Source of the DNA: Marisediminicola antarctica
GTDB lineage: Bacteria > Actinomycetota > Actinomycetes > Actinomycetales > Microbacteriaceae
Length of the DNA: 64,000 nt
Direction: 5' to 3'
NCBI RefSeq assembly: GCF_009930795.1
Contig: NZ_CP017146.1
Coordinates: 496,001-560,000, forward strand
In this document: positions 1 to 64,000 of the stretch, in pieces
Layout: each line of letters opens with the position of its first letter
Numbering within the stretch: position 1 is the stretch's first letter
Notes under the pieces: generated by a model
The model's input: only the letters and a program-made list of their open reading frames with translations
Databases searched by the model: none
Told to the model about the DNA's origin: nothing
Position numbers and translations under genes: made by a program

Positions 1-2198
1 GCGGCGTCGCCCAGGCGGGAGTGGTGCGCACCGCCCGCTCATTGCTGCGGCTGAACCAACGCGATGGCACCGACTGTCCCGGATGCGCCTGGCCCGAGTC
101 GCAGGGACACCGCAAGACCGCGGAGTTTTGCGAGAACGGAGCGAAGGCCGTCGCCGAGGAGGCGACGCTGCGCACTGTCACGCCCGAATTCTGGGCGAAG
201 CACTCGATCGCCGAGCTGGCTGAGAAGACCGAGTATTGGCTCGGCAACCAGGGCCGCATCACCCACCCCGTCGTCATCCGCCCGGGCGACACCCATTATT
301 CGCAGATCTCCTGGGACGACGCGTTCGAGCTCATCGGCGAGTCCATCCGCGCCACCGTGCCGGAGCGCACCGTCTTCTACACCTCAGGGCGCACCGCCAA
401 TGAGGCCGCGTTCATGTACCAGCTGTTCGCCCGGTCGATCGGCACCAACAACCTGCCCGACTGCTCGAATATGTGCCACGAGTCCTCGGGCTCGGCGCTC
501 AACCCGACCATCGGCATCGGCAAGGGCACCGTTTCTCTAGAGGATATTCACCAGGCGGAATTGATCTTCGTCATCGGGCAGAACCCGGGCACGAATCATC
601 CGCGGATGCTGTCTGCTCTCGCCGAATGCAAAGACAACGGCGGCAAGATCGTCGCCGTCAATCCGCTGCCCGAGGCTGGCCTGTTCAACTTCAAGGACCC
701 GCAGACCGCTTCAGGAGTGCTCGGAAACGGCACGAACCTCGCCGATGAGTTTCTGCAGATCAAGGTCGGGGCCGACCTCGCGCTGTTCCAGGCCCTCGGC
801 CATCTGCTGCTCGAGGAGGAGGAGCGCGTTCCCGGCTCCGTTGTCGACCACGAGTTCGTCGCCGCGAACACCGACGGCATCGACGCCTACCGCGCCGCCC
901 GGAAGACCATCGACTGGGACGAGACCGAGGCGGCCACCGGCCTCTCCAGGCTCGAGATCGCGAAGGTCGCCCAGATGATGGTCACGTCGAAGGCGACCAT
1001 CATCTGCTGGGCGCTGGGTCTCACCCAGCAGCCGCACTCGGTCAACACGCTCAAGGAGATCATCAACCTGCTCCTACTGCAGGGCAACTTCGGCAAGCCG
1101 GGCGCGGGGGCCTGCCCCGTACGCGGGCACTCCAACGTGCAGGGCGACCGCACGATGGGTGTCTGGGAGAAGCCGAAGGAGTGGATGCTCGATGCTCTCG
1201 ACAAGGAGTTCGGCATCACGTCGCCGCGCGAGCACGGCCTCGACTCGGTCGACACCGTCGAGGCGTTCGAGAACGACGAGGTTGACGTCTTCGTCTCGAT
1301 GGGCGGCAACTTTGCCCTCGCGTGCTCAGACACCGTGGCGCTCGAGGGAGCGATGCAGCGTGTGGGCCTGACCGTCTCGGTGTCCACGAAGCCGAACCGG
1401 TCGCACGTCATGCACGGACGCACCTCGCTCATCCTGCCGACGCTCGGCCGCACCGACACCGACGACAAGCATCCGGGTGGGCGCCAGGTTCTCTCGGTCG
1501 AGGACTCGATGTCGGTTGTGCGCACGACACAGGGTCGGCTCACGCCGGTCTCAGATCACCTGCTCGCCGAGCCCGTGATCGTCGCCCGGATGGCCAGGGC
1601 CACGCTTGGTGACGACCACCCGGTCAACTGGAAGGGCATGGCCGAGGATTACGACGTCATCCGCGACCACATCGCGCGAGTGCTGCCCGGGTTCGAGGAC
1701 TTCAACAAGCGGCTCAAGACGAAGAACGGCTTTGTGCTGCCGAACCCGCCGCGCGACACCCGTAGCTTCGCGACCGACATTGGGCTGGCACGGTTTACCG
1801 TGAGCCCGCTGGAGTACCTGACCCCACCGGCTGGCCACCTCATCCTGCAGACCATGCGCAGCCACGACCAGTACAACACCACGTTCTACGGGCTGGATGA
1901 CCGCTACCGTGGCATCTCCGGAGGACGTCGCGTGATCCTGATCAACAAGGATGACGCGGTCGACATGGGATTCGCGGATGGCGACATGGTCGACGTCATC
2001 AGCACGTTCCAGGGGTCGGAGCGGCGGGCCGACAAGTTCAGGCTTGTGGCCTATCCGACGCCTCGCGGATGCGTCGCAGCGTACTTCCCGGAAGCGAACG
2101 CGCTCATGCACCGCGAGCTCGTGGCGCGCGAGTCGAACACGCCCGGCTACAAGGCCATGGCGGTGCGATTCGTGGCGCACGAGGAGAAGGCGGCGTAG
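1..2198 (+). CDS. FdhF/YdeP-type molybdopterin oxidoreductase, 5' end off the window
   Basis: C-terminal ~730 residues of a molybdopterin-dependent oxidoreductase of the FdhF/YdeP (formate dehydrogenase alpha-like) family. The reading frame is open to base 3 and the residues before the GTG at 21 (GVAQAGVVRTA) still match the family, so the true start lies upstream of the window. Visible family features are a Cys pair (CPGC) near the start, the FCENGAKAVAEEAT block, SNMCHESSG, IGQNPGTNHPRML, GHSNVQGDRTMG, and a C-terminal molydopterin dinucleotide-binding domain (roughly the last 120 residues, from HLILQTMRSHDQYNTTFYG). The physiological substrate of YdeP-type members is not established, so formate is not certain. 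fdhD (4267-5118) and moaA (9182-10246) nearby supply cofactor sulfuration and synthesis functions. Confidence 0.92.
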   Translation, partial: GVAQAGVVRTARSLLRLNQRDGTDCPGCAWPESQGHRKTAEFCENGAKAVAEEATLRTVTPEFWAKHSIAELAEKTEYWLGNQGRITHPVVIRPGDTHYSQISWDDAFELIGESIRATVPERTVFYTSGRTANEAAFMYQLFARSIGTNNLPDCSNMCHESSGSALNPTIGIGKGTVSLEDIHQAELIFVIGQNPGTNHPRMLSALAECKDNGGKIVAVNPLPEAGLFNFKDPQTASGVLGNGTNLADEFLQIKVGADLALFQALGHLLLEEEERVPGSVVDHEFVAANTDGIDAYRAARKTIDWDETEAATGLSRLEIAKVAQMMVTSKATIICWALGLTQQPHSVNTLKEIINLLLLQGNFGKPGAGACPVRGHSNVQGDRTMGVWEKPKEWMLDALDKEFGITSPREHGLDSVDTVEAFENDEVDVFVSMGGNFALACSDTVALEGAMQRVGLTVSVSTKPNRSHVMHGRTSLILPTLGRTDTDDKHPGGRQVLSVEDSMSVVRTTQGRLTPVSDHLLAEPVIVARMARATLGDDHPVNWKGMAEDYDVIRDHIARVLPGFEDFNKRLKTKNGFVLPNPPRDTRSFATDIGLARFTVSPLEYLTPPAGHLILQTMRSHDQYNTTFYGLDDRYRGISGGRRVILINKDDAVDMGFADGDMVDVISTFQGSERRADKFRLVAYPTPRGCVAAYFPEANALMHRELVARESNTPGYKAMAVRFVAHEEKAA

Positions 2199-2525
2199 CG
2201 CCCGCAGATTGTGTAGGTCGCTTAGCGGTTTCTGCTGGTTGAGCAGGTCGCATAGCGACCGTGTCGAAACCCGTCCGCAGCCGGCGGATGGTCGGCTAGG
2301 AGCGCGGGTTGCGCCCGTCGTTGTGGGAGAAAAGACGGCAGGGATGGATGCGCTGGTCCGGCCGCGTGCGTCGGCTCGCGGACTTCGTTGGTTGCCAGCC
2401 TTCGGCTAGTTGAGGTCGCGTAGTTGTTTCGGCGAGTTGGGCAGGTCGCGTAGCGACTGTGGCGAAACCTGGCCGTGCCCGGCCTGTGGTCATGGCAGTG
2501 CTGGTGGTCATGGCAGTGCTGGTGG
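2199..2525. other. intergenic region with degenerate inverted-repeat elements
   Basis: About 330 bases without a credible gene. It holds one clear copy of the GGTTGAGCAGG...GTGTCGAAACC element (2229-2271), a more diverged relative around 2408-2470 (GGCAGGTCGCGTAGCGACTGTGGCGAAACC-like), and the start of an 18-bp tandem repeat. Short open frames here have no family resemblance. Confidence 0.6.
2229..2271 (+). repeat. dispersed terminator-like repeat, copy 1
   Basis: A 43-base element (TTTCTGCTGGTTGAGCAGG through GTGTCGAAACC) that recurs nearly identically at 48805-48847, with an inverted half-copy at 4237-4275. It has internal dyads (GCTGGTTGAGC; GGTCGC-ATA-GCGACC) and each copy sits just after a stop codon, here 31 bases past the molybdopterin oxidoreductase. 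A role as a terminator or REP-like element is inference. Confidence 0.7.
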
Positions 2526-2541
2526 TCATGGCAGTGCTGGT
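2488..2541 (+). repeat. 18-bp perfect tandem repeat, three copies
   Basis: Three identical head-to-tail copies of GGTCATGGCAGTGCTGGT at 2488-2505, 2506-2523 and 2524-2541. The third copy contains the stop codon of the minus-strand HNH gene (2526-2528), so repeat expansion has reached the 3' end of that gene. Number of copies is likely variable between strains (inference). Confidence 0.9.
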
Positions 2542-4106
2542 GTGGGGAGTTTTCCGCCGCGTTTGGGTGTGCGGGTGGGGTCGATGTGTGTGGGTGGGGT
2601 GAACCAGGGGGTGTTGTCGGTGACCTGCACGGTCCATCCTTTGTGGATGATGTGGTGGTGTCCGGTGCATAACAGGATGCCGTTGTTGAGGTTTGTTGTG
2701 CCTCCGTGGGACCACCAGTGGATGTGGTGGGCTTCGGTGTAGGAGGGTGGTCTGCCGCAGCCGGTGATGGCGCAGCCGCCGTCGCGTTCGGCGAATGCGA
2801 TCCGTTGGGCGCGGGTGAATAGTCGTCTCCCGGTGCCGAGGTCGAGGATTTGGCTGTTCCCGCCGAGGACTGCGGGGATCAGTTCCGCGTCCGCGGCAAG
2901 CCTGCGGGCGGCACCAGCCGTGATGGGGTCCTCGACCCCGTCGAGGTGTGCTGCGCCGAGGCCGGAGTGGAGTTGTTCCAGCGTCATCCGGATGATCAGG
3001 GTGGTGTGTGGGAGGAGTCCTGGTGCGGTGGTGCAGCCCATCATGTGCCGGGCCACATCGATCAGAGCGTCGGCGGCGATCCGAGGGATCGTCCGCGGGT
3101 CGGGGAGCTCGACATGATGGTCACCGCACGCGTCCCGGTCGAGACCCTCATCGCCCATGCCGTGGCCGTGGTCGTGGCCGCCGGCGGTCCCCGCAGGTCC
3201 TGTCGGGTCGGTGTCGAAGCGGACGGCGCGGAGGGCGTCGCCGACCATCGCGTCGATCATGGTGCGCACATATCCGGCGCCGAGGGGGTCGAGGTCGATC
3301 GTGCACCGCTCCAAACCGTTGCCCTGTTTGCTCCAGCGCAGCGACCGGGCCGCGATCAGTGCCTCCTCCCGCGGTGCGATCCCATCCGTATCGAGCGCGT
3401 CCCGCCAGGAGATCGACAGCTTCCGCACCGTGTCCGCCGGATGGTGGGCGGCGAAGGTGACCAGTTCCTCCTCCGCCGCGACCAGGTGTACCGGCAGGGC
3501 GCGGGGGGCGGCCTGGGTCAGGGAGGTGATGATCGACTGGGCCGCATCCACCTGCACCACACCGCTGTTCACCGCATCCGCGACCAGCGGGAACGGAGCG
3601 GGAAGGCGCTCCCCGAGCAGGGACACCGGTGCGGTGGTCGCCTCACCCAGCCGGACTGTTCTGCCGGCCTCGGCCAGAGTCACCCGACCCAGTTCCGTGA
3701 TCAGGGAGGCGGGAGAGGTATGCCCGGAAGATTTCGCCAGGCCGCCCTGCCCGAGCGAGGGGCGCGAGCGCACACTCAGCTCCCCCGCCGCACGCACCAG
3801 CAGGGCATCGACGTGTCGTTTGAGGTCGTAGCCGGACTGGATCGCCCGCACCAGCCCCGCATCGGACATGGTCTCCACATCCAGCTGGGACGGAGCGACC
3901 GAGACGAGTCCGAACGATGCTCCGGCTGCACCGACCGAGACGGCTGCAGCCGCTGCGCCGGATCCTGCTCCACGCGCACCGGGCGCATCGGGCGGCCGGG
4001 CATCCGGGTGTTCGCCGACCCGGGCGCCGAACCCGGTGAGCGCACCAGCCCACACCGACGCGAACGCAATAGCGCTGTCAATGAGGGGATCGGTTGCTTT
4101 GGACAT
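2526..4106 (-). CDS. DUF222 / HNH endonuclease domain protein (13E12 repeat family)
   Basis: 526-residue protein with an N-terminal DUF222 region and a C-terminal HNH nuclease domain, seen as CAITGCGRPP, AHHIHWWSHGG, LNNGILLCTGHHHIIH. These proteins are numerous in actinobacterial genomes and are often treated as selfish or mobile nuclease genes, but a function is not established. The ATG at 4106 is preferred (MSKATDPLID) because the upstream in-frame extension to 4247 is atypical in composition. It lies between the molybdopterin oxidoreductase and fdhD, two genes that would otherwise be near neighbours, which suggests insertion. The C-terminal residues run into an 18-bp tandem repeat. Confidence 0.88.
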   Translation of the reverse strand: MSKATDPLIDSAIAFASVWAGALTGFGARVGEHPDARPPDAPGARGAGSGAAAAAVSVGAAGASFGLVSVAPSQLDVETMSDAGLVRAIQSGYDLKRHVDALLVRAAGELSVRSRPSLGQGGLAKSSGHTSPASLITELGRVTLAEAGRTVRLGEATTAPVSLLGERLPAPFPLVADAVNSGVVQVDAAQSIITSLTQAAPRALPVHLVAAEEELVTFAAHHPADTVRKLSISWRDALDTDGIAPREEALIAARSLRWSKQGNGLERCTIDLDPLGAGYVRTMIDAMVGDALRAVRFDTDPTGPAGTAGGHDHGHGMGDEGLDRDACGDHHVELPDPRTIPRIAADALIDVARHMMGCTTAPGLLPHTTLIIRMTLEQLHSGLGAAHLDGVEDPITAGAARRLAADAELIPAVLGGNSQILDLGTGRRLFTRAQRIAFAERDGGCAITGCGRPPSYTEAHHIHWWSHGGTTNLNNGILLCTGHHHIIHKGWTVQVTDNTPWFTPPTHIDPTRTPKRGGKLPTPALP

Positions 4107-4236
4107 ACCCACATAGTGACAGACACCACCGACATTCCAACCGACACCAAACCACACCCTGATCGGGGATATTGCCTGTGGACAACCCTCCTGGAGTACG
4201 GCCTGTGGAGGAGAAGACGCAGGCGCAATAGCGCGG

Positions 4237-4275
4237 GATTTCGACACGCGCGCCAGAGCGCGCTGCTCAGTCGAC
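4237..4275 (-). repeat. dispersed terminator-like repeat, inverted half-copy
   Basis: The ATTTCGACACGCGCGCC...GCGCGCTGCTCA stretch matches the inverted arm seen at 48864-48899. It overlaps the 3' end of fdhD (stop at 4267-4269), where its GCGCGCCAGAGCGCGC dyad could form a terminator hairpin for that minus-strand gene. Confidence 0.55.
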
Positions 4276-5118
4276 GGGCTGCAGCGCGTCCTGCGCGATG
4301 CGCTTGTCGCCCGCGTAGAGCACCATCGACGAACCGCGCATGAATCCGACGAGGGTCATGCCCACCTCGGTCGCGAACTCGGCGGCGAGCGACGAGGGGG
4401 CCGATACGGCGGCGAGCACGGGGATGCCGGCCATCATCGCCTTCTGCGCAAGTTCGAAGCTCGCCCGGCTCGACACCATGAGTACGGTGCCGGTGAGTGG
4501 CAACAGGTTTTCCTTCACGGCCCAGCCGATGACCTTGTCGACCGCGTTGTGGCGACCGACGTCCTCGCGTGCGACGAGCATCTCGCCGGTGGTCCCGTCG
4601 AACAGTGCCGCCGCGTGCAGTCCGCCGGTCTTCTCGAAGACAGCCTGGGCCTCCCGCAGCTTGTCGGGGAAGGTGCTCAGGAGTCCGGCATCCACAACGA
4701 GGGGGTCCTCGTCGACCGAGAACGCCGACTTCGTGCGCACAGCGTCGATGCTCGCCTTGCCACACAGCCCGCACGAGCTGGTCGTGAGGAATGACCGCTC
4801 TAGGCTGGGGTCGGGAGCGGCGACGCCCGGGGCGAGGGTGACATCGAGCACGTTGTAGGTGTTGACTCCTTCGGCGGTCGCTCCGGCGCAGTATCGCGCG
4901 GTGAAAAAATGCTCGCCAGTGGTGATGATGCCCTCGGAGACGAGGAAGCCGGCGGCGAGGTCGAAGTCGTGGCCGGGCGTGCGCATCGTGACCGCGAGGG
5001 AGCGCCCGTTGACGCGCATCTCGAGCGGTTCCTCGACGGCGAGCACGTCGTCGCGCATCACCGACGATTCGCCCAACTTCACCCGAATGATCTTGCGCCT
5101 GGCCGTGATTCTGGTCAT
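4267..5118 (-). CDS. fdhD: FdhD, formate dehydrogenase accessory sulfurtransferase
   Basis: 283-residue FdhD, normal family length. It transfers sulfur from a cysteine desulfurase (IscS in E. coli) to the molybdopterin cofactor of formate dehydrogenase-type enzymes. The diagnostic Cys pair appears as SSCGLCGK; other family blocks are RTPGHDFDLAAGFL, GGLHAAALFD and REDVGRHNAVDKVIGW. The ATG at 5118 (MTRITARRK) is chosen over longer starts because a GGGAGTG ribosome-binding site lies just upstream and length then fits the family. The probable client is the oxidoreductase at 1-2198, on the opposite strand beyond the HNH gene. Confidence 0.96.
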   Translation of the reverse strand: MTRITARRKIIRVKLGESSVMRDDVLAVEEPLEMRVNGRSLAVTMRTPGHDFDLAAGFLVSEGIITTGEHFFTARYCAGATAEGVNTYNVLDVTLAPGVAAPDPSLERSFLTTSSCGLCGKASIDAVRTKSAFSVDEDPLVVDAGLLSTFPDKLREAQAVFEKTGGLHAAALFDGTTGEMLVAREDVGRHNAVDKVIGWAVKENLLPLTGTVLMVSSRASFELAQKAMMAGIPVLAAVSAPSSLAAEFATEVGMTLVGFMRGSSMVLYAGDKRIAQDALQPVD

Positions 5119-5211
5119 TTCACTCCCACTCGTGCCCCTGCCACCTCCCATTCTCCCCCTCCGAGCTGGGCGTGACCGTCGTGACGACGAAGTGACCGCA
5201 GGTAACGGTTG

Positions 5212-5318
5212 TGGAAGCGCTCTCCGATTGTCCTTGTCTTTTGTTGGGAGGTTGTCATATGGTGCATGAGAGCGCTCCCATATGACTTGCCAGCGGGGGT
5301 AGAGCAGGAGCGCTTTCC
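5212..5318 (+). promoter_or_regulatory. three CebR-like LacI-family operators upstream of the GH81 gene
   Basis: Three AGCGCT-centred dyads lie in the 5' region of the GH81 gene: 5212-5225, 5267-5280 (TGAGAGCGCTCCCA) and 5305-5318. Compared with the actinobacterial CebR operator TGGGAGCGCTCCCA they match at 11, 13 and 9 of 14 positions. A weak promoter, TTGTCT (5234-5239) with TATGGT (5258-5263), would place site 2 directly downstream of the -10, suited to repression. Regulation by a CebR-type LacI protein, relieved by glucan oligosaccharides, is inference; no such regulator gene is adjacent. Confidence 0.72.
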
Positions 5319-5358
5319 GGTTTCGCAACGAGGCGGACCGGGGACCAGGGGGAAGCAC

Positions 5359-8300
5359 ATGACTATCTATGACCACGCCCACGGACCAGCGGAATGCCGG
5401 GGGAGTAGAGACTCCAGCAGGTCCCGAGCACGCGGTATTGCAGTCCTCACTGCCGCCGCCGTCATGCTCGGCGGATTCACCGCGACCGGCGCCGCCCACG
5501 CCGAAACCCTTCCGGTTGGAACCGGCAGCTACACCACCAACGCCGTCGGCCCGGCACCCGAGGGCTGCGCGCCGCTCGCGACGGATGCCCGCGCCTACGT
5601 CACGGACTCCGCCCCCGCCGGCGCCGTCCCGACCAACGACTGGTGGTCGTCGCTCCTATTCAAAAAGTACAACTGCGTCGGCAGCGAGCCGCTGCACGCC
5701 CACCCCCTCTCCTACCTTCCGCAGGCTGCTGGCCTGGGCCTGTCGAACACCACGACACCGACCATGAGCGGCACCCCCGGAGGCATCGGAGAGTTCCACT
5801 ACGTCTACGCGCAGGATGTCCTCGTCGGCGTCGCCGGGCTCACCGCCCCCGTCGTCGAGGTCGCGGACTGGACCGACTGGACCGTGACCCCGTCGTGGAG
5901 CGACGGCACCCGGTCGATGACCGCGACGATCGGCCACGGCCTTCCGTTCGGCTGGTACGACATCACCGGCGGCGACGCCGTCATCACCGCTGGTGCCGAC
6001 CTCCGCGTCTGGCTCAACGACGCCGAGCGTATCGGCTTCAGCTCGGGCGGCGCCGACTACGTCGCCTTCGCTCCGACCGGTGCCGCATGGACCGTCGCCG
6101 GCAGCACGCTCAGGAACACCCTTGACGGCAAGGGCTACCTCTCCGTCGCCGCGCTGCCGACGACCCCCGCGGACTCGGATGCTGCTCGCACCGCGATCGC
6201 CGATGATTACACGCCCTACGCGTACGCCAAGGTCACCGGAACCCGCGCCGACTTCGTCTACAACGAGGCCGAGAGCATGGTCGAGACCACCTACACGGCA
6301 GAGACCGAGGTGCTCGAGGGAACCAACTCCGGCACCGTGCTGTCGCTGTATCCGCACCAGAGCGTCTACCTCGACGGCGTGACCGGCGACGGACCGTCGG
6401 CGGGCGCGACCCTCGACCGCACCTACGTCTCCCCTCGCGGAGCCATGACGACGCTCGTCGGCGCCACGTCGTTCACGACGTCCACCCCGTTCACGGGCGT
6501 GCTGCCGGAGCTCCCCGCCGTCGCCACAGGCGAGGGTGACGCCAACGCCCGCCTGGACGCGCTTCTCGACCAGGTCGCTGTCGACCCGATGAGCATCGAC
6601 AACGACGACACCTACTGGACAGGCAAGGCGCTGGGCCGCGCCGCCCGGATCGTGGAAATCGCCGACCAGCTCGACCGCACCGCGGTGCGCGACACGGCAC
6701 TCGCCCAGATGAAGGCCACACTCACCGACTGGTTCACCGCCTCGCCCGGCGAGACCGGGCAGCTGTTCGCATACAACGCCAACTGGGGCACGCTCGTCGG
6801 GTTCCCGGGGTCGTACGGCTCGGACAGGGAGCTCAACGACCACCACTTCCACTACGGATACTTCGTCGTCGCAGCCGCAACGCTGGCGCGCTTCGAACCG
6901 GAGTGGGCGGCAGGCTCGGCGTACGGCGGCATGGTCGACGAACTGATCGCGGACGCGAACAACTTCGACCGCAACGACACCCGGTACCCCTACCTGCGCG
7001 ACTTCGACATCTATGCGGGCCACGACTGGGCATCCGGTCACGGCGCGTTCGGTGCCGGCAACAACCAGGAGTCGAGCTCCGAGGGCCAGAACTTCGCCAA
7101 CGGACTCATCCAGTGGGGCACCGCCACCGGCGACACCGCCACGCGCGATGCGGGGATCTACCTCTACGCCACGCAGACCGCCGCGATCCAGCAGTACTGG
7201 TTCGATGAGTCGGGCGCGATGCCGGATGCCTTCGGGCACAGCACCGCGGGCATGATCTGGGGCGACGGCGGTACGTATTCCACGTGGTTCAGCGCCCAAG
7301 CGGAGATGGTCCAGGGCATCAACACCCTGCCGATCACCGGCGGACACCTGTACCTGGGTTTGCGCCCGACCGACGTCGTGGAGAACTACAACGAGATGGT
7401 CGCCGTCAACGGCGGCAACCCCGACGTCTGGCAGGACATCCTCTGGTCGTACCTCGCACTCGGAGACGGCACTGCGGCGCTTGCAAAGCTCGACAACGAC
7501 CGCGAGTACCCCGAGGAGGAAGGCGAGAGCCGCGCTCACACGTACCACTGGGTTGCGAACCTCGCGACCCTCGGAACCCTCGATTCCAGCATCCACGCCG
7601 ACGACCCGATGGCCGCGGTGTTCAGCAAGAACGGCGCCAGGACCTACGTCGCGAGCAACATCACGCAGGCGCCGATCTCGGTGGCGTTCTCGGATGGCAC
7701 CGTGCTCGATGTACCGGTGGGACAGACGGTGACGTCGGGTGCCCAGGTCTGGAGCGGCGGTGGAGCGCCCAGTGGAGCAGTAGTGCCGACCGATCCGACC
7801 GATCCGACCGATCCGACGGATCCGGGAACTCCCGCAGCAACCACAACCGCGTTCTACCTCGGTGCCACTGGGTCACTTCTCGCCGAACCGGGCACGGCAA
7901 CAACGGCAACGCTGGCACCGCGTAGCGGAATGGATGCTGTTGGCGACGCGTCGGCGGGGCTCGTCCTCACGGCGGAGAATCTGAACGGCACGTTCGCCGG
8001 CAGCCGCACCGCTTTCGACATCGGAGTCGACACCCTTGGAGTCGGAAACGCAACGCGGATCAGGGTCTCCTACGACCTGACCGGTGACGGCACCTATGAC
8101 CGGATGGAGACGTATAACTATTTCCCGACGGACCCGGTGCCCGGCTATGAGCGTTACACCGCGGACCGCGGAATCGCCGAGGTCGTCGGCGACTTGGGAG
8201 CCCTCGCCGACGGTTCGATGAAGGTCGAGCTGTGGAGCGTGCTCGGCAACGCGGAGTCGACGATTGACCTCGCGACCTCGGTCGTGAAGGCTCCCTTCGC

Positions 8301-9066
8301 CGGGCTCACCCTCGGTGCCCCTGAGCCGGACCCGGGGACGGACCCGGGAACCGACCCGGGGACGGACCCGGGAACCGACCCGGGAACGGACCCCGAGCCG
8401 GCGGCCGAGCCGGCGCCCGAGCCGGCGCCCGAGCCGGCGCCCGAGCCGGCGCCCGAGCCGGCGCCCGAGCCGGCACCCGAGCCCGAGGTCGTCGTGCCCG
8501 GAAGCCCCGGCGAGGTGATGCTGGCGCCTGTGGACGGCACCACGATCAACGTGGTCTGGGACGCACCGCTCGAAACCGGGAGCAACCCGATCACCGACTA
8601 CCGCCTCGAGTACCGGGTGCCCGGTGCACCGGAGTGGACGCAGGTGTACGACGCGGTCACGGCCACGACGGGCGCCCAGATCCGGATGCTCGTCCCCGGC
8701 ACCGAGTACCATGTGCGTGTGCAGGCGGCATCCGCCGCCGGACTGGGCGAGTTTTCCCGGCCGGTCGGGGCGAGCACCTTCCCGCCTCCCGCCGTACCCC
8801 GCGGCGCGGTCATCACAGCGAACCGCAAGTCCCTGCTGGTCTCGTGGACGGCGCCGATCTCCGACGGAGGCTTCGCGATCACGGACTATCTGATCGAGAC
8901 GTCAGTCGACGGTGTGAACTGGAGCACCTTCGGCGAAGGCGTCGGCACGGAGACGGGCACGAAGGTCACCGGGCTCTTCCGCAAGACCCAGTACACAGTG
9001 CGGATCGCGGCGGTGAGCGACGTCGGCACCGGCGCCTGGCTCACGACGACGGCCACGACGAAGTAG
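5359..9066 (+). CDS. secreted GH81 endo-beta-1,3-glucanase with two FN3 domains
   Basis: 1235-residue secreted enzyme predicted to cut beta-1,3-glucans such as laminarin or fungal wall glucan. The ATG at 5359 follows AGGGGGAAG; residues 1-48 form a signal peptide ending at AHA/ET. The GH81 catalytic domain fills roughly residues 75-790, with family blocks DRELNDHHFHYGY (about 488) and NQESSSEG (about 569) that carry the catalytic acid/base candidates. Then come a DPT-repeat linker, a beta-rich module of about 160 residues (unassigned, perhaps glucan-binding), a PGTD and PAPE repeat linker (8328-8490), and two fibronectin type III domains (about 1045-1140 and 1145-1234). Three CebR-like operators lie upstream. 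It ends at a terminator-like hairpin. Confidence 0.93.
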   Translation: MTIYDHAHGPAECRGSRDSSRSRARGIAVLTAAAVMLGGFTATGAAHAETLPVGTGSYTTNAVGPAPEGCAPLATDARAYVTDSAPAGAVPTNDWWSSLLFKKYNCVGSEPLHAHPLSYLPQAAGLGLSNTTTPTMSGTPGGIGEFHYVYAQDVLVGVAGLTAPVVEVADWTDWTVTPSWSDGTRSMTATIGHGLPFGWYDITGGDAVITAGADLRVWLNDAERIGFSSGGADYVAFAPTGAAWTVAGSTLRNTLDGKGYLSVAALPTTPADSDAARTAIADDYTPYAYAKVTGTRADFVYNEAESMVETTYTAETEVLEGTNSGTVLSLYPHQSVYLDGVTGDGPSAGATLDRTYVSPRGAMTTLVGATSFTTSTPFTGVLPELPAVATGEGDANARLDALLDQVAVDPMSIDNDDTYWTGKALGRAARIVEIADQLDRTAVRDTALAQMKATLTDWFTASPGETGQLFAYNANWGTLVGFPGSYGSDRELNDHHFHYGYFVVAAATLARFEPEWAAGSAYGGMVDELIADANNFDRNDTRYPYLRDFDIYAGHDWASGHGAFGAGNNQESSSEGQNFANGLIQWGTATGDTATRDAGIYLYATQTAAIQQYWFDESGAMPDAFGHSTAGMIWGDGGTYSTWFSAQAEMVQGINTLPITGGHLYLGLRPTDVVENYNEMVAVNGGNPDVWQDILWSYLALGDGTAALAKLDNDREYPEEEGESRAHTYHWVANLATLGTLDSSIHADDPMAAVFSKNGARTYVASNITQAPISVAFSDGTVLDVPVGQTVTSGAQVWSGGGAPSGAVVPTDPTDPTDPTDPGTPAATTTAFYLGATGSLLAEPGTATTATLAPRSGMDAVGDASAGLVLTAENLNGTFAGSRTAFDIGVDTLGVGNATRIRVSYDLTGDGTYDRMETYNYFPTDPVPGYERYTADRGIAEVVGDLGALADGSMKVELWSVLGNAESTIDLATSVVKAPFAGLTLGAPEPDPGTDPGTDPGTDPGTDPGTDPEPAAEPAPEPAPEPAPEPAPEPAPEPAPEPEVVVPGSPGEVMLAPVDGTTINVVWDAPLETGSNPITDYRLEYRVPGAPEWTQVYDAVTATTGAQIRMLVPGTEYHVRVQAASAAGLGEFSRPVGASTFPPPAVPRGAVITANRKSLLVSWTAPISDGGFAITDYLIETSVDGVNWSTFGEGVGTETGTKVTGLFRKTQYTVRIAAVSDVGTGAWLTTTATTK

Positions 9067-9087
9067 TACACCGCACCGCCAGCAACA

Positions 9088-9128
9088 CAGCGGCGCCCCC
9101 GCATCCGATCGATGCAGGGGCGTTGCTG
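9088..9128 (+). terminator. terminator-like hairpin between GH81 and moaA
   Basis: CAGCGGCGCCCCCGCAT and ATGCAGGGGCGTTGCTG form a 17-bp stem, 14 of the pairs Watson-Crick, around a 7-base loop. It lies 22 bases after the GH81 stop and before the convergent moaA stop, so it could serve both genes. There is no clear T-run. Confidence 0.65.
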
Positions 9129-9181
9129 GGTTCGGGGCATCCGCTCCACAAGGGATTTCGCGGCGCCTGACAAACCGGGCG

Positions 9182-10246
9182 TCAGCCCCCGATGTACGAC
9201 ATTTCGATTCGCTTCTTGCCGGATGCCCGGAGGCCGCCGGTCGCGGAGCCGCGCCGCTCCGAGTAGTTGTCGGTGCGCTGTCGCCAGATGGCGGCCATCG
9301 CACCGGAGAGCTCGTCGTCGGAGCATCCGCCGCGCATGAGTGCCCGCAGGTCGTGGCCCTCGGTGGCGAACAGGCAGGTGAAGAGCTTGCCGTCGGTCGA
9401 GACGCGTGCGCGCGAGCACGAGTGGCAGAACGATTGGGTGACGCTCGAGATGACGCCGATCTCGCCGCCGCCGTCGACGTAGCGCCACCGCGACGAGGTC
9501 TCGCCGCTGTAGTTCGGCGCGATCTCCTCGACGGGGAGCTCGGCGTGGATGCGGCTGATGACCTCGGCCGACGGCACGACGCCGCTCATCTCCCATCCGT
9601 TGCTGCTGCCGACGTCCATGAACTCGATGAAGCGGAGAATGTAGGGAGTCCCTTTGAAATGCCGCGCCATCGCGACGATGTCCTGATCGTTCTGGCCGCG
9701 CTTCATGACCATGTTGATCTTGATCGGCCCAAGCCCGACCTCGTGCGCGATATCGATGCCCTTGAGTACCTTCGCGACCGGGAATCTGACGTCGTTCATC
9801 GCCTGGAAGGTCGCATCGTCGAGCGAGTCGAGCGACACGGTCACGCGCTTCAGGCCGGCATCCTTGAGGGCCTGCGCCTTGTGGGCGAGGGCAGACCCGT
9901 TGGTCGTGAGGGCGATGTCGATCTCGCGGCCGTCCGGGGTGCGCAGCGCGGCGAGCATGCCGACGAGTTCCTCGAGCCCCTTGCGCAGCAGGGGTTCGCC
10001 ACCGGTAAGGCGGATCTTCTCGACGCCGTGGGCGACCGAGACCCGCGCCAGGCGCGTCATCTCCTCGAAGCTCAGCAGCTCGTCGCGTTCCATGAACGCG
10101 TAGTCCTTGCCGAAGACCTCTTTGGGCATGCAGTAGACACAGCGGAAGTTGCACCGGTCGGTGACCGAGATGCGGAGGTCGTGCAGGGGGCGGTTGCGTG
10201 TATCGAGCAGTGCGCCGGAAGGCTGGGGGATGTCGGCGCCGGTCAT
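9182..10246 (-). CDS. moaA: MoaA, GTP 3',8-cyclase (radical SAM)
   Basis: 354-residue radical SAM enzyme for the first step of molybdenum cofactor synthesis, the GTP to cyclic pyranopterin precursor reaction. The N-terminal cluster motif is CNFRCVYC; the C-terminal second-cluster cysteines are [10 protein letters not shown]...FTCLF; the last residues are the conserved GG pair needed for activity in MoaA. The ATG at 10246 (MTGADIPQ) follows CGGAGT and gives family length. It sits near the molybdoenzyme and fdhD genes although no other moa/moe genes appear in the window. Confidence 0.97.
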
Positions 10247-10329
10247 ACTCCGACCATAACCCGCGCGCGTGGGGAGTTGGACCCCGGCGGGAGCCCTCAT
10301 CCGGCCCGAAGCTTGATAGGTTCGGCCAG

Positions 10330-11184
10330 GTGAGCATCGACGACAACACGAGACCACTCGAGCCGGGGATCACCACGGACTTCTCCCAGAGAATGAACTA
10401 CGGCTCCTACCTCGCCCTGGACGAGTTGCTGAGCATCCAGCGCCCGCAGAGCTCGCCCGCCCACCACGACGAGATGCTGTTCATCATCCAGCACCAGACC
10501 AGCGAGCTCTGGATCAAGCTGCTGCTGCACGAACTGCGTTCGGCCCGCGACCTGCTCCGGGCCGACGACATCCGCACGGCTCTCAAACGGATCGCCCGCG
10601 TCAAGCACATTCAGGAGGTGATGACGCAGCAGTGGTCCGTGCTCGCCACGCTCACGCCCTCCGAATACTCCGAGTTCCGTGATGCGCTGGCGAGCTCGTC
10701 CGGATTCCAGTCGCACCAGTACCGGGCGGTTGAGTTCATCTTCGGCAACAAGAACGAGAAGATGCTCGCGGTGTTCGACAGCGATCCCGCGTCGCGCCAG
10801 GTGCTCAGCGACCTGCTCGACGAGCCGAGTCTCTACGACGAGCTGCTGCGCTACCTCAGCAGGGCCGGCCATGCCGTGCCCGACTCGATCCTGAATCGGG
10901 ATGTCAGCAAGGCGCACACCTTCACGCCGGAACTCGTTCCCGTGTTCAAGAGGATCTACGAGAACGCGGGAGAGAACTGGGAGGCCTACGAGGCGTGCGA
11001 GGAGTTCGTCGACCTCGAGGACAACTTCCAGTTCTGGCGGTTCCGGCACCTCAAGACGGTGGGTCGCACGATCGGCACCAAGATGGGCACCGGTGGGTCG
11101 TCCGGAGTGGAATTCCTGCAGCGCGCGTTGAGCCTCACCTTCTTCCCGGAGCTGTTTGCGGTGCGCTCCGAGATCGGCCGCTGA
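10330..11184 (+). CDS. kynA: tryptophan 2,3-dioxygenase
   Basis: 284-residue haem enzyme that oxidises L-tryptophan to N-formylkynurenine, the first step of kynurenine-type tryptophan catabolism. [11 protein letters not shown] carries the active-site histidine, and [19 protein letters not shown] carries the haem-ligand histidine plus the substrate-binding GTGGSSG loop. GTG at 10330 is chosen because family homology begins shortly after it and the length fits. It is divergent from moaA, so the promoters share the roughly 80-base gap. No kynureninase or formamidase gene is nearby. Confidence 0.95.
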
Positions 11185-11244
11185 CCGCCCGCCTAACAGG
11201 CCCGAGGGGCGCTCAATTGGCGATCGGGTCACCGACCTGAGAAA

Positions 11245-11928
11245 ATGGTTGCTTCTGTAGGGGCGACCGCTATTCGGTCTGGTGATGGGGGCGATGGCGT
11301 GCGCGCGAAGTCAGTTGTGCCCGCCGCCGTGGCTCTCGGCGTCGCCATCGCCATCGGCACCGTGATCGCAAGCGAACTTGCGGGGGTGCGGATCGGCATG
11401 TTCACCCGCGACATCCAGTCGCTGAGCGCATCGGGCGGACTGGCGCTGCCCCACTATGCCGGCGCGCTGAGCATGCTGACGATCATGGTCTGGACGGCGG
11501 GCAGCGCTTTGGCGTTCGCCGCTGCGGCGCTCGTGCCAGCGCGGCGCTCGTGGCTGCTCGTTCTCGGCGGCCTGCTGCTTGTGATTGCCGCCGACGACGC
11601 CTTCATGCTGCACGAGGGGCTCGGGCTGCCAGAGGTCGGCTTCGTGATTGTCTACGGCGTTGTCGCCGGATGGCTCGCGTTCCGTTCGCTCGCGCACCAT
11701 CGTGACGGATCGGGGACGGCGATGCTCGTCGGGGGCGCGGCGCTGGCGCTATCGGCCGCCCTCGACCGGTGGGCCACCGACCCCTACCTGCTCGAGGACC
11801 ATTTCAAGCTGATCGGGGCGCTCGTGCTGCTGACCATCGGCCCGACGATGATCGCGCCGATGCTGTCCGACCGGCCCGCGGAGCCCATCGCCGGAGCGCG
11901 ACAATCGCGCGCGAAGGTCACGGTCTGA
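11245..11928 (+). CDS. hypothetical polytopic membrane protein
   Basis: 227-residue protein (209 if GTG at 11299 is the start) with about six hydrophobic segments, at roughly residues 25-45, 70-90, 100-115, 128-145, 152-168 and 190-210. The acidic/histidine cluster AADDAFMLHEG in the third segment and LLEDHFK before the last may bind metal, but I do not recognise the family. It stands alone between kynA and the convergent ald gene. Confidence 0.7.
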   Translation: MVASVGATAIRSGDGGDGVRAKSVVPAAVALGVAIAIGTVIASELAGVRIGMFTRDIQSLSASGGLALPHYAGALSMLTIMVWTAGSALAFAAAALVPARRSWLLVLGGLLLVIAADDAFMLHEGLGLPEVGFVIVYGVVAGWLAFRSLAHHRDGSGTAMLVGGAALALSAALDRWATDPYLLEDHFKLIGALVLLTIGPTMIAPMLSDRPAEPIAGARQSRAKVTV

Positions 11929-11986
11929 CCGTTTACCGGGTGTTCGCGAGCCAAGCCGCGCGGGAGCGAAACGCGCAGCGACGGAT

Positions 11987-13087
11987 CTACGAGGCTGCGA
12001 CCTCGAGCCCGAGAGCCGCGGCGACGTGCGGATTCGTAACGTGACCGGCGTGAACGTTGAGCCCCTTGGCGAGCGCCGCGTCCTCGGCAATGGCAAGCTC
12101 CCAGCCCTTGTCGGCGAGTGCGAGCACGTAGGGGAGCGTGGCGTTGGTGAGAGCGCGGGTCGAGGTCGCCGACACCGCTCCGGGCATGTTCGCGACGCAG
12201 TAGTAGATGCTGTTGTGCACCGCAAAGGTCGGATCGTCGTGCGTCGTCGGGCGTGACCCCTCGAAGCATCCGCCCTGGTCGATCGCGATGTCGACGAGTA
12301 CGGAGCCCGGCTTCATCTCGGCCACCATGGCGTCGGTCACGAGCTTCGGGGCCTGAGCACCGGGGATGAGCACGGAGCCGATCACAAGGTCGGCCTCGCG
12401 CACCTGGGCGGCGATTTCATAGGACGTCGACGGGCGGGTCTGCACTTGGCCGGCGAAGCGCACCTCGAGCTGGCGCAGCCGCGGGAGCGACAGGTCGATG
12501 ATGGTCACGTCGGCTCCCATGCCGAGCGCGTTCGCGGCCGCATGCTCGCCCGCGACGCCGCCACCGATGACGACCACCTTGGCCTTCGGAGTGCCGGGCA
12601 CGCCGCCCATCAGGATTCCCTGGCCGCCGACGGCGCTCATCAGGTGGTACGCGCCGACCTGCGCGGCCAGACGCCCGGCGACCTCGCTCATCGGGGAGAG
12701 CAGCGGCAGGCTCCGGTCGGGCAGCTGCACCGTCTCGTAGGCGATCGCGGTCGTGCCCGAGGCGATGAGCGCGTCGGTGCAGGCGCGTGAGGCGGCGAGG
12801 TGCAGGTAGGTGAACAGCACCTGTCCCTGCCGCATCAGCGGGTACTCGGATGCGATGGGCTCCTTGACCTTGAGCAGAAGCTCGGCCGAGGACCAGACTT
12901 CGGCGGCGGTCGCCGCGATCGTGGCGCCCGCGGCCGTGTAAGCGGCATTGTCGAAGCCCGAGCCGAGCCCGGCATCCGACTGGATGAGAACCTCGTGGCC
13001 ACGACGGGTGAGTTCGTGCACGCCCGCCGGCGTCACGGCGACCCGGTTCTCGTTGTTCTTGATCTCGCTGGGGATCCCTACGCGCAT
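11987..13087 (-). CDS. ald: alanine dehydrogenase
   Basis: 366-residue NAD-dependent L-alanine dehydrogenase that interconverts alanine with pyruvate and ammonia. It shows the family start MRVGIPSEIKNNENRVA, catalytic region LLKVKEP, the Rossmann motif GGGVAGEHAAANALGMGA and the C-terminal NLPGAV-type block (here ANMPGAVSATSTRAL). ATG at 13087 follows GGAGCGG. The divergent Lrp/AsnC regulator at 13227 is the usual partner (AldR in mycobacteria), and the gap of about 140 bases holds both promoters. Confidence 0.96.
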   Translation of the reverse strand: MRVGIPSEIKNNENRVAVTPAGVHELTRRGHEVLIQSDAGLGSGFDNAAYTAAGATIAATAAEVWSSAELLLKVKEPIASEYPLMRQGQVLFTYLHLAASRACTDALIASGTTAIAYETVQLPDRSLPLLSPMSEVAGRLAAQVGAYHLMSAVGGQGILMGGVPGTPKAKVVVIGGGVAGEHAAANALGMGADVTIIDLSLPRLRQLEVRFAGQVQTRPSTSYEIAAQVREADLVIGSVLIPGAQAPKLVTDAMVAEMKPGSVLVDIAIDQGGCFEGSRPTTHDDPTFAVHNSIYYCVANMPGAVSATSTRALTNATLPYVLALADKGWELAIAEDAALAKGLNVHAGHVTNPHVAAALGLEVAAS

Positions 13088-13226
13088 GATGCCGCTCCGC
13101 TCCGTGCCGTGCCGATTGATTGGTGGTACTAATTGTGCAGATCTCACGGTGTCTGTAGTGAGTCACCGAATTTCACGATACTTTTGTCCGACAAGCAAGT
13201 CATATCCGCGAGAAAGGCCAGAACGA

Positions 13227-13727
13227 GTGGTGGGTGCTCCGCAGAATCCTCAGACCCGTCAGCTCGACGATGTCGACCGGATCATCATCGACCTTCTGCA
13301 GCAGAACTCGCGGGCGTCGAACATCCAGCTCGCTGCCGCCGCCGGCATCGCTGAGTCCACCTGTATCGCCCGGGTGCGGTCGCTCGTCGCACGCGGAGTC
13401 GTGAGCCGATTCACGACCGAACTCGACCCGGCCGCGCTCGGTCTCGACCTGCAGGCGCTGATCAGCGTCGGCATCCGGGCGGGCCAACGGCACCTCATGT
13501 CGAGCTTCCAGACGGAGGTGCGCGCACTGCCCGGCGTCGTGCAGGTCTTCTTCCTCAGCGGCGCCGAGGACTTCATCATCCATCTCGCCGTGCGCAACTC
13601 GGCCGAGGTGCGCGAGTTCGTGCTCCAGCACCTCTCCGTTCACCCCGCCGTGGCATCGACCCGCACGAGCATGGTCTTCGACCACGAGTACAACGGATTC
13701 CTCGCGGGGGCGCCCTCCGGCGAGTGA
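13227..13727 (+). CDS. Lrp/AsnC-family regulator, AldR-like
   Basis: 166-residue Lrp/AsnC regulator with an N-terminal helix-turn-helix (LDDVDRIIIDLLQQNSRAS... SVAARGVV-type recognition region) and a C-terminal RAM/ligand-binding domain (VQVFFLSGAEDFIIHLAV). GTG at 13227 follows GAAAGG. Divergence from ald strongly suggests it controls alanine dehydrogenase in response to alanine, as AldR does in mycobacteria. That assignment rests on synteny and family. Confidence 0.88.
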   Translation: MVGAPQNPQTRQLDDVDRIIIDLLQQNSRASNIQLAAAAGIAESTCIARVRSLVARGVVSRFTTELDPAALGLDLQALISVGIRAGQRHLMSSFQTEVRALPGVVQVFFLSGAEDFIIHLAVRNSAEVREFVLQHLSVHPAVASTRTSMVFDHEYNGFLAGAPSGE

Positions 13728-13731
13728 GCGC

Positions 13732-14139
13732 TCAGCCGGGCATCTTCGACGAGACCACCGCGAGCACGTTGCCTGCCGGGTCCGTGAACCAGGCGATCTC
13801 AGCCTCACCGTTCTCATTGTGCATGATTCCCTTCGCGTCGTTCGGGGGCATGTCGGGCAGCTCGTCGTCGTCGTAGATCTTGGTCGTCACGCCCTTCGCG
13901 TTGAGCTCGTCGACGCTCTTCTCGACGTCGTCGCTCACGAAGTTGAGGATCGTGAACCCCGCCGGCGTGTGATCGGGCTTCGCGTAGATCAACGCCCGCG
14001 AGCCACCGCCGAGTCGCAGAGTGAGATTGCCCATCATCCCGTCCTCGACGCCGAGCCCGAGGGTCTCGCCGTAGAAGTGCCGGGCGGCTTCGATGTCGTT
14101 GACCGAGAACGAGCTGAACGCTTCCGTCGTGCCGAACAT
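13732..14139 (-). CDS. VOC (glyoxalase/bleomycin-resistance fold) protein
   Basis: 135-residue single-domain vicinal-oxygen-chelate protein: FSVNDIEAARHFYGETLGL at the N-terminus, GGGSRALIYAKPDHTPAGFT in the middle and WFTDPAGNVLAVVS at the C-terminus. The start follows AAAGGAC. It lacks some metal-ligand residues of true glyoxalase I, so substrate and reaction are unknown. Convergent with the Lrp-type regulator, only four bases from its stop. Confidence 0.85.
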   Translation of the reverse strand: MFGTTEAFSSFSVNDIEAARHFYGETLGLGVEDGMMGNLTLRLGGGSRALIYAKPDHTPAGFTILNFVSDDVEKSVDELNAKGVTTKIYDDDELPDMPPNDAKGIMHNENGEAEIAWFTDPAGNVLAVVSSKMPG

Positions 14140-14268
14140 GGCGATGTCCTTTCTGGGGTGCGCTGCATGATCGCATCCGAGAATTCCACTGCCCGCTGCC
14201 GCGGTCCAGCCCTTGCGGTGAGGCGCTCACCGGGAGGCATGCAGCGCATCGGCGATAGATTGGAGCGG

Positions 14269-14682
14269 ATGCACACCGACCAGACCGACGACGCAGCGCG
14301 CTTCCTCGAGGAGCGACACCTTGCCATCCTCTCGACCTTCGGGGCCCAGGGCGGAATCCACTCCGTTCCGGTCGGATTCACTCTCGCGGGCGGGCTCGTG
14401 CGCATCATCACGTCGGACTCCACCCAGAAGGTGCGGAACGTCGAGCGCGGCGGGGAGGCATCCGTCGCCCAGGTCGACGGGCGTCGCTGGATCTCCTTCG
14501 CCGGCGACGCGCGCATCAATCGCGACCCCGAGGCCGTCGCGCTGGCCGTGGAGCTCTACGCCGGGCGATACCGCCAGCCCCGGGTGAATCCGAGACGCGT
14601 TGTCGTCGAGATCACCGTCGTCAAGATGATGGGCTCGTCGGGAATGGTGCCCGACACCGCGATCGAAAGGCTGAACCCATGA
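14269..14682 (+). CDS. PPOX-class F420/FMN-dependent protein
   Basis: 137-residue split-barrel flavin-binding protein of the pyridoxamine 5'-phosphate oxidase superfamily, F420-dependent type (FLEERHLAILSTFGAQGGIHSVPVG at the N-terminus, then KVRNVERGGEASV). Its stop overlaps the start of the aldo/keto reductase by four bases (ATGA), so the two are translationally coupled. Substrate unknown. The ATG at 14269 has GGAG close upstream. Confidence 0.82.
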   Translation: MHTDQTDDAARFLEERHLAILSTFGAQGGIHSVPVGFTLAGGLVRIITSDSTQKVRNVERGGEASVAQVDGRRWISFAGDARINRDPEAVALAVELYAGRYRQPRVNPRRVVVEITVVKMMGSSGMVPDTAIERLNP

Positions 14683-15656
14683 AATATGTGCGCCTCGGTA
14701 ACTCCGGCCTCGAAATCTCCGCGGTCGTGCTCGGCTGCATGAGCTATGGCGAACCGGAGCGCGGCGGTCACGCCTGGACCATTCCCGAGGAGCAGAGCCG
14801 CCCCTTCATCAAGCAGGCGATCGAGGCGGGCATCACGACCTTCGACACCGCGAACGTCTACTCCGACGGCAGCAGCGAGGAGATCGTCGGCCGCGCGCTC
14901 AGCGACTACGCCTCACGCGACGAGGTCGTGATCGCGACAAAGGTGCATGGACGGATGCGCCCGGGGCCGGGCGGTGCCGGGCTGTCCCGAGGGGCGATCA
15001 TGACCGAGATCGATGCGAGCCTCAGGCGGCTCGGAACCGACTACGTCGACCTCTACCAGATCCACCGTTGGGACCCGGAGGCACCGATCGAGGAGACGAT
15101 GGAGGCGCTGCACGACGTGGTCAAGGCGGGCAAGGCTCGCTACATCGGGGCCTCATCGATGTGGGCGTGGCAGTTCGCGAAGGCCCAGTACACCGCCGAC
15201 CTCGGTGGGTGGACCCGGTTCGTGTCGATGCAGGACCAGTACAACCTGATCAATCGGGAGGAGGAGCGCGAGATGCACCCGTTCTGCGTCGACCAGGGTG
15301 TCGGCGTGCTCCCGTGGAGTCCGCTCGCCCGCGGCAAGCTCACCCGCGACTGGGACGAGAGCACCGCCCGCAGCGAGACCGACGAGTTCGGTCGCACGCT
15401 GTACGGGCAGCAGGAGGAGGGCGATCGTACGATCGCGGATGCCGTGGCGGCAGTCGCAGGCGTGCGCGGGGTAAGCCGAGCCCAGGTTGCCCTCGCCTGG
15501 GTGCGCCAGCAGCATGCGGTGACGGCTCCTATCGTCGGCGCCACCACGCCGCAGCACCTCGACGATGCCGTCGCGTCGGTCGACCTCGTACTGACCGGTG
15601 AGGAGCTCGACCTGCTCGCTGCCCCGTACCTTCCGCGGTTCGCGGAAGGGTTCTAA
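14679..15656 (+). CDS. aldo/keto reductase
   Basis: 325-residue NADPH-dependent aldo/keto reductase of the YajO/Tas-like type. The catalytic tetrad is visible: Asp and Tyr in FDTANVYSDG, Lys in ATKVHG, His in YQIHRWD. SPLARGKLTRD marks the cofactor-binding loop. It is coupled to the preceding PPOX-like gene by an ATGA overlap. Natural substrate not predictable. Confidence 0.93.
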   Translation: MKYVRLGNSGLEISAVVLGCMSYGEPERGGHAWTIPEEQSRPFIKQAIEAGITTFDTANVYSDGSSEEIVGRALSDYASRDEVVIATKVHGRMRPGPGGAGLSRGAIMTEIDASLRRLGTDYVDLYQIHRWDPEAPIEETMEALHDVVKAGKARYIGASSMWAWQFAKAQYTADLGGWTRFVSMQDQYNLINREEEREMHPFCVDQGVGVLPWSPLARGKLTRDWDESTARSETDEFGRTLYGQQEEGDRTIADAVAAVAGVRGVSRAQVALAWVRQQHAVTAPIVGATTPQHLDDAVASVDLVLTGEELDLLAAPYLPRFAEGF

Positions 15657-15668
15657 GCAACCGGGAGG

Positions 15669-16001
15669 TCAGAGGAGGTCAGCGACCTCGTCGTAGCCCC
15701 GCGCCAGACCGTCGTCGTCGTCCACAGGGTCAGCCTCAGCGCTGTGGGGGGACAGGGCCGCAGCCTGGGCGTGGAGCCGCCTCACCAGCGGGTAGTTCGA
15801 CGGCCCGACGTGGGTGGTGTCGACGGGGATCAGGAAGGGCACGCATTCCCCGAGCGTGACCCGCGCGCGCGATTCCACACCTCGGAGATCGATCGTGGGT
15901 ATCCACAGCGCGTCGGTCTTTCCGGCAGCGAATAGAGCGCTCGCGTAGTCGACGACCGCCTTCGCGATTTCGTCTCCCGTGAGGACGTGAGTGCCCACCA
16001 T
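15669..16001 (-). CDS. hypothetical protein, 110 residues
   Basis: Small protein convergent with the aldo/keto reductase. ATG at 16001 (MVGTHVLTG); a GTG 15 bases further upstream is also possible. Contains no motif I recognise. The C-terminus is acidic (DPVDDDDGL). Support is the coding-like composition and the tight fit between neighbours; the alternative is a non-coding gap. Confidence 0.6.
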   Translation of the reverse strand: MVGTHVLTGDEIAKAVVDYASALFAAGKTDALWIPTIDLRGVESRARVTLGECVPFLIPVDTTHVGPSNYPLVRRLHAQAAALSPHSAEADPVDDDDGLARGYDEVADLL

Positions 16002-16152
16002 TTCGATTCGCCGCACGCGCTCACTGTATGACGTGCCGGCAGCGAGGGGTAGGGGGTCGGCGGACGGATGCACGAGTCGACGGCCACCGGAGGTCCGCGG
16101 CGCCCTTCTGCATCCGTAGTCTTGATGGACCACGTTCCGAGGAGATACACAC

Positions 16153-18513
16153 ATGGCCGAACTGCTGTACCGCCTCGGCAAGCTCGCAGCGAGGCGCGCG
16201 TGGACGGTCGTCGTGGCGTGGACCCTCGTGCTCGTCGTCGCGGGTGTCGGGTTCGCCGTCGGATTCACGGGTCTGACCTCGAGCTTTGACGTTCCCGGCA
16301 CCGCCTCCGGAGAGGTGATCGAAGAACTCCAGGAGCAGCTTCCCGACTTCGCTGGCGCATCCGGCACCGTGGTCTTCGAGACGACCGACGGCTCCGAGTT
16401 CACCACGGACCAGCAGTCGGAGATCAGCGCGCTCGTCGCCGACGGCTCCGGCCTTCCGGACGTCGCGGACATCATCGACCCGTTCGAGGCGGAGGAGCAG
16501 CGGGCCGACCAGGCAGAGGAATTGGCCGGCGGGCAGACCCAGATCGACAGCGGGCGCGCCCAGCTCGATGCGCAGCAGGCGCAGCTCGACGCCAGCACGC
16601 AGCAGCTCGACGAGCAGCAGGCCACCCTCGATGCCTCGCGCGCGGAACTCGACCAGCAGGCGGAGCAGCTCGAGCTCGGCTCCGAGCTCGTCGCGCTCGC
16701 CGACGAGATCCACATCGTGTCGGAGGACGGCCAGGCCGCCCTCGTCAACGTCGCATTCACGCAGCCGCGGCTCGAGCTGTCGGATGGCACGAAGAACGCC
16801 GTCATCGCGCACTTCGAATCCGAACCGATCGACGGGGTCGAGGTCTCGTTCTCCACCGACCTGGCGCAGGGCGTGCCGAAGATCTTCGGCATCGGAGAGG
16901 TCGTCGGCGTCGCCTTCGCCGCCATCATCCTGCTCGTCATGCTCGGATCGGTGCTCGCCGCGTCGCTTCCGCTCGTCACGGCGCTCGTCGGCGTCGCGAT
17001 CTCCGCTCTGGCCGCGCTCGCCTTCTCCGGTGTGGTCCAGATGGCCTCGGTCACGCCGGTGCTCGCCATCATGCTCGGCCTCGCGGTCGGCATCGACTAC
17101 TCCCTCTTTGTCATCAACCGGCACCGCACGCAACTGCTCCAGGGGGCAGAGGTTCGCGAATCGATCGGACTCGCGAACGGCACCGCCGGCAACGCGGTTG
17201 TCTTCGCCGGCACCACCGTCATCGTCGCCCTGCTCGCCCTGAACATCACGGGCGTGCCGTTTCTGGGTCTCATGGGCACCGTTGGTGCCCTCGCCGTGCT
17301 GATCGCCGTGCTCATCTCGATCAGCCTCACCCCCGCGATCCTCGGCCTTGTCGGTCTGCGGGTGCTGGGCCGTCGCGCCCGCGCGCGGGTCGGCGAGGAG
17401 CACTACGAAGACACGAAGTCGAAGCCGATGCCCACCTGGCGCGCCATCGTCACCGTGCTCGTGACCGTCATCGTGCTGCTCGTCGTGGCCATCCCGGCGC
17501 TCTCGATGCGTGTCGGGCTGCCCGACGGGTCATCCGAGCCCGAGGGGTCAGCGTCGTTCAGGGCATTCACGACAACAGAGGAGGCCTTCGGTGCCGGTGC
17601 GAACGGCCCGCTCCTCGTCACGGCCGCCCTGCCGGATGCCCTCGACGATGCCGGCCTGCTCAAGGCGCAGGTCGAGGTGGCGCGCACCCTCGCCGAGCTG
17701 GACGACGTCGTCGCGGTCGCCCCGATCGCCGTCTCTGACGCGGGCACGCTCGCGGCATTCCAGGTCGTGCCGGGGGAGGGCCCGAACAGCGTGTCGACGG
17801 AGCGGCTCGTTCGGGACATCCGCTCCCTGCCGCCCATCGGTGACAGAATCGAGCTCGGGGTCGCGGGGCAGGCGGCCATCAACATCGACATCTCCGAGAA
17901 TCTCGCCGATGTGCTTCCGATCTACATCGCGGTCGTCGTCGGCCTGTCGCTGCTCATCATGATCCTCGTGTTCCGCTCGATCCTCGTGCCGCTCATCGCG
18001 ACGGGCGGGTTCATCCTGTCGCTGTTCGCCACCTACGGCGCCACCGTGGCGGTCTTCCAGTGGGGCTGGTTCGCCGACGTGCTCGGCGTCGCCACCGGAC
18101 CGATCCTGAGCTTCCTGCCGGTGATCCTCGTCGGCATCCTGTTCGGGTTGGCGATGGACTACCAGCTGTTCCTCGGCTCCGGAATGCGGGAGGCCTACGT
18201 GCACGGGGCATCAGCCCGCCTCGCGGTCGCCCGCGGGTTCCGCGCCGGTCGATCCGTCGTCATCGCGGCCGCACTCATCATGGTGTCGGTCTTCGGCGGC
18301 TTCATCTTCTCGGACTCCCAGATCATCCGCTCGATGGGCTTCGGGCTTGCGTTCGGAGTGCTCGTCGATGCGTTCGTGGTGCGGATGCTGCTGATCCCCG
18401 CGCTCATGCACCTGCTGGGCGCGTCGGCATGGTGGATCCCACGATGGCTCGACAAGATCATGCCGAACGTCGATGTGGAGGGCGCCGCGCTCGAGCGACG
18501 GCACCACCCATGA
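16153..18513 (+). CDS. MMPL/RND-family transporter
   Basis: 786-residue RND-superfamily efflux protein of the MMPL type with two repeats of six transmembrane segments. The first extracytoplasmic loop (about residues 115-180) contains a Gln/Asp-rich coiled coil with LDxQQAQLDA heptads. TM4 carries the GLAVGIDYSLF motif, and the second repeat carries LFGLAMDYQLF, the proton-relay Asp-Tyr pairs of the family. Substrate unknown; MMPL proteins export lipids or drugs. The MarR gene downstream is a likely regulator. Confidence 0.93.
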   Translation: MAELLYRLGKLAARRAWTVVVAWTLVLVVAGVGFAVGFTGLTSSFDVPGTASGEVIEELQEQLPDFAGASGTVVFETTDGSEFTTDQQSEISALVADGSGLPDVADIIDPFEAEEQRADQAEELAGGQTQIDSGRAQLDAQQAQLDASTQQLDEQQATLDASRAELDQQAEQLELGSELVALADEIHIVSEDGQAALVNVAFTQPRLELSDGTKNAVIAHFESEPIDGVEVSFSTDLAQGVPKIFGIGEVVGVAFAAIILLVMLGSVLAASLPLVTALVGVAISALAALAFSGVVQMASVTPVLAIMLGLAVGIDYSLFVINRHRTQLLQGAEVRESIGLANGTAGNAVVFAGTTVIVALLALNITGVPFLGLMGTVGALAVLIAVLISISLTPAILGLVGLRVLGRRARARVGEEHYEDTKSKPMPTWRAIVTVLVTVIVLLVVAIPALSMRVGLPDGSSEPEGSASFRAFTTTEEAFGAGANGPLLVTAALPDALDDAGLLKAQVEVARTLAELDDVVAVAPIAVSDAGTLAAFQVVPGEGPNSVSTERLVRDIRSLPPIGDRIELGVAGQAAINIDISENLADVLPIYIAVVVGLSLLIMILVFRSILVPLIATGGFILSLFATYGATVAVFQWGWFADVLGVATGPILSFLPVILVGILFGLAMDYQLFLGSGMREAYVHGASARLAVARGFRAGRSVVIAAALIMVSVFGGFIFSDSQIIRSMGFGLAFGVLVDAFVVRMLLIPALMHLLGASAWWIPRWLDKIMPNVDVEGAALERRHHP

Positions 18514-18582
18514 CGCCCGCCTCGTCCGGCGGCCGCTGACCAGCGGTAGCGTGAGGGAATGCACCGGGAGGGTGGGACCAGC

Positions 18583-19095
18583 ATGCCAAGCAGTGATGAC
18601 GACGAGGTCGATCTGCTGATCACGGCGTGGGCAGACCGCCTGCCCGACGTGGATTTTTCGCCCCTCGACGTGATGTCCCGGTTGCGGCGGGTCGCGCACA
18701 AGCTCACCGGGCTGCGCAGGGACGCCTTCCAGAGCGCGGGACTGAGCGTGTGGGAGTTCGACGTGCTCGCCGCTTTGCGCCGGGCCGATCCGCCGCACGA
18801 GATGAGCCCGGCGGAGCTTGTGCACGCGACCATGATCGGGAGCGCGGCGATGTCGAACCGACTCGAGAATCTGGCGGTGCGCGGTCTCGTCGCGCGCAAG
18901 GGCAATCCGCGCGACGGCAGGAGCAACCTCGCGAGCCTCACCGCGGAAGGCGCCGAACGGGTGGACTCCGCGATGATCGCGCTCGTCGAGAGCGAGGCAC
19001 GAGAGCTGCAGTCCCTGTCTCAGCAGGAGCAGACGCAGCTAGTCGCGCTGCTCCGCAAACTGGCCACTGATGGTGGGGAGTGGCGAGGGCGATAA
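18583..19095 (+). CDS. MarR-family regulator
   Basis: 170-residue winged-helix regulator: LSVWEFDVLAAL, SPAELVHATMIGSAAMSNRLENLAVRGLV and RKGNPRDGRSNLASLT are the MarR helix-turn-helix and wing. ATG at 18583 is preferred since GGGAGGGTGGG lies at good spacing; ATG at 18559 is the alternative. Located 69 bases after the MMPL transporter on the same strand, suggesting control of efflux. Confidence 0.9.
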   Translation: MPSSDDDEVDLLITAWADRLPDVDFSPLDVMSRLRRVAHKLTGLRRDAFQSAGLSVWEFDVLAALRRADPPHEMSPAELVHATMIGSAAMSNRLENLAVRGLVARKGNPRDGRSNLASLTAEGAERVDSAMIALVESEARELQSLSQQEQTQLVALLRKLATDGGEWRGR

Positions 19096-19122
19096 GGCGA
19101 GGGCTCGACGCCTGGATTAGCG

Positions 19123-19150
19123 ATGTACATAGCATCTCTAGGTACCTAGA
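19123..19150 (+). promoter_or_regulatory. palindromic operators upstream of the PadR gene
   Basis: Two perfect palindromes: ATGTACAT at 19123-19130 and TCTAGGTACCTAGA at 19137-19150, ending 23 bases before the PadR GTG start. PadR repressors commonly bind ATGTAC...GTACAT-type dyads and repress their own operons, so autoregulation is probable (inference). Confidence 0.65.
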
Positions 19151-19173
19151 ACTACAAGGTATAACGTGGCAGC

Positions 19174-19521
19174 GTGAACATCGACAAGGATCTGGTTGCC
19201 GCGATGGCGACCCCGCTCGTTCTTGCCATCCTCGTGCAGGGCACGAGTTATGGCTACGCGATCCTGGGGCGCGTGCGCGAGCTTTCCGGGGGTGACGTCG
19301 AATGGACCGACGGCATGCTGTACCCGCTCCTGCACCGGCTGGAGCGACTGGGGTATATCGGCGCCGAGTGGGGAGCGTCCCCGGAGGGCAGGCGGCGGCG
19401 CTACTACGAGATCACCGAGGCCGGCCGCGCCCAGCTTGTCGAACAGCGCACCCAGTGGGCCACCGCGAACCGCACGCTCGGCGCTCTCTGGGGCCAGACC
19501 GCTTCACCGGCCGGGGCATGA
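19174..19521 (+). CDS. PadR-family regulator
   Basis: 115-residue PadR winged-helix protein (GTSYGYAILGRVRELSGG, DGMLYPLLHRLERLGYI, RRRRYYEITEAGRAQL). GTG start at 19174 follows the palindromes by 23 bases. ATGA overlap with the next gene makes a two-gene operon, the standard arrangement in which PadR controls a membrane protein. Confidence 0.93.
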   Translation: MNIDKDLVAAMATPLVLAILVQGTSYGYAILGRVRELSGGDVEWTDGMLYPLLHRLERLGYIGAEWGASPEGRRRRYYEITEAGRAQLVEQRTQWATANRTLGALWGQTASPAGA

Positions 19522-20861
19522 CCGTGGCCCTGGTCGAGACCCGGATCAGCGAGTGGCGCGCGGCGGTCCTGCGCGGCGGCGCGGTCGCCGATACCGACGC
19601 CGACGAACTGGAGGGACACCTGCGGGAGCAGATCTCCGACCTCGAGGCTGTGGGGCTGGCTGGCGACGAGGCGTTTCTCGTCGCCGTCAAGCGGCTCGGC
19701 GAGGTGCACCAGATCACCGCCGAGTTCGCGCGAGAGCACGGCGAACGGCTGTGGAAACAACTCGCCATGCCGCGGCCCGACGACGGCCGGCTCCGATCCA
19801 CAGTGACGATGCTCGCCTTCGCCGCCGTCACCGCCGTGCTGATCCAGCTCGCGCGGGTGCTGACCGCCATGCCCGGCGCGAGCGAGGCCTGGTTCGTCCG
19901 CGACGTCAGCCTGTTCGTGCTCCCGGTGCTCGCGGCCTATTTCGCCCTCGTGAGACGGATGCCCGGGCGCCGGGCGCTCGTGCTCGTCGCCATCGTCGGA
20001 GTGCTGGCGCTCGCCGTAAATCTCTTCCCGTTCGCGGACGGCGCGGGCACCGAAATACTCGTCGCCATCCACCTGCCCGTCGCGCTGTGGTTCGTCGTTG
20101 GTGCCGCCTACGTGGGCGGCGACATCCGAGCATCCGCCCGGCGCATGGACTTCATCCGCTTCACGGGCGAGTGGGCGATCTACTACGCGCTCATCGCTCT
20201 CGGCGGCGGCGTGCTGGTCGGGCTGACGATCGCCGTGCTCACCCCGATCGCTCCCGGCGCGGTGGAGCAGGTGATCACCTGGGTTCTCCCCTCGGGGGCG
20301 GCCGGTGCAGTCATCGTCGCGGCCTGGCTCGTGGAGGAGAAGAAGAGCGTCATCGAGAACCTCGCGCCGGTGCTCACCGCGATCTTCACGCCGCTGTTCG
20401 CCGTGATGCTGCTGGGGTCCGCGGTCGTCTACGGGGTCGTCGGCAGCGGACAGGAGTTCGACCGCGACCTTCTGTTCGTGTTCGACCTGCTCCTGTTGGT
20501 CGTGCTCGGCCTCGTCGTCTACGGCATCTCCGCTCGGGACGGCGCGAGGGGCGCGGGCGCGATGGATGCCGTGCGGCTCGTTGCCGTCGTCGCCGCGATC
20601 GCGCTCGACGTGCTCGTTCTCGCCTCGATGTTCGAGCGGGTCGGCGAGTTCGGGTTCACGGCCAACCGGGTGGCCGCACTCGGGCTGAACCTCGTGCTGC
20701 TCGTGAATCTCACCGTCACGGCGTGGCTCACCGCGCGCCTGCTCACCGGGCGCGGGCAGGCCGTTCGCGTCGAGCGGTGGCAGACCGGGTATCTGCCGGT
20801 GTTCGCGGCGTGGGTCGCGGTTGTGGTGCTCGCCCTGCCGCCGATTTTCGGGTTCGCCTGA
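19518..20861 (+). CDS. multispanning membrane protein with permease-prefix-like N-terminus
   Basis: 447-residue protein. Residues 1-80 form a soluble helical domain resembling permease prefix domain 1 (RGGAVADTDADELEGHLREQ, VKRLGEVHQIT) followed by about ten hydrophobic segments. Homologues usually sit next to PadR genes and have no assigned function. It overlaps the PadR stop by four bases. Confidence 0.82.
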   Translation: MTVALVETRISEWRAAVLRGGAVADTDADELEGHLREQISDLEAVGLAGDEAFLVAVKRLGEVHQITAEFAREHGERLWKQLAMPRPDDGRLRSTVTMLAFAAVTAVLIQLARVLTAMPGASEAWFVRDVSLFVLPVLAAYFALVRRMPGRRALVLVAIVGVLALAVNLFPFADGAGTEILVAIHLPVALWFVVGAAYVGGDIRASARRMDFIRFTGEWAIYYALIALGGGVLVGLTIAVLTPIAPGAVEQVITWVLPSGAAGAVIVAAWLVEEKKSVIENLAPVLTAIFTPLFAVMLLGSAVVYGVVGSGQEFDRDLLFVFDLLLLVVLGLVVYGISARDGARGAGAMDAVRLVAVVAAIALDVLVLASMFERVGEFGFTANRVAALGLNLVLLVNLTVTAWLTARLLTGRGQAVRVERWQTGYLPVFAAWVAVVVLALPPIFGFA

Positions 20862-20864
20862 AGC

Positions 20865-20929
20865 CGCCGACTACGGAGTTGTGGCTGTTCAGATCGCTCC
20901 CGTAGCGACCACTACTCCGTACTGGGCGT
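20865..20929 (+). repeat. hairpin repeat related to the 54-kb repeat pair
   Basis: TACGGAGT (20872-20879) and ACTCCGTA (20914-20921) form a perfect 8-bp outer stem, with CGCT/AGCG as an inner stem around CCCGT. The sequence, starting GCCGACTACGGAGTTGTGGC and ending near GCGTAG, resembles the units at 54190-54250 and 54360-54420. It lies three bases after a stop codon and probably acts as a terminator. Confidence 0.6.
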
Positions 20930-21005
20930 AGATGCCTGAGTGCCCATGGCCGAGCGCGAGCCGCGGCGCATCCCTGATGGTGTGCCCGCGACCGCTGTTC
21001 CGCGT

Positions 21006-21809
21006 TCAACCCCGCACGTAGGCGGCGAGGTGCTCCCCGGTGAGCGTTCGTCGGGTGGCGACGAGGTCGGTGGGGGTGCCCTCGAAGACGATTCGACCCC
21101 CGTCGTGCCCGGCGCCCGGCCCCAGATCGATGATCCAGTCGGCGTCGGCCATCACCGCGTGATGATGCTCCACAACGATGACCGATTTCTCCCGCCTCTC
21201 TCGCCCATCCGGGTGGCGAGCTCGAGCCGCTGGCGCTCGCCGCCGGACAGCGCCGTGAGCGGCTGGCCGAGGCTGAGGTAGCCGAGCCCGAGGTCGGCGA
21301 GCCGGTCCAGCACGGCGTGCGCGGCGGGTGTGCGCGCGTCGCCCGCCATCATCCCCAGGTCGATGTCGCTTACCCTGCCCATGCCCTCGCACCGCGGGCA
21401 CATGCCCCGGTGATGCTGAAGCTGCGCCGCTCCTTCACCGTCTGTCCGGCGCGCTCGAGCGTGACCGCCCCGGCCCCGCTGATCGAGGCGACGTTGAAGG
21501 AGAAGGCCTGGGGTGAGCCGATTCGCGGCTGCCCGAGACGGCTGAACAGGATGCTCAGCATCGCGTTGGCGTCGGTGGCGGTGCCGACCGTGGAGCGGGC
21601 GTTGGCGCCCATCCGCTGTGACTCCGCGGCAATCGTGCCGACACCAGTGAGCTTTTACCCGATCCGGAGATGCCGGTGAACACCGTCAGCCGACGCTTCG
21701 GGATCTCGACGGTGACGTCTTTGAGGTGGTTCACGCGGGCACCCTGCACGCGGATGCGATCGTGGGTGTCGGCGGCGTGTGGTTTCGGCGACTGCGTGGT
21801 CGTGCTCAT
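21006..21809 (-). pseudogene. UvrA-like (DrrC-type) ABC ATPase gene remnant
   Basis: Degraded gene of the short UvrA-like ATPases (normally about 750-800 residues). Pieces in three frames read in the right order on the minus strand: an N-terminal leader and Walker A ([12 protein letters not shown]) from ATG 21809; then GTIAAESQR joined directly to [17 protein letters not shown], skipping roughly 36 family residues; then SFSITG, a shift, and CPRCEGMGRVSDIDL; a large deletion; LGYLSLGQPLTALSGGERQRLELA (signature); another deletion that removes the Walker B region; and KSVIVVEHHHAVMADADW to the end. About 800 bp remain of about 2.3 kb. Intact relatives act in drug resistance or DNA repair. Confidence 0.88.
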
Positions 21810-21866
21810 CGTGTCTCCCTGCGTTACCCGGGTTTGCCACGGGACCGAGTGTCTAGGCTGGTCGGC

Positions 21867-22574
21867 ATGGCCACAGTAATCCTCGTGCGGCACGGGCGCA
21901 CCACCGCGAATGCCGACGGCACGCTGGCGGGGCGCACCCCCGGGGTGCTGCTCGACGACATCGGGCGCGCCCAAGCGGCCCTCACGGGCGAACGGCTGGC
22001 CGTGGTGCCGCTGGTCGGGGTGGTCTCGAGCCCCCTCGAACGCTGCCGGCAGACGTCACAGCTCATCCTCGACCACCAGACCGGCTCGCCGGCCGCTCCG
22101 GTCGACGAGGACATCACCGAGTGCGATTACGGGCAGTGGCAGGGGCGAGCCCTCAGCGAGCTGGCCAAGGAGCCCCTGTGGTCGGTGGTGCAGGCGCAGC
22201 CGTCAGCCGCGGTGTTCCCGGGCGGAGAGTCGCTCGCGGCGATGCAATCGCGTGCGGTGGCCGCGATCCGGCGTCACGACGCGGCATTCGAGGCGGAGCA
22301 CGGCCCGGGCGCGGTGTGGGTGGCGGTGAGCCATGGCGACATCATCAAGTCGATTCTGGCCGACGCGCTCGGCATGCACCTCGACCTCTTTCAGCGCATC
22401 AACGTCGGTCCCGCGTCGGTCTCGATCGTGCGCTACGGGACCAGCCGCCCGAGCGTGCATGCCGCCAACACCGATGCGGGCGACCTCTCCTGGCTGGCCG
22501 CCAGCACCCCCGCGGCCGACGCGCCGGTCGGTGGCGGGGCCGGCACTCAGGCGCCTCAGCCCGCGCGCTCGTAA
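21867..22574 (+). CDS. histidine phosphatase (MSMEG_4193-type)
   Basis: 235-residue phosphoglycerate-mutase-like phosphatase: catalytic [10 protein letters not shown] at the N-terminus, [10 protein letters not shown] in the middle and SHGDIIKS with the second catalytic His. First gene of a conserved actinobacterial trio with the next two genes (in M. tuberculosis Rv2135c-Rv2134c-Rv2133c, near mshC). Substrate unknown. Confidence 0.9.
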
Positions 22575-22583
22575 AATACCGGC

Positions 22584-23135
22584 ATGCCCACAATCCTCCA
22601 TGAGTTCGCCTGGCCCGACCGCGTCGTTGTCGGCACTGTCGGCACCCCCGGATCCCGCACGTTCTACTTCCAGGTGCGCAGCGGAGCGAAGATCGTCAGC
22701 GTCGGGCTGGAGAAGCAGCAATCGGCCCTGCTCGCCGAGAAGATCGACGAGATCCTCGACCAGCTGATGACGGGCGAGGGCAACCCGTTCAGCATCCCGA
22801 CCAACACCCCCATCGAGCTCGTCGACAACGACCCGCTCGAGCAGCCAGTCGAGGAGGAATTCCGGGCCGGGGCGATGAGCCTGGGCTGGGATCCCACGAC
22901 GGCGCAGGTCGTGATCGAGGCCTACCCGGTCGTGCTGGACGACAACGACGATCCGGAGATGGTCGTTATGGAACCGACGGAGATGCTGCTGGTTCGGATG
23001 CCCGTCGGCACCGCCAGAGCATTCGCGAAGCGCACCCGAGAGGTGGTGGGGGCCGGTCGGCCGCTGTGCCCACTCTGCGCGAATCCCGTGGACGCGGACG
23101 GGCACTCCTGTACCCTCCCCGACTCGCCCTGGTGA
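22584..23135 (+). CDS. DUF3090 family protein
   Basis: 183-residue protein of DUF3090 with a C-terminal putative zinc knuckle (CPLCANPVDADGHSC). It begins nine bases after the phosphatase stop and its own stop overlaps the next start (TGATG). Function unknown; conservation of the trio across Actinobacteria implies a joint role. Confidence 0.92.
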   Translation: MPTILHEFAWPDRVVVGTVGTPGSRTFYFQVRSGAKIVSVGLEKQQSALLAEKIDEILDQLMTGEGNPFSIPTNTPIELVDNDPLEQPVEEEFRAGAMSLGWDPTTAQVVIEAYPVVLDDNDDPEMVVMEPTEMLLVRMPVGTARAFAKRTREVVGAGRPLCPLCANPVDADGHSCTLPDSPW

Positions 23136-23902
23136 TGCCGGAGGCCACCGACGGCGACGGTGAGCTCGCGCTCACCGGTCGGATCACGACGGCCTCGAAT
23201 GCGACCTTCCTCGCCCAGCTCGACGGGGTGCCGGTCGTCTACAAGCCCATCGCCGGCGAGCATCCGCTCTGGGATTTCCCCGACGGCAATCTCGCCAGCC
23301 GGGAGGTCGCGGCGTACCTGGTCTCGGAGTCGTTCGACTGGAATGTGGTGCCGCGCACCTGGCTGCGCGAGGGCCCCCTCGGCCCCGGGATGGTGCAACT
23401 CTGGCAGAACGTGGACCCCGATCAGAGCGCCGTCGACCTGGTCGCGGCGGAGGACGTGCCCGACGAGGGATGGCGTCACGTCTTCGACGGCACCGATGAG
23501 CGCGACCGGGCGGTGGCGCTCATCCACGAGGACTCCGCGGCGCTGCGTCGAATGGCCGTATTCGACATCGTCGTCAATAACGCCGATCGCAAGGGCGCAC
23601 ACGTGCTCGCGATGGCGGATGGCCATCGCCACGGAGTCGACCACGGAATCACCTTCCATTCACAGCACAAGCTGCGCACGGTGCTCTGGGGGTGGCTGGG
23701 AGAACCGCTCACCGCCGACGAGCTCGACGGGATCGATCGGGTTCGCGCCGACCTCGACGGCGCGCTCGGCGATACGCTCGCCGGGCTGCTCGGCAGTCAC
23801 GAGATCGCGGCGCTCGTCGAACGCTGCGACCGGCTGCAGTCCACTGGCCTGTTTCCCGCCCCGCGGGGCGCCATGCCCGCGGTGCCCTGGCCGCTGTTCT
23901 AG
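23135..23902 (+). CDS. SCO1664-family protein, PI3/PI4-kinase-like fold
   Basis: 255-residue protein of the SCO1664 family, distantly related to phosphatidylinositol 3/4-kinase-type kinases: VVYKPIAGEHPLWDFPDG (nucleotide-binding Lys), DIVVNNADRKGAH (catalytic-loop-like) and GVDHGITFH (metal-binding-like Asp). ATG at 23135 overlaps the DUF3090 stop; GTG at 23132 is possible. Whether it phosphorylates a small molecule or protein is unknown. Confidence 0.9.
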   Translation: MPEATDGDGELALTGRITTASNATFLAQLDGVPVVYKPIAGEHPLWDFPDGNLASREVAAYLVSESFDWNVVPRTWLREGPLGPGMVQLWQNVDPDQSAVDLVAAEDVPDEGWRHVFDGTDERDRAVALIHEDSAALRRMAVFDIVVNNADRKGAHVLAMADGHRHGVDHGITFHSQHKLRTVLWGWLGEPLTADELDGIDRVRADLDGALGDTLAGLLGSHEIAALVERCDRLQSTGLFPAPRGAMPAVPWPLF

Positions 23903-23926
23903 CATCACGCGCGGTCGGGCGAGCGA

Positions 23927-25174
23927 TCAGGCGCGACCCTTGAGGATCAGGTGCCAGTACACCCAGGGCAGAATGTGGCGGTCGAGAACCCAGGTGAGAC
24001 GCCGCTCCCGCGCGAGGCCCTTCCAGAAAGGAACCGTCGGCTTTTGGCTGTACTCGTCGTCGAACTCGGCGAAGACGACTGTCGAACGCGAGACGGTGAA
24101 CGGGCACACCGAATAGCCGCTGTAGGTCTCCGAAGGCGCGTCGCCGTTGATGGCGGCGGCCAGATTCTTCGACAACACGAGGCTTTGCTCGCGCAGTGCT
24201 CCGCCTGACTTGGAGTTCGTGGTTGCAGCGGCATCACCGAGCGACCACACGTTCGGGTACCTGAGGTGGCGGAGGGTCCGCGGGTCGACGTCGACGAAGC
24301 CTCCGGGAGTGCCCGGCGCCGACAGGCTGGTGGCCTTCAGCCAGTCGGGTGCAGACTGCGGCGGCACCGCGTGGAGCACGTCATACACGATGCTCTCGGT
24401 CTCGACCCCGGCCGCCCGGCCGATGGTGACCGTGAGATTCTCGGCATCCACCTCGAGCAGTTCGGTCTCGCACCTCAGCTCGATTCCATACTGCGCGATC
24501 TTCCGCTCGAGTTCGCGGTCGATCGCGGGGATGCCGAAGACGGTTTTGTCGGGCACGAGCATCACCACTCGGATGTGCTTCAGTACCCCGGTCGCCCGCC
24601 AGTAGTCGCACGCAAGATACATCGGCTTCTGTGCGGCACCCGCGCAGGTCGCCGGTCCGGCTGGCTGAGTGAAGACCACGGTGCCCTGTCTGACATCCCG
24701 CAGCAGCCGGGAGGCCTTTCTCGCGAGGTCGAACTCGTAGTTGGACGCGCCAACGGGCGAGTCCATCGCCTCGGTCAGGCCCGGCACGCGGTCCCAGTCC
24801 CTTTGGATTCCCGGGCACACCACCACCTGGTCGAAGGTGATGCGGCGGCCCGACGCGAGAGTCACGGTGCTGGCCTCCGGCACGACATCGACGACGCGGT
24901 CCCGGATCCACCGCACACCCCTCGGCATCACCGAAGCCTGGGGCCGGACGGCCATCCCGGCCCGCGCGGTTCCACCGGCGATGTGCGAGAACATCGGCTG
25001 GTACAGGTGGTGGTCTCGCGGCTCGACCACCACGACGTCATCGACCCCGGAGCGGCGCAGGCGGCCTGCGACCGAGAGCCCGGCGTTTCCCCCACCGATG
25101 ATCACCACGCGGTGGTGCTCGATGGCCGTGCTGGTTTTCGTCACCCAAGCGTGGTCCTGAGGGGAATCAGTCAT
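23927..25174 (-). CDS. SQR-like FAD-dependent oxidoreductase
   Basis: 415-residue flavoprotein of the sulfide:quinone oxidoreductase group (SQRDL-like): FAD-binding GGGNAGLSVAGRLRR near the N-terminus, a redox Cys in ATCAGAAQKPMYLACDYW, and the second FAD block NVWSLGDAAATTNSKSG. The C-terminal amphipathic and hydrophobic stretch (WVYWHLILK) may anchor it in the membrane. Probable activity is sulfide oxidation with electrons to quinone; a different NADH-type role cannot be excluded. Convergent with the kinase-like gene. Confidence 0.85.
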   Translation of the reverse strand: MTDSPQDHAWVTKTSTAIEHHRVVIIGGGNAGLSVAGRLRRSGVDDVVVVEPRDHHLYQPMFSHIAGGTARAGMAVRPQASVMPRGVRWIRDRVVDVVPEASTVTLASGRRITFDQVVVCPGIQRDWDRVPGLTEAMDSPVGASNYEFDLARKASRLLRDVRQGTVVFTQPAGPATCAGAAQKPMYLACDYWRATGVLKHIRVVMLVPDKTVFGIPAIDRELERKIAQYGIELRCETELLEVDAENLTVTIGRAAGVETESIVYDVLHAVPPQSAPDWLKATSLSAPGTPGGFVDVDPRTLRHLRYPNVWSLGDAAATTNSKSGGALREQSLVLSKNLAAAINGDAPSETYSGYSVCPFTVSRSTVVFAEFDDEYSQKPTVPFWKGLARERRLTWVLDRHILPWVYWHLILKGRA

Positions 25175-25305
25175 TCCTCGACCCTAGTTCGCAACCAGTG
25201 AGGCGTGGTGGGTGGGAGTCCCCGGACGATGAGTAAACTCGACGGCACCCTCGCCGCAGCGCTCAGTGCCGTCGAGGCTGTCGCACTGCCGAGGGAGCGT
25301 GGATC

Positions 25306-25728
25306 ATGGATCTCGAGGTGTCGCCCTCGCTGACGATTCCCGCGGCGGAACTGGGCTGGCGGTTCTCGCGGTCGTCCGGGCCGGGCGGTCAGCACGTGAA
25401 CACCTCGGACACCCGGGTCGAACTCTCCTGGAGCGTCGCCGACTCGGCCGTGCTCTCCGAGAGCGAGCGGATGCTGCTCCTCGGCCGGCTCGCCCGCCGC
25501 CTCGTTGACGGGGTGGTCACCGTGAGCGCCTCCGAGCAGCGCTCCCAGCTGCGCAACCGCGAGATCGCGCTGGCGAAACTTGCCGACCTCGTCGCCGCGG
25601 GACTCGCCCCGGATGCCGCTCCGCGCCGACCGACCACACCGACGCGTGGTTCGAATCGGAGGCGGCTCGCCGCCAAGGGACAGCGGGCGGTGACGAAACA
25701 GACCCGTCGGCGCCCGCCCGCCGAGTAG
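25306..25728 (+). CDS. arfB: ArfB-like peptidyl-tRNA hydrolase (ribosome rescue)
   Basis: 140-residue class-I-release-factor-like protein with the catalytic GGQ motif (SSGPGGQHVN, residues 27-29) and a basic C-terminal tail (RRRLAAKGQRAVTKQTRRR) that enters the mRNA channel. Such proteins free stalled ribosomes without a stop codon. ATG at 25306 follows GAGGGAG. Confidence 0.93.
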   Translation: MDLEVSPSLTIPAAELGWRFSRSSGPGGQHVNTSDTRVELSWSVADSAVLSESERMLLLGRLARRLVDGVVTVSASEQRSQLRNREIALAKLADLVAAGLAPDAAPRRPTTPTRGSNRRRLAAKGQRAVTKQTRRRPPAE

Positions 25729-25858
25729 CTCGTCGCGCTCAGCTGGTCGAGCAGCGCGCGCGTCCGTTTGGCTGGATTTTTGCATAGGTGTTGCGAAACA
25801 CGCTGCGCATACTTGGCGAAGCGTGCAACTGCATGCGCCTACACGGGAGTAGACACTC

Positions 25859-28144
25859 ATGCATTCGAGAACGCGGCGAATTCGATGGGGAGCCAGCGCA
25901 GCAGCGGTCGTCCTCGTGCTGGGTTTGGTAGGGACCACGGTCGCGGCGCCCGGGGATCCCGCTTACGCCGGCACTCCGGCCGACTACGCCGAGTATCCCT
26001 ATGCCGCGACGAATTACACAGAAGATTTCCGAGGCCAGTTTCACTTCAGCCCGCAATCGGGGTGGATGAACGACATCAATGCTCCGTTGTACTACCGGGG
26101 TGTCTACCACCTCTTCTACCAGCACAACCCGCACGGTCTCGCGTGGGACGCCATGCACTGGGGACACGCGACGAGCACCGACATGCTGCACTGGATACAA
26201 AAGCCAATTGCCCTCGAGCCGGGTGTGCACCCGGGCAATCTGTGGAGCGGAGCGGGCTGGGTCGACGCCAACAACGTCACCGGGCTCAAGACTGGAACGC
26301 ACGACCCGATCCTGCTCTTCACCGGCACCGAGGGCGTCAGCATTGCGTACTCGGTCGACGGAGCAGAGACCTTCCAGAATTACAACGGCGGCACGAAAGT
26401 CATCACGATCGCAACCGAAAGCCGCGACCCGAAGGTACAGTGGGATCCGGCGACCAATCGCTGGATCATGTCGATCTTCAAGGCCGGCACAGGCGCCGTT
26501 TTCTACACCTCGACGAATCTGCTGAGCTGGACCTACCGCGGCGAGTATGCCGCGAATTGGTTCGTCGAGTGCCCCGACCTCTACCAGCTTCCCGTCGACG
26601 GCAACTCGGCCGCCACGAAGTGGGTGCTCCAGGATGCGAGCGGCGAATATGTCATCGGGTCCCTCAATGCCAACGGTGTCTTTGTCTCCGATTGGGCAGC
26701 TCCGCAACGGATGGAGTGGGGCCTGTCGAGCGCCGCATTCGCGCCATCCACCTGGTACGCGCCACTTACGTTCAACCAGCTGCCCTCCGGTCGCGTCGTG
26801 CAGCTGGGTTGGCAACCGAGCAACGCGGGCGTGACCTGGACGGGCAATGCTTCACTGCCCGTCGAGCTCGGCCTGAAAACGTATCCCGAGGGAATCCGCA
26901 TCACACGCAATCCGATCTCTGAGATCTCGACGATCCGCACCTCGACCCAGTCCTGGGGGAGTCGAACGATCACGACGAGCGCGGCATCCGACCCGCTCCT
27001 TGGGATCAACGCCGATACCTACGAACTGACGGCCGTCTTCGATGTGGCGGGAGCCACGGCAAACGAGTTCGGATTCCGGTTGCACGCACGCTCGGATGGC
27101 TCAAGCGACCGAACCGTCGCCTACAACCGCTCGGCTCAATCGCTCTATGGAATCCCGATGCCGCCCATCAACAATTCGGTGACGATGAGAATCATCGTCG
27201 ACCGTGGGCAACTCGAGATCTTCGGCAACGGCGGCAAGACGGTCGTGAGTGACAACGTCAACTTCAACTCGGCGTCCTCGAGCCAGGGCATCAAGCTCTT
27301 CGCGACGGGCGGGTCGGTGACGCTGCGCTCCCTAAGTTTTTCGCCGCTCGGATCGACGTGGGTAACGGCGGCTGGAGGAACCGGGCTCAACGGCGGAATC
27401 GTGTCGACAACCCGCCAGGACATGTGTGTTGATCGCGATGTCGCGACCGGCAAGGCGCAGATCTGGGATTGCTTGGCCAACCCGAATCAGACCTGGGCGC
27501 TCGACGGTTTCGGCGCTCTGACAACTGGAGGAGCGTGCCTGCAGACGCCAGCCGGCGTGACAGCCAACATGACGCCTGTCACGATTGCCACGTGCACCGG
27601 GAGCCCGCATCAGAAGTGGAGGCAAGGAAACTTCGGATCACTCGTCAACGAACAATCCGGCCGCTGCCTCGATATCCCGGCAGCAAACTGGACGAACGGC
27701 AACCAGCTGCAGATCTTTGATTGCGTCGGCACAGCAAACCAGAGCTGGCTCGCGCCCGCCTACACGGCGCCGGTCGGTCAGATCTCGTGGAGCACGTCAT
27801 CCAAGTGCGTTGATCGTGATGTCGCGACCGGCAAAGCCCAGATCTGGGACTGCCTCGGCAATTCGAACCAGAACTGGCGCCTCACGGTCAACGGCACCCT
27901 CGTTTCGGGCGCGACGTGCTTGCAATTGCCGTCAGGGGCGACCGCCAACGGCACTTTCGTCAGTGTCGCGGCCTGCGACGGCGGCCTCAACCAGGTGTGG
28001 AGCCGCAACTCCGACGGTTCGTTCACGAATCTCGCCTCGGGCAGATGCCTCGACTTGGATGCGGGAATCACGACCAACGGACGGCAACTGATCACCTGGA
28101 CCTGCGTCGGCGGCCCCAACCAGACCTGGGCCGGACCAGCGTAG
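25859..28144 (+). CDS. secreted GH32 fructan hydrolase with two ricin-type lectin modules
   Basis: 761-residue secreted beta-fructosidase. Signal peptide about residues 1-38. The GH32 five-bladed propeller carries WMNDIN (nucleophile Asp72), SRDPK (Asp190) and VECPD (acid/base Glu237). A beta-sandwich domain follows. The C-terminal ~240 residues hold two ricin B-type beta-trefoil modules (CBM13), from about 521 and 649, that begin with the same CVDRDVATGKAQIWDC block, showing recent duplication. The ATG is preceded by GGGAG. Substrate is inulin, levan or sucrose; GH32 sequence alone does not say which. Tail-to-tail with GH91 in the fructan island. Confidence 0.93.
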   Translation: MHSRTRRIRWGASAAAVVLVLGLVGTTVAAPGDPAYAGTPADYAEYPYAATNYTEDFRGQFHFSPQSGWMNDINAPLYYRGVYHLFYQHNPHGLAWDAMHWGHATSTDMLHWIQKPIALEPGVHPGNLWSGAGWVDANNVTGLKTGTHDPILLFTGTEGVSIAYSVDGAETFQNYNGGTKVITIATESRDPKVQWDPATNRWIMSIFKAGTGAVFYTSTNLLSWTYRGEYAANWFVECPDLYQLPVDGNSAATKWVLQDASGEYVIGSLNANGVFVSDWAAPQRMEWGLSSAAFAPSTWYAPLTFNQLPSGRVVQLGWQPSNAGVTWTGNASLPVELGLKTYPEGIRITRNPISEISTIRTSTQSWGSRTITTSAASDPLLGINADTYELTAVFDVAGATANEFGFRLHARSDGSSDRTVAYNRSAQSLYGIPMPPINNSVTMRIIVDRGQLEIFGNGGKTVVSDNVNFNSASSSQGIKLFATGGSVTLRSLSFSPLGSTWVTAAGGTGLNGGIVSTTRQDMCVDRDVATGKAQIWDCLANPNQTWALDGFGALTTGGACLQTPAGVTANMTPVTIATCTGSPHQKWRQGNFGSLVNEQSGRCLDIPAANWTNGNQLQIFDCVGTANQSWLAPAYTAPVGQISWSTSSKCVDRDVATGKAQIWDCLGNSNQNWRLTVNGTLVSGATCLQLPSGATANGTFVSVAACDGGLNQVWSRNSDGSFTNLASGRCLDLDAGITTNGRQLITWTCVGGPNQTWAGPA

Positions 28145-28166
28145 GCAAAGTTGCCGGGCTGAACCA

Positions 28167-28206
28167 CCCAACCCCGCTCCACGTGCTCCTGTGGGCTGGG
28201 TTAGGG
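28167..28206. terminator. bidirectional hairpin between GH32 and GH91
   Basis: CCCAACCC...CCAC pairs with GTGG...GGGTTAGGG around GTGCTCCT. It lies between the convergent stops of the secreted GH32 (28144) and GH91 (28201), so it likely ends both transcripts. Confidence 0.6.
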
Positions 28207-29412
28207 AGTTGCGCGAAACCCGAAGGTCGCGCCGGCAAGGGGATTGAACTCCCCGTTCGTTCCGCAATCCAACACCTTTGTATTCGTCGTGCTGCCGTCG
28301 AGCACGACGGTCTTGACGGCGGCGTTTGCGATCGTGTGGTTCGTCGCGATGTAGTTGTTCGCACCCGACTTCACGAGCACGATCGTGGGGGTCGCTCCCG
28401 ACGGCGTGATGCTGGACGGGGGAACATCGAACGAGAAGTGATTCGACACGACGGTGTTGCCGGAGCCGTTGACGTGCACGAGGCCGTACAGGTCATCCCA
28501 GCCGTTTGAGACTCCGTGGAATGGCGGGAAGGATTCCCGCTGGCGCAAGAAGTGGTTCGAGGCGACGAGGTTGTTCGCACACGCCGCTTCGAGCACGATC
28601 ATTCCGGGGTAGAAGTTGTGTAGCCGGTTAGCCGTGACCGTTGAGTTTGTACACGCTTTGAGGTGCACCATGCTCTTGCCGCGCGGAAATACGTTGTTGC
28701 CCGAGATGAGCAGCCCGAAGTGGTTCTCGGCAAAGATCGAGAAACCGAGCGGGCCAGCGCCGATGAGGTTGTCGTTGACCACGCATGCCTGGCCCGATCC
28801 GACGAGCTCGATGCAACTGCCGCACTCCGCGATGAAGTTGTTCGTCACCGAGAGCGCGTCGGCGCCGGTGATGACGATCCCGCGCTGGAGGTAGACCATC
28901 CCCATTCCGGTGATGCGAAGCGAGTCGGTGTCGCTCGTCGACCGAATTCCGATTTTGCCGTTGAGGTAGCTGTTCTGGTTCGGGGTGAACGAGACGCCGT
29001 CGAGACAGAAGTCGAGGAACTCGATGGACGAGAGACGAGGGCTGCCCCCGCGATTGATGAGGAACGCCTCGGCATTGCCATCGGTGTTTTCCACGCGGAT
29101 GCGGCTGCCTCCGGGCCAGACTTCGTGCCAGGTTGCCGTGCTGCCGGCGTTGTAGCGGATGCTCGACGAGGTGAATCCGTGACCGGATCCCTTGATCTGC
29201 AGGTAGCTGATGTCGACGACGACCCGTGTCTTGAGTGAGTAGTCCCCGGGCGGGATGTAGACGACAGCTCCGGGCTTCGATGCCTGGCTTGGCTGGTTGA
29301 TCTTGATATCGGCGATGATGCTGTTGATGATCGCGCCGATGTCGGTAAAGGCGGTCGTGTCTGGGCTGCTCGGTATCGTCCAGGTCGTGACGTCGTAGAT
29401 CGTCGAGGGCAT
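28201..29412 (-). CDS. GH91 inulin fructotransferase-like enzyme, without its own signal peptide
   Basis: 403-residue right-handed beta-helix protein of GH91. Family members are inulin fructotransferases that turn inulin into difructose anhydride I or III, and some DFA-III hydrolases. Recognisable blocks are YDVTTW at the start, AVVYIPPGDYSL, LDFCLDGVSFTPNQNSY, FIAECGSCIEL, AENHFGLLISGNNVFPRGKS, YPGMIVLE and DDLYGLVHV. The ATG at 29412 has a perfect AGAAGGAGG site. This start matches the mature N-terminus of secreted Arthrobacter enzymes, so the leader is missing; a Tat leader is in a separate frame just upstream (29441-29629). Product type (DFA I or III) cannot be read from sequence. Confidence 0.92.
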   Translation of the reverse strand: MPSTIYDVTTWTIPSSPDTTAFTDIGAIINSIIADIKINQPSQASKPGAVVYIPPGDYSLKTRVVVDISYLQIKGSGHGFTSSSIRYNAGSTATWHEVWPGGSRIRVENTDGNAEAFLINRGGSPRLSSIEFLDFCLDGVSFTPNQNSYLNGKIGIRSTSDTDSLRITGMGMVYLQRGIVITGADALSVTNNFIAECGSCIELVGSGQACVVNDNLIGAGPLGFSIFAENHFGLLISGNNVFPRGKSMVHLKACTNSTVTANRLHNFYPGMIVLEAACANNLVASNHFLRQRESFPPFHGVSNGWDDLYGLVHVNGSGNTVVSNHFSFDVPPSSITPSGATPTIVLVKSGANNYIATNHTIANAAVKTVVLDGSTTNTKVLDCGTNGEFNPLAGATFGFRATP

Positions 29413-29440
29413 TGATTCCTCCTTCTGAGAATGCCGGGGC

Positions 29441-29629
29441 TCAGAGAACGCCGACGAGCGTTCGATGAGCGCGAGCCGGCGTGGCGGTGGCCGCCGCCGC
29501 GGCCGGCGGAGTCGACGGTGCGGCAACCGCCGACTCGGGGTGAGCGCCAAGTCCCGCCACCTCCGCGGCGACCACCGAACCGAGGGCGGCGCCGAGGAAG
29601 GCGCGGCGTGAGACGTTGGTGTTGCTCAT
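29441..29629 (-). CDS. 62-residue Tat signal peptide reading frame upstream of GH91
   Basis: ATG at 29629 behind AGGGAG. The product begins MSNTNVSRRAFLGAALGS, a classical twin-arginine motif (SRRAFLG), followed by a hydrophobic core, an AVAAP-like cleavage region and an Ala/Pro linker, and stops at 29441. There is no mature domain. GH91 starts 28 bases later in another frame (offset of one base), and the GH91 frame itself is open upstream across this region, so a single frameshift would join leader and enzyme. This may be a broken precursor, a programmed frameshift, or a sequencing error in the GCC/GCG-rich stretch. Confidence 0.75.
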   Translation of the reverse strand: MSNTNVSRRAFLGAALGSVVAAEVAGLGAHPESAVAAPSTPPAAAAATATPARAHRTLVGVL

Positions 29630-29802
29630 GCGTGATCTCCCTGGCCAGTGACTGCAGCGTTGGCAAAAGGATTTGGCAGCGCCGCCACGCCTCAACTTAG
29701 AGTGGACTGCTCAACCAGGTCAATAGCTGGTGGGCGGCGTGGGCTGTTTGGCAATTTTTGGCATTGACTCCTGGGCGGCAGAACACGGAAACTCATGCCA
29801 AG

Positions 29803-29825
29803 ACGTTTTGTCAAAACGTTTGACC
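29803..29825 (+). promoter_or_regulatory. LacI-type operator in the GH91 / ABC divergent promoter
   Basis: ACGTTTTG-T-CAAAACGT (29803-29819) is a perfect 8-bp inverted repeat, and TCAAA-ACG-TTTGA (29811-29823) is an overlapping second one. The CG-centred AAACGTTT form is typical of LacI-family sites. It overlaps a -35-like TTGACC (29820-29825) ahead of the solute-binding protein gene. The LacI regulator at 34198 in the same operon is the obvious candidate ligand (inference). Confidence 0.75.
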
Positions 29826-29888
29826 ACCTATACGGTGATCACAATCACAGTCCGTAGCAGAGCTGCTACAAAGAACGGAGTCGAAGTA

Positions 29889-31202
29889 ATGATGCCTCGC
29901 AACCTACGCAGCAGACGCGCTGCGATCGCTGGCACGGCCCTCATTTCTGTCGCAGCACTAGCACTCACCGGTTGTGGTGCGGGCGGAGGCGGCACCGGCG
30001 CAAGTGGAGCTACCGAACTCACCGTCCTCGTCGAAGGCGGCGGGCTCGCCGAGCTCCAGCCCATCGCCGACCTCTACACGGAGGAGACGGGCACCGAAAT
30101 CAAGCTCGTCGAGCTTCCCTACGACGGTCTGTACGACCGCATCCAAACCGAGCTGTCATCCGGGGCTGTGTCGTTCGATATCGCCGCTCTTGACGCCATC
30201 TGGTTGACCGCATTCGCCGACGGCGTCGCTCCCCTCGACGACCTGTTCACTGAAGAGGTGAAGTCCGATCTGTTCCCGGGCCTCGTCGCAGAAGCGCAGA
30301 TCGACGACACCTACGTCGGCATGCCCATCTTCACGAACTCAGAGATCCTCTACTACCGCACGGACCTCTTCGAAGACCCGACCAACATGTCGGACTTCGA
30401 GACCGAGTTCGGCTACCCGCTCGCTCCGCCCACGACGTGGGAGCAGTACACCGACGTCGCGAAGTTCTTCACTCGCGATACCGACGGAGACGGCGAAATC
30501 GACCTCTACGGCACCGACGTCAAGGGCGCGGTCGAGACCGAATGGCTCGCGACAGTCTCGCAGGCCGGCGAAGAGCAGATGATCCTGGACCCGGCAACGG
30601 GCGAAGTCACGATCGACAGTGCCGAGCACCTCGAAGCGCTGGACTTCTACACGAGCTTGCTTCCCTATGCGCCCGCCGGAGCTTCTCAGCTCGACTGGGC
30701 CGGTTCGCAGAACCTCTTCTACCAGGGACAACTCGCGATGATGCGCTTCTGGGGTCACGCCTACACGCAGACTCCCGAGGATGCGGCGGTCGCTGGCAAC
30801 ATCGGCGCGGCACCCATGATCGGTGGCCCAGGAGGCGTGGCAGGAGTTCCCGGTGCGTGGTACCTCTCGGTGCCGACCGCAACAGAAAAGCAGGACGAGG
30901 CGAAAGACTTCATCGCCTTCGCCTTCGAACACAACGAGCTCTCGATCGATACCTCGCTCGGGCTTGTGTCTCGCATTTCGGCATTCGAATCGCAGAAGGA
31001 TGTCGCGGGCCGCGAGAACTACCCCGCCATCCTCGAGACGCTCAACTCGCCGGCAACGTTCGCGCGACCTGCTTCGCCGAAGTGGCAGGAGATCGTGAAC
31101 ACCGTCCTCACCCCCATGCTGCAGAAGGCTGTGGAGCCGGGTGCTGACAATGCGGCGCTCCTGGAGGATGCCAAGTCGCAGATCGAAGCGATCATCAAGT
31201 AG
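29889..31202 (+). CDS. sugar ABC transporter substrate-binding lipoprotein
   Basis: 437-residue CUT1-type (MalE-like) binding protein. Signal peptide with lipobox LALTGC (Cys29). It has the usual EGGGLAELQPIADLYTEETG start and GQLAMMRFWGHAY/GGVAGVPGAWYLSV blocks. Start ATG at 29889 (ATG ATG pair) after ACGGAG. It heads the import operon of the fructan island, so the ligand is probably a difructose anhydride or short fructo-oligosaccharide (inference from neighbours). The polar LacI-type operator is immediately upstream. Confidence 0.92.
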   Translation: MMPRNLRSRRAAIAGTALISVAALALTGCGAGGGGTGASGATELTVLVEGGGLAELQPIADLYTEETGTEIKLVELPYDGLYDRIQTELSSGAVSFDIAALDAIWLTAFADGVAPLDDLFTEEVKSDLFPGLVAEAQIDDTYVGMPIFTNSEILYYRTDLFEDPTNMSDFETEFGYPLAPPTTWEQYTDVAKFFTRDTDGDGEIDLYGTDVKGAVETEWLATVSQAGEEQMILDPATGEVTIDSAEHLEALDFYTSLLPYAPAGASQLDWAGSQNLFYQGQLAMMRFWGHAYTQTPEDAAVAGNIGAAPMIGGPGGVAGVPGAWYLSVPTATEKQDEAKDFIAFAFEHNELSIDTSLGLVSRISAFESQKDVAGRENYPAILETLNSPATFARPASPKWQEIVNTVLTPMLQKAVEPGADNAALLEDAKSQIEAIIK

Positions 31203-31275
31203 TTCCCCCGTCACCGGGTGGCCGACCTTCGTGGAGGTCGGCCACCCCACTTCGAACGCAAAGGAACCTCTCCTC

Positions 31276-32163
31276 GTGCGCACTTCCGACCGCCGTTTCG
31301 CCTTATGGCTTATGGCTCCAGCCGCTGCTTTCCTCGCGGCATTCGTTCTCTGGCCGCTCATTCGCTTCGTGTCGAACAGCTTTTTCGAGATCTCGCCGAT
31401 GGCTGGCGGCCCCCGCGAGTTCGTGGGTTTCGACAACTTCGCCGACGCGCTGGCGTCGCCGGCGTTCCAAGGGGCGTCGGCACGAACCCTGCTCTACACC
31501 GTCATTGTCGTGTCTCTCGAATTCGCCTTCGGTCTGGCTATCGCTCTAATCTTCGCGTCGCTCGGCGAACGCTCCGCCGTCTTCCGCACCCTCTTCATGT
31601 ACCCGCTTATGATTGCGCCGGTCGTTGCCGGTCTTCTCTGGCGCTTCCTCCTCATCGACAACTTCGGGATCGTCAACGAGCTGCTCCAGAATGCGGGCAT
31701 CCTGAACCAGGCGAGCGACATCGGGTGGCTCAGCGACCCGGACATCGCACTGTTCGCGGTTGCCCTTCCCGACGTGTGGCTGACGACCTCATTCATCACC
31801 CTTGTGCTCTTCGCAGGCCTGCAGAATGTGCCCGGAGACATCATCGAAGCGGCCAAATTGGACGGCGCCCGGTTTCACACGCTGTTGTTCCGGATCATCA
31901 TCCCGTTGCTCCGACCGGTGATCGCGGTCGCGCTCATTGTTCGCGGTATCGATGCGGCTCGCGCCTTCGACATCATCCTCATTCAGACCAATGGCGGACC
32001 TCAGGAAAGCACAACGACGTTGAGTCTTCTCATCTACCGCACCATGACCAGATATGGCGATCCGGGGCTCGCGAGCGCCATGGGCACCATGTTCCTCATA
32101 GCGATGCTGATCGTGGCGACGTTCGCCATCTATGCCATCTGGCGACCAGGGAGTGACAAGTGA
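31276..32163 (+). CDS. sugar ABC transporter permease (MalF/UgpA-like)
   Basis: 295-residue inner-membrane permease with six transmembrane segments and the EAA loop EAAKLDGARFHTLLF for ATPase docking. GTG at 31276 follows AAAGGAA. It overlaps the next permease by four bases (GTGA). No ATPase gene is in the operon, so a shared MsiK-type ATPase elsewhere is likely. Confidence 0.93.
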   Translation: MRTSDRRFALWLMAPAAAFLAAFVLWPLIRFVSNSFFEISPMAGGPREFVGFDNFADALASPAFQGASARTLLYTVIVVSLEFAFGLAIALIFASLGERSAVFRTLFMYPLMIAPVVAGLLWRFLLIDNFGIVNELLQNAGILNQASDIGWLSDPDIALFAVALPDVWLTTSFITLVLFAGLQNVPGDIIEAAKLDGARFHTLLFRIIIPLLRPVIAVALIVRGIDAARAFDIILIQTNGGPQESTTTLSLLIYRTMTRYGDPGLASAMGTMFLIAMLIVATFAIYAIWRPGSDK

Positions 32164-32999
32164 TCGGCCTCGAAACCAACCGACGATCATCGCGGATTTT
32201 TCTCTGGATTGCCCTTGCGGTTGTTCTGGTCGCCTACGGGTTTCCGTTTCTGTACCTGACGCTGACCTCGTTCAAGACGCCGCTGGATGCCATCGCGGTG
32301 CCGCCAACCGTCTTCCCCTCGGAGTGGACGCTCGAGAACTACGTGACCGCGCTCAGCAAAGACGGGGTCATCCCGGCACTCGTCAACAGCGTCGTAACTG
32401 CCGTCTTGAGCACCGGTTTCTCGCTCGTGCTTGCCGTGCCCGCGGCCTACGCGATCACCCGCTACAAGACCGTGCCCGGGCAGGTATTCGTTGTCGCGGC
32501 CCTCGTCACGCGCATGGTGCCGACAATTGCGATTGGTGCGCCGCTCGTCGAGACGATGCGCACCCTCGGGATAAGCGATACCTCGCTTGCGCTGGCTATC
32601 GCGCACACGACGATCTCCCTCCCTCTCTCCATCTGGTTGATGGCGAGTTTCTTCGAGGCAGTTCCGGATGAACTCGAGGAGGCGGCCAAGGTCGATGGCG
32701 CGTCGCGTCTGGGAGCGCTGTGGCGAGTGGTCCTTCCCGTGGTGTCAGGTGGGCTGGCTGTCACAGCGATCTTCGCCTTCCTTGCGTCCTGGAACGAATT
32801 CCTCTTCTCCCTCCTGCTCACCTCGGTGCGAGCGCAGACCACGCCGATCGTCATAGCGAACTTCCAAACACAGTTCGGGCTGGACTGGGGAGGCATGACC
32901 GCGCTCGCCGCGATCTACTCGATCCCCGTCATCCTGCTCACGCTCGCACTCCAGAGGCACATTGTCGCCGGCCTGACTTTGGGCGCGGTCAAGGGCTGA
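32160..32999 (+). CDS. sugar ABC transporter permease (MalG/UgpE-like)
   Basis: 279-residue permease with six transmembrane segments and the EAA motif EEAAKVDGASRLGALWRVVLP. GTG start overlaps the previous stop. Second half of the translocation pore for the sugar bound by the lipoprotein at 29889. Confidence 0.94.
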   Translation: MIGLETNRRSSRIFLWIALAVVLVAYGFPFLYLTLTSFKTPLDAIAVPPTVFPSEWTLENYVTALSKDGVIPALVNSVVTAVLSTGFSLVLAVPAAYAITRYKTVPGQVFVVAALVTRMVPTIAIGAPLVETMRTLGISDTSLALAIAHTTISLPLSIWLMASFFEAVPDELEEAAKVDGASRLGALWRVVLPVVSGGLAVTAIFAFLASWNEFLFSLLLTSVRAQTTPIVIANFQTQFGLDWGGMTALAAIYSIPVILLTLALQRHIVAGLTLGAVKG

Positions 33000-33044
33000 G
33001 TGCCCGACCCGTCTTGTTCACAACCATCAAGAGAAAGAAAAAAC

Positions 33045-34166
33045 ATGGAGTTCTGGCAACCTAACAGCCCACTTGGCGGGCTGGCGCACGTGAAGTCCGG
33101 ACGATCGAAGCGGGAGTCCAGCTGGGATCAGACCGGTGGCAACCGCGACTTCAAGATCGTGCCGCCCGGAGAGACGTTCGTGATCGCCGACATCACGGGG
33201 ACCGGTCGGATCGAGCACATCTGGCTCACGACCCGCTGCTATTCGGAGAAGTACCTGCGCAAGCTCATCATCGAGATGTACTGGGACGGCGAAGAGAACC
33301 CCAGCGTCAGAGCGCCGCTCGGCGACTTTTTCGGGGTCGGTCACGCCGTCGCGAAGCACTTCATCTCGTTGCCGCTGAACGCGATCTTCGGTCCGCGCCG
33401 GGGCCCGAAGGGTCCGTTCGCAGCGGCGATGAACTCGTACTTCCCGATGCCCTTCGGGTCGTCCGCAAAGATCCAGATCATCAACGAGAGCGACCAGCCG
33501 ATTCAGAACCTGTTCTACTACGTGGACTATGAACTGACGGATGAACCGCTGCCGGATGATGTCGGACGCTTCCATGCGTACTACCGCCAGGAGAAGCCCA
33601 CGCAGAAAGTCATCCACACCTCGGACGAGGAGGATCCCGCCCCGTGGGATCTCCCCGGAACGAACCTGACCGGTGACGACAACTACGTCATCCTCGATGC
33701 CGTGGGCAAGGGCCACTACGTCGGCTGCGTACTCAGCATCGACAACTTCGATGCGGGCAACCAGGTCTTCACCTGGCCGGGCGAGGGCGACGACATGTTC
33801 TTTATCGACGGAGAAGTCTGGCCGCCGTCGCTCCACGGAACCGGCACGGAAGACTACTTTGGCGCGGCCTGGGGATTCCCCAGCGGCGAGTATTCCGGGC
33901 CGTACCACGGGATAACGCTCGGGGCGAGCCCGCAGGAGCACTTCGGGCTCTGGAGTATGTTCCGCTGGCACATTGAGGATCCGGTACGTTTCGAGAAGAG
34001 CCTTCGCGTCTCGATCGAGCACGGGCATGCCAACGACCAGGGCAACGACTATTCGAGCGTCGCGTATTGGTATCAGGTCGATGCCCACGCGGAGCACGCA
34101 GATCTCGCACCGGTCGCCGAGCGCTTGCCTCGTCGCTGGCCCGAGCACGGGCTCTGGGACGAGTAG
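33045..34166 (+). CDS. GH172 (DUF2961) enzyme, candidate difructose anhydride hydrolase
   Basis: 373-residue cytoplasmic protein of DUF2961, now GH172. Characterised members are a difructose dianhydride I synthase/hydrolase from Bifidobacterium dentium and alpha-D-arabinofuranosidases. The conserved HGTGTEDYFG block has its Glu at residue 269; other family blocks are ITGTGRIEHIWLT, PLGDFFGVGH and SGPYHGITLG. No signal peptide; ATG at 33045 follows a weak AGAGAAAG. It lies between the importer genes and LacI/GH32/PfkB and opposite GH91, which favours difructose anhydride as substrate over arabinan. This is inference; arabinofuranosidase activity is the alternative. Confidence 0.85.
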   Translation: MEFWQPNSPLGGLAHVKSGRSKRESSWDQTGGNRDFKIVPPGETFVIADITGTGRIEHIWLTTRCYSEKYLRKLIIEMYWDGEENPSVRAPLGDFFGVGHAVAKHFISLPLNAIFGPRRGPKGPFAAAMNSYFPMPFGSSAKIQIINESDQPIQNLFYYVDYELTDEPLPDDVGRFHAYYRQEKPTQKVIHTSDEEDPAPWDLPGTNLTGDDNYVILDAVGKGHYVGCVLSIDNFDAGNQVFTWPGEGDDMFFIDGEVWPPSLHGTGTEDYFGAAWGFPSGEYSGPYHGITLGASPQEHFGLWSMFRWHIEDPVRFEKSLRVSIEHGHANDQGNDYSSVAYWYQVDAHAEHADLAPVAERLPRRWPEHGLWDE

Positions 34167-34197
34167 GTCTTACCATGCCGAGCAGAAGGAGGCGGTC

Positions 34198-35274
34198 GTG
34201 AAGAGCGTGGGAATTCGTGATGTCGCGAAGGCGGCAGGCGTTTCGATCACGACCGTCTCCCATGTGCTCAATGAGACCCCGAACACCCGAACAAGCGAGT
34301 CCACCCGCGAGCGAGTGCGCGACGCGGCTTCAGAGTTGGGGTACTCTCCGAATCGCCTGGCTCGTGGGTTGAGGACGCGGTCTTCGGGGATGATTGGCCT
34401 GCTCACCGAGGACATAGCTACAACTCCTCACGCGGGCCGGATCATCCTCGGCGCTCAGGAGGAGGCGAGCAGCCACAACCTCACGTTGGCGATTATCAAT
34501 TCGCATGTGGATGCGGGTGCTGCAGCTCGCCGCGCGGACGCTCGCGAACTGATTGAGCGCCATGCCGACGGGATCATTTACGCCACCGTCTTCCACCGCG
34601 AGGTGTCGGTTCCCGTCGAGCTGCGGGCCGTGCCGGCGGTCCTCATCGGTGCGGTCGACGTTCAGGGCCTTGTGCCCGCGGTTCTTCCGGACGAAGCGAC
34701 CGGTGCGGCGAATCTGACCGCACTTCTCGTTGCGGCTGGGCATCGACGAATCGGGTTTACGAACTCAAGCGTGGATGTGCCCGCGACCAGGGGACGGCTC
34801 ATCGGACATCTTCGGGCGCTCGCTCAGGCGGGTATTGCGCGCGACGACAGCTTGATCGTCTCCGGGTTGTCCGAAGCCTCGGGCGGTTATGCAGCAACTT
34901 TGGAACTGCTCTCCCGGAGGGATCGGCCCACGGCGGTGTTCTGCTACAACGACCGCATGGCAATGGGAGCCTACCGAGCGGCCGCTGAACTCGGGCTTCA
35001 CATCCCCAGAGACGTCTCGATAGTGGGCTTCGATGACCAGGCTCCGATCGCGGAGAGCATCCATCCGTCACTCACGACGGTGGCGCTCCCGCACTACGAG
35101 ATGGGGGCGTGGGCTGTTGCGACGCTGACCCGACTCATCCAGGGGAGCAGCGACGCCTGGTATCTGTCGACTCATCCCACGCTCATGCAATGTCCGGTCG
35201 TTGAGCGGCACTCAGTTGGTCCACCTCAGCTGGTCAAATCTATTTCGAATTCCGCAACCGACCTCAATTTGTGA
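34198..35274 (+). CDS. LacI-family regulator of the fructan island
   Basis: 358-residue LacI repressor: N-terminal helix-turn-helix (IRDVAKAAGVSITTVSHVLN), hinge region with LARGLRT, and a periplasmic-binding-like effector domain (GHRRIGFTNSS, FCYNDRMAMGAYRA, DVSIVGFDDQ). GTG at 34198 has a perfect AAGGAGG. Its operon position and the LacI-type palindrome at 29803 suggest it represses both the importer operon and GH91, with the imported disaccharide as inducer (inference). Confidence 0.92.
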   Translation: MKSVGIRDVAKAAGVSITTVSHVLNETPNTRTSESTRERVRDAASELGYSPNRLARGLRTRSSGMIGLLTEDIATTPHAGRIILGAQEEASSHNLTLAIINSHVDAGAAARRADARELIERHADGIIYATVFHREVSVPVELRAVPAVLIGAVDVQGLVPAVLPDEATGAANLTALLVAAGHRRIGFTNSSVDVPATRGRLIGHLRALAQAGIARDDSLIVSGLSEASGGYAATLELLSRRDRPTAVFCYNDRMAMGAYRAAAELGLHIPRDVSIVGFDDQAPIAESIHPSLTTVALPHYEMGAWAVATLTRLIQGSSDAWYLSTHPTLMQCPVVERHSVGPPQLVKSISNSATDLNL

Positions 35275-35286
35275 AAGCCAGAACGC

Positions 35287-36525
35287 ATGCGCCCCCAGTT
35301 CCACTTCACCGCTCCGTCAGGCTGGATCAACGATCCCCACGGAATCACCTTTCGTGATGGCCAGTACCACCTCTTCTATCAATACGTTCCCGACAGTCTG
35401 AAGTGGGCGCCCAATTGCCACTGGGGGCACGCCCTCTCTCCTGACCTGTTCACGTTCGAACATCTACCCGTAGCCATCGCGCCAGGCGATGGGGATGACG
35501 GGATCTGGAGTGGATCGCTCGTCACCGACGATTCGGGCAGTGCCAGAATCTTCTACACCTCGGTCACGGAGCCTGACATAGGTAGTGGGCGTGTGCGGGT
35601 CGCGACTCCCGTTGATGAGGACTGGGTCGAGTGGAAGAAAGGCTCAGTGGTCGCCGAGGTTCCGGCTGGGCTACACACTGTCGCCTTCCGTGACCCCTTC
35701 GTCTTTCGGGACGGGTCGCACTGGCGGATGTTCGTCGGCGCTGCGCTCGAGGACGGCTCCGCCGCCGCAGCATCCTACGAATCCGAGGATCTGAGCACGT
35801 GGGCGTATGAGGGTGTTGCGGCCAGCAGGTCGACGTCTCTCGTTGACCCGGTGTGGACCGGACGCCTGTGGGAGTGCCCCCAAGTGTTCGAGATCGGTGG
35901 GCGCCACGCGTTGGTCACCTCTGTCTGGGATGCCGACACGCTTCACTACGTTGCCTACGCACTCGGCTGCTATCACGACGGAAAGTTCACGGCTGACACG
36001 TGGGGCCGGCTGAGCTATGGCGACAGCTACTACGCCCCGTCATTCTTTCGCGATCGCGACGGACTGGCCTGTCTCACCTTCTGGCTCAGGGGTGTGGGAG
36101 ACCACGCGGAGGGCTGGGAGAGCGCTCACAGCGTGCCCCATACGTTGACTCTGAGGGATGGACGGTTGGAAGCCGCGCCGCACGCAGCTCTCGAAAAGTA
36201 TCGAGGTCGCGAGGTCAGTGAAGGCGAGACCGTCGGACCTGCCATCGACTGTGACTGGCAATCAGGCGGTGAATTCGTTGTTTGCTCGGAAGGCGAGCGC
36301 GCGGCATCCGTGCAGGCAGGGGAGTCAGGCGCAGTGACGCTCCACGTCGGAGAATATAGCTGGACCATGCCACACGATTCGACGAAGGTCCGCGTCGTCG
36401 TCGACGGGCCGACGATAGAAATTTCTACAAGTCGGGGAGTTCTCGCGGCGTCGATCTCCCCGAAGTCGAACACACTCAGTTTCAGCTTCGATGGCGTTGC
36501 GACGATTTTCGAGCTCGTTCGATGA
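35287..36525 (+). CDS. cytoplasmic GH32 beta-fructosidase
   Basis: 412-residue GH32 enzyme without signal peptide. Catalytic residues are visible: WINDPHG (nucleophile Asp16), FRDPF (Asp136) and WECPQ (acid/base Glu196). It starts 12 bases after LacI and overlaps the fructokinase by four bases, so the products of import are probably cut to free fructose here. Together with GH172 it would complete difructose anhydride breakdown via inulobiose. Confidence 0.94.
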   Translation: MRPQFHFTAPSGWINDPHGITFRDGQYHLFYQYVPDSLKWAPNCHWGHALSPDLFTFEHLPVAIAPGDGDDGIWSGSLVTDDSGSARIFYTSVTEPDIGSGRVRVATPVDEDWVEWKKGSVVAEVPAGLHTVAFRDPFVFRDGSHWRMFVGAALEDGSAAAASYESEDLSTWAYEGVAASRSTSLVDPVWTGRLWECPQVFEIGGRHALVTSVWDADTLHYVAYALGCYHDGKFTADTWGRLSYGDSYYAPSFFRDRDGLACLTFWLRGVGDHAEGWESAHSVPHTLTLRDGRLEAAPHAALEKYRGREVSEGETVGPAIDCDWQSGGEFVVCSEGERAASVQAGESGAVTLHVGEYSWTMPHDSTKVRVVVDGPTIEISTSRGVLAASISPKSNTLSFSFDGVATIFELVR

Positions 36526-37457
36526 GTGCGACGGCGTTGGTGGTGGGTGAGGCACTCGTCGACATCGTCACAGGACCGATCGACACCGCCGTACTGCCGG
36601 GTGGAAGCCCCATGAACGTCGCGATCGGTCTGCAACGGCTAGGTGTACGAAGTGTCTTCCACTCGCAATTCGGCCGCGACGAATATGGCCGAGTGCTGGC
36701 GTCTCATCTTGAGAGCAACGGCGTCGAAACGACGTCCTCGTCGGTGGACGATCAACCAACATCGCGAGCTATCGCCACCATCGGTGCTGACGGCGGCGCC
36801 GAATACGACTTCTCCGTGACGTGGAGCCCTGCTCCAGAAGCGATGCCACGGGGACGTTTTGATGTGGTTCACGCGGGGTCGATTGGAGCCCTCCTGGATC
36901 CAGGCGCATCGGCGGTCGAAGCGCTTATCGGCCGCATGAGATCGACAAGTACGATCTGTTTCGACCCGAACATTCGGCCTGCCGTTGTGGGACGCCGTGA
37001 CCATGCAGTTGAACGAGTTGAACGATTTGTAGCGATGTCTGACGTGGTCAAAGCCAGCGACGAAGATATTGCATGGCTGTATCCCAACGAAAGCCAATCG
37101 AGCGTCATGGGACGCTGGTCAACGATGGGCCCAGCACTGGTCGTGGTCACGAAGGGGGCGGCAGGGGCAGTTTCGGTTACCCAGGCGGGGATCGTGTACG
37201 TTCCCGCTCCGAGTGTCGTTGTGACAGACACCATCGGCGCAGGAGATTCGTTCATGGCGGGCGTGATCGCAGGTGTGACTGAACTTGGTTTGACCGGATC
37301 TGCTCAGCGGACACACCTGACCGAGATTGGCCCACGTGCCCACGAGCAGGTAATTCAGTTCGCTGTAGCCTGTGCCGCGATATCGACGCAACGCGAAGGA
37401 GCAAACCCGCCGTTGCGAAACGAGCTGAGTGCCGAGTGGTTCAGTAGCGCTGAGTGA
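36522..37457 (+). CDS. PfkB-family fructokinase
   Basis: 311-residue ribokinase-family sugar kinase: GGSPMNVAIGLQRLG near the N-terminus and DTIGAGDSFMAG with the catalytic Asp near the C-terminus. Fructose to fructose 6-phosphate is the probable reaction from context. Start overlaps the GH32 stop (ATGA). Composition is unusually low: bases 37021-37080 contain 29 G or C of 60, against 45 of 60 at 45721-45780 in the carotenoid operon. Confidence 0.92.
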   Translation: MSATALVVGEALVDIVTGPIDTAVLPGGSPMNVAIGLQRLGVRSVFHSQFGRDEYGRVLASHLESNGVETTSSSVDDQPTSRAIATIGADGGAEYDFSVTWSPAPEAMPRGRFDVVHAGSIGALLDPGASAVEALIGRMRSTSTICFDPNIRPAVVGRRDHAVERVERFVAMSDVVKASDEDIAWLYPNESQSSVMGRWSTMGPALVVVTKGAAGAVSVTQAGIVYVPAPSVVVTDTIGAGDSFMAGVIAGVTELGLTGSAQRTHLTEIGPRAHEQVIQFAVACAAISTQREGANPPLRNELSAEWFSSAE

Positions 37458-37685
37458 CGGGCTGAAGCCGCGGATCCGCTGGCGGCCGAGCCAGCACGAA
37501 AACCTCTCCCAGCGTTTACTGCAAGTGGTTGCATTCTATCGAATTGTGGAGTAGCTCCGCAATGGGCTCGCGCTTCGCCGGTGCACGGAGTTCACTGCTG
37601 GTGACCGGTTCGCCCATCGGCGGTCGGGGTAGCGGCCCCAACGGCGGACACCGATTTCAGTGCAATACGTGAAAGGTTGAACCCC
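37458..37685. other. intergenic region before the GH68 gene
   Basis: 228 bases with no gene. A weak promoter candidate is TTTACT (37515-37520) with TATCGA at 37537. No copy of the LacI palindrome at 29803 is seen, so GH68 appears to be separately controlled. Confidence 0.5.
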
Positions 37686-39029
37686 ATGAAAACAACCCCA
37701 TTACGAGTGACCGCCGCGCTGGTCGCGGGCGCCACCGCGCTCGCCCTTGCCGGTGCGGCACCGGCGACGGCGGCACCGCCGGACCACGCGAAGGGAGGTG
37801 ACAATGGCAAACAGTCACAGCAGAGCTACCCCATCGACGGCGACTACACCGACACCTGGACCCGGGCCCAGGTGGCCGACATCGAGCTGACGGATCAGAA
37901 CACCCTCCCGCTGTACGAGGAGATGCCCGTCGAGATAATGACCGATGAGGTCTGGGTGTGGGACACCTGGCCGCTCACGGACCTGTCGACAAAGACGGTG
38001 AACGTCAGCGGCTGGAAGATCGCCTTCTCGCTGACCGCAGACCGGGACTTGGCCTTCCCCCAGAGGCACTGGACCGCCGAGATCGGCTACTTCATCTCGC
38101 GCGACGGCAAGGACTGGCAGTACATGGGCGACGTCTTCCCTGAGGAAGTGGACCCGCCGGGACTCCGGGAGTGGGCAGGCTCGGCGGTGCTGGTCGACGG
38201 CCGGGTGCAGTTCTACTACACCGCATCCGGAGCAGACGGGGCAGCCGACGGCACCCCCGCCTACTTCGAGCAGAAGCTGGCCATGGCCAGTGCCGACATC
38301 AACGCCGGCCCTGACGGCGTGAGCTTCGACGGGTGGTCTGAGCACAAGGTGCTGGCCGAGGCCGACGGTGAGCTTTACCAGACCCTGGAGCAGTCGCTGG
38401 TCGGGCCGATCATCTACGGCTTCCGTGACCCGTTCGTGTTCCGCAACCCCGACGACGGCGAGGTGTACATGCTGTTCGAGGGCAACTCGCCCGGTGAGAG
38501 CGTCGAGTGCCTGCCCGAGAACATCGGCGAGGGCGACTCCCCGCCGATCGACCCTGAGGCGAAGTACTATAACGGCAACATCGGTCTCGCGGCCTCCGTG
38601 GGGGGCAGCCTGAGCGAGTTCGAGCTGCTGGCGCCGATCATGAACGCCAACTGCGTGAACCAGCAGCTGGAGCGGCCGCACGCCACCTTCCGAGGCGGCG
38701 ACGTCTACCTGTGGACCATCACCCACAAGTTCACCTTTGCCCCCAACCTTCAGGGCATCGGCAGCGACTCCCTCATCGGCTTCGTCGGCCCGTCGCTGCG
38801 CAGCGACTACCAGCCGCTGAACGGCAGCGGGCTCGTGCTGTCCAACCCTCCGGAGAACAACACCCAGGCCTACTCCTGGTACGTGATGCCCGGCGGTTTC
38901 GTTGAGTCGTTCTTGGACAATGTCCAGGGCGAGTATGCGGGGACGCTGGCTCCGACGGTCAAGTTGGCCATCCAGGGCAACGCCCGAACGAAGATCGCCA
39001 CGATCTTCAACCAGCCGTTCATCAAGTGA
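37686..39029 (+). CDS. secreted GH68 levansucrase/inulosucrase
   Basis: 447-residue secreted fructosyltransferase that makes fructan from sucrose. Signal peptide with ATA/AP cleavage near residue 30. The GH68 propeller carries VWDTWPL (nucleophile Asp93), FRDPFVF (transition-state stabilising Asp) and LERPHATF (acid/base Glu region). Levan versus inulin product is not predictable. ATG at 37686 follows GAAAGG. G+C is higher than in the LacI-GH32-PfkB genes before it (38 of 60 at 38461-38520), suggesting a different history. Confidence 0.94.
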   Translation: MKTTPLRVTAALVAGATALALAGAAPATAAPPDHAKGGDNGKQSQQSYPIDGDYTDTWTRAQVADIELTDQNTLPLYEEMPVEIMTDEVWVWDTWPLTDLSTKTVNVSGWKIAFSLTADRDLAFPQRHWTAEIGYFISRDGKDWQYMGDVFPEEVDPPGLREWAGSAVLVDGRVQFYYTASGADGAADGTPAYFEQKLAMASADINAGPDGVSFDGWSEHKVLAEADGELYQTLEQSLVGPIIYGFRDPFVFRNPDDGEVYMLFEGNSPGESVECLPENIGEGDSPPIDPEAKYYNGNIGLAASVGGSLSEFELLAPIMNANCVNQQLERPHATFRGGDVYLWTITHKFTFAPNLQGIGSDSLIGFVGPSLRSDYQPLNGSGLVLSNPPENNTQAYSWYVMPGGFVESFLDNVQGEYAGTLAPTVKLAIQGNARTKIATIFNQPFIK

Positions 39030-39078
39030 CCGGCCGCTGAGGTTCCCCTGGTGCCGGGGCAGCAGCCCGGCACCAGGG

Positions 39079-39600
39079 TCAGCAGCGTCGCCACAGACCG
39101 TGGGCGAGGAACAGCGCCGTGAGTGCGGCCATGCCCACCAGGTGCGAGCGCAGCCAGGGTCTACCGATCGATCGATCGATCGCTTCGGTCGTCGTGTCGA
39201 GCGGGTCATCGGGGTTCGCGAGCACGAGGTCGTCGCCGACCGCGACGAGCACGACCCCGCCCACGAGCAGCATGTGCATGTAGGTGTAGGTCACCCGCGC
39301 GATTCGACCGGTCTGCTGGGACCTGTTGATGAACCGGTGGCCGTTTTCAGCGCCGAGGCTGAAGTAGAGCAACCAGAAGAGGATCGAACGCAGCGAGGAG
39401 AGCAAGCACCGACGATGGCGGGATCTCGTTGCGGCTGAACAGTGTTCCGGTGACAATGATCGACTCGCCGAGGGCGAGGATCATGAACAGCCCCGCAGGT
39501 TCGGCCATGTTCCCGCCAAGAACTTGCCAGCTCTCGATCGGGGTAGCCTTGATGACCGGCATCCAGTAGCGCACGGCAATGATGTTGTGCGAGAAGTGGA
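39079..39600 (-). pseudogene. LtrA (low temperature requirement A) gene remnant
   Basis: Two adjoining frames on the minus strand match LtrA membrane proteins: first RYWMPVIKATPIESW... and LFMILALGESIIVTGTLF (to about 39400), then, after a one-base shift, WLLYFSLGAENGHRFI, GRIARVTYTYMH and DDLVLANP, with a deletion before the terminal SHLVGMAALTALFLAHGLW. The N-terminal part is missing: similarity stops at the 3' end of the tRNA-Gly (39597). Normal length is about 400 residues; roughly 160 remain. A GATC run (39165-39181) marks the internal deletion region. Confidence 0.85.
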
Positions 39601-39670
39601 GCGAGTGACGGGAATCGAACCCGCGCTATCAGCTTGGGAAGCTGAAGTTCTGCCACTGAACTACACTCGC
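39597..39670 (-). tRNA. tRNA-Gly (anticodon CCC)
   Basis: Cloverleaf on the minus strand: acceptor stem GCGAGTG/CACTCGC, anticodon arm TCAGC-TTCCCAA-GCTGA giving CCC, T-arm with GGTTCGATTCC, and an encoded CCA after discriminator T. Its 3' end faces the LtrA remnant and the fructan island. Confidence 0.95.
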
Positions 39671-39745
39671 GCGGCCAGCTGAGCTGGCTCGAATCACATC
39701 GTACCCCGCGGGTTCCGGGGCGGGCGAACCGGTGGCGCGGTCACT

Positions 39746-39798
39746 GTTCGCTCGCGTGGTGGCTATCGCATGCACGGGAGCGAACAATACCCGCGCGG
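39746..39798 (-). repeat. dispersed ~54-bp repeat, copy in reverse orientation
   Basis: Read on the minus strand this begins CCGCGCGGGTATTGTTCGCT and contains CGTGCATGCGAT and GAGCGAAC. It aligns with the copies at 40906-40959, 48647-48700 and 48721-48774, all in intergenic DNA. Confidence 0.7.
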
Positions 39799-39855
39799 AA
39801 AGTGTTCTCACCGCGGGCGACGACCGCGAGCGTGCCAACGGGGCAAGCAAAGTGC

Positions 39856-40764
39856 TCACGAGCGCCGGGGTAGTCCGGCCCTGAGGAGGATGTCTCTCAG
39901 CAAGTGCCCCGACAGCGCGTCGGCCCAGTCCCACCTGGCGAAGTTCAGGCCCTCGGCTCGCAGCTCGTCCTCGCGTCGCTTTTCCTTCACGACCGCCTCG
40001 CCCGGCGTCATCCGTCCCAGGTATTCGGGCTTCAGGTACTTGCCCTTGCCGTCGAACTCACCGGCCAGCTGCCAGCCGGGCCACTCGAAGTCGGTGAGAT
40101 ACCGGTGTCCCAGCGCGGTCAGATGCTCGACCTGCAACATCGGAGCGGGGAACCCCAGCTCGTGGATGACCGCTCGGCTGAGGGATTCACCCGGGTTGGC
40201 AGCGAGACCATTCGCGAACTCGATGACGCGCCGTGCCTTAGCGAAGCCCCGCCCGAAATTGGCGAGCTCGAGGCCGGCCCTGAGCGCCTCGATCGAGGCT
40301 GTGTGCAGCAGGTGATCGGCGGGGGCAACCGCAAGTCGGAACGGCTGGAGCCGTGAGAGACCGACGACGGTGCGTAGTGGGGTCTCGACGCGCAGGGCTC
40401 CCGCCTCGGTGAGCTCGGCCGGAGTGATGCCGAGGCAGTGCCGAAGTAGTCCGGGCTCGGATCGACCGCCGTTGGCGCGATCGGCGACCACGTGCACCAG
40501 ATCGGGAACACTCCCGATGAACGGGATGCCGTGAAGCACTGCCGCCGAGTAATGGGAGAACACCAACCCGTGATGTGAGAACGCGAATGCCTCGATTCGG
40601 ATGCGGTGGCGCTGCTGGTCGGTCAGCGCCTGCCACACTGCCGCGTCGTAGTAGGCACCGCGCTTGATACGGACGCGCGCGCCGCGGTCGACGTCTCTGG
40701 CGAGGCTGCGCGGATCGATTCGGTCGCGCTGAACAAGGATGAGCGGATCGAGGAGGGTGGTCAC
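39856..40764 (-). CDS. hypothetical AbiEi-like antitoxin-fold / nuclease-fold protein
   Basis: 302-residue protein. The N-terminus ([28 protein letters not shown]) looks like the winged-helix and [12 protein letters not shown] block of AbiEi-type (type IV antitoxin-like) proteins; the C-terminus ([24 protein letters not shown]) resembles a restriction-nuclease-like fold of the DUF559/Vsr group. Such proteins are frequent in Microbacteriaceae without a partner toxin; none is visible here. GTG at 40764 is the best-fitting start. Flanked by copies of a dispersed repeat. Confidence 0.8.
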
Positions 40765-41112
40765 GTCACTGAGCGTGGTAGTGCTCCGGCCGCCGCGGTG
40801 GAGATGCAGGCGATCTGTGGTGTTCCGCGAATCATCCGCAGCGGGGGAGGAGCGAATGCGGTGACCGAAGCGGTTGCTGCGTGGTGGCGTTGCGCTCGCG
40901 CGACGCTCGCGCGGGTGTTGTTCAGTCGCGTGCATGCGATTACACCCGCGCCAGCGAACAGCACTAGCGCAATCGGACGGGCGTGCCCGCGGGCACGCGA
41001 ACGACACCAGCGCAAGCGAACAACACCCGCGCGAGCGGGTGCGCTCGCCGCCGGGCCCCCTTCACGGCGTCCCGCGCCAGCCCACCCCGTCCTCGCCCGG
41101 TACCATTGCCGC
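40765..41112. other. 348-base intergenic region with repeats upstream of dcd
   Basis: No gene seen. It contains one copy of the ~54-bp repeat (40906-40959), an inverted echo of its GCTCGCGCGGGTGTTGTTCG core at 41018-41038, and a GCGTGCCCGCGGGCACGC palindrome at 40981-40998. A mixed GC-rich stretch leads to the dcd start. Confidence 0.6.
40906..40959 (+). repeat. dispersed ~54-bp repeat copy
   Basis: CTCGCGCGGGTGTTGTTCAG followed by TCGCGTGCATGCGATTACACC and GAAC at the end. It aligns base for base with the tandem pair at 48647-48774 over most of its length; the middle GCGTG...CACCC/CGCG part is a potential hairpin. Confidence 0.7.
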
Positions 41113-41715
41113 ATGCTCCTCTCAGACCGGGATATCAAGGCCGAACTCGATTCGGGACGGGTCTCGCTCGAGCCGTACGCCCCCGAGATGATCCAGCCGT
41201 CGAGCATCGACGTGCGCCTCGACCGCTACTTCCGGCTCTTCGACAACCACAAGTACCCCTTCATCGACCCTGCCGAGGACCAGCCCGACCTCACCCGGCT
41301 CGTCGAGGCGAAGCCGGATGAGCCGTTCATTCTGCATCCGGGCGAATTCGTGCTCGGTTCGACCTTCGAGCAGGTGACGCTGCCGGATGACCTCGCCGCG
41401 CGCCTCGAGGGCAAGAGCTCGCTCGGCCGGCTCGGACTGCTGACGCACTCGACGGCAGGCTTCGTCGACCCCGGGTTCAGCGGACACGTCACCCTCGAGC
41501 TCAGCAACGTCGCGACCCTGCCGATCAAGCTGTGGCCGGGGATGAAGATCGGACAGCTGTGCTTCATCCGTCTGAGCTCGCCCGCCGAGCACCCCTACGG
41601 CTCCGCCGCGTACAGCTCGCGGTACCAGGGCCAGCGCGGCCCGACGGCGTCCAGGTCGTTCCAGAACTTCCACCGCAGCAACACCTTCGACCGCGACGAG
41701 AGCCGACTCGACTGA
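41113..41715 (+). CDS. dcd: dCTP deaminase
   Basis: 200-residue Dcd: [12 protein letters not shown] at the start, [17 protein letters not shown], the catalytic region [24 protein letters not shown] and QNFHRSN near the C-terminus. It deaminates dCTP toward dUTP; many actinobacterial Dcd proteins are bifunctional and yield dUMP directly, but that is not decided here. No typical ribosome-binding site. Confidence 0.97.
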
Positions 41716-41866
41716 CCCGCGTCCCCCGCACTGGGGGTACTGAGCCTGTCGCGAACTGTGTGCGGGCCATTCCCGCGCGCCACGAGGTTGGATACTCTCG
41801 GAAAACACCAAGGTCAGCGGCCAGATCCCTCGAATCTCACCTGCTGAGATAAGCATCGGAGGGGCC

Positions 41867-42661
41867 ATGCCCGATCTCAACTCGCTCGTGACGAGCAAGC
41901 TCGCCTTCGGCGTGCTCATCGGCTCGCTGATCGCGACGGGCGGCACCGCGATGGCTGCCTTCGCAGGGGCCCTGCCTGACCCGCTGCAGCAGAGCGCGCA
42001 TGTGGTTCTGGGTGCGCCTGAGCCCGCGGATGCGCCGGTCGACGACGAGCTCGATGCCGCGACGGACAGCGAAGCGGATGCCGACGACGACGCCACCAAC
42101 GACGACGCCACCAACGACGACGCCGCCTCCGACGACGCCTCCGACGACGACGCCGCCTCCGACGACGCCTCCGACGACGACGCCTCCGACGACGACGGCA
42201 AGGGCCCTGGTGTCACCGGCTCCGCCGCGTTCGGTCTCTGCACCGCGTACACGAACGGCGGACTCTCCGAGAACTCCACCGCGTACAAGGCCTTCGATGG
42301 CGTGGAAGGTGGCATCGACGCGTATTGCGACACCGTGATTGCCGCCAAAGCGGACAAGCCCGGCAAAGCGGACAAGTCCGGCAAAGCGGACAAGCCCGAT
42401 AAGCCCGACAAGTCCGAAAAGCCGGACAAGCCCGAAAAGGCGGACAAGCCCGACAAGCCCGACAAGTCCGATAAGTCCGATAAGTCCGATAAGCCCAACA
42501 AGCCCGAAAAGGCGGAGGAGTCCGACAGCACCGGCGAAGGCACCGACGAGAGCACCGGAGAGAGCGACGACGAGGCGACCGACCAGCCCGCTGACGAACC
42601 GGCAAACGGCTCCGGCGACGCTCCGGTCGAGGCCCCCGCCGAGACGGTGCCCGACGAGTAG
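41867..42661 (+). CDS. secreted polyampholyte protein with Asp-rich and Lys/Asp/Pro repeats
   Basis: 264-residue protein. ATG at 41867 follows CGGAGGGG; residues 1-31 look like a signal peptide or single membrane anchor. The mature part has a strongly acidic region (DDATNDD, DDASDDD repeats, about 65-115), a small conserved Cys-containing segment (SAAFGLCTAYTNGGLSENS ... GIDAYCDTVI, about 120-158), then a Lys/Asp/Pro/Ser tract (KPDKPDKS repeats, about 160-215) and an acidic tail. Segments like FGLCTAY...GLSENSTAY recur in other actinobacterial secreted proteins of unknown role. Function unknown. Confidence 0.8.
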   Translation: MPDLNSLVTSKLAFGVLIGSLIATGGTAMAAFAGALPDPLQQSAHVVLGAPEPADAPVDDELDAATDSEADADDDATNDDATNDDAASDDASDDDAASDDASDDDASDDDGKGPGVTGSAAFGLCTAYTNGGLSENSTAYKAFDGVEGGIDAYCDTVIAAKADKPGKADKSGKADKPDKPDKSEKPDKPEKADKPDKPDKSDKSDKSDKPNKPEKAEESDSTGEGTDESTGESDDEATDQPADEPANGSGDAPVEAPAETVPDE

Positions 42662-42744
42662 GAGTCGGCCCCGGAGGCTGAGACCCCCTCCACCGAACTT
42701 CCCGCGGCAGCAAGGACCGTTAGAACCTCACGGGCCGCGCCCTG

Positions 42745-43290
42745 CTAAGGCAGGTCGCGCGCCGCATCCGGTTTCGGCCACTCCTGCAGCTGCATCACGA
42801 GCCAGGGGCTGAAGGCGAACGGCGCGGCCTCGACGGCAGCGCGCAGCTCGTCCGGGCGCAGCCACGCCCACTCGGTGACCTCGTCGGGGCTGGGGTTCAC
42901 GGTATCCGTCGTCACGGCCGAGAACACCGGGCAGATTTCGTTCTCGACGATGCCGGATGCGTCGACCGCGCGATACCGGAAGTCGGGCAGCATCGGGCTC
43001 ACCGCCGAGATCGTGATGCCGAGCTCGTGCTGGGCGCGGCGGGCGACGGCATCCTCGGGCGCCTCGCCGGGGGCCGGGTGCCCGCAGAAGGAGTTCGTCC
43101 AGACACCGGGCCACGTGCGCTTCGACAGCGCACGGCGGGTGAGGAGCACCCGCCCGTCCGCGTCGAAGACGTGGCAGGAGAAGGCGAGGTGCAGGGGAGT
43201 GTCGGTCGTGTGCACGGTCGCCTTGTCGGCGGTTCCGAGCGGCGTTCCGTCGTCGCCTAGCAGCACTACGTACTCTGTCGTTGCGGTCAT
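42745..43290 (-). CDS. idi: isopentenyl-diphosphate delta-isomerase, type 1
   Basis: 181-residue Nudix-fold isomerase that interconverts IPP and DMAPP. The active-site Cys is in NSFCGHP and the Glu in ENEICPVF; LAFSCHVFDADGRVLLTRRA is the family entry block. Divergent from crtE with 22 bases between start codons; it supplies DMAPP for the carotenoid pathway. Confidence 0.96.
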   Translation of the reverse strand: MTATTEYVVLLGDDGTPLGTADKATVHTTDTPLHLAFSCHVFDADGRVLLTRRALSKRTWPGVWTNSFCGHPAPGEAPEDAVARRAQHELGITISAVSPMLPDFRYRAVDASGIVENEICPVFSAVTTDTVNPSPDEVTEWAWLRPDELRAAVEAAPFAFSPWLVMQLQEWPKPDAARDLP

Positions 43291-43312
43291 GCTGGTCAGA
43301 TACCCTAATTGA

Positions 43313-44383
43313 GTGAACGCACAGCGCCTGCACGACCTCTCGATGGAGAGGCAGGCCCAAGTCGACGCCGTGCTCGATCGTTTCTTCAGCCTATCCAAGA
43401 ACCGCGCCGCGAAATTCGGAGCCGAGTATGTGGGGCTCTGGAAGAAACTCGAATCAAGCGCATCCGGCGGAAAGAGGTTCCGACCGCGCATGGTCATGGC
43501 CGCGTACGAGGGCCTCGGCGGGCTGGATGCCGATGCCGCCGCCTACGTCGGCGCCGCGTTCGAACTGCTGCACACCGCCCTCATCGTGCATGACGATGTC
43601 ATCGACCGGGACTTCAGCCGCCGTGGAATCCCCAACGTGTCCGGCAGCTACCGCGACATCGCAACAACGGCGGGCATCCCGATCCCGACCGCCGAGCACC
43701 GGGGCATGTCGGCGGCGGTCATCGCGGGCGACCTGGCGCTGTTCAACTCGTACCGGCTGATCGACCTGAGCGGCGTCGACGCGGGCATCCGGGGGCTGCT
43801 GCTCGAGATCCTCGACGACGCCCTGTTCGCCTCCGCCGCCGGCGAGCTCATCGACGTGGACTTCTCTGTCGCGGCGACGATGCCGTCGGTCGAGGAGGTG
43901 CTCAGAATGGAGCGGCTCAAGACGGCGGTGTACTCGTTCGAGGCGCCACTGCAGGCTGGTGCGGTGCTCGCCGGGGCCCCGCAGAGCGTCGTCGACCGTC
44001 TCGGCCGGTACGGCTGCGAGATCGGCATCGCCTACCAGATCGTCGACGACCTGCTCGGGGTGTTCGGCCTTGAGGAGCAGACCGGCAAGTCCACCATCGG
44101 CGACCTGCGCGAGGGCAAGCGCACCGTGCTCATCGCGCACGCCACGACCACCGAGCACTGGGCCGAGATCCGCCCACTCGTCGGCAAGGCCGACCTGAGC
44201 CTCGCCGAGGCCACCCGCATCCGCTCCGCCCTCGAGGCGTCCGGCAGCCGCGAGTTCACCGAGAGCCTCGCCCGCGAATACGTGGCGCGGGCGCTGATCA
44301 CGATCAACGACCCGGAGATCCCCGCGCCGATGCTGGCCGAGCTCGAATCCGTCGCCAGGGGCGTTTTGAGCAGGGTCAAGTGA
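43313..44383 (+). CDS. crtE: geranylgeranyl diphosphate synthase
   Basis: 356-residue trans-prenyltransferase with first Asp-rich motif VHDDVIDRD, SGGKRFRPRMV and the second motif VDDLLGVFG. It produces GGPP for carotenoids. GTG start at 43313; its stop overlaps crtB (GTGA). First gene of the crtE-B-I-Ye-Yf-Eb operon. Confidence 0.94.
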   Translation: MNAQRLHDLSMERQAQVDAVLDRFFSLSKNRAAKFGAEYVGLWKKLESSASGGKRFRPRMVMAAYEGLGGLDADAAAYVGAAFELLHTALIVHDDVIDRDFSRRGIPNVSGSYRDIATTAGIPIPTAEHRGMSAAVIAGDLALFNSYRLIDLSGVDAGIRGLLLEILDDALFASAAGELIDVDFSVAATMPSVEEVLRMERLKTAVYSFEAPLQAGAVLAGAPQSVVDRLGRYGCEIGIAYQIVDDLLGVFGLEEQTGKSTIGDLREGKRTVLIAHATTTEHWAEIRPLVGKADLSLAEATRIRSALEASGSREFTESLAREYVARALITINDPEIPAPMLAELESVARGVLSRVK

Positions 44384-45261
44384 CGCGCGACTCGCTCTAC
44401 GACCGCGTCGCCGAGGAAACCGCCGGCATCGTCATCCGCCGCTACTCCACCTCGTTCGGCCTCGCGTCGCGGCTGCTCGGCCCGGCCGTGCGCCAGCACG
44501 TCGAGAACATCTACGCCCTCGTGCGGATCGCCGACGAGATCGTCGATGGGGCGGCGGATGCGGCGGGCGCCGACCGCAGCACCGTCGCGCGCATCCTCGA
44601 CGAGCTCGAGCGCGACACCGACGAGGCCATGCTCACCGGCTACAGCGCCAACCTCGTCGTGCACGCCTTCGCGCTGACGGCGCGGGACACCGGCTTCGGC
44701 ACCGAGCTCACCGCGCCGTTCTTCGCGTCGATGCGCGCCGACCTCAGTGCGACCGAGCACGACCAGGCGAGCTTCGAGACCTACGTCTACGGATCAGCCG
44801 AGGTTGTGGGGCTCATGTGCCTCAAGACCTTCCTTGTGGGTGTGAACGTGACTGCCGACGACGAGGCCACCATGGTCACGGGCGCGCGGCGGCTCGGCGC
44901 GGCTTTCCAGAAGGTCAACTTTCTGCGCGACCTTGCCGCGGACTTCGAGCAGCTCGGCCGCAGCTACTTCCCCGGCGTCGACGTTGCTTCGTTCACGGAG
45001 GCCGACAAGGTGCGCCTGCTCGACGACATCGACGCCGACCTGGCCGTCTCGGCGAGCGTGATCCCGATGCTGCCGAGATCGTCGCGTCGGGCGGTAGCGC
45101 TGGCTCAAGGCCTTTTCGCGGAACTGTCTGCCAGACTGCGAGCGACACCGGCCGACCGGCTCGTGCGCTCCCGGGTGCGCGTGCCGAACCCGGTGAAACT
45201 GAGGATCGCGGCCACGGCCGCATCGGGCCGAGTGCCACGAATCGAAAGGGTTGCCAGATGA
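44380..45261 (+). CDS. crtB: phytoene synthase
   Basis: 293-residue squalene/phytoene synthase family enzyme joining two GGPP to phytoene. RYSTSFGLAS, the Asp-rich RIADEIVDG and the second FLRDLAADF motif are visible. GTG start overlaps crtE; stop overlaps crtI (ATGA). Confidence 0.95.
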   Translation: MTRDSLYDRVAEETAGIVIRRYSTSFGLASRLLGPAVRQHVENIYALVRIADEIVDGAADAAGADRSTVARILDELERDTDEAMLTGYSANLVVHAFALTARDTGFGTELTAPFFASMRADLSATEHDQASFETYVYGSAEVVGLMCLKTFLVGVNVTADDEATMVTGARRLGAAFQKVNFLRDLAADFEQLGRSYFPGVDVASFTEADKVRLLDDIDADLAVSASVIPMLPRSSRRAVALAQGLFAELSARLRATPADRLVRSRVRVPNPVKLRIAATAASGRVPRIERVAR

Positions 45262-46859
45262 GCAGCATCATCGTCATCGGCGGGGGGATCAGCGGCCTCG
45301 CCTCTGCGGCGCTACTCGCGCGCGAGGGCCACCAGGTGACCCTGCTCGAGGGCCGCGACGAGGTCGGAGGACGCGCCGGATCGTGGGACCACGAGGGCTT
45401 CCGCTTTGACCTCGGCCCCAGCTGGTACCTCATGCCGGAGGTCTTCGACCACTTCTACAAGCTGCTCGGCACGAGCGCGGCGGAGCAGCTCGACCTCGTC
45501 ACCCTCGACCCCGGCTACCGGGTGCTCTTCGAGGGCCAGCAGTCGATCGACATCACCTCTGACCGGGAGAAGAACCTCGAGATCTTCGAGGCGATCGAGC
45601 CCGGTTCGCGTGTGCGCATGGAGAAGTACCTCGCCTCGGCCTACGACACCTACGAGATCGCCAAGAAGCGATTCCTCTACACGAGCTTCGCCGACCTGCG
45701 GCCGCTGCTGCGGCGGGACGTGCTCTCCCGGCTCGGCAAGCTCGCCCGCCTGCTGCTGCAGCCGCTGTCGACGCTCGCCGCGAAGACCGTCAGGGACGAC
45801 CGTCTGCGGCAGATCCTGGGCTTCCCGGCCGTGTTCCTCGGCTCCTCGCCCTTCATCACGCCGAGCATGTACCACCTGATGAGCCATCTCGACCTCGCCG
45901 ACGGCGTGCTCTACCCGATGGGCGGGCTGATCAAGCTCATCGACAGCATCGAGGAGCTCACCCGCGAGGAGGGCGTGACGATCATCACGGGGGCGCGGGT
46001 GACCCGCATCCTGGTCGACACCTCCCAGCCCGGCAAGCCGACGGCCGCCGGCGTCGAGTACACGGATGCCGCGGGGGCACCCCAGGCACTCGAGGCGGAC
46101 ATCGTCGTATCCGCCGCCGACCTGCACCACACCGAGACCACCCTGCTGCCCCGCGAGCTGCAGACCTACCCGCAGGAGTACTGGGACAAGCGCACCCCCG
46201 GCCCCGGCGCGCTGCTGCTCTACCTGGGTGTCGAGGGCCGGCTGCCCGAGCTCGAGCACCATAACCTGCTCTTCACGAAGGACTGGAAGAAGGGCTTCGA
46301 CGCGATCTTCGGCGATACCCCCTCGATCCCGAACCCTGCCTCGCTCTACGTCTGCAAACCGAGCGGCGTCGACCCGACGGTCGCCCCTCCCGGCTACGAG
46401 AACCTCTTCGTGCTCGTGCCGATCCCGTCCGACCCGACGATTGGGCACGGCGAGATCGACGGAGACGGCGACCCGCGCATCGAGGCCGCCGCCGATCACG
46501 TGATCGAGCAGATCGCCAGCTGGGCCGGCATCCCCGATCTCGCCGACCGCATCGTCGTGCGTCGCACGATGGGCCCCGGTGACTTCGCCGACGACCTCAA
46601 CTCGTGGCGCGGTACCCTACTCGGGCCCGCGCACACCCTCAAGCAGAGTGCCCTGTTCCGGGCCGGCAACGTGAGCAAGAAGGTCGACGGTCTCTACTTC
46701 GTCGGCGGGTCCACGATTCCCGGCATCGGCCTGCCGATGTGCCTGATCAGCTCCGAAGTGCTGCTGAAGCGGCTGCGGGGCGACGTGTCGACGGAGCCGC
46801 TGCCCGAGCCCCTGGTCAGCTCGCTCGTGGCGCCGGCGCCGGCATCCGACCTCCGCTAG
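45258..46859 (+). CDS. crtI: phytoene desaturase
   Basis: 533-residue FAD-dependent desaturase converting phytoene to lycopene. Dinucleotide-binding GGGISGLASAALLAREGHQV at the N-terminus and GLYFVGGSTIPGIGLPMCLISS at the C-terminus are the family signatures. Starts inside the crtB stop. Fourth position in a tightly coupled operon. Confidence 0.96.
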   Translation: MSSIIVIGGGISGLASAALLAREGHQVTLLEGRDEVGGRAGSWDHEGFRFDLGPSWYLMPEVFDHFYKLLGTSAAEQLDLVTLDPGYRVLFEGQQSIDITSDREKNLEIFEAIEPGSRVRMEKYLASAYDTYEIAKKRFLYTSFADLRPLLRRDVLSRLGKLARLLLQPLSTLAAKTVRDDRLRQILGFPAVFLGSSPFITPSMYHLMSHLDLADGVLYPMGGLIKLIDSIEELTREEGVTIITGARVTRILVDTSQPGKPTAAGVEYTDAAGAPQALEADIVVSAADLHHTETTLLPRELQTYPQEYWDKRTPGPGALLLYLGVEGRLPELEHHNLLFTKDWKKGFDAIFGDTPSIPNPASLYVCKPSGVDPTVAPPGYENLFVLVPIPSDPTIGHGEIDGDGDPRIEAAADHVIEQIASWAGIPDLADRIVVRRTMGPGDFADDLNSWRGTLLGPAHTLKQSALFRAGNVSKKVDGLYFVGGSTIPGIGLPMCLISSEVLLKRLRGDVSTEPLPEPLVSSLVAPAPASDLR

Positions 46860-46863
46860 CCGC

Positions 46864-47217
46864 GTGGGAATCCTCTACCTCGCCGCGCTCACCATTGCCC
46901 TCACCGGCATGGTCGTGCTCGACCGCCGCTTCGGGCTGTTCTTTTGGGCGGATGCGCGCCGGGCCGCCGTCGTGCTCGTGGCCGGGGTCGCGTTCTTCCT
47001 GGTCTGGGACCTGCTCGGCATCGGGCTCGGCATCTTCTTCCGTGGCGAGACCTCGTTCATGACCGGGCTGGTCATCGCGCCGGAGCTGCCGATCGAGGAG
47101 GTCTTCTTCCTCGCCCTGCTCTGCTACCTCACGATGAACGCGTATGCGGCGGCGGGGCGGATGCTGGCGCGGATGCCAGCGCGGATGCCGGCCGACCGGC
47201 GCGGAGCCGCGTCGTGA
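46864..47217 (+). CDS. crtYe: lycopene epsilon-cyclase subunit, CrtYe-like
   Basis: 117-residue membrane protein with three transmembrane segments and the cyclase block PELPIEEVFFLALLCYLTMN. In C50-carotenoid producers CrtYe and CrtYf form a heterodimer that cyclises the C50 chain. GTG at 46864; overlaps the next gene (GTGA). Confidence 0.9.
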   Translation: MGILYLAALTIALTGMVVLDRRFGLFFWADARRAAVVLVAGVAFFLVWDLLGIGLGIFFRGETSFMTGLVIAPELPIEEVFFLALLCYLTMNAYAAAGRMLARMPARMPADRRGAAS

Positions 47218-47738
47218 CCTACTGGGCGCTCAACGTGTTCTTCCTCGGTGCCGTCGCGGTCGTCGCCGTGCTCGCGGTCCTGCGCGCGTGGCGGTCGGGG
47301 TCCCGCGGTACTGGGGCCCGGGGTACCGGGGGCGGCGGCGCTGGGGGAGCCGTCGCCGGGCGCATTGTCGCCGGGCCCGCTGTCGCCGGGCCCGCCGTCG
47401 CCGGGCGCATTGTCGCCGGGCCCGCTGTCGCCGGGCCCGCTGTCTCCTGGCCCGCTGTCGGGATCGCCGCGGCACTGCTGCTGGTGATGACCGCGGTGTT
47501 CGACAACATCATGATCGGTGTCGGCCTCGTCGGCTACGACGAGACCCTCATCTCGGGCGCGTTCATCGGCATCGCGCCGCTCGAGGACTTCGCCTATACG
47601 GTGGCCGCGGTGGTGCTGCTACCGTCGCTGTGGGCGCTGCTTCCGGTGTCGTCGGGCTCGGCATCCGCCGGGACTGATTCGCCGTCGGCCTCGCCGTCGG
47701 CCTCGCCGTCGGCCTCGCCGTCGGGAGGTGACGCATGA
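47214..47738 (+). CDS. crtYf: lycopene cyclase subunit, CrtYf-like, with repeat insertion
   Basis: 174-residue partner of CrtYe. TM1 (TYWALNVFFLGAVAVVAVLAV) and the C-terminal cyclase block (MTAVFDNIMIGVGLVGY, GIAPLEDFAYTVAAVVLL) are intact. Between them lies an unusual Val-Ala-Gly-Pro repeat of about 35 residues (VAGRI, VAGPA units) encoded by seven 15-bp repeats at 47352-47456, and the C-terminus ends with a Ser-Pro-Ala repeat (SPSAS). Typical subunits are about 105-130 residues, so roughly 50-60 residues are extra. GTG start at 47214. Confidence 0.88.
   Translation: MTYWALNVFFLGAVAVVAVLAVLRAWRSGSRGTGARGTGGGGAGGAVAGRIVAGPAVAGPAVAGRIVAGPAVAGPAVSWPAVGIAAALLLVMTAVFDNIMIGVGLVGYDETLISGAFIGIAPLEDFAYTVAAVVLLPSLWALLPVSSGSASAGTDSPSASPSASPSASPSGGDA
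47352..47456 (+). repeat. 15-bp in-frame tandem repeat inside crtYf
   Basis: Seven units of the type GTCGCCGGGC-CGCT, each coding VAGPA, VAGRI or a variant, with a higher-order period of 45 bases. They keep the reading frame and sit between the first two membrane segments. Confidence 0.9.
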
Positions 47739-48613
47739 CCGCACTTCGCACAACGACCGTGCTGAAGAGCCTGTTCGTGTCGTCGCGGCCGCTCAGCTGG
47801 GTGAACACCGCATTCCCCTTTGCTGCGGCGTACTTCGTGACCACGCGCGAGGTCGACCTGCTGCTCGTGCTGGGCACGATCTATTTCCTGATTCCGTACA
47901 ACCTCGCGATGTACGGAATCAACGACGTGTTCGACTACGAGTCCGACCTCCACAACCCGCGCAAGGGCGGAGTTGAGGGTGCGCTGCTCGATCCTCGGGT
48001 GCATCGGGCGACGCTGGTCGCCGCGGTTGCGACAAACATTCCGTTTCTGGTGTATCTGTTCGCTGTCGGCTCGCCGGTGTCCGCGCTCGTGCTCGCCGTG
48101 AGTGTGTTCGCGGTCATCGCCTACTCCGCGCCGCGGCTGCGGTTCAAGGAGCGGCCGTTCCTCGACTCGCTCACCTCGAGTACCCACTTCGTCTCGCCCG
48201 CAGTGTTCGGCCTGGTGATCGCCGGGGCGACCTTCAGCCCACAGCTGCTCGCGATCCTGATCGCGTTCTTCCTCTGGGGCATCGCGTCGCACGCGTTCGG
48301 TGCGGTGCAGGACGTGGTGGCGGATCGCGAGGGCGGCATTGCGTCGACCGCGACAGTGATCGGGGCCCGCGCGACGGTGCGGCTGGCGTTCGTCGCGTAC
48401 GTGCTCGCCGGCATCCTGCTGCTGACGCTCGGCCTGCCGGGCGCGATCGCATCGGTGCTCGCCGTGCCTTACGCGCTGAGCGTTCTGCCGTTCTGGTCGA
48501 TCGCGGATGCCGATGCCGGCAGCGCGAACCGCGGCTGGAAGCGGTTCCTCTGGTTCAATTTCGTGAGCGGCTTCGTGGTGACGATGCTGCTGATCGCGTG
48601 GGTGTCGCTGTAG
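47735..48613 (+). CDS. crtEb: lycopene elongase / UbiA prenyltransferase
   Basis: 292-residue UbiA-type membrane prenyltransferase with Asp-rich NDVFDYESD and the second QDVVADREGG motif. In decaprenoxanthin and sarcinaxanthin pathways CrtEb adds C5 units to lycopene. Starts in the crtYf stop (ATGA) and ends the operon. Confidence 0.94.
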   Translation: MTALRTTTVLKSLFVSSRPLSWVNTAFPFAAAYFVTTREVDLLLVLGTIYFLIPYNLAMYGINDVFDYESDLHNPRKGGVEGALLDPRVHRATLVAAVATNIPFLVYLFAVGSPVSALVLAVSVFAVIAYSAPRLRFKERPFLDSLTSSTHFVSPAVFGLVIAGATFSPQLLAILIAFFLWGIASHAFGAVQDVVADREGGIASTATVIGARATVRLAFVAYVLAGILLLTLGLPGAIASVLAVPYALSVLPFWSIADADAGSANRGWKRFLWFNFVSGFVVTMLLIAWVSL

Positions 48614-48641
48614 CGGTACTCGCCGGGCTTTTGGCCGTGCC

Positions 48642-48789
48642 GGTCACTCGCGCGGGTGCTCGTCAGTTGCGTGGTGGTAATCGCACCCACGCGGCTGAAC
48701 GGCGACCGCACAACCGGTCACTCGCGCGGGTGCTCGTCAGTTGCGTGGTTGTAATCGCACCCACGCGGCTGAACAGTGACCGCGCAAGC
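48642..48789 (+). repeat. 74-bp tandem duplication holding the dispersed ~54-bp repeat
   Basis: Two head-to-tail units of 74 bases, 48642-48715 and 48716-48789, differing at a few positions, each starting GGTCACTCGCGCGGGTGCTC and containing GCGTGG...CCCACGC dyads. They follow the crtEb stop by 29 bases and share the core of the copies at 39746 and 40906. Confidence 0.85.
48720..48780 (+). repeat. second unit of the tandem ~54-bp repeat
   Basis: CTCGCGCGGGTGCTCGTCAG at 48721 through GAAC at 48774; it differs from unit one (48647-48700) at a few positions, for example GTGGTTG against GTGGTGG and GAACAGTGACC against GAACGGCGACC. Recorded separately because it pins the duplication. Confidence 0.75.
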
Positions 48790-48804
48790 TGCCGAGGTAC
48801 GCCG

Positions 48805-48899
48805 TTTCTGCTGGTTGAGCAGGTCGCGCAGCGACCGTGTCGAAACCTGCTCACGAGTGGGCCGGTTTCGACACGCGCGCCACGGCGCGATGCTCAACC
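48805..48899 (+). repeat. dispersed terminator-like repeat, full inverted pair
   Basis: GGTTGAGCAGGTCGCGCAGC...GTGTCGAAACC (48805-48847) faces GGTTTCGACACGCGCGCCAC...GATGCTCAACC (48864-48899), giving a long imperfect stem. It ends at the last codons of the convergent MarR gene (stop near 48894). It probably terminates both the carotenoid operon and the MarR gene. Confidence 0.75.
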
Positions 48900-49340
48900 G
48901 GCGGTGGGCTCCATGCGCCGCTCGCCCGGCTCGGTCCAGCCGAGGTTGCGCGACATCCGCTCGAGCGACCGTATCGTGACGTTGTACTCCTCGGGGCTGA
49001 GCCCTTGCGACATGTCCGCGCGGATGCGGGCGACGACCTCTGAGATGCGCTCGAACGCGGTCTCGCCGCGCGGGGTGAGTGCGAATCCGCTCGGGGACGC
49101 GGCCACCCAGTCGCTCTCGACGAGCTCGTCGATCTCGCCCGCCGTGGTGCCGTCGGTTCCGAGGAAGGGGGAGAGCGCGTCGTTCAGCTCCTCCCGTGTC
49201 GCCGGGCCGCGACCGAGCAGGTTGAGCAGCTGCCACTGCCGCCGGGTCACCCCGTGCTCGTCGAGCGTGCCATCGAAGTGCTCGTCGATAAGGCGGTCTA
49301 CGAGCTTGAGCCAGTATCCGATCGGACGTTGATCAGTCAT
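48894..49340 (-). CDS. MarR-family regulator, possible CrtR analogue
   Basis: 148-residue winged-helix protein (GVTRRQWQLLNLLGRGPATREEL, SPSGFALTPRGETAFERI). ATG at 49340 is favoured. It is convergent with the carotenoid operon. In Corynebacterium a MarR-type protein (CrtR) represses crt genes in response to GGPP, so a similar role is plausible but not shown. Three 30-bp repeats lie upstream. Confidence 0.85.
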   Translation of the reverse strand: MTDQRPIGYWLKLVDRLIDEHFDGTLDEHGVTRRQWQLLNLLGRGPATREELNDALSPFLGTDGTTAGEIDELVESDWVAASPSGFALTPRGETAFERISEVVARIRADMSQGLSPEEYNVTIRSLERMSRNLGWTEPGERRMEPTAG

Positions 49341-49480
49341 ACCCCCAGCGTAGGAGATGCCGCTTTCATAATTCAGGAGTGGACAGTGGCAAAGTAGATA
49401 AAAATGTGCGGAGCCCGCCCGCATCCGCCGCCCCACGGCCCACAGCGCGCGAAATCGGCGTCCAGGCCGGCGTCTCCTCC

Positions 49481-49570
49481 TGAATACCGGCAGCCGGCCG
49501 GCCTGACTCCTGAATACCGGCAGCCGGCCGGCCTGACTCCTGAATACCGGCAGCCGGCCGGCCTGACTCC
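49481..49570 (+). repeat. 30-bp perfect tandem repeat, three copies, upstream of MarR
   Basis: Identical 30-base units at 49481-49510, 49511-49540 and 49541-49570, each TGAATACCGG followed by a CAGCCGGCCGGCC palindrome core and TGACTCC; a truncated fourth start follows at 49571. Inverted relative ATTCAGGAGT occurs at 49371, close to the MarR start. They could be operator or structural elements for the MarR promoter, or a mini-satellite. Confidence 0.85.
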
Positions 49571-49585
49571 TGAATGATGAAAGGG

Positions 49586-50278
49586 TCAGTGCCGGCGGCG
49601 GGGAAAGAGCCGCAGGATGGCGCGGATGCCGATGACGACCTCCATTGCGGCGGCGGGCCGCAGCCAGGCCGAGCGGGGAACATCCAGCATCCGCCCCGTC
49701 GTGATGCTCGCGGCGGCGATCGCGACCACGGGCGCTGCCCACGCGGCAAAGGTCAACGCCTTCACGGCGCGGCTCGGCTCGTGGCGCACGATGAACCAGG
49801 TCCAGAAGGCGGTGTCGGCGAGGAAGTCCGCCTGGGTGCCGAACGGGGTGACCGTGCCGGTGGCGCGGGCGATCTTGCCGTCGGCGAAGTCGGTGGCGAG
49901 TGAGATGACCGGCAGCGACCGGCCCAGGCGGTCCTCGAGCGCCGGCAGGGTGCCGCGGATGAGCGTGAGTGCGTTCGGGATGCCGATCGACCGCCGGTCA
50001 CCGAGCATGCCCAGGTGGGTCACCGCCATGATCCAGCTGACGGCGATCCAGCCGAGTCCGCGCCGGTTCGAGAGGGCACCCGCCACCACATGGATCAGCG
50101 TCGACTCGAGCAGCGGCCGGGGGTTGATCCGCGCCTGGTGCACCGAGCGCATCGCAGCGAGCGCGATGAAGCGCGCCCACGCGCTCGGCTGCCACCTGCC
50201 GTCGCGAAGCACCTCGAGCAGCGAGTTGCTCGCCTCGCGACTGGCCGCCGCATTCATCCGATCCTGCTCGGTCGGCAT
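49586..50278 (-). CDS. CDP-alcohol phosphatidyltransferase family protein
   Basis: 230-residue membrane enzyme with the signature D-x2-DG-x2-AR-x(n)-G-x3-D-x3-D (DFADGKIARATGTV...FGTQADFLAD, about residues 130-155), typical of phosphatidylglycerol, inositol or related phospholipid head-group transfer. Substrate not decided. Followed by the MFS gene only six bases upstream on the same strand, so likely co-transcribed. Confidence 0.9.
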   Translation of the reverse strand: MPTEQDRMNAAASREASNSLLEVLRDGRWQPSAWARFIALAAMRSVHQARINPRPLLESTLIHVVAGALSNRRGLGWIAVSWIMAVTHLGMLGDRRSIGIPNALTLIRGTLPALEDRLGRSLPVISLATDFADGKIARATGTVTPFGTQADFLADTAFWTWFIVRHEPSRAVKALTFAAWAAPVVAIAAASITTGRMLDVPRSAWLRPAAAMEVVIGIRAILRLFPRRRH

Positions 50279-50284
50279 CCGGAG

Positions 50285-51715
50285 CTAATCGATGCGGGCG
50301 GGCCGCGGCTTGACCGGCAGCATCAGGAGCAGGCCCGCGAGGAGCACGATCACGATGCCGATGATGCCGAACCGGGTGTCGCCGGTCATTAGGACGAACA
50401 GGCCGAACAGGCCGGGCGCGAGGAAGCTCACCGCGCGACCGGTGGTGGCGTAGAGGCCGAAGATCTCGCCCTCGCGGCCGGGCGGGGTGATCCGGGCGAG
50501 GAAGCTGCGGCTCGACGACTGCACTGGGCCGACGAAGAGAGTCAGAAAGAGCCCGGCAACCCAGAACCCGGACTTCGCGTCGCCGACGAACAGCACCGCG
50601 GAGCCGGCGATCACGAGGCCGCCGAGCGAGGCGATGATGATCGCCTTCGCGCCGACCCTGTCGTCGAGATAGCCGCCGATGAACGTGCCGATCCCGGCGA
50701 CGACGTTCGCCGCGACACCGAAGATGAGCACCTCGGCGAAGCTGAAGCCGAAGACCTGCGCGGCGATGATGGCGCCGAGCGTGAACACGCCAGCGAGACC
50801 GTCGCGGAACACCGCGCTCGCGAGCAGGAAGAGGAGCACCTGCGGGCTCTTCTTCGCGAGAAGCCGGATGGTGCGGAACAGCAGCACGTAGCTGCCGAAG
50901 AAGCTCACCCGGTTTTCGCGCACCCGTGCGGGGATCTCCGGCACCGCGATGAGCACGGGGAGCGCGAAGACCGCGAACCACAGCGCGGCGACGACGATCG
51001 CGATCCGGATGTCGAGGCTGCCGCCGTCGCTTCCGCTGGGGAGGCCGAGCAGGCCGCCGCTGCCGATGCCGGCCACGCCGCCGATGAAGACGACGAGCAG
51101 CAGCACGAGCAGCACGATCCCGCCGACGTAGCCCATTCCCCAGCCGAATCCGGAGACGCGGCCCACTGTGGAGGGCGTCGAGACCTGGACGAGCATCGCG
51201 TTGTAGTTGACGCTCGCGAACTCGAAGAAGATGTTGCCGGCCGCCAACAGGGCGGCGCCGAGGTAGATGTAGCTCGGCACCGGAGCGACGAAGAACATCG
51301 CGCACATCGCCAGCACCACGAGGCCGGTGTTGATGGCGAGCCAGAGCTTGCGCCGGCCGGATCCGTCGGAGCGCTGCCCGAGGATCGGCGCGAGGAGGGC
51401 GATGAGCACGCCCGCGATCGTCAGGGCCCCGGCAACGACCTGGGCGCTTGCGGCCTGCGCAGCCTGCTCGCCCCGGGATGCCAGGATCTCGGGGTCGAAG
51501 AAGAGGCTGCTCGCGAGATAGGTGCTGAAGACAAAGGTCGTGACGACGGCGTTGAACGAGGCGGAGCCCCAGTCCCACAGCGCCCACGCCCGCACCCGGC
51601 CCTTCGGCACGGGTGTGTCGTCCATGAGGCCCTGCCCGACCGTGTTGACCGCGTCGTCGTCGGAGGGGAAGGGGGGCTCCGGCGCGGTGCCGTCAGCGGA
51701 TGAAGGGTCGCTCAT
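50285..51715 (-). CDS. MFS transporter, Atg22/UMF1-like
   Basis: 476-residue 12-TM transporter with the Atg22-like layout: WALWDWGSASFNAVVTTFVF at TM1, GQRSDGSGRRK motif A-like loop and ITPPGREGEIFGLYATTGRA in the second half. Substrate unknown. The N-terminus is acidic and disordered (first ~45 residues). Confidence 0.9.
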   Translation of the reverse strand: MSDPSSADGTAPEPPFPSDDDAVNTVGQGLMDDTPVPKGRVRAWALWDWGSASFNAVVTTFVFSTYLASSLFFDPEILASRGEQAAQAASAQVVAGALTIAGVLIALLAPILGQRSDGSGRRKLWLAINTGLVVLAMCAMFFVAPVPSYIYLGAALLAAGNIFFEFASVNYNAMLVQVSTPSTVGRVSGFGWGMGYVGGIVLLVLLLVVFIGGVAGIGSGGLLGLPSGSDGGSLDIRIAIVVAALWFAVFALPVLIAVPEIPARVRENRVSFFGSYVLLFRTIRLLAKKSPQVLLFLLASAVFRDGLAGVFTLGAIIAAQVFGFSFAEVLIFGVAANVVAGIGTFIGGYLDDRVGAKAIIIASLGGLVIAGSAVLFVGDAKSGFWVAGLFLTLFVGPVQSSSRSFLARITPPGREGEIFGLYATTGRAVSFLAPGLFGLFVLMTGDTRFGIIGIVIVLLAGLLLMLPVKPRPARID

Positions 51716-51768
51716 GATTCAGAGGGTAGTGCGCCCGGGCGAACGCAGGGGGATGCGCCGCTGGTGAA

Positions 51769-52410
51769 TCAGGGGAGAGTGCCCGTGACGACGTGGATGT
51801 GCCCGCCCCGCAGCACGGTGTGCTCGGCATTCGCCGCCTCCCGCTCGGGCGCCCGCCACGGCCGCGCGGTGATATCCGCACCCCCCGCCGCGCAGGCGAG
51901 CCGGGCGAGCGGGGCGAAGACGGCGGCGGCGCCGGTCGGGAGCGCCATATCGACGATCCCCGCGCGTGCGCCGGGTCGCGCGACGCTGCGGAGGAGTTCC
52001 CAGGCCGGCATCCAGTCGTCGAACACGCTCATCGCGTAGCTCGAGAACGCAGCATCGACCCGCGGCCTGCCGCCCTCGCGCAGCGCGATCGACGTGATCT
52101 CCGCGGGGTCGAGCAGCAGCACGTCCGCTTCGAGGAGCGACACGTTCGCCCAGCCGTTTCGCCTCACGCGGTCGCGGGCGACGGCGAGCATCGAGGGGCT
52201 CCGGTCGAGGCCGATCACGTGCCCCTCGGCGCCCACCCGATCGAGAAGCAGCGGCAGGTTGAGCCCGGTGCCGCAGCCGAGGTCGAGCACGATGTCGCCG
52301 CGCCCCGGCTGCAGCGCATCGATCCCGGCGACGCGGCCCACGCGGTAGACGAGGCGCTCGCCGGAGAGCACGTCGTAGAGCCGCGCCCCGGCCGTGTACC
52401 GCTTGAGCAT
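51769..52410 (-). CDS. class I SAM-dependent methyltransferase
   Basis: 213-residue Rossmann-fold methyltransferase of the UbiE/ubiquinone-type: VLDLGCGTGLNLPLLL (SAM binding), VIGLDRSPSMLAVAR (acidic residue) and a post-motif FSSYAMSVFDDW. ATG at 52410 follows GGGGGAAACC. Adjacent to a divergent MerA-like reductase. Confidence 0.9.
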   Translation of the reverse strand: MLKRYTAGARLYDVLSGERLVYRVGRVAGIDALQPGRGDIVLDLGCGTGLNLPLLLDRVGAEGHVIGLDRSPSMLAVARDRVRRNGWANVSLLEADVLLLDPAEITSIALREGGRPRVDAAFSSYAMSVFDDWMPAWELLRSVARPGARAGIVDMALPTGAAAVFAPLARLACAAGGADITARPWRAPEREAANAEHTVLRGGHIHVVTGTLP

Positions 52411-52468
52411 TGGTTTCCCCCGCGCCAGCTTCGAAGTCCGCGCAGATCCGGCGGTTACGATCCCCAGT

Positions 52469-53992
52469 ATGGAAGAACGCGCTGAATGGGAACTGGTCGT
52501 CATCGGCGGAGGTTCGGCGGGTCTCGTCGCGAGCCGCACGGCCGCGAGCTTCGGCGCCGACACCCTGCTGATCGAGGGGGACCGCCTCGGCGGCGACTGC
52601 CTCTGGACGGGCTGTGTTCCGTCGAAGTCGCTCATCGCCGCGGCATCCGCCCTCACGATCGCGCGCAACTCCCCGCACTTCGGGGTGGAGGCGGACGCCG
52701 TGGAGCTCGACTTCGCCGCGGCCATGCGGCACGTGCACAGTGCGATGCACACGATCGCCCCGGTGGACTCGCCCGAGGTGCTCGCGCTCGCCGGGGTCGA
52801 GGTGCTGCGCGGACACGCTCGCTTCACCGGCCCGCGGTCGCTGAACGTCGAGGGGAGGGAGATCGGTTTCGGACAGGTCATCATCGCCACGGGAGGCTCG
52901 CCCGCGGTCCCGAAGATCGACGGAATCGGCAGCGTCGAGGTGCTCACGAGCGCGACGGTGTGGGACCTCACCGCGCTGCCGGAACGCCTCGTCGTGCTCG
53001 GCGGCGGAGCGGTCGGATGCGAGATCGCGCAGGCGATGGCGCGATTCGGGTCGGTCGTGACGATCGTGCACCGCGGGGACAGGCTGCTGGTCAAGGAGGC
53101 GCCGCGCGCGAGCGCGATCGTGCAGGCGGCGCTTGAGGCCGACGGGGTCACCGTGCTCACCGGGCGCCAGGCGGCCTCGATCTCCGGCGACGGCGACGGC
53201 GACGGCGACCGTGACCGCCGCGGCCTCGGCGGCGGCGACGGTGACCGTGACCGCCGCGGCCCGGGCGGCGGCCGTAGCGGCGCGGTGACCCTCGATGACG
53301 GCACCGTGGTGCCGTTCGACGCGATCCTCGCCGCGATCGGTCGGGCGCCCAACACGGGCTCGCTCGATGCGGACCGGGCGGGGGTCGAGCTCGATGAGGC
53401 CGGCAACGTGGTTGTCAACGCTCGGCTGCGTACTGCGAACCCGCGCATCTGGGCGGCCGGAGATGTGACCCCCCTGCCCAAGTTCACCCACACGGCCGGG
53501 ATGAATGGCAGCATCGCCGCCTCGAACGCGGTACTCGGGCTGTTCCGCACGATTGACTCCACTGCGGTGCCGCGGGTGACGTTCACGCATCCGGAGGTCG
53601 GCTCGGTCGGCATCGTCCAGGCGGATGCTGCCGCGCAGGGCCTCATCGCGCGCACGATCGAGCACGAACACGTCGACCGGGCTATCGCCGAGGGTGCGAT
53701 CGGCGGCTACACGCAGCTGCTTGTGGACAAGAGGGGGAAGATTCGCGGCGCGACGATTGTCGGCCCGCGGGCGGGGGAAAGCCTGGGCGAGGTGAGCCTC
53801 GCGATCTCCCGCGGCCTCACGACGAGCGACATTGCGGGAACGACGCACGCGTATCCGACCTTTAGTGACGCCGTCTGGAACGCCGCCGTCGCCGACGTGC
53901 GTGCCCGGCTCAACCAGGGCGCGACGAAGGTCGCAACGACGGCACTGAGGCGGCTGCGCCGGTGGCGGCTGCGCCGGTGGCGGCTGCGCTGA
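52469..53992 (+). CDS. MerA/Lpd-like FAD-dependent disulfide oxidoreductase with an Asp/Gly/Arg insertion
   Basis: 507-residue flavoprotein of the pyridine nucleotide-disulfide family. FAD motif IGGGSAGLVASRTAA; redox Cys pair in GGDCLWTGCVPSKS; NAD motif LGGGAVGCEIAQAMARFG; second FAD block IWAAGDVTPLPKF; dimerisation domain ending THAYPTFSDAV. An atypical GDGDGDGDRDRRGLGGG repeat of about 30 residues interrupts the NAD-binding domain, encoded by an in-frame DNA repeat near 53188-53280. C-terminus has RRWRL repeats. Mercuric reductase, lipoamide dehydrogenase and other disulfide reductases remain options. Confidence 0.9.
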   Translation: MEERAEWELVVIGGGSAGLVASRTAASFGADTLLIEGDRLGGDCLWTGCVPSKSLIAAASALTIARNSPHFGVEADAVELDFAAAMRHVHSAMHTIAPVDSPEVLALAGVEVLRGHARFTGPRSLNVEGREIGFGQVIIATGGSPAVPKIDGIGSVEVLTSATVWDLTALPERLVVLGGGAVGCEIAQAMARFGSVVTIVHRGDRLLVKEAPRASAIVQAALEADGVTVLTGRQAASISGDGDGDGDRDRRGLGGGDGDRDRRGPGGGRSGAVTLDDGTVVPFDAILAAIGRAPNTGSLDADRAGVELDEAGNVVVNARLRTANPRIWAAGDVTPLPKFTHTAGMNGSIAASNAVLGLFRTIDSTAVPRVTFTHPEVGSVGIVQADAAAQGLIARTIEHEHVDRAIAEGAIGGYTQLLVDKRGKIRGATIVGPRAGESLGEVSLAISRGLTTSDIAGTTHAYPTFSDAVWNAAVADVRARLNQGATKVATTALRRLRRWRLRRWRLR

Positions 53993-54435
53993 GTCCGGCA
54001 GCGTTGGCACCGCATCCGTCCCTTCCCCGTGCCAAATGAAGGCTATTCCGGCGCTCCGGACTGAGTGTGGTGCGATCGGGCGTCGACTGTGGTCTGAAGT
54101 GCCTTCATCGGGCATGGGGGGCGGAGCGGCGGGAGTCGGAGCGGCGGGAGTGGGGCCGCGCGCCCGGGTGCGCTCTCAACTGGCAGGGTGCGCCGAGTAC
54201 GGAGTTCTGGCTGTTGAGACGTGTGGAGGAGCGACCACTATTGCGTAGTCGGTGCATCTGCGCGGCTCAGCGGAGGCTGCGGTAGTGCGCGAGGGTGCGC
54301 TGCTCAACTGGCAGGGTGCGCGAGGGTGCGCCTGGGTGCGCTGCTCGACTGGCAGGGTGCGCCGAGTACGGAGTTGTGGCTGTTGAGAGGCGTGGGGGAG
54401 CGACCACTATTGCGTAGTCGGCGCATCTGCGCGGC
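53993..54435. other. repeat-rich intergenic region between the reductase and the CDP-alcohol enzyme
   Basis: 443 bases without a convincing gene. It contains two copies of a ~104-base unit (see 54181-54453) with a GCGCTGCTCGACTGGCAGGG-type spacer between, and smaller GGGCGGAGCGGCGGGAGTCGG repeats near 54118-54150. Open frames across it have no recognisable domain. Confidence 0.6.
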
Positions 54436-54453
54436 TCAGCGGAGGCTGCGGTA
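54181..54453 (+). repeat. duplicated ~104-bp unit, period 169
   Basis: Unit 1 (54181-54284) and unit 2 (54350-54453) both begin TGGCAGGGTGCGCCGAGTAC and end GGCTCAGCGGAGGCTGCGGTA, with few differences. The inner part, GAGTACGGAGTT...GCGACCACTATTGCGTAGTC, can fold back. A shorter relative is at 20865-20929. Confidence 0.85.
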
Positions 54454-55080
54454 TCCCACGACGATGCGCTGTACGGCGCTCACCGCCACGAACACGCCCC
54501 AGACCACGGCGATCTGCCAGGCGAGAAACGGCACGACGAGCCACAGGCTGTGCACGATGATCGTCTCGGTCCCCTCGGCGATGCGGCCGAGGAACGAGAG
54601 CGAGCGTCCGTCATCGATACGCCGCCCGGTGCGCTCGGCGGTCGACGAGAACGCGAGGAACGCGCTGCCGTTCACGTAGTAGGTGAGCAGCACCAGCGCG
54701 AACGGCCACCATGGGGCGTCGAATGCGACGCTGGCTCCGACGGCGACCCCGAACACGGTCGCGCCATAGACGACGAAGTCGCTGACGATGTCGAGGAAGC
54801 CACCCGCCTCGCTCGATCCGCCGGCTCCTGCATCCTCGCGCGAGCGCCGCAGCCGGGCGAGGGACCCGTCGAGCCCGTCGAGGATGCGGGAGGCAAGCCA
54901 CAGCAGGAGGGCGAGCCACCAGAGGGTGAGGGCGGCGGCAAGAGCGCTCGCGAGCCCGAGCACAAGCCCGGCGATGGTGAGGCGGTCGGGGCTGATCCAG
55001 GGCCGGTCGATGGCGGACGCGACCGAGGTGAGCGGCTTGTCGATCAGGCGGCGGACGTGGGAGTCAAGCATCCGGCTCAC
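54436..55080 (-). CDS. CDP-alcohol phosphatidyltransferase family protein
   Basis: 214-residue membrane enzyme; DRLTIAGLVLGLASALA then RILDGLDGSLARLRRSRED...GGFLDIVSD, with a Gly/Ser-rich stretch inserted between the first and last Asp motifs. The GTG at 55080 lies inside the 3' end of the TVP38-family gene (overlap 17 bases); ATG at 55071 is an alternative. Substrate unknown; phosphatidylglycerol- or inositol-type chemistry is implied by family. Confidence 0.86.
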   Translation of the reverse strand: MSRMLDSHVRRLIDKPLTSVASAIDRPWISPDRLTIAGLVLGLASALAAALTLWWLALLLWLASRILDGLDGSLARLRRSREDAGAGGSSEAGGFLDIVSDFVVYGATVFGVAVGASVAFDAPWWPFALVLLTYYVNGSAFLAFSSTAERTGRRIDDGRSLSFLGRIAEGTETIIVHSLWLVVPFLAWQIAVVWGVFVAVSAVQRIVVGYRSLR

Positions 55081-55864
55081 CCGGGACCGGCGCCTGGGCC
55101 GGCGCCTGGGCCGGCGCCTGGGCCTGGACCTGCGCCGGGGCCGGGACCTGGGGCTGGGTTGGCGCTGGGCTTGGGGTCTGTGTCCGAGTCTGGGGTGGGA
55201 CTGAAGCGCCGCCGCGCCGCATCCGGATCCCGACGATCGCCCCCGCGATGCTCAGAGCGCCCAGGGTGCCGACCGCAACATAAAGCCCTGGGCCGGGCTC
55301 AAAGCCGAAACCGCCGACCGCGACGAAGGCGAGGGTGCCGGGGATGATGCCGAGCATCGTGCCGATCGCGTAGTCGCGGCGACGCACGGAGGTGAGCCCC
55401 GCGGTGTAGTTGATCACGGTGAACGGCAGCACAGGAATGAGACGCGCACCGATGATGCTGGCGAGGCCGCGGCGGCGGAGGATCTCGTCGATGCGCTCGA
55501 CCCTCGCCCCGGTGAACCGCTCGACGGCGTCTCGACCGAGTCCCCGACCGATAGCGAACGCGAGCGCGGCACCGAGCAGCGCGCCGAGGTAGACCAGCAG
55601 CGCGCCGAGCGCGAAGCCCCAGATGATCCCCGCCGCGATGCTCAGTACGCTCTTCGGCACGGGGGCCAGCGTCGCGAGGCCGTAAACGAGGGCGAAACCG
55701 ATTGCGCCGGGCCAGCCTGCGGCTTCCGCCGCGGTCCTGATCTCATCCAGGCCGGGCAACTCCAGAGCGACCCCAACCGACACCGCCACGGCTACGAACG
55801 CCAGAAAGGCGGCGAGCTTCAGGAGAGCCCTGCGCCGGGCGCTCGTGTCGACACGAGCGTTCAT
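55064..55864 (-). CDS. TVP38/TMEM64 family membrane protein
   Basis: 266-residue DedA/SNARE-associated-type membrane protein: PVPKSVLSIAAGIIWGFALG, GARLIPVLPFTVINYTAGLTS with conserved Pro/Arg, then a Pro-Ala-Gln repeat tail (QAQAPAQAPA) of 40 residues that is low complexity. Related proteins may act in lipid scrambling or polyprenyl-phosphate recycling. ATG at 55864 follows GGAGG. Co-directional and overlapping with the CDP-alcohol enzyme. Confidence 0.87.
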   Translation of the reverse strand: MNARVDTSARRRALLKLAAFLAFVAVAVSVGVALELPGLDEIRTAAEAAGWPGAIGFALVYGLATLAPVPKSVLSIAAGIIWGFALGALLVYLGALLGAALAFAIGRGLGRDAVERFTGARVERIDEILRRRGLASIIGARLIPVLPFTVINYTAGLTSVRRRDYAIGTMLGIIPGTLAFVAVGGFGFEPGPGLYVAVGTLGALSIAGAIVGIRMRRGGASVPPQTRTQTPSPAPTQPQVPAPAQVQAQAPAQAPAQAPVPGEPDA

Positions 55865-55896
55865 GTCGAACCTCCGCCTGACATCAGATACCCACT

Positions 55897-55909
55897 GTAA
55901 GTGGCTTAC
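55897..55909 (+). promoter_or_regulatory. GTAAG-TGG-CTTAC dyad in the divergent promoter
   Basis: Inverted repeat between the TVP38 gene and the YnjB-like binding protein gene, 72 bases before the GTG start of the latter. Candidate operator for either transcript; no regulator is adjacent. Confidence 0.35.
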
Positions 55910-55980
55910 TGTATCCGAGTGATCTGTTCGGGCAAGAGCACCCCCACCGACCGAGCATCACCTTCAAGGAGCCGAACGCC

Positions 55981-57240
55981 GTGACTCAGTCCTCCCTTCG
56001 CCGAACGTCGCTGACGCGCCGGGCGAAGGTCGCCGCCGCCGTGGGCCTCCTCGCCCTCACCGGATGCTCCGCGCCAAACTCCGAGGCCGCGACGCACGAT
56101 TTCGCCAGCTGGGACGAGGTCGTGAGCGCAGCCGAGGGGCAGACCGTGCAGCTGTGGATGTATGGCGGCGACCAACAGGGCAACGCCTATATCGACGACG
56201 TGCTCGCCCCCGCCGTCGCCGAGCAGGGCGTCACCCTCGAGCGCGTGCCCGTCACCGACACCGCCGACGCCCTGAACCGGGTGCTCTCGGAGCTGCAGGC
56301 CGGACGCACCGCTGACGGCACGGTCGACCTGATCTGGGTCAATGGGGCCAACTTCTCCACCGGCAAGGAGGCCGGGGCATGGCTGTGCGACTGGACGAGC
56401 CTGCTGCCGAACATGGACAAGACCGCGGTCGACGACCCGCTGCTGAGCGACGACTTCGGAACCCCCGTCGACGGATGCGAGGTGCCGTGGCACAAGGCGC
56501 AGTTCACCATCGCCTACAACTCGGACATCATCGAGAACCCGCCGACGAGCCTCGCGGGCGTGCTCGACTGGGCCCGCGCGCATCCGGGACGCTTCACCTA
56601 CCCCGCCCCGCCCGACTTCACCGGATCGGTGTTCACCCGCCAGGTGCTCTACAGCGTCTCCGGCGGCTACGAGAATGTTCCGCTCACCTACGACCAGGAA
56701 TCGTTCGACGAGCTGTCCCCAGCGCTCTACGAGAAGCTCGTCGACCTTGCCCCCTCGCTCTGGCGCGCCGGCGACACCTACCCTGCGAGCTCCGACGAGC
56801 TCAACCAGCTCTACGCCGACGGGCAGGTCGACATGACCATGACCTACGGCCCGGCCACCCTGACCGACCTCGTCGCGGGTGGCGTCTACCCTGCCGGGAC
56901 CAGGATCCTCACCCTCGACGAGGGCACCGTTGGCAACGCGAGCTTTCTCGGCCTGCCGTCCAACGCCGAGTCCCGTGCCGGAGCGATGGTCGTCGCGAAT
57001 ACGGCGCTCTCGGTCGAGCAGCAGGTCGCGAAGGCCGACCCCGAGGCCTGGGGCCAATTCACGGTGCTCGACTACGACTCCCTCGCATCGGCCGAGCAGG
57101 CGCTGTTCGATGCGCTGCCGAAGTCGCTCGTGGTGCCGAGTTACGACATCCTGTCGACGAACGCGAACCCCGAGCTGTCCGCCGCGTGGGTGCCGCCCCT
57201 TGACGAGGGCTGGCGAACGAGAGTGCTCGGCGCCCGCTAG
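55981..57240 (+). CDS. ynjB: YnjB-like ABC transporter substrate-binding lipoprotein
   Basis: 419-residue solute-binding protein with lipobox LALTGC. It resembles E. coli YnjB, whose ligand is unknown: QLWMYGGDQQGNAYIDD, WVNGANFSTGKEAG and VPWHKAQFTIAYN are family blocks. GTG start at 55981. First of four genes forming a complete transporter. Confidence 0.9.
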   Translation: MTQSSLRRTSLTRRAKVAAAVGLLALTGCSAPNSEAATHDFASWDEVVSAAEGQTVQLWMYGGDQQGNAYIDDVLAPAVAEQGVTLERVPVTDTADALNRVLSELQAGRTADGTVDLIWVNGANFSTGKEAGAWLCDWTSLLPNMDKTAVDDPLLSDDFGTPVDGCEVPWHKAQFTIAYNSDIIENPPTSLAGVLDWARAHPGRFTYPAPPDFTGSVFTRQVLYSVSGGYENVPLTYDQESFDELSPALYEKLVDLAPSLWRAGDTYPASSDELNQLYADGQVDMTMTYGPATLTDLVAGGVYPAGTRILTLDEGTVGNASFLGLPSNAESRAGAMVVANTALSVEQQVAKADPEAWGQFTVLDYDSLASAEQALFDALPKSLVVPSYDILSTNANPELSAAWVPPLDEGWRTRVLGAR

Positions 57241-57255
57241 GCGACCGGTCCACGC

Positions 57256-58134
57256 ATGAGTCTCGCGCCGCTTCGGGGCCGCACGGCTGCGGCCGGGCGG
57301 CCGGGGCTGCGCGGCACGCTGCTCATTCTGCCCGCCGTCGTCCCCGCCCTGTTCGTGCTCGGCGGCGGAATCGGGGCGGCCGTCGCGCAGAGCCTCGGGC
57401 TGCTCCCGCTCATCGGCCCGGTGCGGTTGAGCCTCGACGCCTACACGGCGCAGTCCGGCGCGCTGCCGGTATCGATCGCGGTGTCGCTCGGCATCGCGAC
57501 GGCATCCACCGCGATCGCCGCGGTCGTCGGCTTCGCCGCGGCCCTCGTGATCGTCTCCGGCCGCTGGGGCGGGCGGATCGTCGCGGCCATCAGCGCTGCG
57601 ACCGTGACGATGCCGCACCTCATCGGCGCCGCCGCGATCGGCCTGCTCCTCGCCGACTCCGGCCTGCTTCCCCGGCTCCTCGGCATCGACGCGGATGCCT
57701 GGCCCCGGCTCGTCGGCGGACCGTGGTGGGTGGCCGTCGTCGCCGAATACGCGTGGAAGGAGTCCGCCTTCGTCGCGCTCGTCGTCGCCGGCACCCTCGC
57801 CACCCGGGTCGCGAGCTTCGACGAGACGGCGGCGCTGCTCGGCGCCGGACGCCTCGCGCGGCTGCGGTTCGTGATGATCCCGCTCTGCCTGCCCGCCCTC
57901 GTCGTTTCGTCCACGATCGTGTTCGTCTATACGCTCGGCTCCTACGAGGTCGCCTGGCTTCTCGGCCGCAGCTACCCCGAACCGCTGCCGGTCATGGCGC
58001 TGCGGCTCTTCGGCTCGATCACCCTCACCGCCCGCCCCGAGGCTGCCGCCGTCGCGGTCGTCACCACGGCGATCTCCCTCGCCGTCGTCGCGCTCGCCTT
58101 CCTCGCCCTGCGCCGCACTGCGCTGTGGAGGTGA
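57256..58134 (+). CDS. ynjC: YnjC-like ABC transporter permease, first part
   Basis: 292-residue permease with about six transmembrane segments and the EAA-type loop DETAALLGAGRLARLRFVMIP. E. coli YnjC is a single longer protein with two halves; here the halves are separate genes, this and the next. Confidence 0.86.
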   Translation: MSLAPLRGRTAAAGRPGLRGTLLILPAVVPALFVLGGGIGAAVAQSLGLLPLIGPVRLSLDAYTAQSGALPVSIAVSLGIATASTAIAAVVGFAAALVIVSGRWGGRIVAAISAATVTMPHLIGAAAIGLLLADSGLLPRLLGIDADAWPRLVGGPWWVAVVAEYAWKESAFVALVVAGTLATRVASFDETAALLGAGRLARLRFVMIPLCLPALVVSSTIVFVYTLGSYEVAWLLGRSYPEPLPVMALRLFGSITLTARPEAAAVAVVTTAISLAVVALAFLALRRTALWR

Positions 58135-58141
58135 GTGCGCG

Positions 58142-59116
58142 ATGAGCCTCCAGGCCCGTTCCCTCACCGCCGACCCCCAGCGGGCGGATGCCGGTCGGCT
58201 GCGCCTTCCCGGAGACCCCGGCTCCCGGCTGACCGACTCGCGCGGCGCCGGCCGGGTTGGGCGGGTGCTCAGCGCGACGCTGCTCGCCGCCTGGTTCCTC
58301 GTGCCGCTCGTTCCCCTCGCGCTCTGGGCGTTCGCGGACCGGTGGTCGTTCCCGGAGGTGCTGCCCACGGTGTGGGGAATCGACGGCCTCGAGTCGGCAA
58401 TCGCGCAGGGTGCCGTGCCCGCCTTCTGGCGTTCGCTCGCGCTCGGCCTCGTCGTCGCTGCGATCGCGACGCCGCTCGGCGCCGCGGCGGCACGGGCGCT
58501 CACCATGGGCGTGGTGCGCTGGCCGCGCGCCGTCGGCCTCGTGCTGCTCGCACCGATCGCACTGCCGCCGTTCGCCGCCGTCATGGGGCTCAACGTGGTG
58601 CTGCTGCGCGCCTACGTGCCGCCACTTGTCGGCCTCGTGCTCGTTCTCGTCGTCATCGCGCTGCCTTACACGACCTTCGCGATGCGCGTCGCCTACGCGG
58701 CCCACGACATCCGGTTCGAGGAAGAGGCACGCACCCTCGGGGCCTCGCCGTGGACCGTGCTCTGGCGGATACACATCCCGCTCGTCGCCCCCGCCCTCGC
58801 CCGGGCGGCGTTCCTTGCGTTCCTTGTCGGCTGGAGCGACTACATCGTGACGGTCATCATCGGCGGCGGCGCCGTCGTGACCCTCCCACTCGTGATCGCC
58901 TCGAGTGCCGCCGGCATCGGCAACGACTCGGCCGTCGCAATCCTCTCGCTCACCGCGATCCTGCCGCCGCTCATGCTGCTCCTGCTGCTCGGTCTCGCCG
59001 GCCGCCGAGGCGCCGGCCGCCGAGGCGCCCGCCCCCGCCGGCGCCGACCCGCTCCCGATCCGATCGGCCCGCGCACTGCCCGGTCCCGACTGCACGAGAC
59101 TGGAGCCACCCGATGA
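58142..59116 (+). CDS. YnjC-like ABC transporter permease, second part
   Basis: 324-residue permease: VLLAPIALPPFAAVMGLN, EEARTLGASPWTVLWRIHIP (EAA loop). The C-terminus is Ala/Arg/Pro-rich (RRGAGRRGARP). Seven bases after the preceding gene and overlapping the ATPase start by four bases. Confidence 0.87.
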   Translation: MSLQARSLTADPQRADAGRLRLPGDPGSRLTDSRGAGRVGRVLSATLLAAWFLVPLVPLALWAFADRWSFPEVLPTVWGIDGLESAIAQGAVPAFWRSLALGLVVAAIATPLGAAAARALTMGVVRWPRAVGLVLLAPIALPPFAAVMGLNVVLLRAYVPPLVGLVLVLVVIALPYTTFAMRVAYAAHDIRFEEEARTLGASPWTVLWRIHIPLVAPALARAAFLAFLVGWSDYIVTVIIGGGAVVTLPLVIASSAAGIGNDSAVAILSLTAILPPLMLLLLLGLAGRRGAGRRGARPRRRRPAPDPIGPRTARSRLHETGATR

Positions 59117-60228
59117 CCTCCCACCTTCTCCTCGATGGCGTGTCGAAGCGCTTCTCGAACGACCACGCGCCCGCGCTCGACGCCGTGACCCTGGATGTCG
59201 CCGCGGGCTCCTGCACCGCGATCCTCGGACCGAGCGGCTCGGGAAAGAGCACGATCCTGCGGGTGATGGCCGGCCTCGACCCGGTGACGTCGGGCCAGGT
59301 GCTCGTCGACGGCGTGGATGTCGCTGGCCTCGCCCCCGAGCGCCGCGGGATGGGCATGGTGTTCCAGCGCCCGCTGCTGTTCCCGCACCTGAGCGTGCTC
59401 GACAACGTCGCCTTCGCCGACCGGGTCTCCGGGGTGCCGCGCGCGGTGGCCAGGGTGAACGCCGAGCTGTACCTCGACATGGTGCAGCTCGGTGGCTATG
59501 GGCGGCGGTCGGTGCGGGAGCTCTCCGGCGGGCAGGAGCAGCGCGTCGCGATTGCGAGGGCGCTCGCGGCGCGGCCGCGCGTGCTCCTGCTCGATGAGCC
59601 GTTCAGCGCCCTGGACCCCGAGCTGCGCTCCGACATGCACGCGCTCATCGACGACATCCGTTCCGCCCTGTCGCCGACGATCGTGCTCGTCACCCACGAC
59701 CGCGACGAGGCGTCGGCGGTTGCCGACCGGATCGCTGTGCTGCACGAGGGCGAGCTGCTGCAGCACGATACCGTCGATGGCGTCTACACCCGGCCGGCGT
59801 CGCTGCGCGTCGCGCGGCTGATGGGCGGACTCAACGAGGTGCCTGGGATCATCGTGGACGGCGCTCACGTCTCGGCGCTCGGGCGTGTTCGGCTGGATGC
59901 TGGGCGCGACGTTTCCGATGGCCCCGCGACGCTCGTCGTGCGGCAGGAGGCGGTCGGCGTGCGGGCGCTCGGCGGGGATGCCTTCGGCGCGGATGCGTTC
60001 GGCCGGGATGCGGCCGCTGGCGACGTCGTGGGAAAGGTCACAGGCATCCGTCATCTCGGTCCGCGCCGACTGCTCACGATCAGGTTCGGCGCTGCGGGTG
60101 CCGAGGGTGCCGCCGGCACCGCCGACGTCGAGCTCAACGCGGAGCTGCCGCCCGGACAGGGCGTCGCGGTCGGGTCGCGGGTTGCGGTGACGCTCCCGCC
60201 AGCGGCGGTCTCGACAGTGCGGGCGTAA
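59113..60228 (+). CDS. ynjD: YnjD-like ABC transporter ATP-binding protein
   Basis: 371-residue ATPase: Walker A GPSGSGKST, Q-loop VFQRPLLFPH, signature LSGGQEQR, Walker B LLLDEPF, His-loop VTHDRDEA. C-terminal ~130 residues form an extra TOBE-like regulatory domain. With the three preceding genes this completes an importer of unknown small-molecule substrate (thiamine-like compounds are a guess from related families). Confidence 0.94.
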   Translation: MTSHLLLDGVSKRFSNDHAPALDAVTLDVAAGSCTAILGPSGSGKSTILRVMAGLDPVTSGQVLVDGVDVAGLAPERRGMGMVFQRPLLFPHLSVLDNVAFADRVSGVPRAVARVNAELYLDMVQLGGYGRRSVRELSGGQEQRVAIARALAARPRVLLLDEPFSALDPELRSDMHALIDDIRSALSPTIVLVTHDRDEASAVADRIAVLHEGELLQHDTVDGVYTRPASLRVARLMGGLNEVPGIIVDGAHVSALGRVRLDAGRDVSDGPATLVVRQEAVGVRALGGDAFGADAFGRDAAAGDVVGKVTGIRHLGPRRLLTIRFGAAGAEGAAGTADVELNAELPPGQGVAVGSRVAVTLPPAAVSTVRA

Positions 60229-60235
60229 CCGTACG

Positions 60236-61708
60236 CTACTGGCTCGCCTTGCCGGTCGAGCGCACGGCCGTCAGGCCATCCGGACGCGACACGATCGCCG
60301 GGTCGGCGGCGCTGCGGCCGATGAGCGGGAGGAGCTCACGCAGCCCGATGTTCTCGATCGGGTCGAGCACCGAATGCTGGGTGCAGGCGGGAACGGTGCG
60401 GCCGTCTTCGGGGTGGCTCATCGCGTACATGCACGAGCCGAGGCGCTCCTGCGTCTCCTTGATCTTCGGGTCGTCGCTCGTGATGCCCTGCTCCAGGAGG
60501 GCCCAGGCCGGGGCGACCTCGGCCGCATCCATGAAGTTGTGCACAACGAAGGTCTTGAAGCCGAGCTTGCCCGCGCGGGCCGCGCGGATCATGGCGCCGG
60601 CGCCTCCGGCGCGCTTCACCACCCGGCGGGCCAGCCCGATGAGCGGCGGAATGTCGCCGGGGTGGCCGGCGATCGCGCGAATGATCTTGATCGTCAGGAT
60701 GTGCTTCGGCACGTCGCCGAAGATCATGCCGCCGAAGTGGTCGAGGAACCGGTCGCGCGCCGCGATGTCGCGCGGGTCGTCAGCATCCAACAGCACGGCG
60801 AATCGGCCGTCGACGCGCATCCCCACGGTCGACCTATTGCAGCGGGGATCGCCGAACTGGGTCGCCTTCCACGGGATCCTGTGGCCGGCGCCCTCCTCGA
60901 TCTTGTCCCAGACCGCGTCCATCGTCACCTCGGTGAAGTCCTCCTTCCAGCGGCGGTCGTCGCCGATGAAGGCGGCAGGTTGGAACGACATCATGTTGTA
61001 GGGCATCTCGAGCACATCGCGAGTGACGCTCGCGACCTCGCCGACGTTCGAGGGCGTCACCGTCATGTTGTGGGCGAGGTAGGAGCTGACCCCGTGCTGC
61101 TTCTTGAGGTCGACGAACATTCTCGCGAACGTCTCGCGGAACGGGTTCAGCTCGGCCTCGTTACGGGGCCGCACCGCACCGCGGCGGCCGCGCATGAGCG
61201 AGTCGAAATGGGCGGCGAAGGAGACCTTTGTGAAGCGGGGCTGGCCGTTCTCGTCGAGTACGACGTCGAGCAGGTAGTCGTAGGAGAAGTCGCCGTGGGT
61301 CATCGACATCGGCTCGCGGCCGAACTTGCGCATCGTCAGCAGCGCCTCGGCGTGGTCCTTGGCCGGCAGCAGGCTCACCTCGCCGCCGATCAGCTGCGCG
61401 TGGGCGCGGGGGCCGCGCACCTGATGCAGAAACTCCATCTGCTCGTGCACCTCAGAGAGGGTGTGCTCGCCATCGACGCGCACCTTGTTGGCATCGGCGG
61501 AGTGGTAGCAGGGGGAACAGGTCAGATCGCACTTGGGGAACACGCCGTGGGTGCCCTCGCAGCCGATGGCGCACCGGCCGAGCAGCTGGTTGTCGGTCTT
61601 GACGTGTTCGGGCAGGTCGGCCCAGCGCCTGTCGAGCACGATTCGCGAGTGGGGGTGGATCGGCCGGGTGGCGAGCTCGAAGGCGCGGAGTGACCTCGCG
61701 GCGATCAT
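60236..61708 (-). CDS. radical SAM protein of unknown function
   Basis: 490-residue radical SAM enzyme with KCDLTCSPCYHSAD (three Cys for the 4Fe-4S cluster and AdoMet) near residue 60, preceded by an extra Cys pair (GRCAIGCEG). Later Cys residues (DPRCNRST, ERLGSCMYAM, VPACTQH) might bind further clusters. No tested family match that I can name; it could modify a small molecule or protein. Convergent with the ABC operon and divergent from the acyl-CoA ligase (80-base gap). Confidence 0.88.
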   Translation of the reverse strand: MIAARSLRAFELATRPIHPHSRIVLDRRWADLPEHVKTDNQLLGRCAIGCEGTHGVFPKCDLTCSPCYHSADANKVRVDGEHTLSEVHEQMEFLHQVRGPRAHAQLIGGEVSLLPAKDHAEALLTMRKFGREPMSMTHGDFSYDYLLDVVLDENGQPRFTKVSFAAHFDSLMRGRRGAVRPRNEAELNPFRETFARMFVDLKKQHGVSSYLAHNMTVTPSNVGEVASVTRDVLEMPYNMMSFQPAAFIGDDRRWKEDFTEVTMDAVWDKIEEGAGHRIPWKATQFGDPRCNRSTVGMRVDGRFAVLLDADDPRDIAARDRFLDHFGGMIFGDVPKHILTIKIIRAIAGHPGDIPPLIGLARRVVKRAGGAGAMIRAARAGKLGFKTFVVHNFMDAAEVAPAWALLEQGITSDDPKIKETQERLGSCMYAMSHPEDGRTVPACTQHSVLDPIENIGLRELLPLIGRSAADPAIVSRPDGLTAVRSTGKASQ

Positions 61709-61787
61709 GGGTTCCCTCCTCGCCCTTCGCTCATGCTGGCGCGTGTTCGTTGATTCCTATTGTGGTGCCACGGGGGAGGATGGGGAC

Positions 61788-63476
61788 ATGTCGAACACTG
61801 AGCCGCGACCCTGGACGGCGAACTACCAGCCCGGCGTGCCCACCGAAATCGAGCTGCCGACCGAGTCGCTCGTCGAGATGCTCGAGCGGTCGGTTGCCGA
61901 GGCCGGCGACCGCCCGGCGATGGAGTTCTTCGGACGCCGCACGAGCTACACCGAACTCGGCGAGCAGGTCGACCAGGCGGCCGAGGGTCTGCGCCGCCTG
62001 GGGGTGCGCCCGGGCGACCGGGTGGCCCTCATTCTGCCGAACTGCCCGCAGCACGTGGTCGCGTTCTACGCCATCCTGCGCCTCGGCGCGGTCGTGGTCG
62101 AGCACAACCCGCTGTACACCGCGCGAGAGCTGCGCCACCAGTTCGAAGACCACCAGGCCCGGATCGTGATCGCGTGGGACAAGGTCGCTGCCTCCCTCGC
62201 CGGCCTCCCCGCTGACGTCGAGATCGACCACGTCGTCTCCGTCAACCTGCTCGAGGCGTTTCCGGCCCTCAAGCGCCTCGCTCTCCGGCTGCCGGTGCCG
62301 CGCCTGCGCCAGTCCAGGGCGGCGCTCTCCGGTCCGGCGCCCGGCACGATCCCCTGGAAGAGGCTGCTCGGCCACGGGCGCATCGACCCCGCACATCCGC
62401 GCCCCGCCGTGGGAGACCTCGCCGCGATCCAGTACACCTCCGGCACCACCGGCCGGCCGAAGGGGGCCATGCTGAGCCACCTCAACCTGTACGCCAATGC
62501 GCTGCAGGGGGAGGCGTGGATGCACGGCGCCGAGTACCGCAAGGAGGTGTTCTATGCGATCCTGCCGATGTTCCACGCGTTCGGCATGACGCTGTACCTG
62601 ACGTTCGGCATCCGCAAGCAGGGCCTGCTGGTGCTCTTCCCCAAGTTCGACGCCGACCTGGTGCTCGATGCCATGAAGAAGTCGCCGGCGACGGTGTACT
62701 GCGCGGTGCCGCCGATCTACGAGCGCACCGCCATGGCCGCGAAGGAGCGGGGAATCTCGCTCCGCTCGTGCCGGTTCTGCATCTCCGGGGCGATGAACCT
62801 GCCCAGCCACGTCGTCGAGCTGTGGGAATCGGTGTCGGGCGGGCTGCTCGTGGAGGGATACGGGATGACCGAGTCGTCTCCGGTCGCGCTGGGCAACCCC
62901 TTCCACCCCACCCGCCGCACCGGCACCATCGGGGTGCCATTCCCCTCGACGTCGATGAAGGTGGCCGACCTTCTCGACCCCGCCGTCGAGGTTCCGCAGG
63001 GGGAGCCGGGCGAGCTGTTGATCGCGGGCCCGCAGGTGTTCCAGGGGTACTGGAACAACCCCGACGAGACCGCGAAAGTACTGCTGCCCGGCGGCTGGCT
63101 GCGCACGGGTGACATCGTGACGGTCGACACCGACGGCTTCACCACGATCGTGGACCGCGCGAAGGAGCTCATCATCACCGGGGGCTTCAACGTCTCGCCC
63201 TCCGAGGTGGAGTCGGTGCTGCGGCTGCACGACACCGTCTCCGATGCGACCGTGTTCGGCAAGCCGCTGGATCGTGGCGGCGAAATGGTCGTGGCGGCGG
63301 TCGAGTTGCGGCCGGGGTCCGCGCTCGACGAGGAGGCACTGCGCGCGCACTGCCGCGAACATCTCGCGGCGTACAAAGTTCCGCGCCGCATCGTGGCCAT
63401 CCAGGACACCCCACGCTCCCTCCTCGGCAAGCCCCTGCGCAAGCAGACCCGCGAACGGGTGCTCCCGACGCTCTGA
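61788..63476 (+). CDS. long-chain acyl-CoA ligase (FadD-type)
   Basis: 562-residue AMP-forming ligase: YTSGTTGRPKGAMLSH (P-loop), EGYGMTESSPVALGN, WLRTGDI and C-terminal RSLLGKPLRKQ with the catalytic Lys. It activates a fatty acid via acyl-AMP to acyl-CoA; substrate length not predictable. ATG at 61788 follows GGGGGAGG. Confidence 0.94.
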   Translation: MSNTEPRPWTANYQPGVPTEIELPTESLVEMLERSVAEAGDRPAMEFFGRRTSYTELGEQVDQAAEGLRRLGVRPGDRVALILPNCPQHVVAFYAILRLGAVVVEHNPLYTARELRHQFEDHQARIVIAWDKVAASLAGLPADVEIDHVVSVNLLEAFPALKRLALRLPVPRLRQSRAALSGPAPGTIPWKRLLGHGRIDPAHPRPAVGDLAAIQYTSGTTGRPKGAMLSHLNLYANALQGEAWMHGAEYRKEVFYAILPMFHAFGMTLYLTFGIRKQGLLVLFPKFDADLVLDAMKKSPATVYCAVPPIYERTAMAAKERGISLRSCRFCISGAMNLPSHVVELWESVSGGLLVEGYGMTESSPVALGNPFHPTRRTGTIGVPFPSTSMKVADLLDPAVEVPQGEPGELLIAGPQVFQGYWNNPDETAKVLLPGGWLRTGDIVTVDTDGFTTIVDRAKELIITGGFNVSPSEVESVLRLHDTVSDATVFGKPLDRGGEMVVAAVELRPGSALDEEALRAHCREHLAAYKVPRRIVAIQDTPRSLLGKPLRKQTRERVLPTL

Positions 63477-63490
63477 GCCGGGCGTTCGCG

Positions 63491-64000
63491 TCAGAACTTG
63501 AAGGCGAGCTCCGCCGGGTAGTCGCCGAGCGCCGTGAGCTGGGTCGCGGCCTTCTGCAGGTGCGCGAGGGTGAGGCCGATCGTGCCCGGCCCGAAGCTGA
63601 TGCGGGAGACGCCGAGCTCGGCGAGGCGCTTCAGCGGCACAGAGGTCGGGTTGGAGATGACCGAGATCATGCCGTCGATCTCGTCGAGGGCGCGTTTGAC
63701 CTTGTCTTCGGTGCCGAGCCCGAGCACGAAGGCGACGTCGGCGCCGGCGGCGAGGTAGGCGTTCGCGCGCACGATCGCGTCATTCCAGTCGTCGGGAGTG
63801 CCGGCGAGGGAGTCGACGCGCGCATTGATCACGAGCGGAACGCCCGACTTGTCGGCGGCCGCGCGGGCGGCGGCGACGCGCGAGACCGCGGTGTCGAGAT
63901 CGAACAGGGGTGCCTTCGGCTGGCCGATGCTGTCTTCGATATTGATTCCGGATGCCCCGGCCTCGATGAGCCGGGCGACGTTGGCCTCGACGCCCGCGGC
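63491..64000 (-). CDS. isocitrate lyase/PEP mutase family protein, start beyond the window
   Basis: C-terminal ~169 residues of a protein of the isocitrate lyase/phosphoenolpyruvate mutase superfamily. Reading frame is open to the right edge: AGASGINIEDS (catalytic-loop entry), VINARVDSL, ISNPTSVPLKRLAELGVSRISFGPG and the end. Methylisocitrate lyase, oxaloacetate hydrolase and PEP mutase types cannot be told apart without the N-terminal part. Confidence 0.88.
   Translation of the reverse strand, partial: AAGVEANVARLIEAGASGINIEDSIGQPKAPLFDLDTAVSRVAAARAAADKSGVPLVINARVDSLAGTPDDWNDAIVRANAYLAAGADVAFVLGLGTEDKVKRALDEIDGMISVISNPTSVPLKRLAELGVSRISFGPGTIGLTLAHLQKAATQLTALGDYPAELAFKF

Follow-up and report, generated by a model that had tools for sequence, protein, structure and literature searches.

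The question raised by this locus is how an inulin fructotransferase that starts without a signal peptide could act on a polymer outside the cell, and what the small twin-arginine frame immediately upstream of it contributes. In the window, by which we mean the whole 64,000 nt stretch of Marisediminicola antarctica DNA that was analysed, both genes lie on the minus strand (Table 1). Rereading this strand reproduces exactly the coordinates given in the initial annotation for a 62-residue twin-arginine frame ending 28 bases before GH91. The leader opens with an ATG at 29629, carries SRRAFL at residues 7–12 and ends with TGA at 29443–29441, leaving a gap of exactly 28 bases to the GH91 start codon (ATG 29412; the stop codon ends at 28201). 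The two starts are 217 bases apart and the frames therefore off by one, with the GH91 frame free of stops across the leader as far back as about 29625 (an open frame of 474 aa), just as had been described. GH91 does possess the perfect Shine–Dalgarno sequence attributed to it (29426–29418); the leader also has the site of its own that had been claimed, GGGAG, which by eye is a modest one. The match of the window leader to TIGR01409 (TAT_signal_seq) is weak (E 0.019; 15.3 bits, just below the cut-off of 16.7).

The enzyme matches PF18835 (Beta helix repeat of inulin fructotransferase) at E 7.3e-26, its closest solved structures being 9j4i (E 9.9e-142) and 2inu (E 8.8e-139). It falls in the fructotransferase clade of beta-helix proteins of ~390–410 aa, outside the longer hydrolase clade. 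No signal-bearing N-terminal extension is present in the window GH91, whose start corresponds approximately to the point from which the chains of solved relatives align; the earlier remark that it begins where mature relatives begin was thus correct.

Table 1. Features of the leader–GH91 locus and its surroundings in the window (positions are those of the window).
Feature	Position	Strand	Details and basis
Detached Tat leader gene	29441..29629	(-)	62 aa plus stop, MSNTNVSRRAFL...AVA/APSTPP...HRTLVGVL, stop
Twin-arginine codons, leader residues 8-9	29603..29608	(-)	sequence; RR invariant in 16 aligned leaders
Presumed mature peptide, residues 37-62 after A-V-A	29444..29521	(-)	Pro/Ala-rich linker plus tail; cleavage presumed
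C-terminal tail HRTLVGVL, stop codon directly 3'	29444..29467	(-)	proposed GH91 docking motif, from sequence
Shine–Dalgarno AGAAGGAGG of GH91	29418..29426	(-)	sequence
GH91 inulin fructotransferase, 403 aa	28201..29412	(-)	PF18835, 9j4i, 2inu matches
LacI-type operator-like palindrome GCCAAATCCTTTTGCC upstream of leader	29662..29677	(-)	consensus match
DUF2961 protein, candidate intracellular DFA-I hydrolase	33000..34166	(+)	PF11175, E 1.2e-84; family of DFA-I synthase/hydrolase (PMC8605356, accessible part)

The initial annotation had proposed a comparison with close relatives, and there the separate leader frame recurs. Among 56 distinct GH91 loci of the fructotransferase type, a separate Tat leader ORF lies upstream of the enzyme gene in 44, the leader is fused to the enzyme in 11 (L036 and L104–L113), and one, L044, has neither; a separate leader occurs at none of the 29 longer, hydrolase-type GH91 genes with upstream sequence. 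"Distinct" here means different proteins, many of which are closely related. The loci come from a first set of relatives, from genome searches and from one plasmid record, and they cover the family codes f1, f3, f6, f9 and f21 as well as Kribbella and Myceligenerans (for g37 and g189 the names Arthrobacter and Streptomyces are our attribution). Within the first seven relatives the leader is separate in the four closest (Kribbella L001–L003 and Myceligenerans L004), and no separate leader was found at the hydrolase-type L005–L007. The scan looked for Tat-like small ORFs upstream of GH91, requiring a [KR]R box and leaving the C-terminus free; 43 of the split leaders were found by script and that of L096, beyond the 200-nt limit, was added by hand. 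The fructotransferase-type set consists of GH91 proteins of ~390–406 aa and includes L003, where GH91 continues into GH32. Partial or late-starting GH91 genes (L028, L045, L082–L084) and later copies of the same gene were left out of the counts, L029 was dropped as a cut second view of the L013 gene, and the 29 hydrolase-type genes are 30 less L107, with its 10 nt of upstream sequence. Some shorter GH91 matches, for example G1384, G1449, G1417 and G1486, lie outside the locus set.

In a quick tree the fused group and the long group each form one clade, the split group being made up of the remaining fructotransferases except L044; apart from this exception, every fructotransferase in the tree comes with a Tat leader, be it fused or detached. 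The GH91 of L044 (~36% identity) sits on a very long branch and belongs to a genome listed with 7% contamination. The best solved match of L112, a locus with a fused leader, is 2inu. It is confirmed that leader and GH91 represent a real, conserved split in which each gene has its own start. Of the three options put forward in the initial annotation, it is separate expression that agrees with the 44 two-gene loci.

Some loci show an unusual organization. In L107 (10–2700) a hydrolase-type GH91 lies directly upstream of the fused-leader fructotransferase on the same strand. The GH91 of L003 (5001–8453; Kribbella jiaozuonensis) lacks a stop codon and continues into a GH32-type protein that carries lectin-like repeats (domains assigned by eye), the signal-like sequence of the GH32-type part being kept internally in the fusion. 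On an Agrobacterium plasmid (L129, 20–2682) two tandem genes annotated as NosD domain proteins, both GH91-like by tblastn, precede a GH32 gene. A Tat box was absent from the two N-termini inspected of the Gram-negative GH91 proteins L129 and L130, and a scan of viral contigs found no GH91 relatives.

What the initial annotation did not contain is the conserved C-terminal tail of the leader, a feature that points to an independent function of this small protein. The sequence [ILV]-G-[VLM]-[LI] stands directly before the stop codon in all 43 script-found leaders (44/44 with L096). The last residue is leucine in 41/43, and the wider motif [HYR]xx[IL][ILV]G[VLM][LI] is present in 39/43, the exceptions being L010, L011, L013 and L041. 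As a control, the window and the examined loci were searched for distinct stop-ended frames of 40 aa or more. Of these 6484 frames, 45 end in [ILV]G[VLM][LI], and 43 of the 45 are GH91 leaders (42 identified from the leader list, and L096); the motif was found in 0/11 other Tat-like small ORFs obtained by the same criteria. The occurrence of the tail motif at GH91 leaders is far above chance. The N-terminal part is no less constant, with RR in 43/43 leaders (44/44 with L096) and an RR-x-hydrophobic box in 43/43. An A-x-A follows 20–32 residues past the first R in 41/43 (exceptions L010 and L100), after which 16–33 residues remain, although in this Ala-rich region A-x-A is unspecific as a sign of cleavage.

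The dN/dS ratio of the last 8 codons, compared with that of the 12 codons before them, was 0.13 vs 0.61 in 9 Kribbella leaders, 0.23 vs 0.55 in 20 Arthrobacter-type loci and 0.28 vs 0.51 in the 12-member clade of the window, in codon windows that were not indel-aligned. Over all 43 leaders the tail value (0.60) is hardly below that of the linker (0.66). The tail is under purifying selection within two well-sampled groups.

Profile searches tie the leader to GH91. A profile of 16 leaders gave, among the matches listed, one full-length small-ORF match in each of the 16 source genomes, always adjoining GH91; the matches away from GH91 listed for these genomes are partial and mostly the N-termini of larger frames. 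At E 1e-7 the profile found matches in 8/150 genomes around G705 and in 4/169 of the window's family, and all 12 full-length small-ORF matches listed at this threshold adjoin GH91. Its sensitivity is low, since at E 1e-7 it recovers 8 of the ~20 genomes known to carry the leader; the direct scan located 20 split leaders in loci of seemingly the same 150 genomes. Some of the listed matches away from GH91 are small frames, among them one of 167 aa in G715. Of two that were inspected, L124, in the window's own genome, is a shadow frame of another gene, and L073 encodes a secreted protein of the usual Tat type, complete with mature domain. On the matches listed, the view that the leader is a generic Tat ORF also present elsewhere was rejected.

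Inulin is a polymer that one would expect to find outside the cell, and the neighbourhood of the window GH91 points in the same direction. Close to it lie genes for a solute-binding protein, two permeases, DUF2961, a LacI regulator, a GH32 in which no lectin domain is predicted and a PfkB-family kinase, with a GH32 carrying ricin-type lectin domains on the opposite side. The latter (25859–28144) has an apparent N-terminal signal by eye and the former (35287–36525) is short; the two would fit the outside and inside steps of fructan use. With importer, DUF2961, GH32 and sugar kinase, the cluster encodes the rest of a difructose-anhydride-I (DFA-I) pathway, and hence GH91 should act outside. From this context, and the DUF2961 neighbour in particular, we infer DFA I as its product. 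The enzyme of one split-leader locus (L080) is near-identical to the solved 8hsn, which we take to be a Streptomyces DFA-I enzyme. The accessible part of PMC8605356 places DFA-I synthase/hydrolase in DUF2961, describes a three-stage path (synthesis outside the cell, uptake, intracellular breakdown) and cites the DFA-I GH91 of S. davawensis as extracellular. According to a 2011 review (PMC5448860), the supernatant of A. globiformis S14-3 contains its DFA-I enzyme although the gene has no signal-peptide structure, whereas fused signals of 32 and 40 residues are present in two DFA-III enzymes. A DFA-III hydrolase is reported without a signal peptide in the accessible text of PMC4640833, which fits the leader-free long clade.

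We consider it likely that leader and GH91 are the two genes of a Tat hitchhiker unit, in which the leader acts as a minimal carrier and docks on the folded GH91 via its tail. Docking, Tat export, stoichiometry, cleavage and substrate are what we infer for this unit, and events might proceed as follows. The leader would be translated as a separate protein of 50–80 aa in which a Tat signal peptide is followed by an A-x-A site for signal peptidase, a linker rich in Pro and Ala, and the tail. The tail, [ILV]G[VLM][LI]-COOH and mostly [HYR]xx[IL] before it, would bind GH91 already folded in the cytoplasm, perhaps as a trimer. The signal peptide would then bring the complex to the Tat translocase, the folded GH91 would be carried across and signal peptidase would remove the leader signal. 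Once outside, GH91 would turn inulin into difructose anhydride (DFA I in the case of the window), which the ABC transporter would take up and DUF2961, GH32 and the PfkB kinase would degrade.

The carrier seems to have no domain; its conserved tail, ending in a free C-terminus, is the obvious docking candidate. A more specific reading, to which we incline by a narrower measure, is that of a signal peptide acting in trans: the last eight residues of the leader with their free carboxylate would be a ligand dedicated to docking on a beta-helix enzyme without a cofactor, whose export would be driven by a separate and nearly domain-less peptide, possibly a portable short export handle and possibly one of many hidden actinobacterial pairs. 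We know of no cofactor of GH91. Tails vary by clade, the wider motif being missing in 4/43 leaders, so that docking would have to co-vary; clade-specific GH91 residues, such as 43, 61, 63, 87, 109–112 and 252 of the window enzyme, were considered as a possible docking patch but carry no weight here. An AlphaFold2 prediction of leader plus GH91 as a read-through monomer, with 12 rows, the stop read as W and no free C-terminus, gave a pLDDT of ~90 for most GH91 blocks and ~25–33 for leader and tail, with no docking; as set up, it is a weak test. Of two models the first had a mean pLDDT of 47 (poor throughout) and the second, just described, 75.5, and the tail was unplaced in both.

Other functions of the leader have to be weighed against this. 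It might be an independent secreted peptide, be it a signal, an inhibitor or a cofactor of GH91, with the enzyme exiting in another way. The mature tail would indeed be short and secreted, and the searches link its gene to GH91, but the fused relatives do without a separate peptide, detached and fused leaders swap on the tree, and no other export signal is apparent in the GH91 sequence (inspected without a predictor), all of which makes this reading unlikely.

Slightly less probable again is a regulatory nascent peptide whose C-terminus would arrest ribosomes at the stop codon and thereby control the translation of GH91 or its coupling to membrane targeting. SecM and TnaC are comparable arrest peptides, signal-bearing examples are known, and it is directly before the stop codon that the leader has its most conserved residues. 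The position downstream of an operator-like site also suits a regulatory ORF: a palindrome with up to 2 mismatches is found upstream of the leader in 28/43 loci, the remaining 15 being without such a site. At up to 3 mismatches it occurs in none of 40 leader–GH91 spacers (3 shorter spacers went unscored) and in none of 43 shuffled upstream stretches, the consensus having been picked from these loci by eye and the spacers being shorter than the upstream stretches compared. With a palindrome before the leader and none in the spacers, transcripts of those 28 loci probably begin with the leader gene. However, an arrest leader should keep a fixed geometry between the arrest site and the regulated start, and here the gap between the leader's stop codon and the first GH91 codon that is matched ranges from 14 to 214 nt, the stop overlapping a possible GH91 GTG start in L011 and L012. 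Moreover, the extracellular location of a signal-less enzyme would be left unexplained. Among the long spacers, that of L096 (1287–1497; ~211 nt) has CCGG-rich stretches, and spacers of 165–194 nt are found in L079, L091, L097 and L101.

It is very improbable that the leader is the decayed remnant of a once-fused signal and GH91 now cytoplasmic, a view related to the "lost leader, cytoplasmic enzyme" option of the initial annotation. The GH91 start, where the solved chains begin aligning, is compatible with such decay, but RR and the terminal motif are kept in 43/43 leaders, the tail is constrained in two groups (dN/dS 0.13 and 0.23), and both the expected place of the inulin polymer and the extracellular, signal-less DFA-I enzyme argue against it. 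Finally, a single fused protein produced by programmed frameshift or stop read-through, or masked by a sequencing error, was suggested by the one-base offset and the open GH91 frame in the window and is hardly credible as a general explanation, which we reject, as the 43 loci are spread over all three frame relations (24, 10 and 9) and the spacer runs from 14 to 214 nt, while the arrangement recurs in many genomes with Shine–Dalgarno-like sites before both starts in most of 16 loci (by eye).

Several known systems are related to the proposed carrier. TIGR02811 (formate dehydrogenase region TAT target), whose members are small proteins with a Tat signal encoded next to an enzyme, matches 9/16 leaders at E up to 1 (best 0.0031); the match is weak and probably due to the shared Tat signal, and the genomic context differs. 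NF047833 (MelC1) matches 2/16 leaders weakly (best E 0.022), presumably through the signal, and gives no match to the window leader at E up to 1. MelC1 is a larger, folded protein. The layout is like that of the Streptomyces MelC1/MelC2 tyrosinase operon, in which a Tat-signal helper gene precedes that of a signal-less extracellular enzyme; in the accessible part of PMC2758597, MelC2 is exported in complex with MelC1, which is needed for copper incorporation. In contrast to MelC1, the GH91 leader is apparently domain-less and consists only of signal, linker and tail. In PaoABC (PMC4273604) and the hydrogenase HybO/HybC (PMC10924467), signal-less subunits likewise leave with a Tat-signal-bearing partner. 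Unlike the GH91 leader, such partners are functional redox subunits. The DFA-III inulin fructotransferases of the 2inu/9j4i type belong to the same family and have a Tat-type leader, there covalently fused, and none of the fused-leader enzymes was seen to have the tail motif. A literature search on fructotransferase export, DFA-I enzymes, hitchhikers, MelC1 and trans signal peptides, covering titles and the beginnings of abstracts of mostly open-access papers, found no detached-leader GH91 arrangement among the papers listed.

A split leader could explain the DFA-I enzyme of A. globiformis S14-3, extracellular and yet encoded by a gene without a signal peptide (PMC5448860). If the proposal is true, Tat hitchhiking, which the accessible literature describes for folded partner proteins, could also be accomplished by a short-tailed signal peptide that is detached from its cargo. 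Some of the enzymes now annotated as cytoplasmic may in that case be secreted, and there may be a small export tag that works without being fused.
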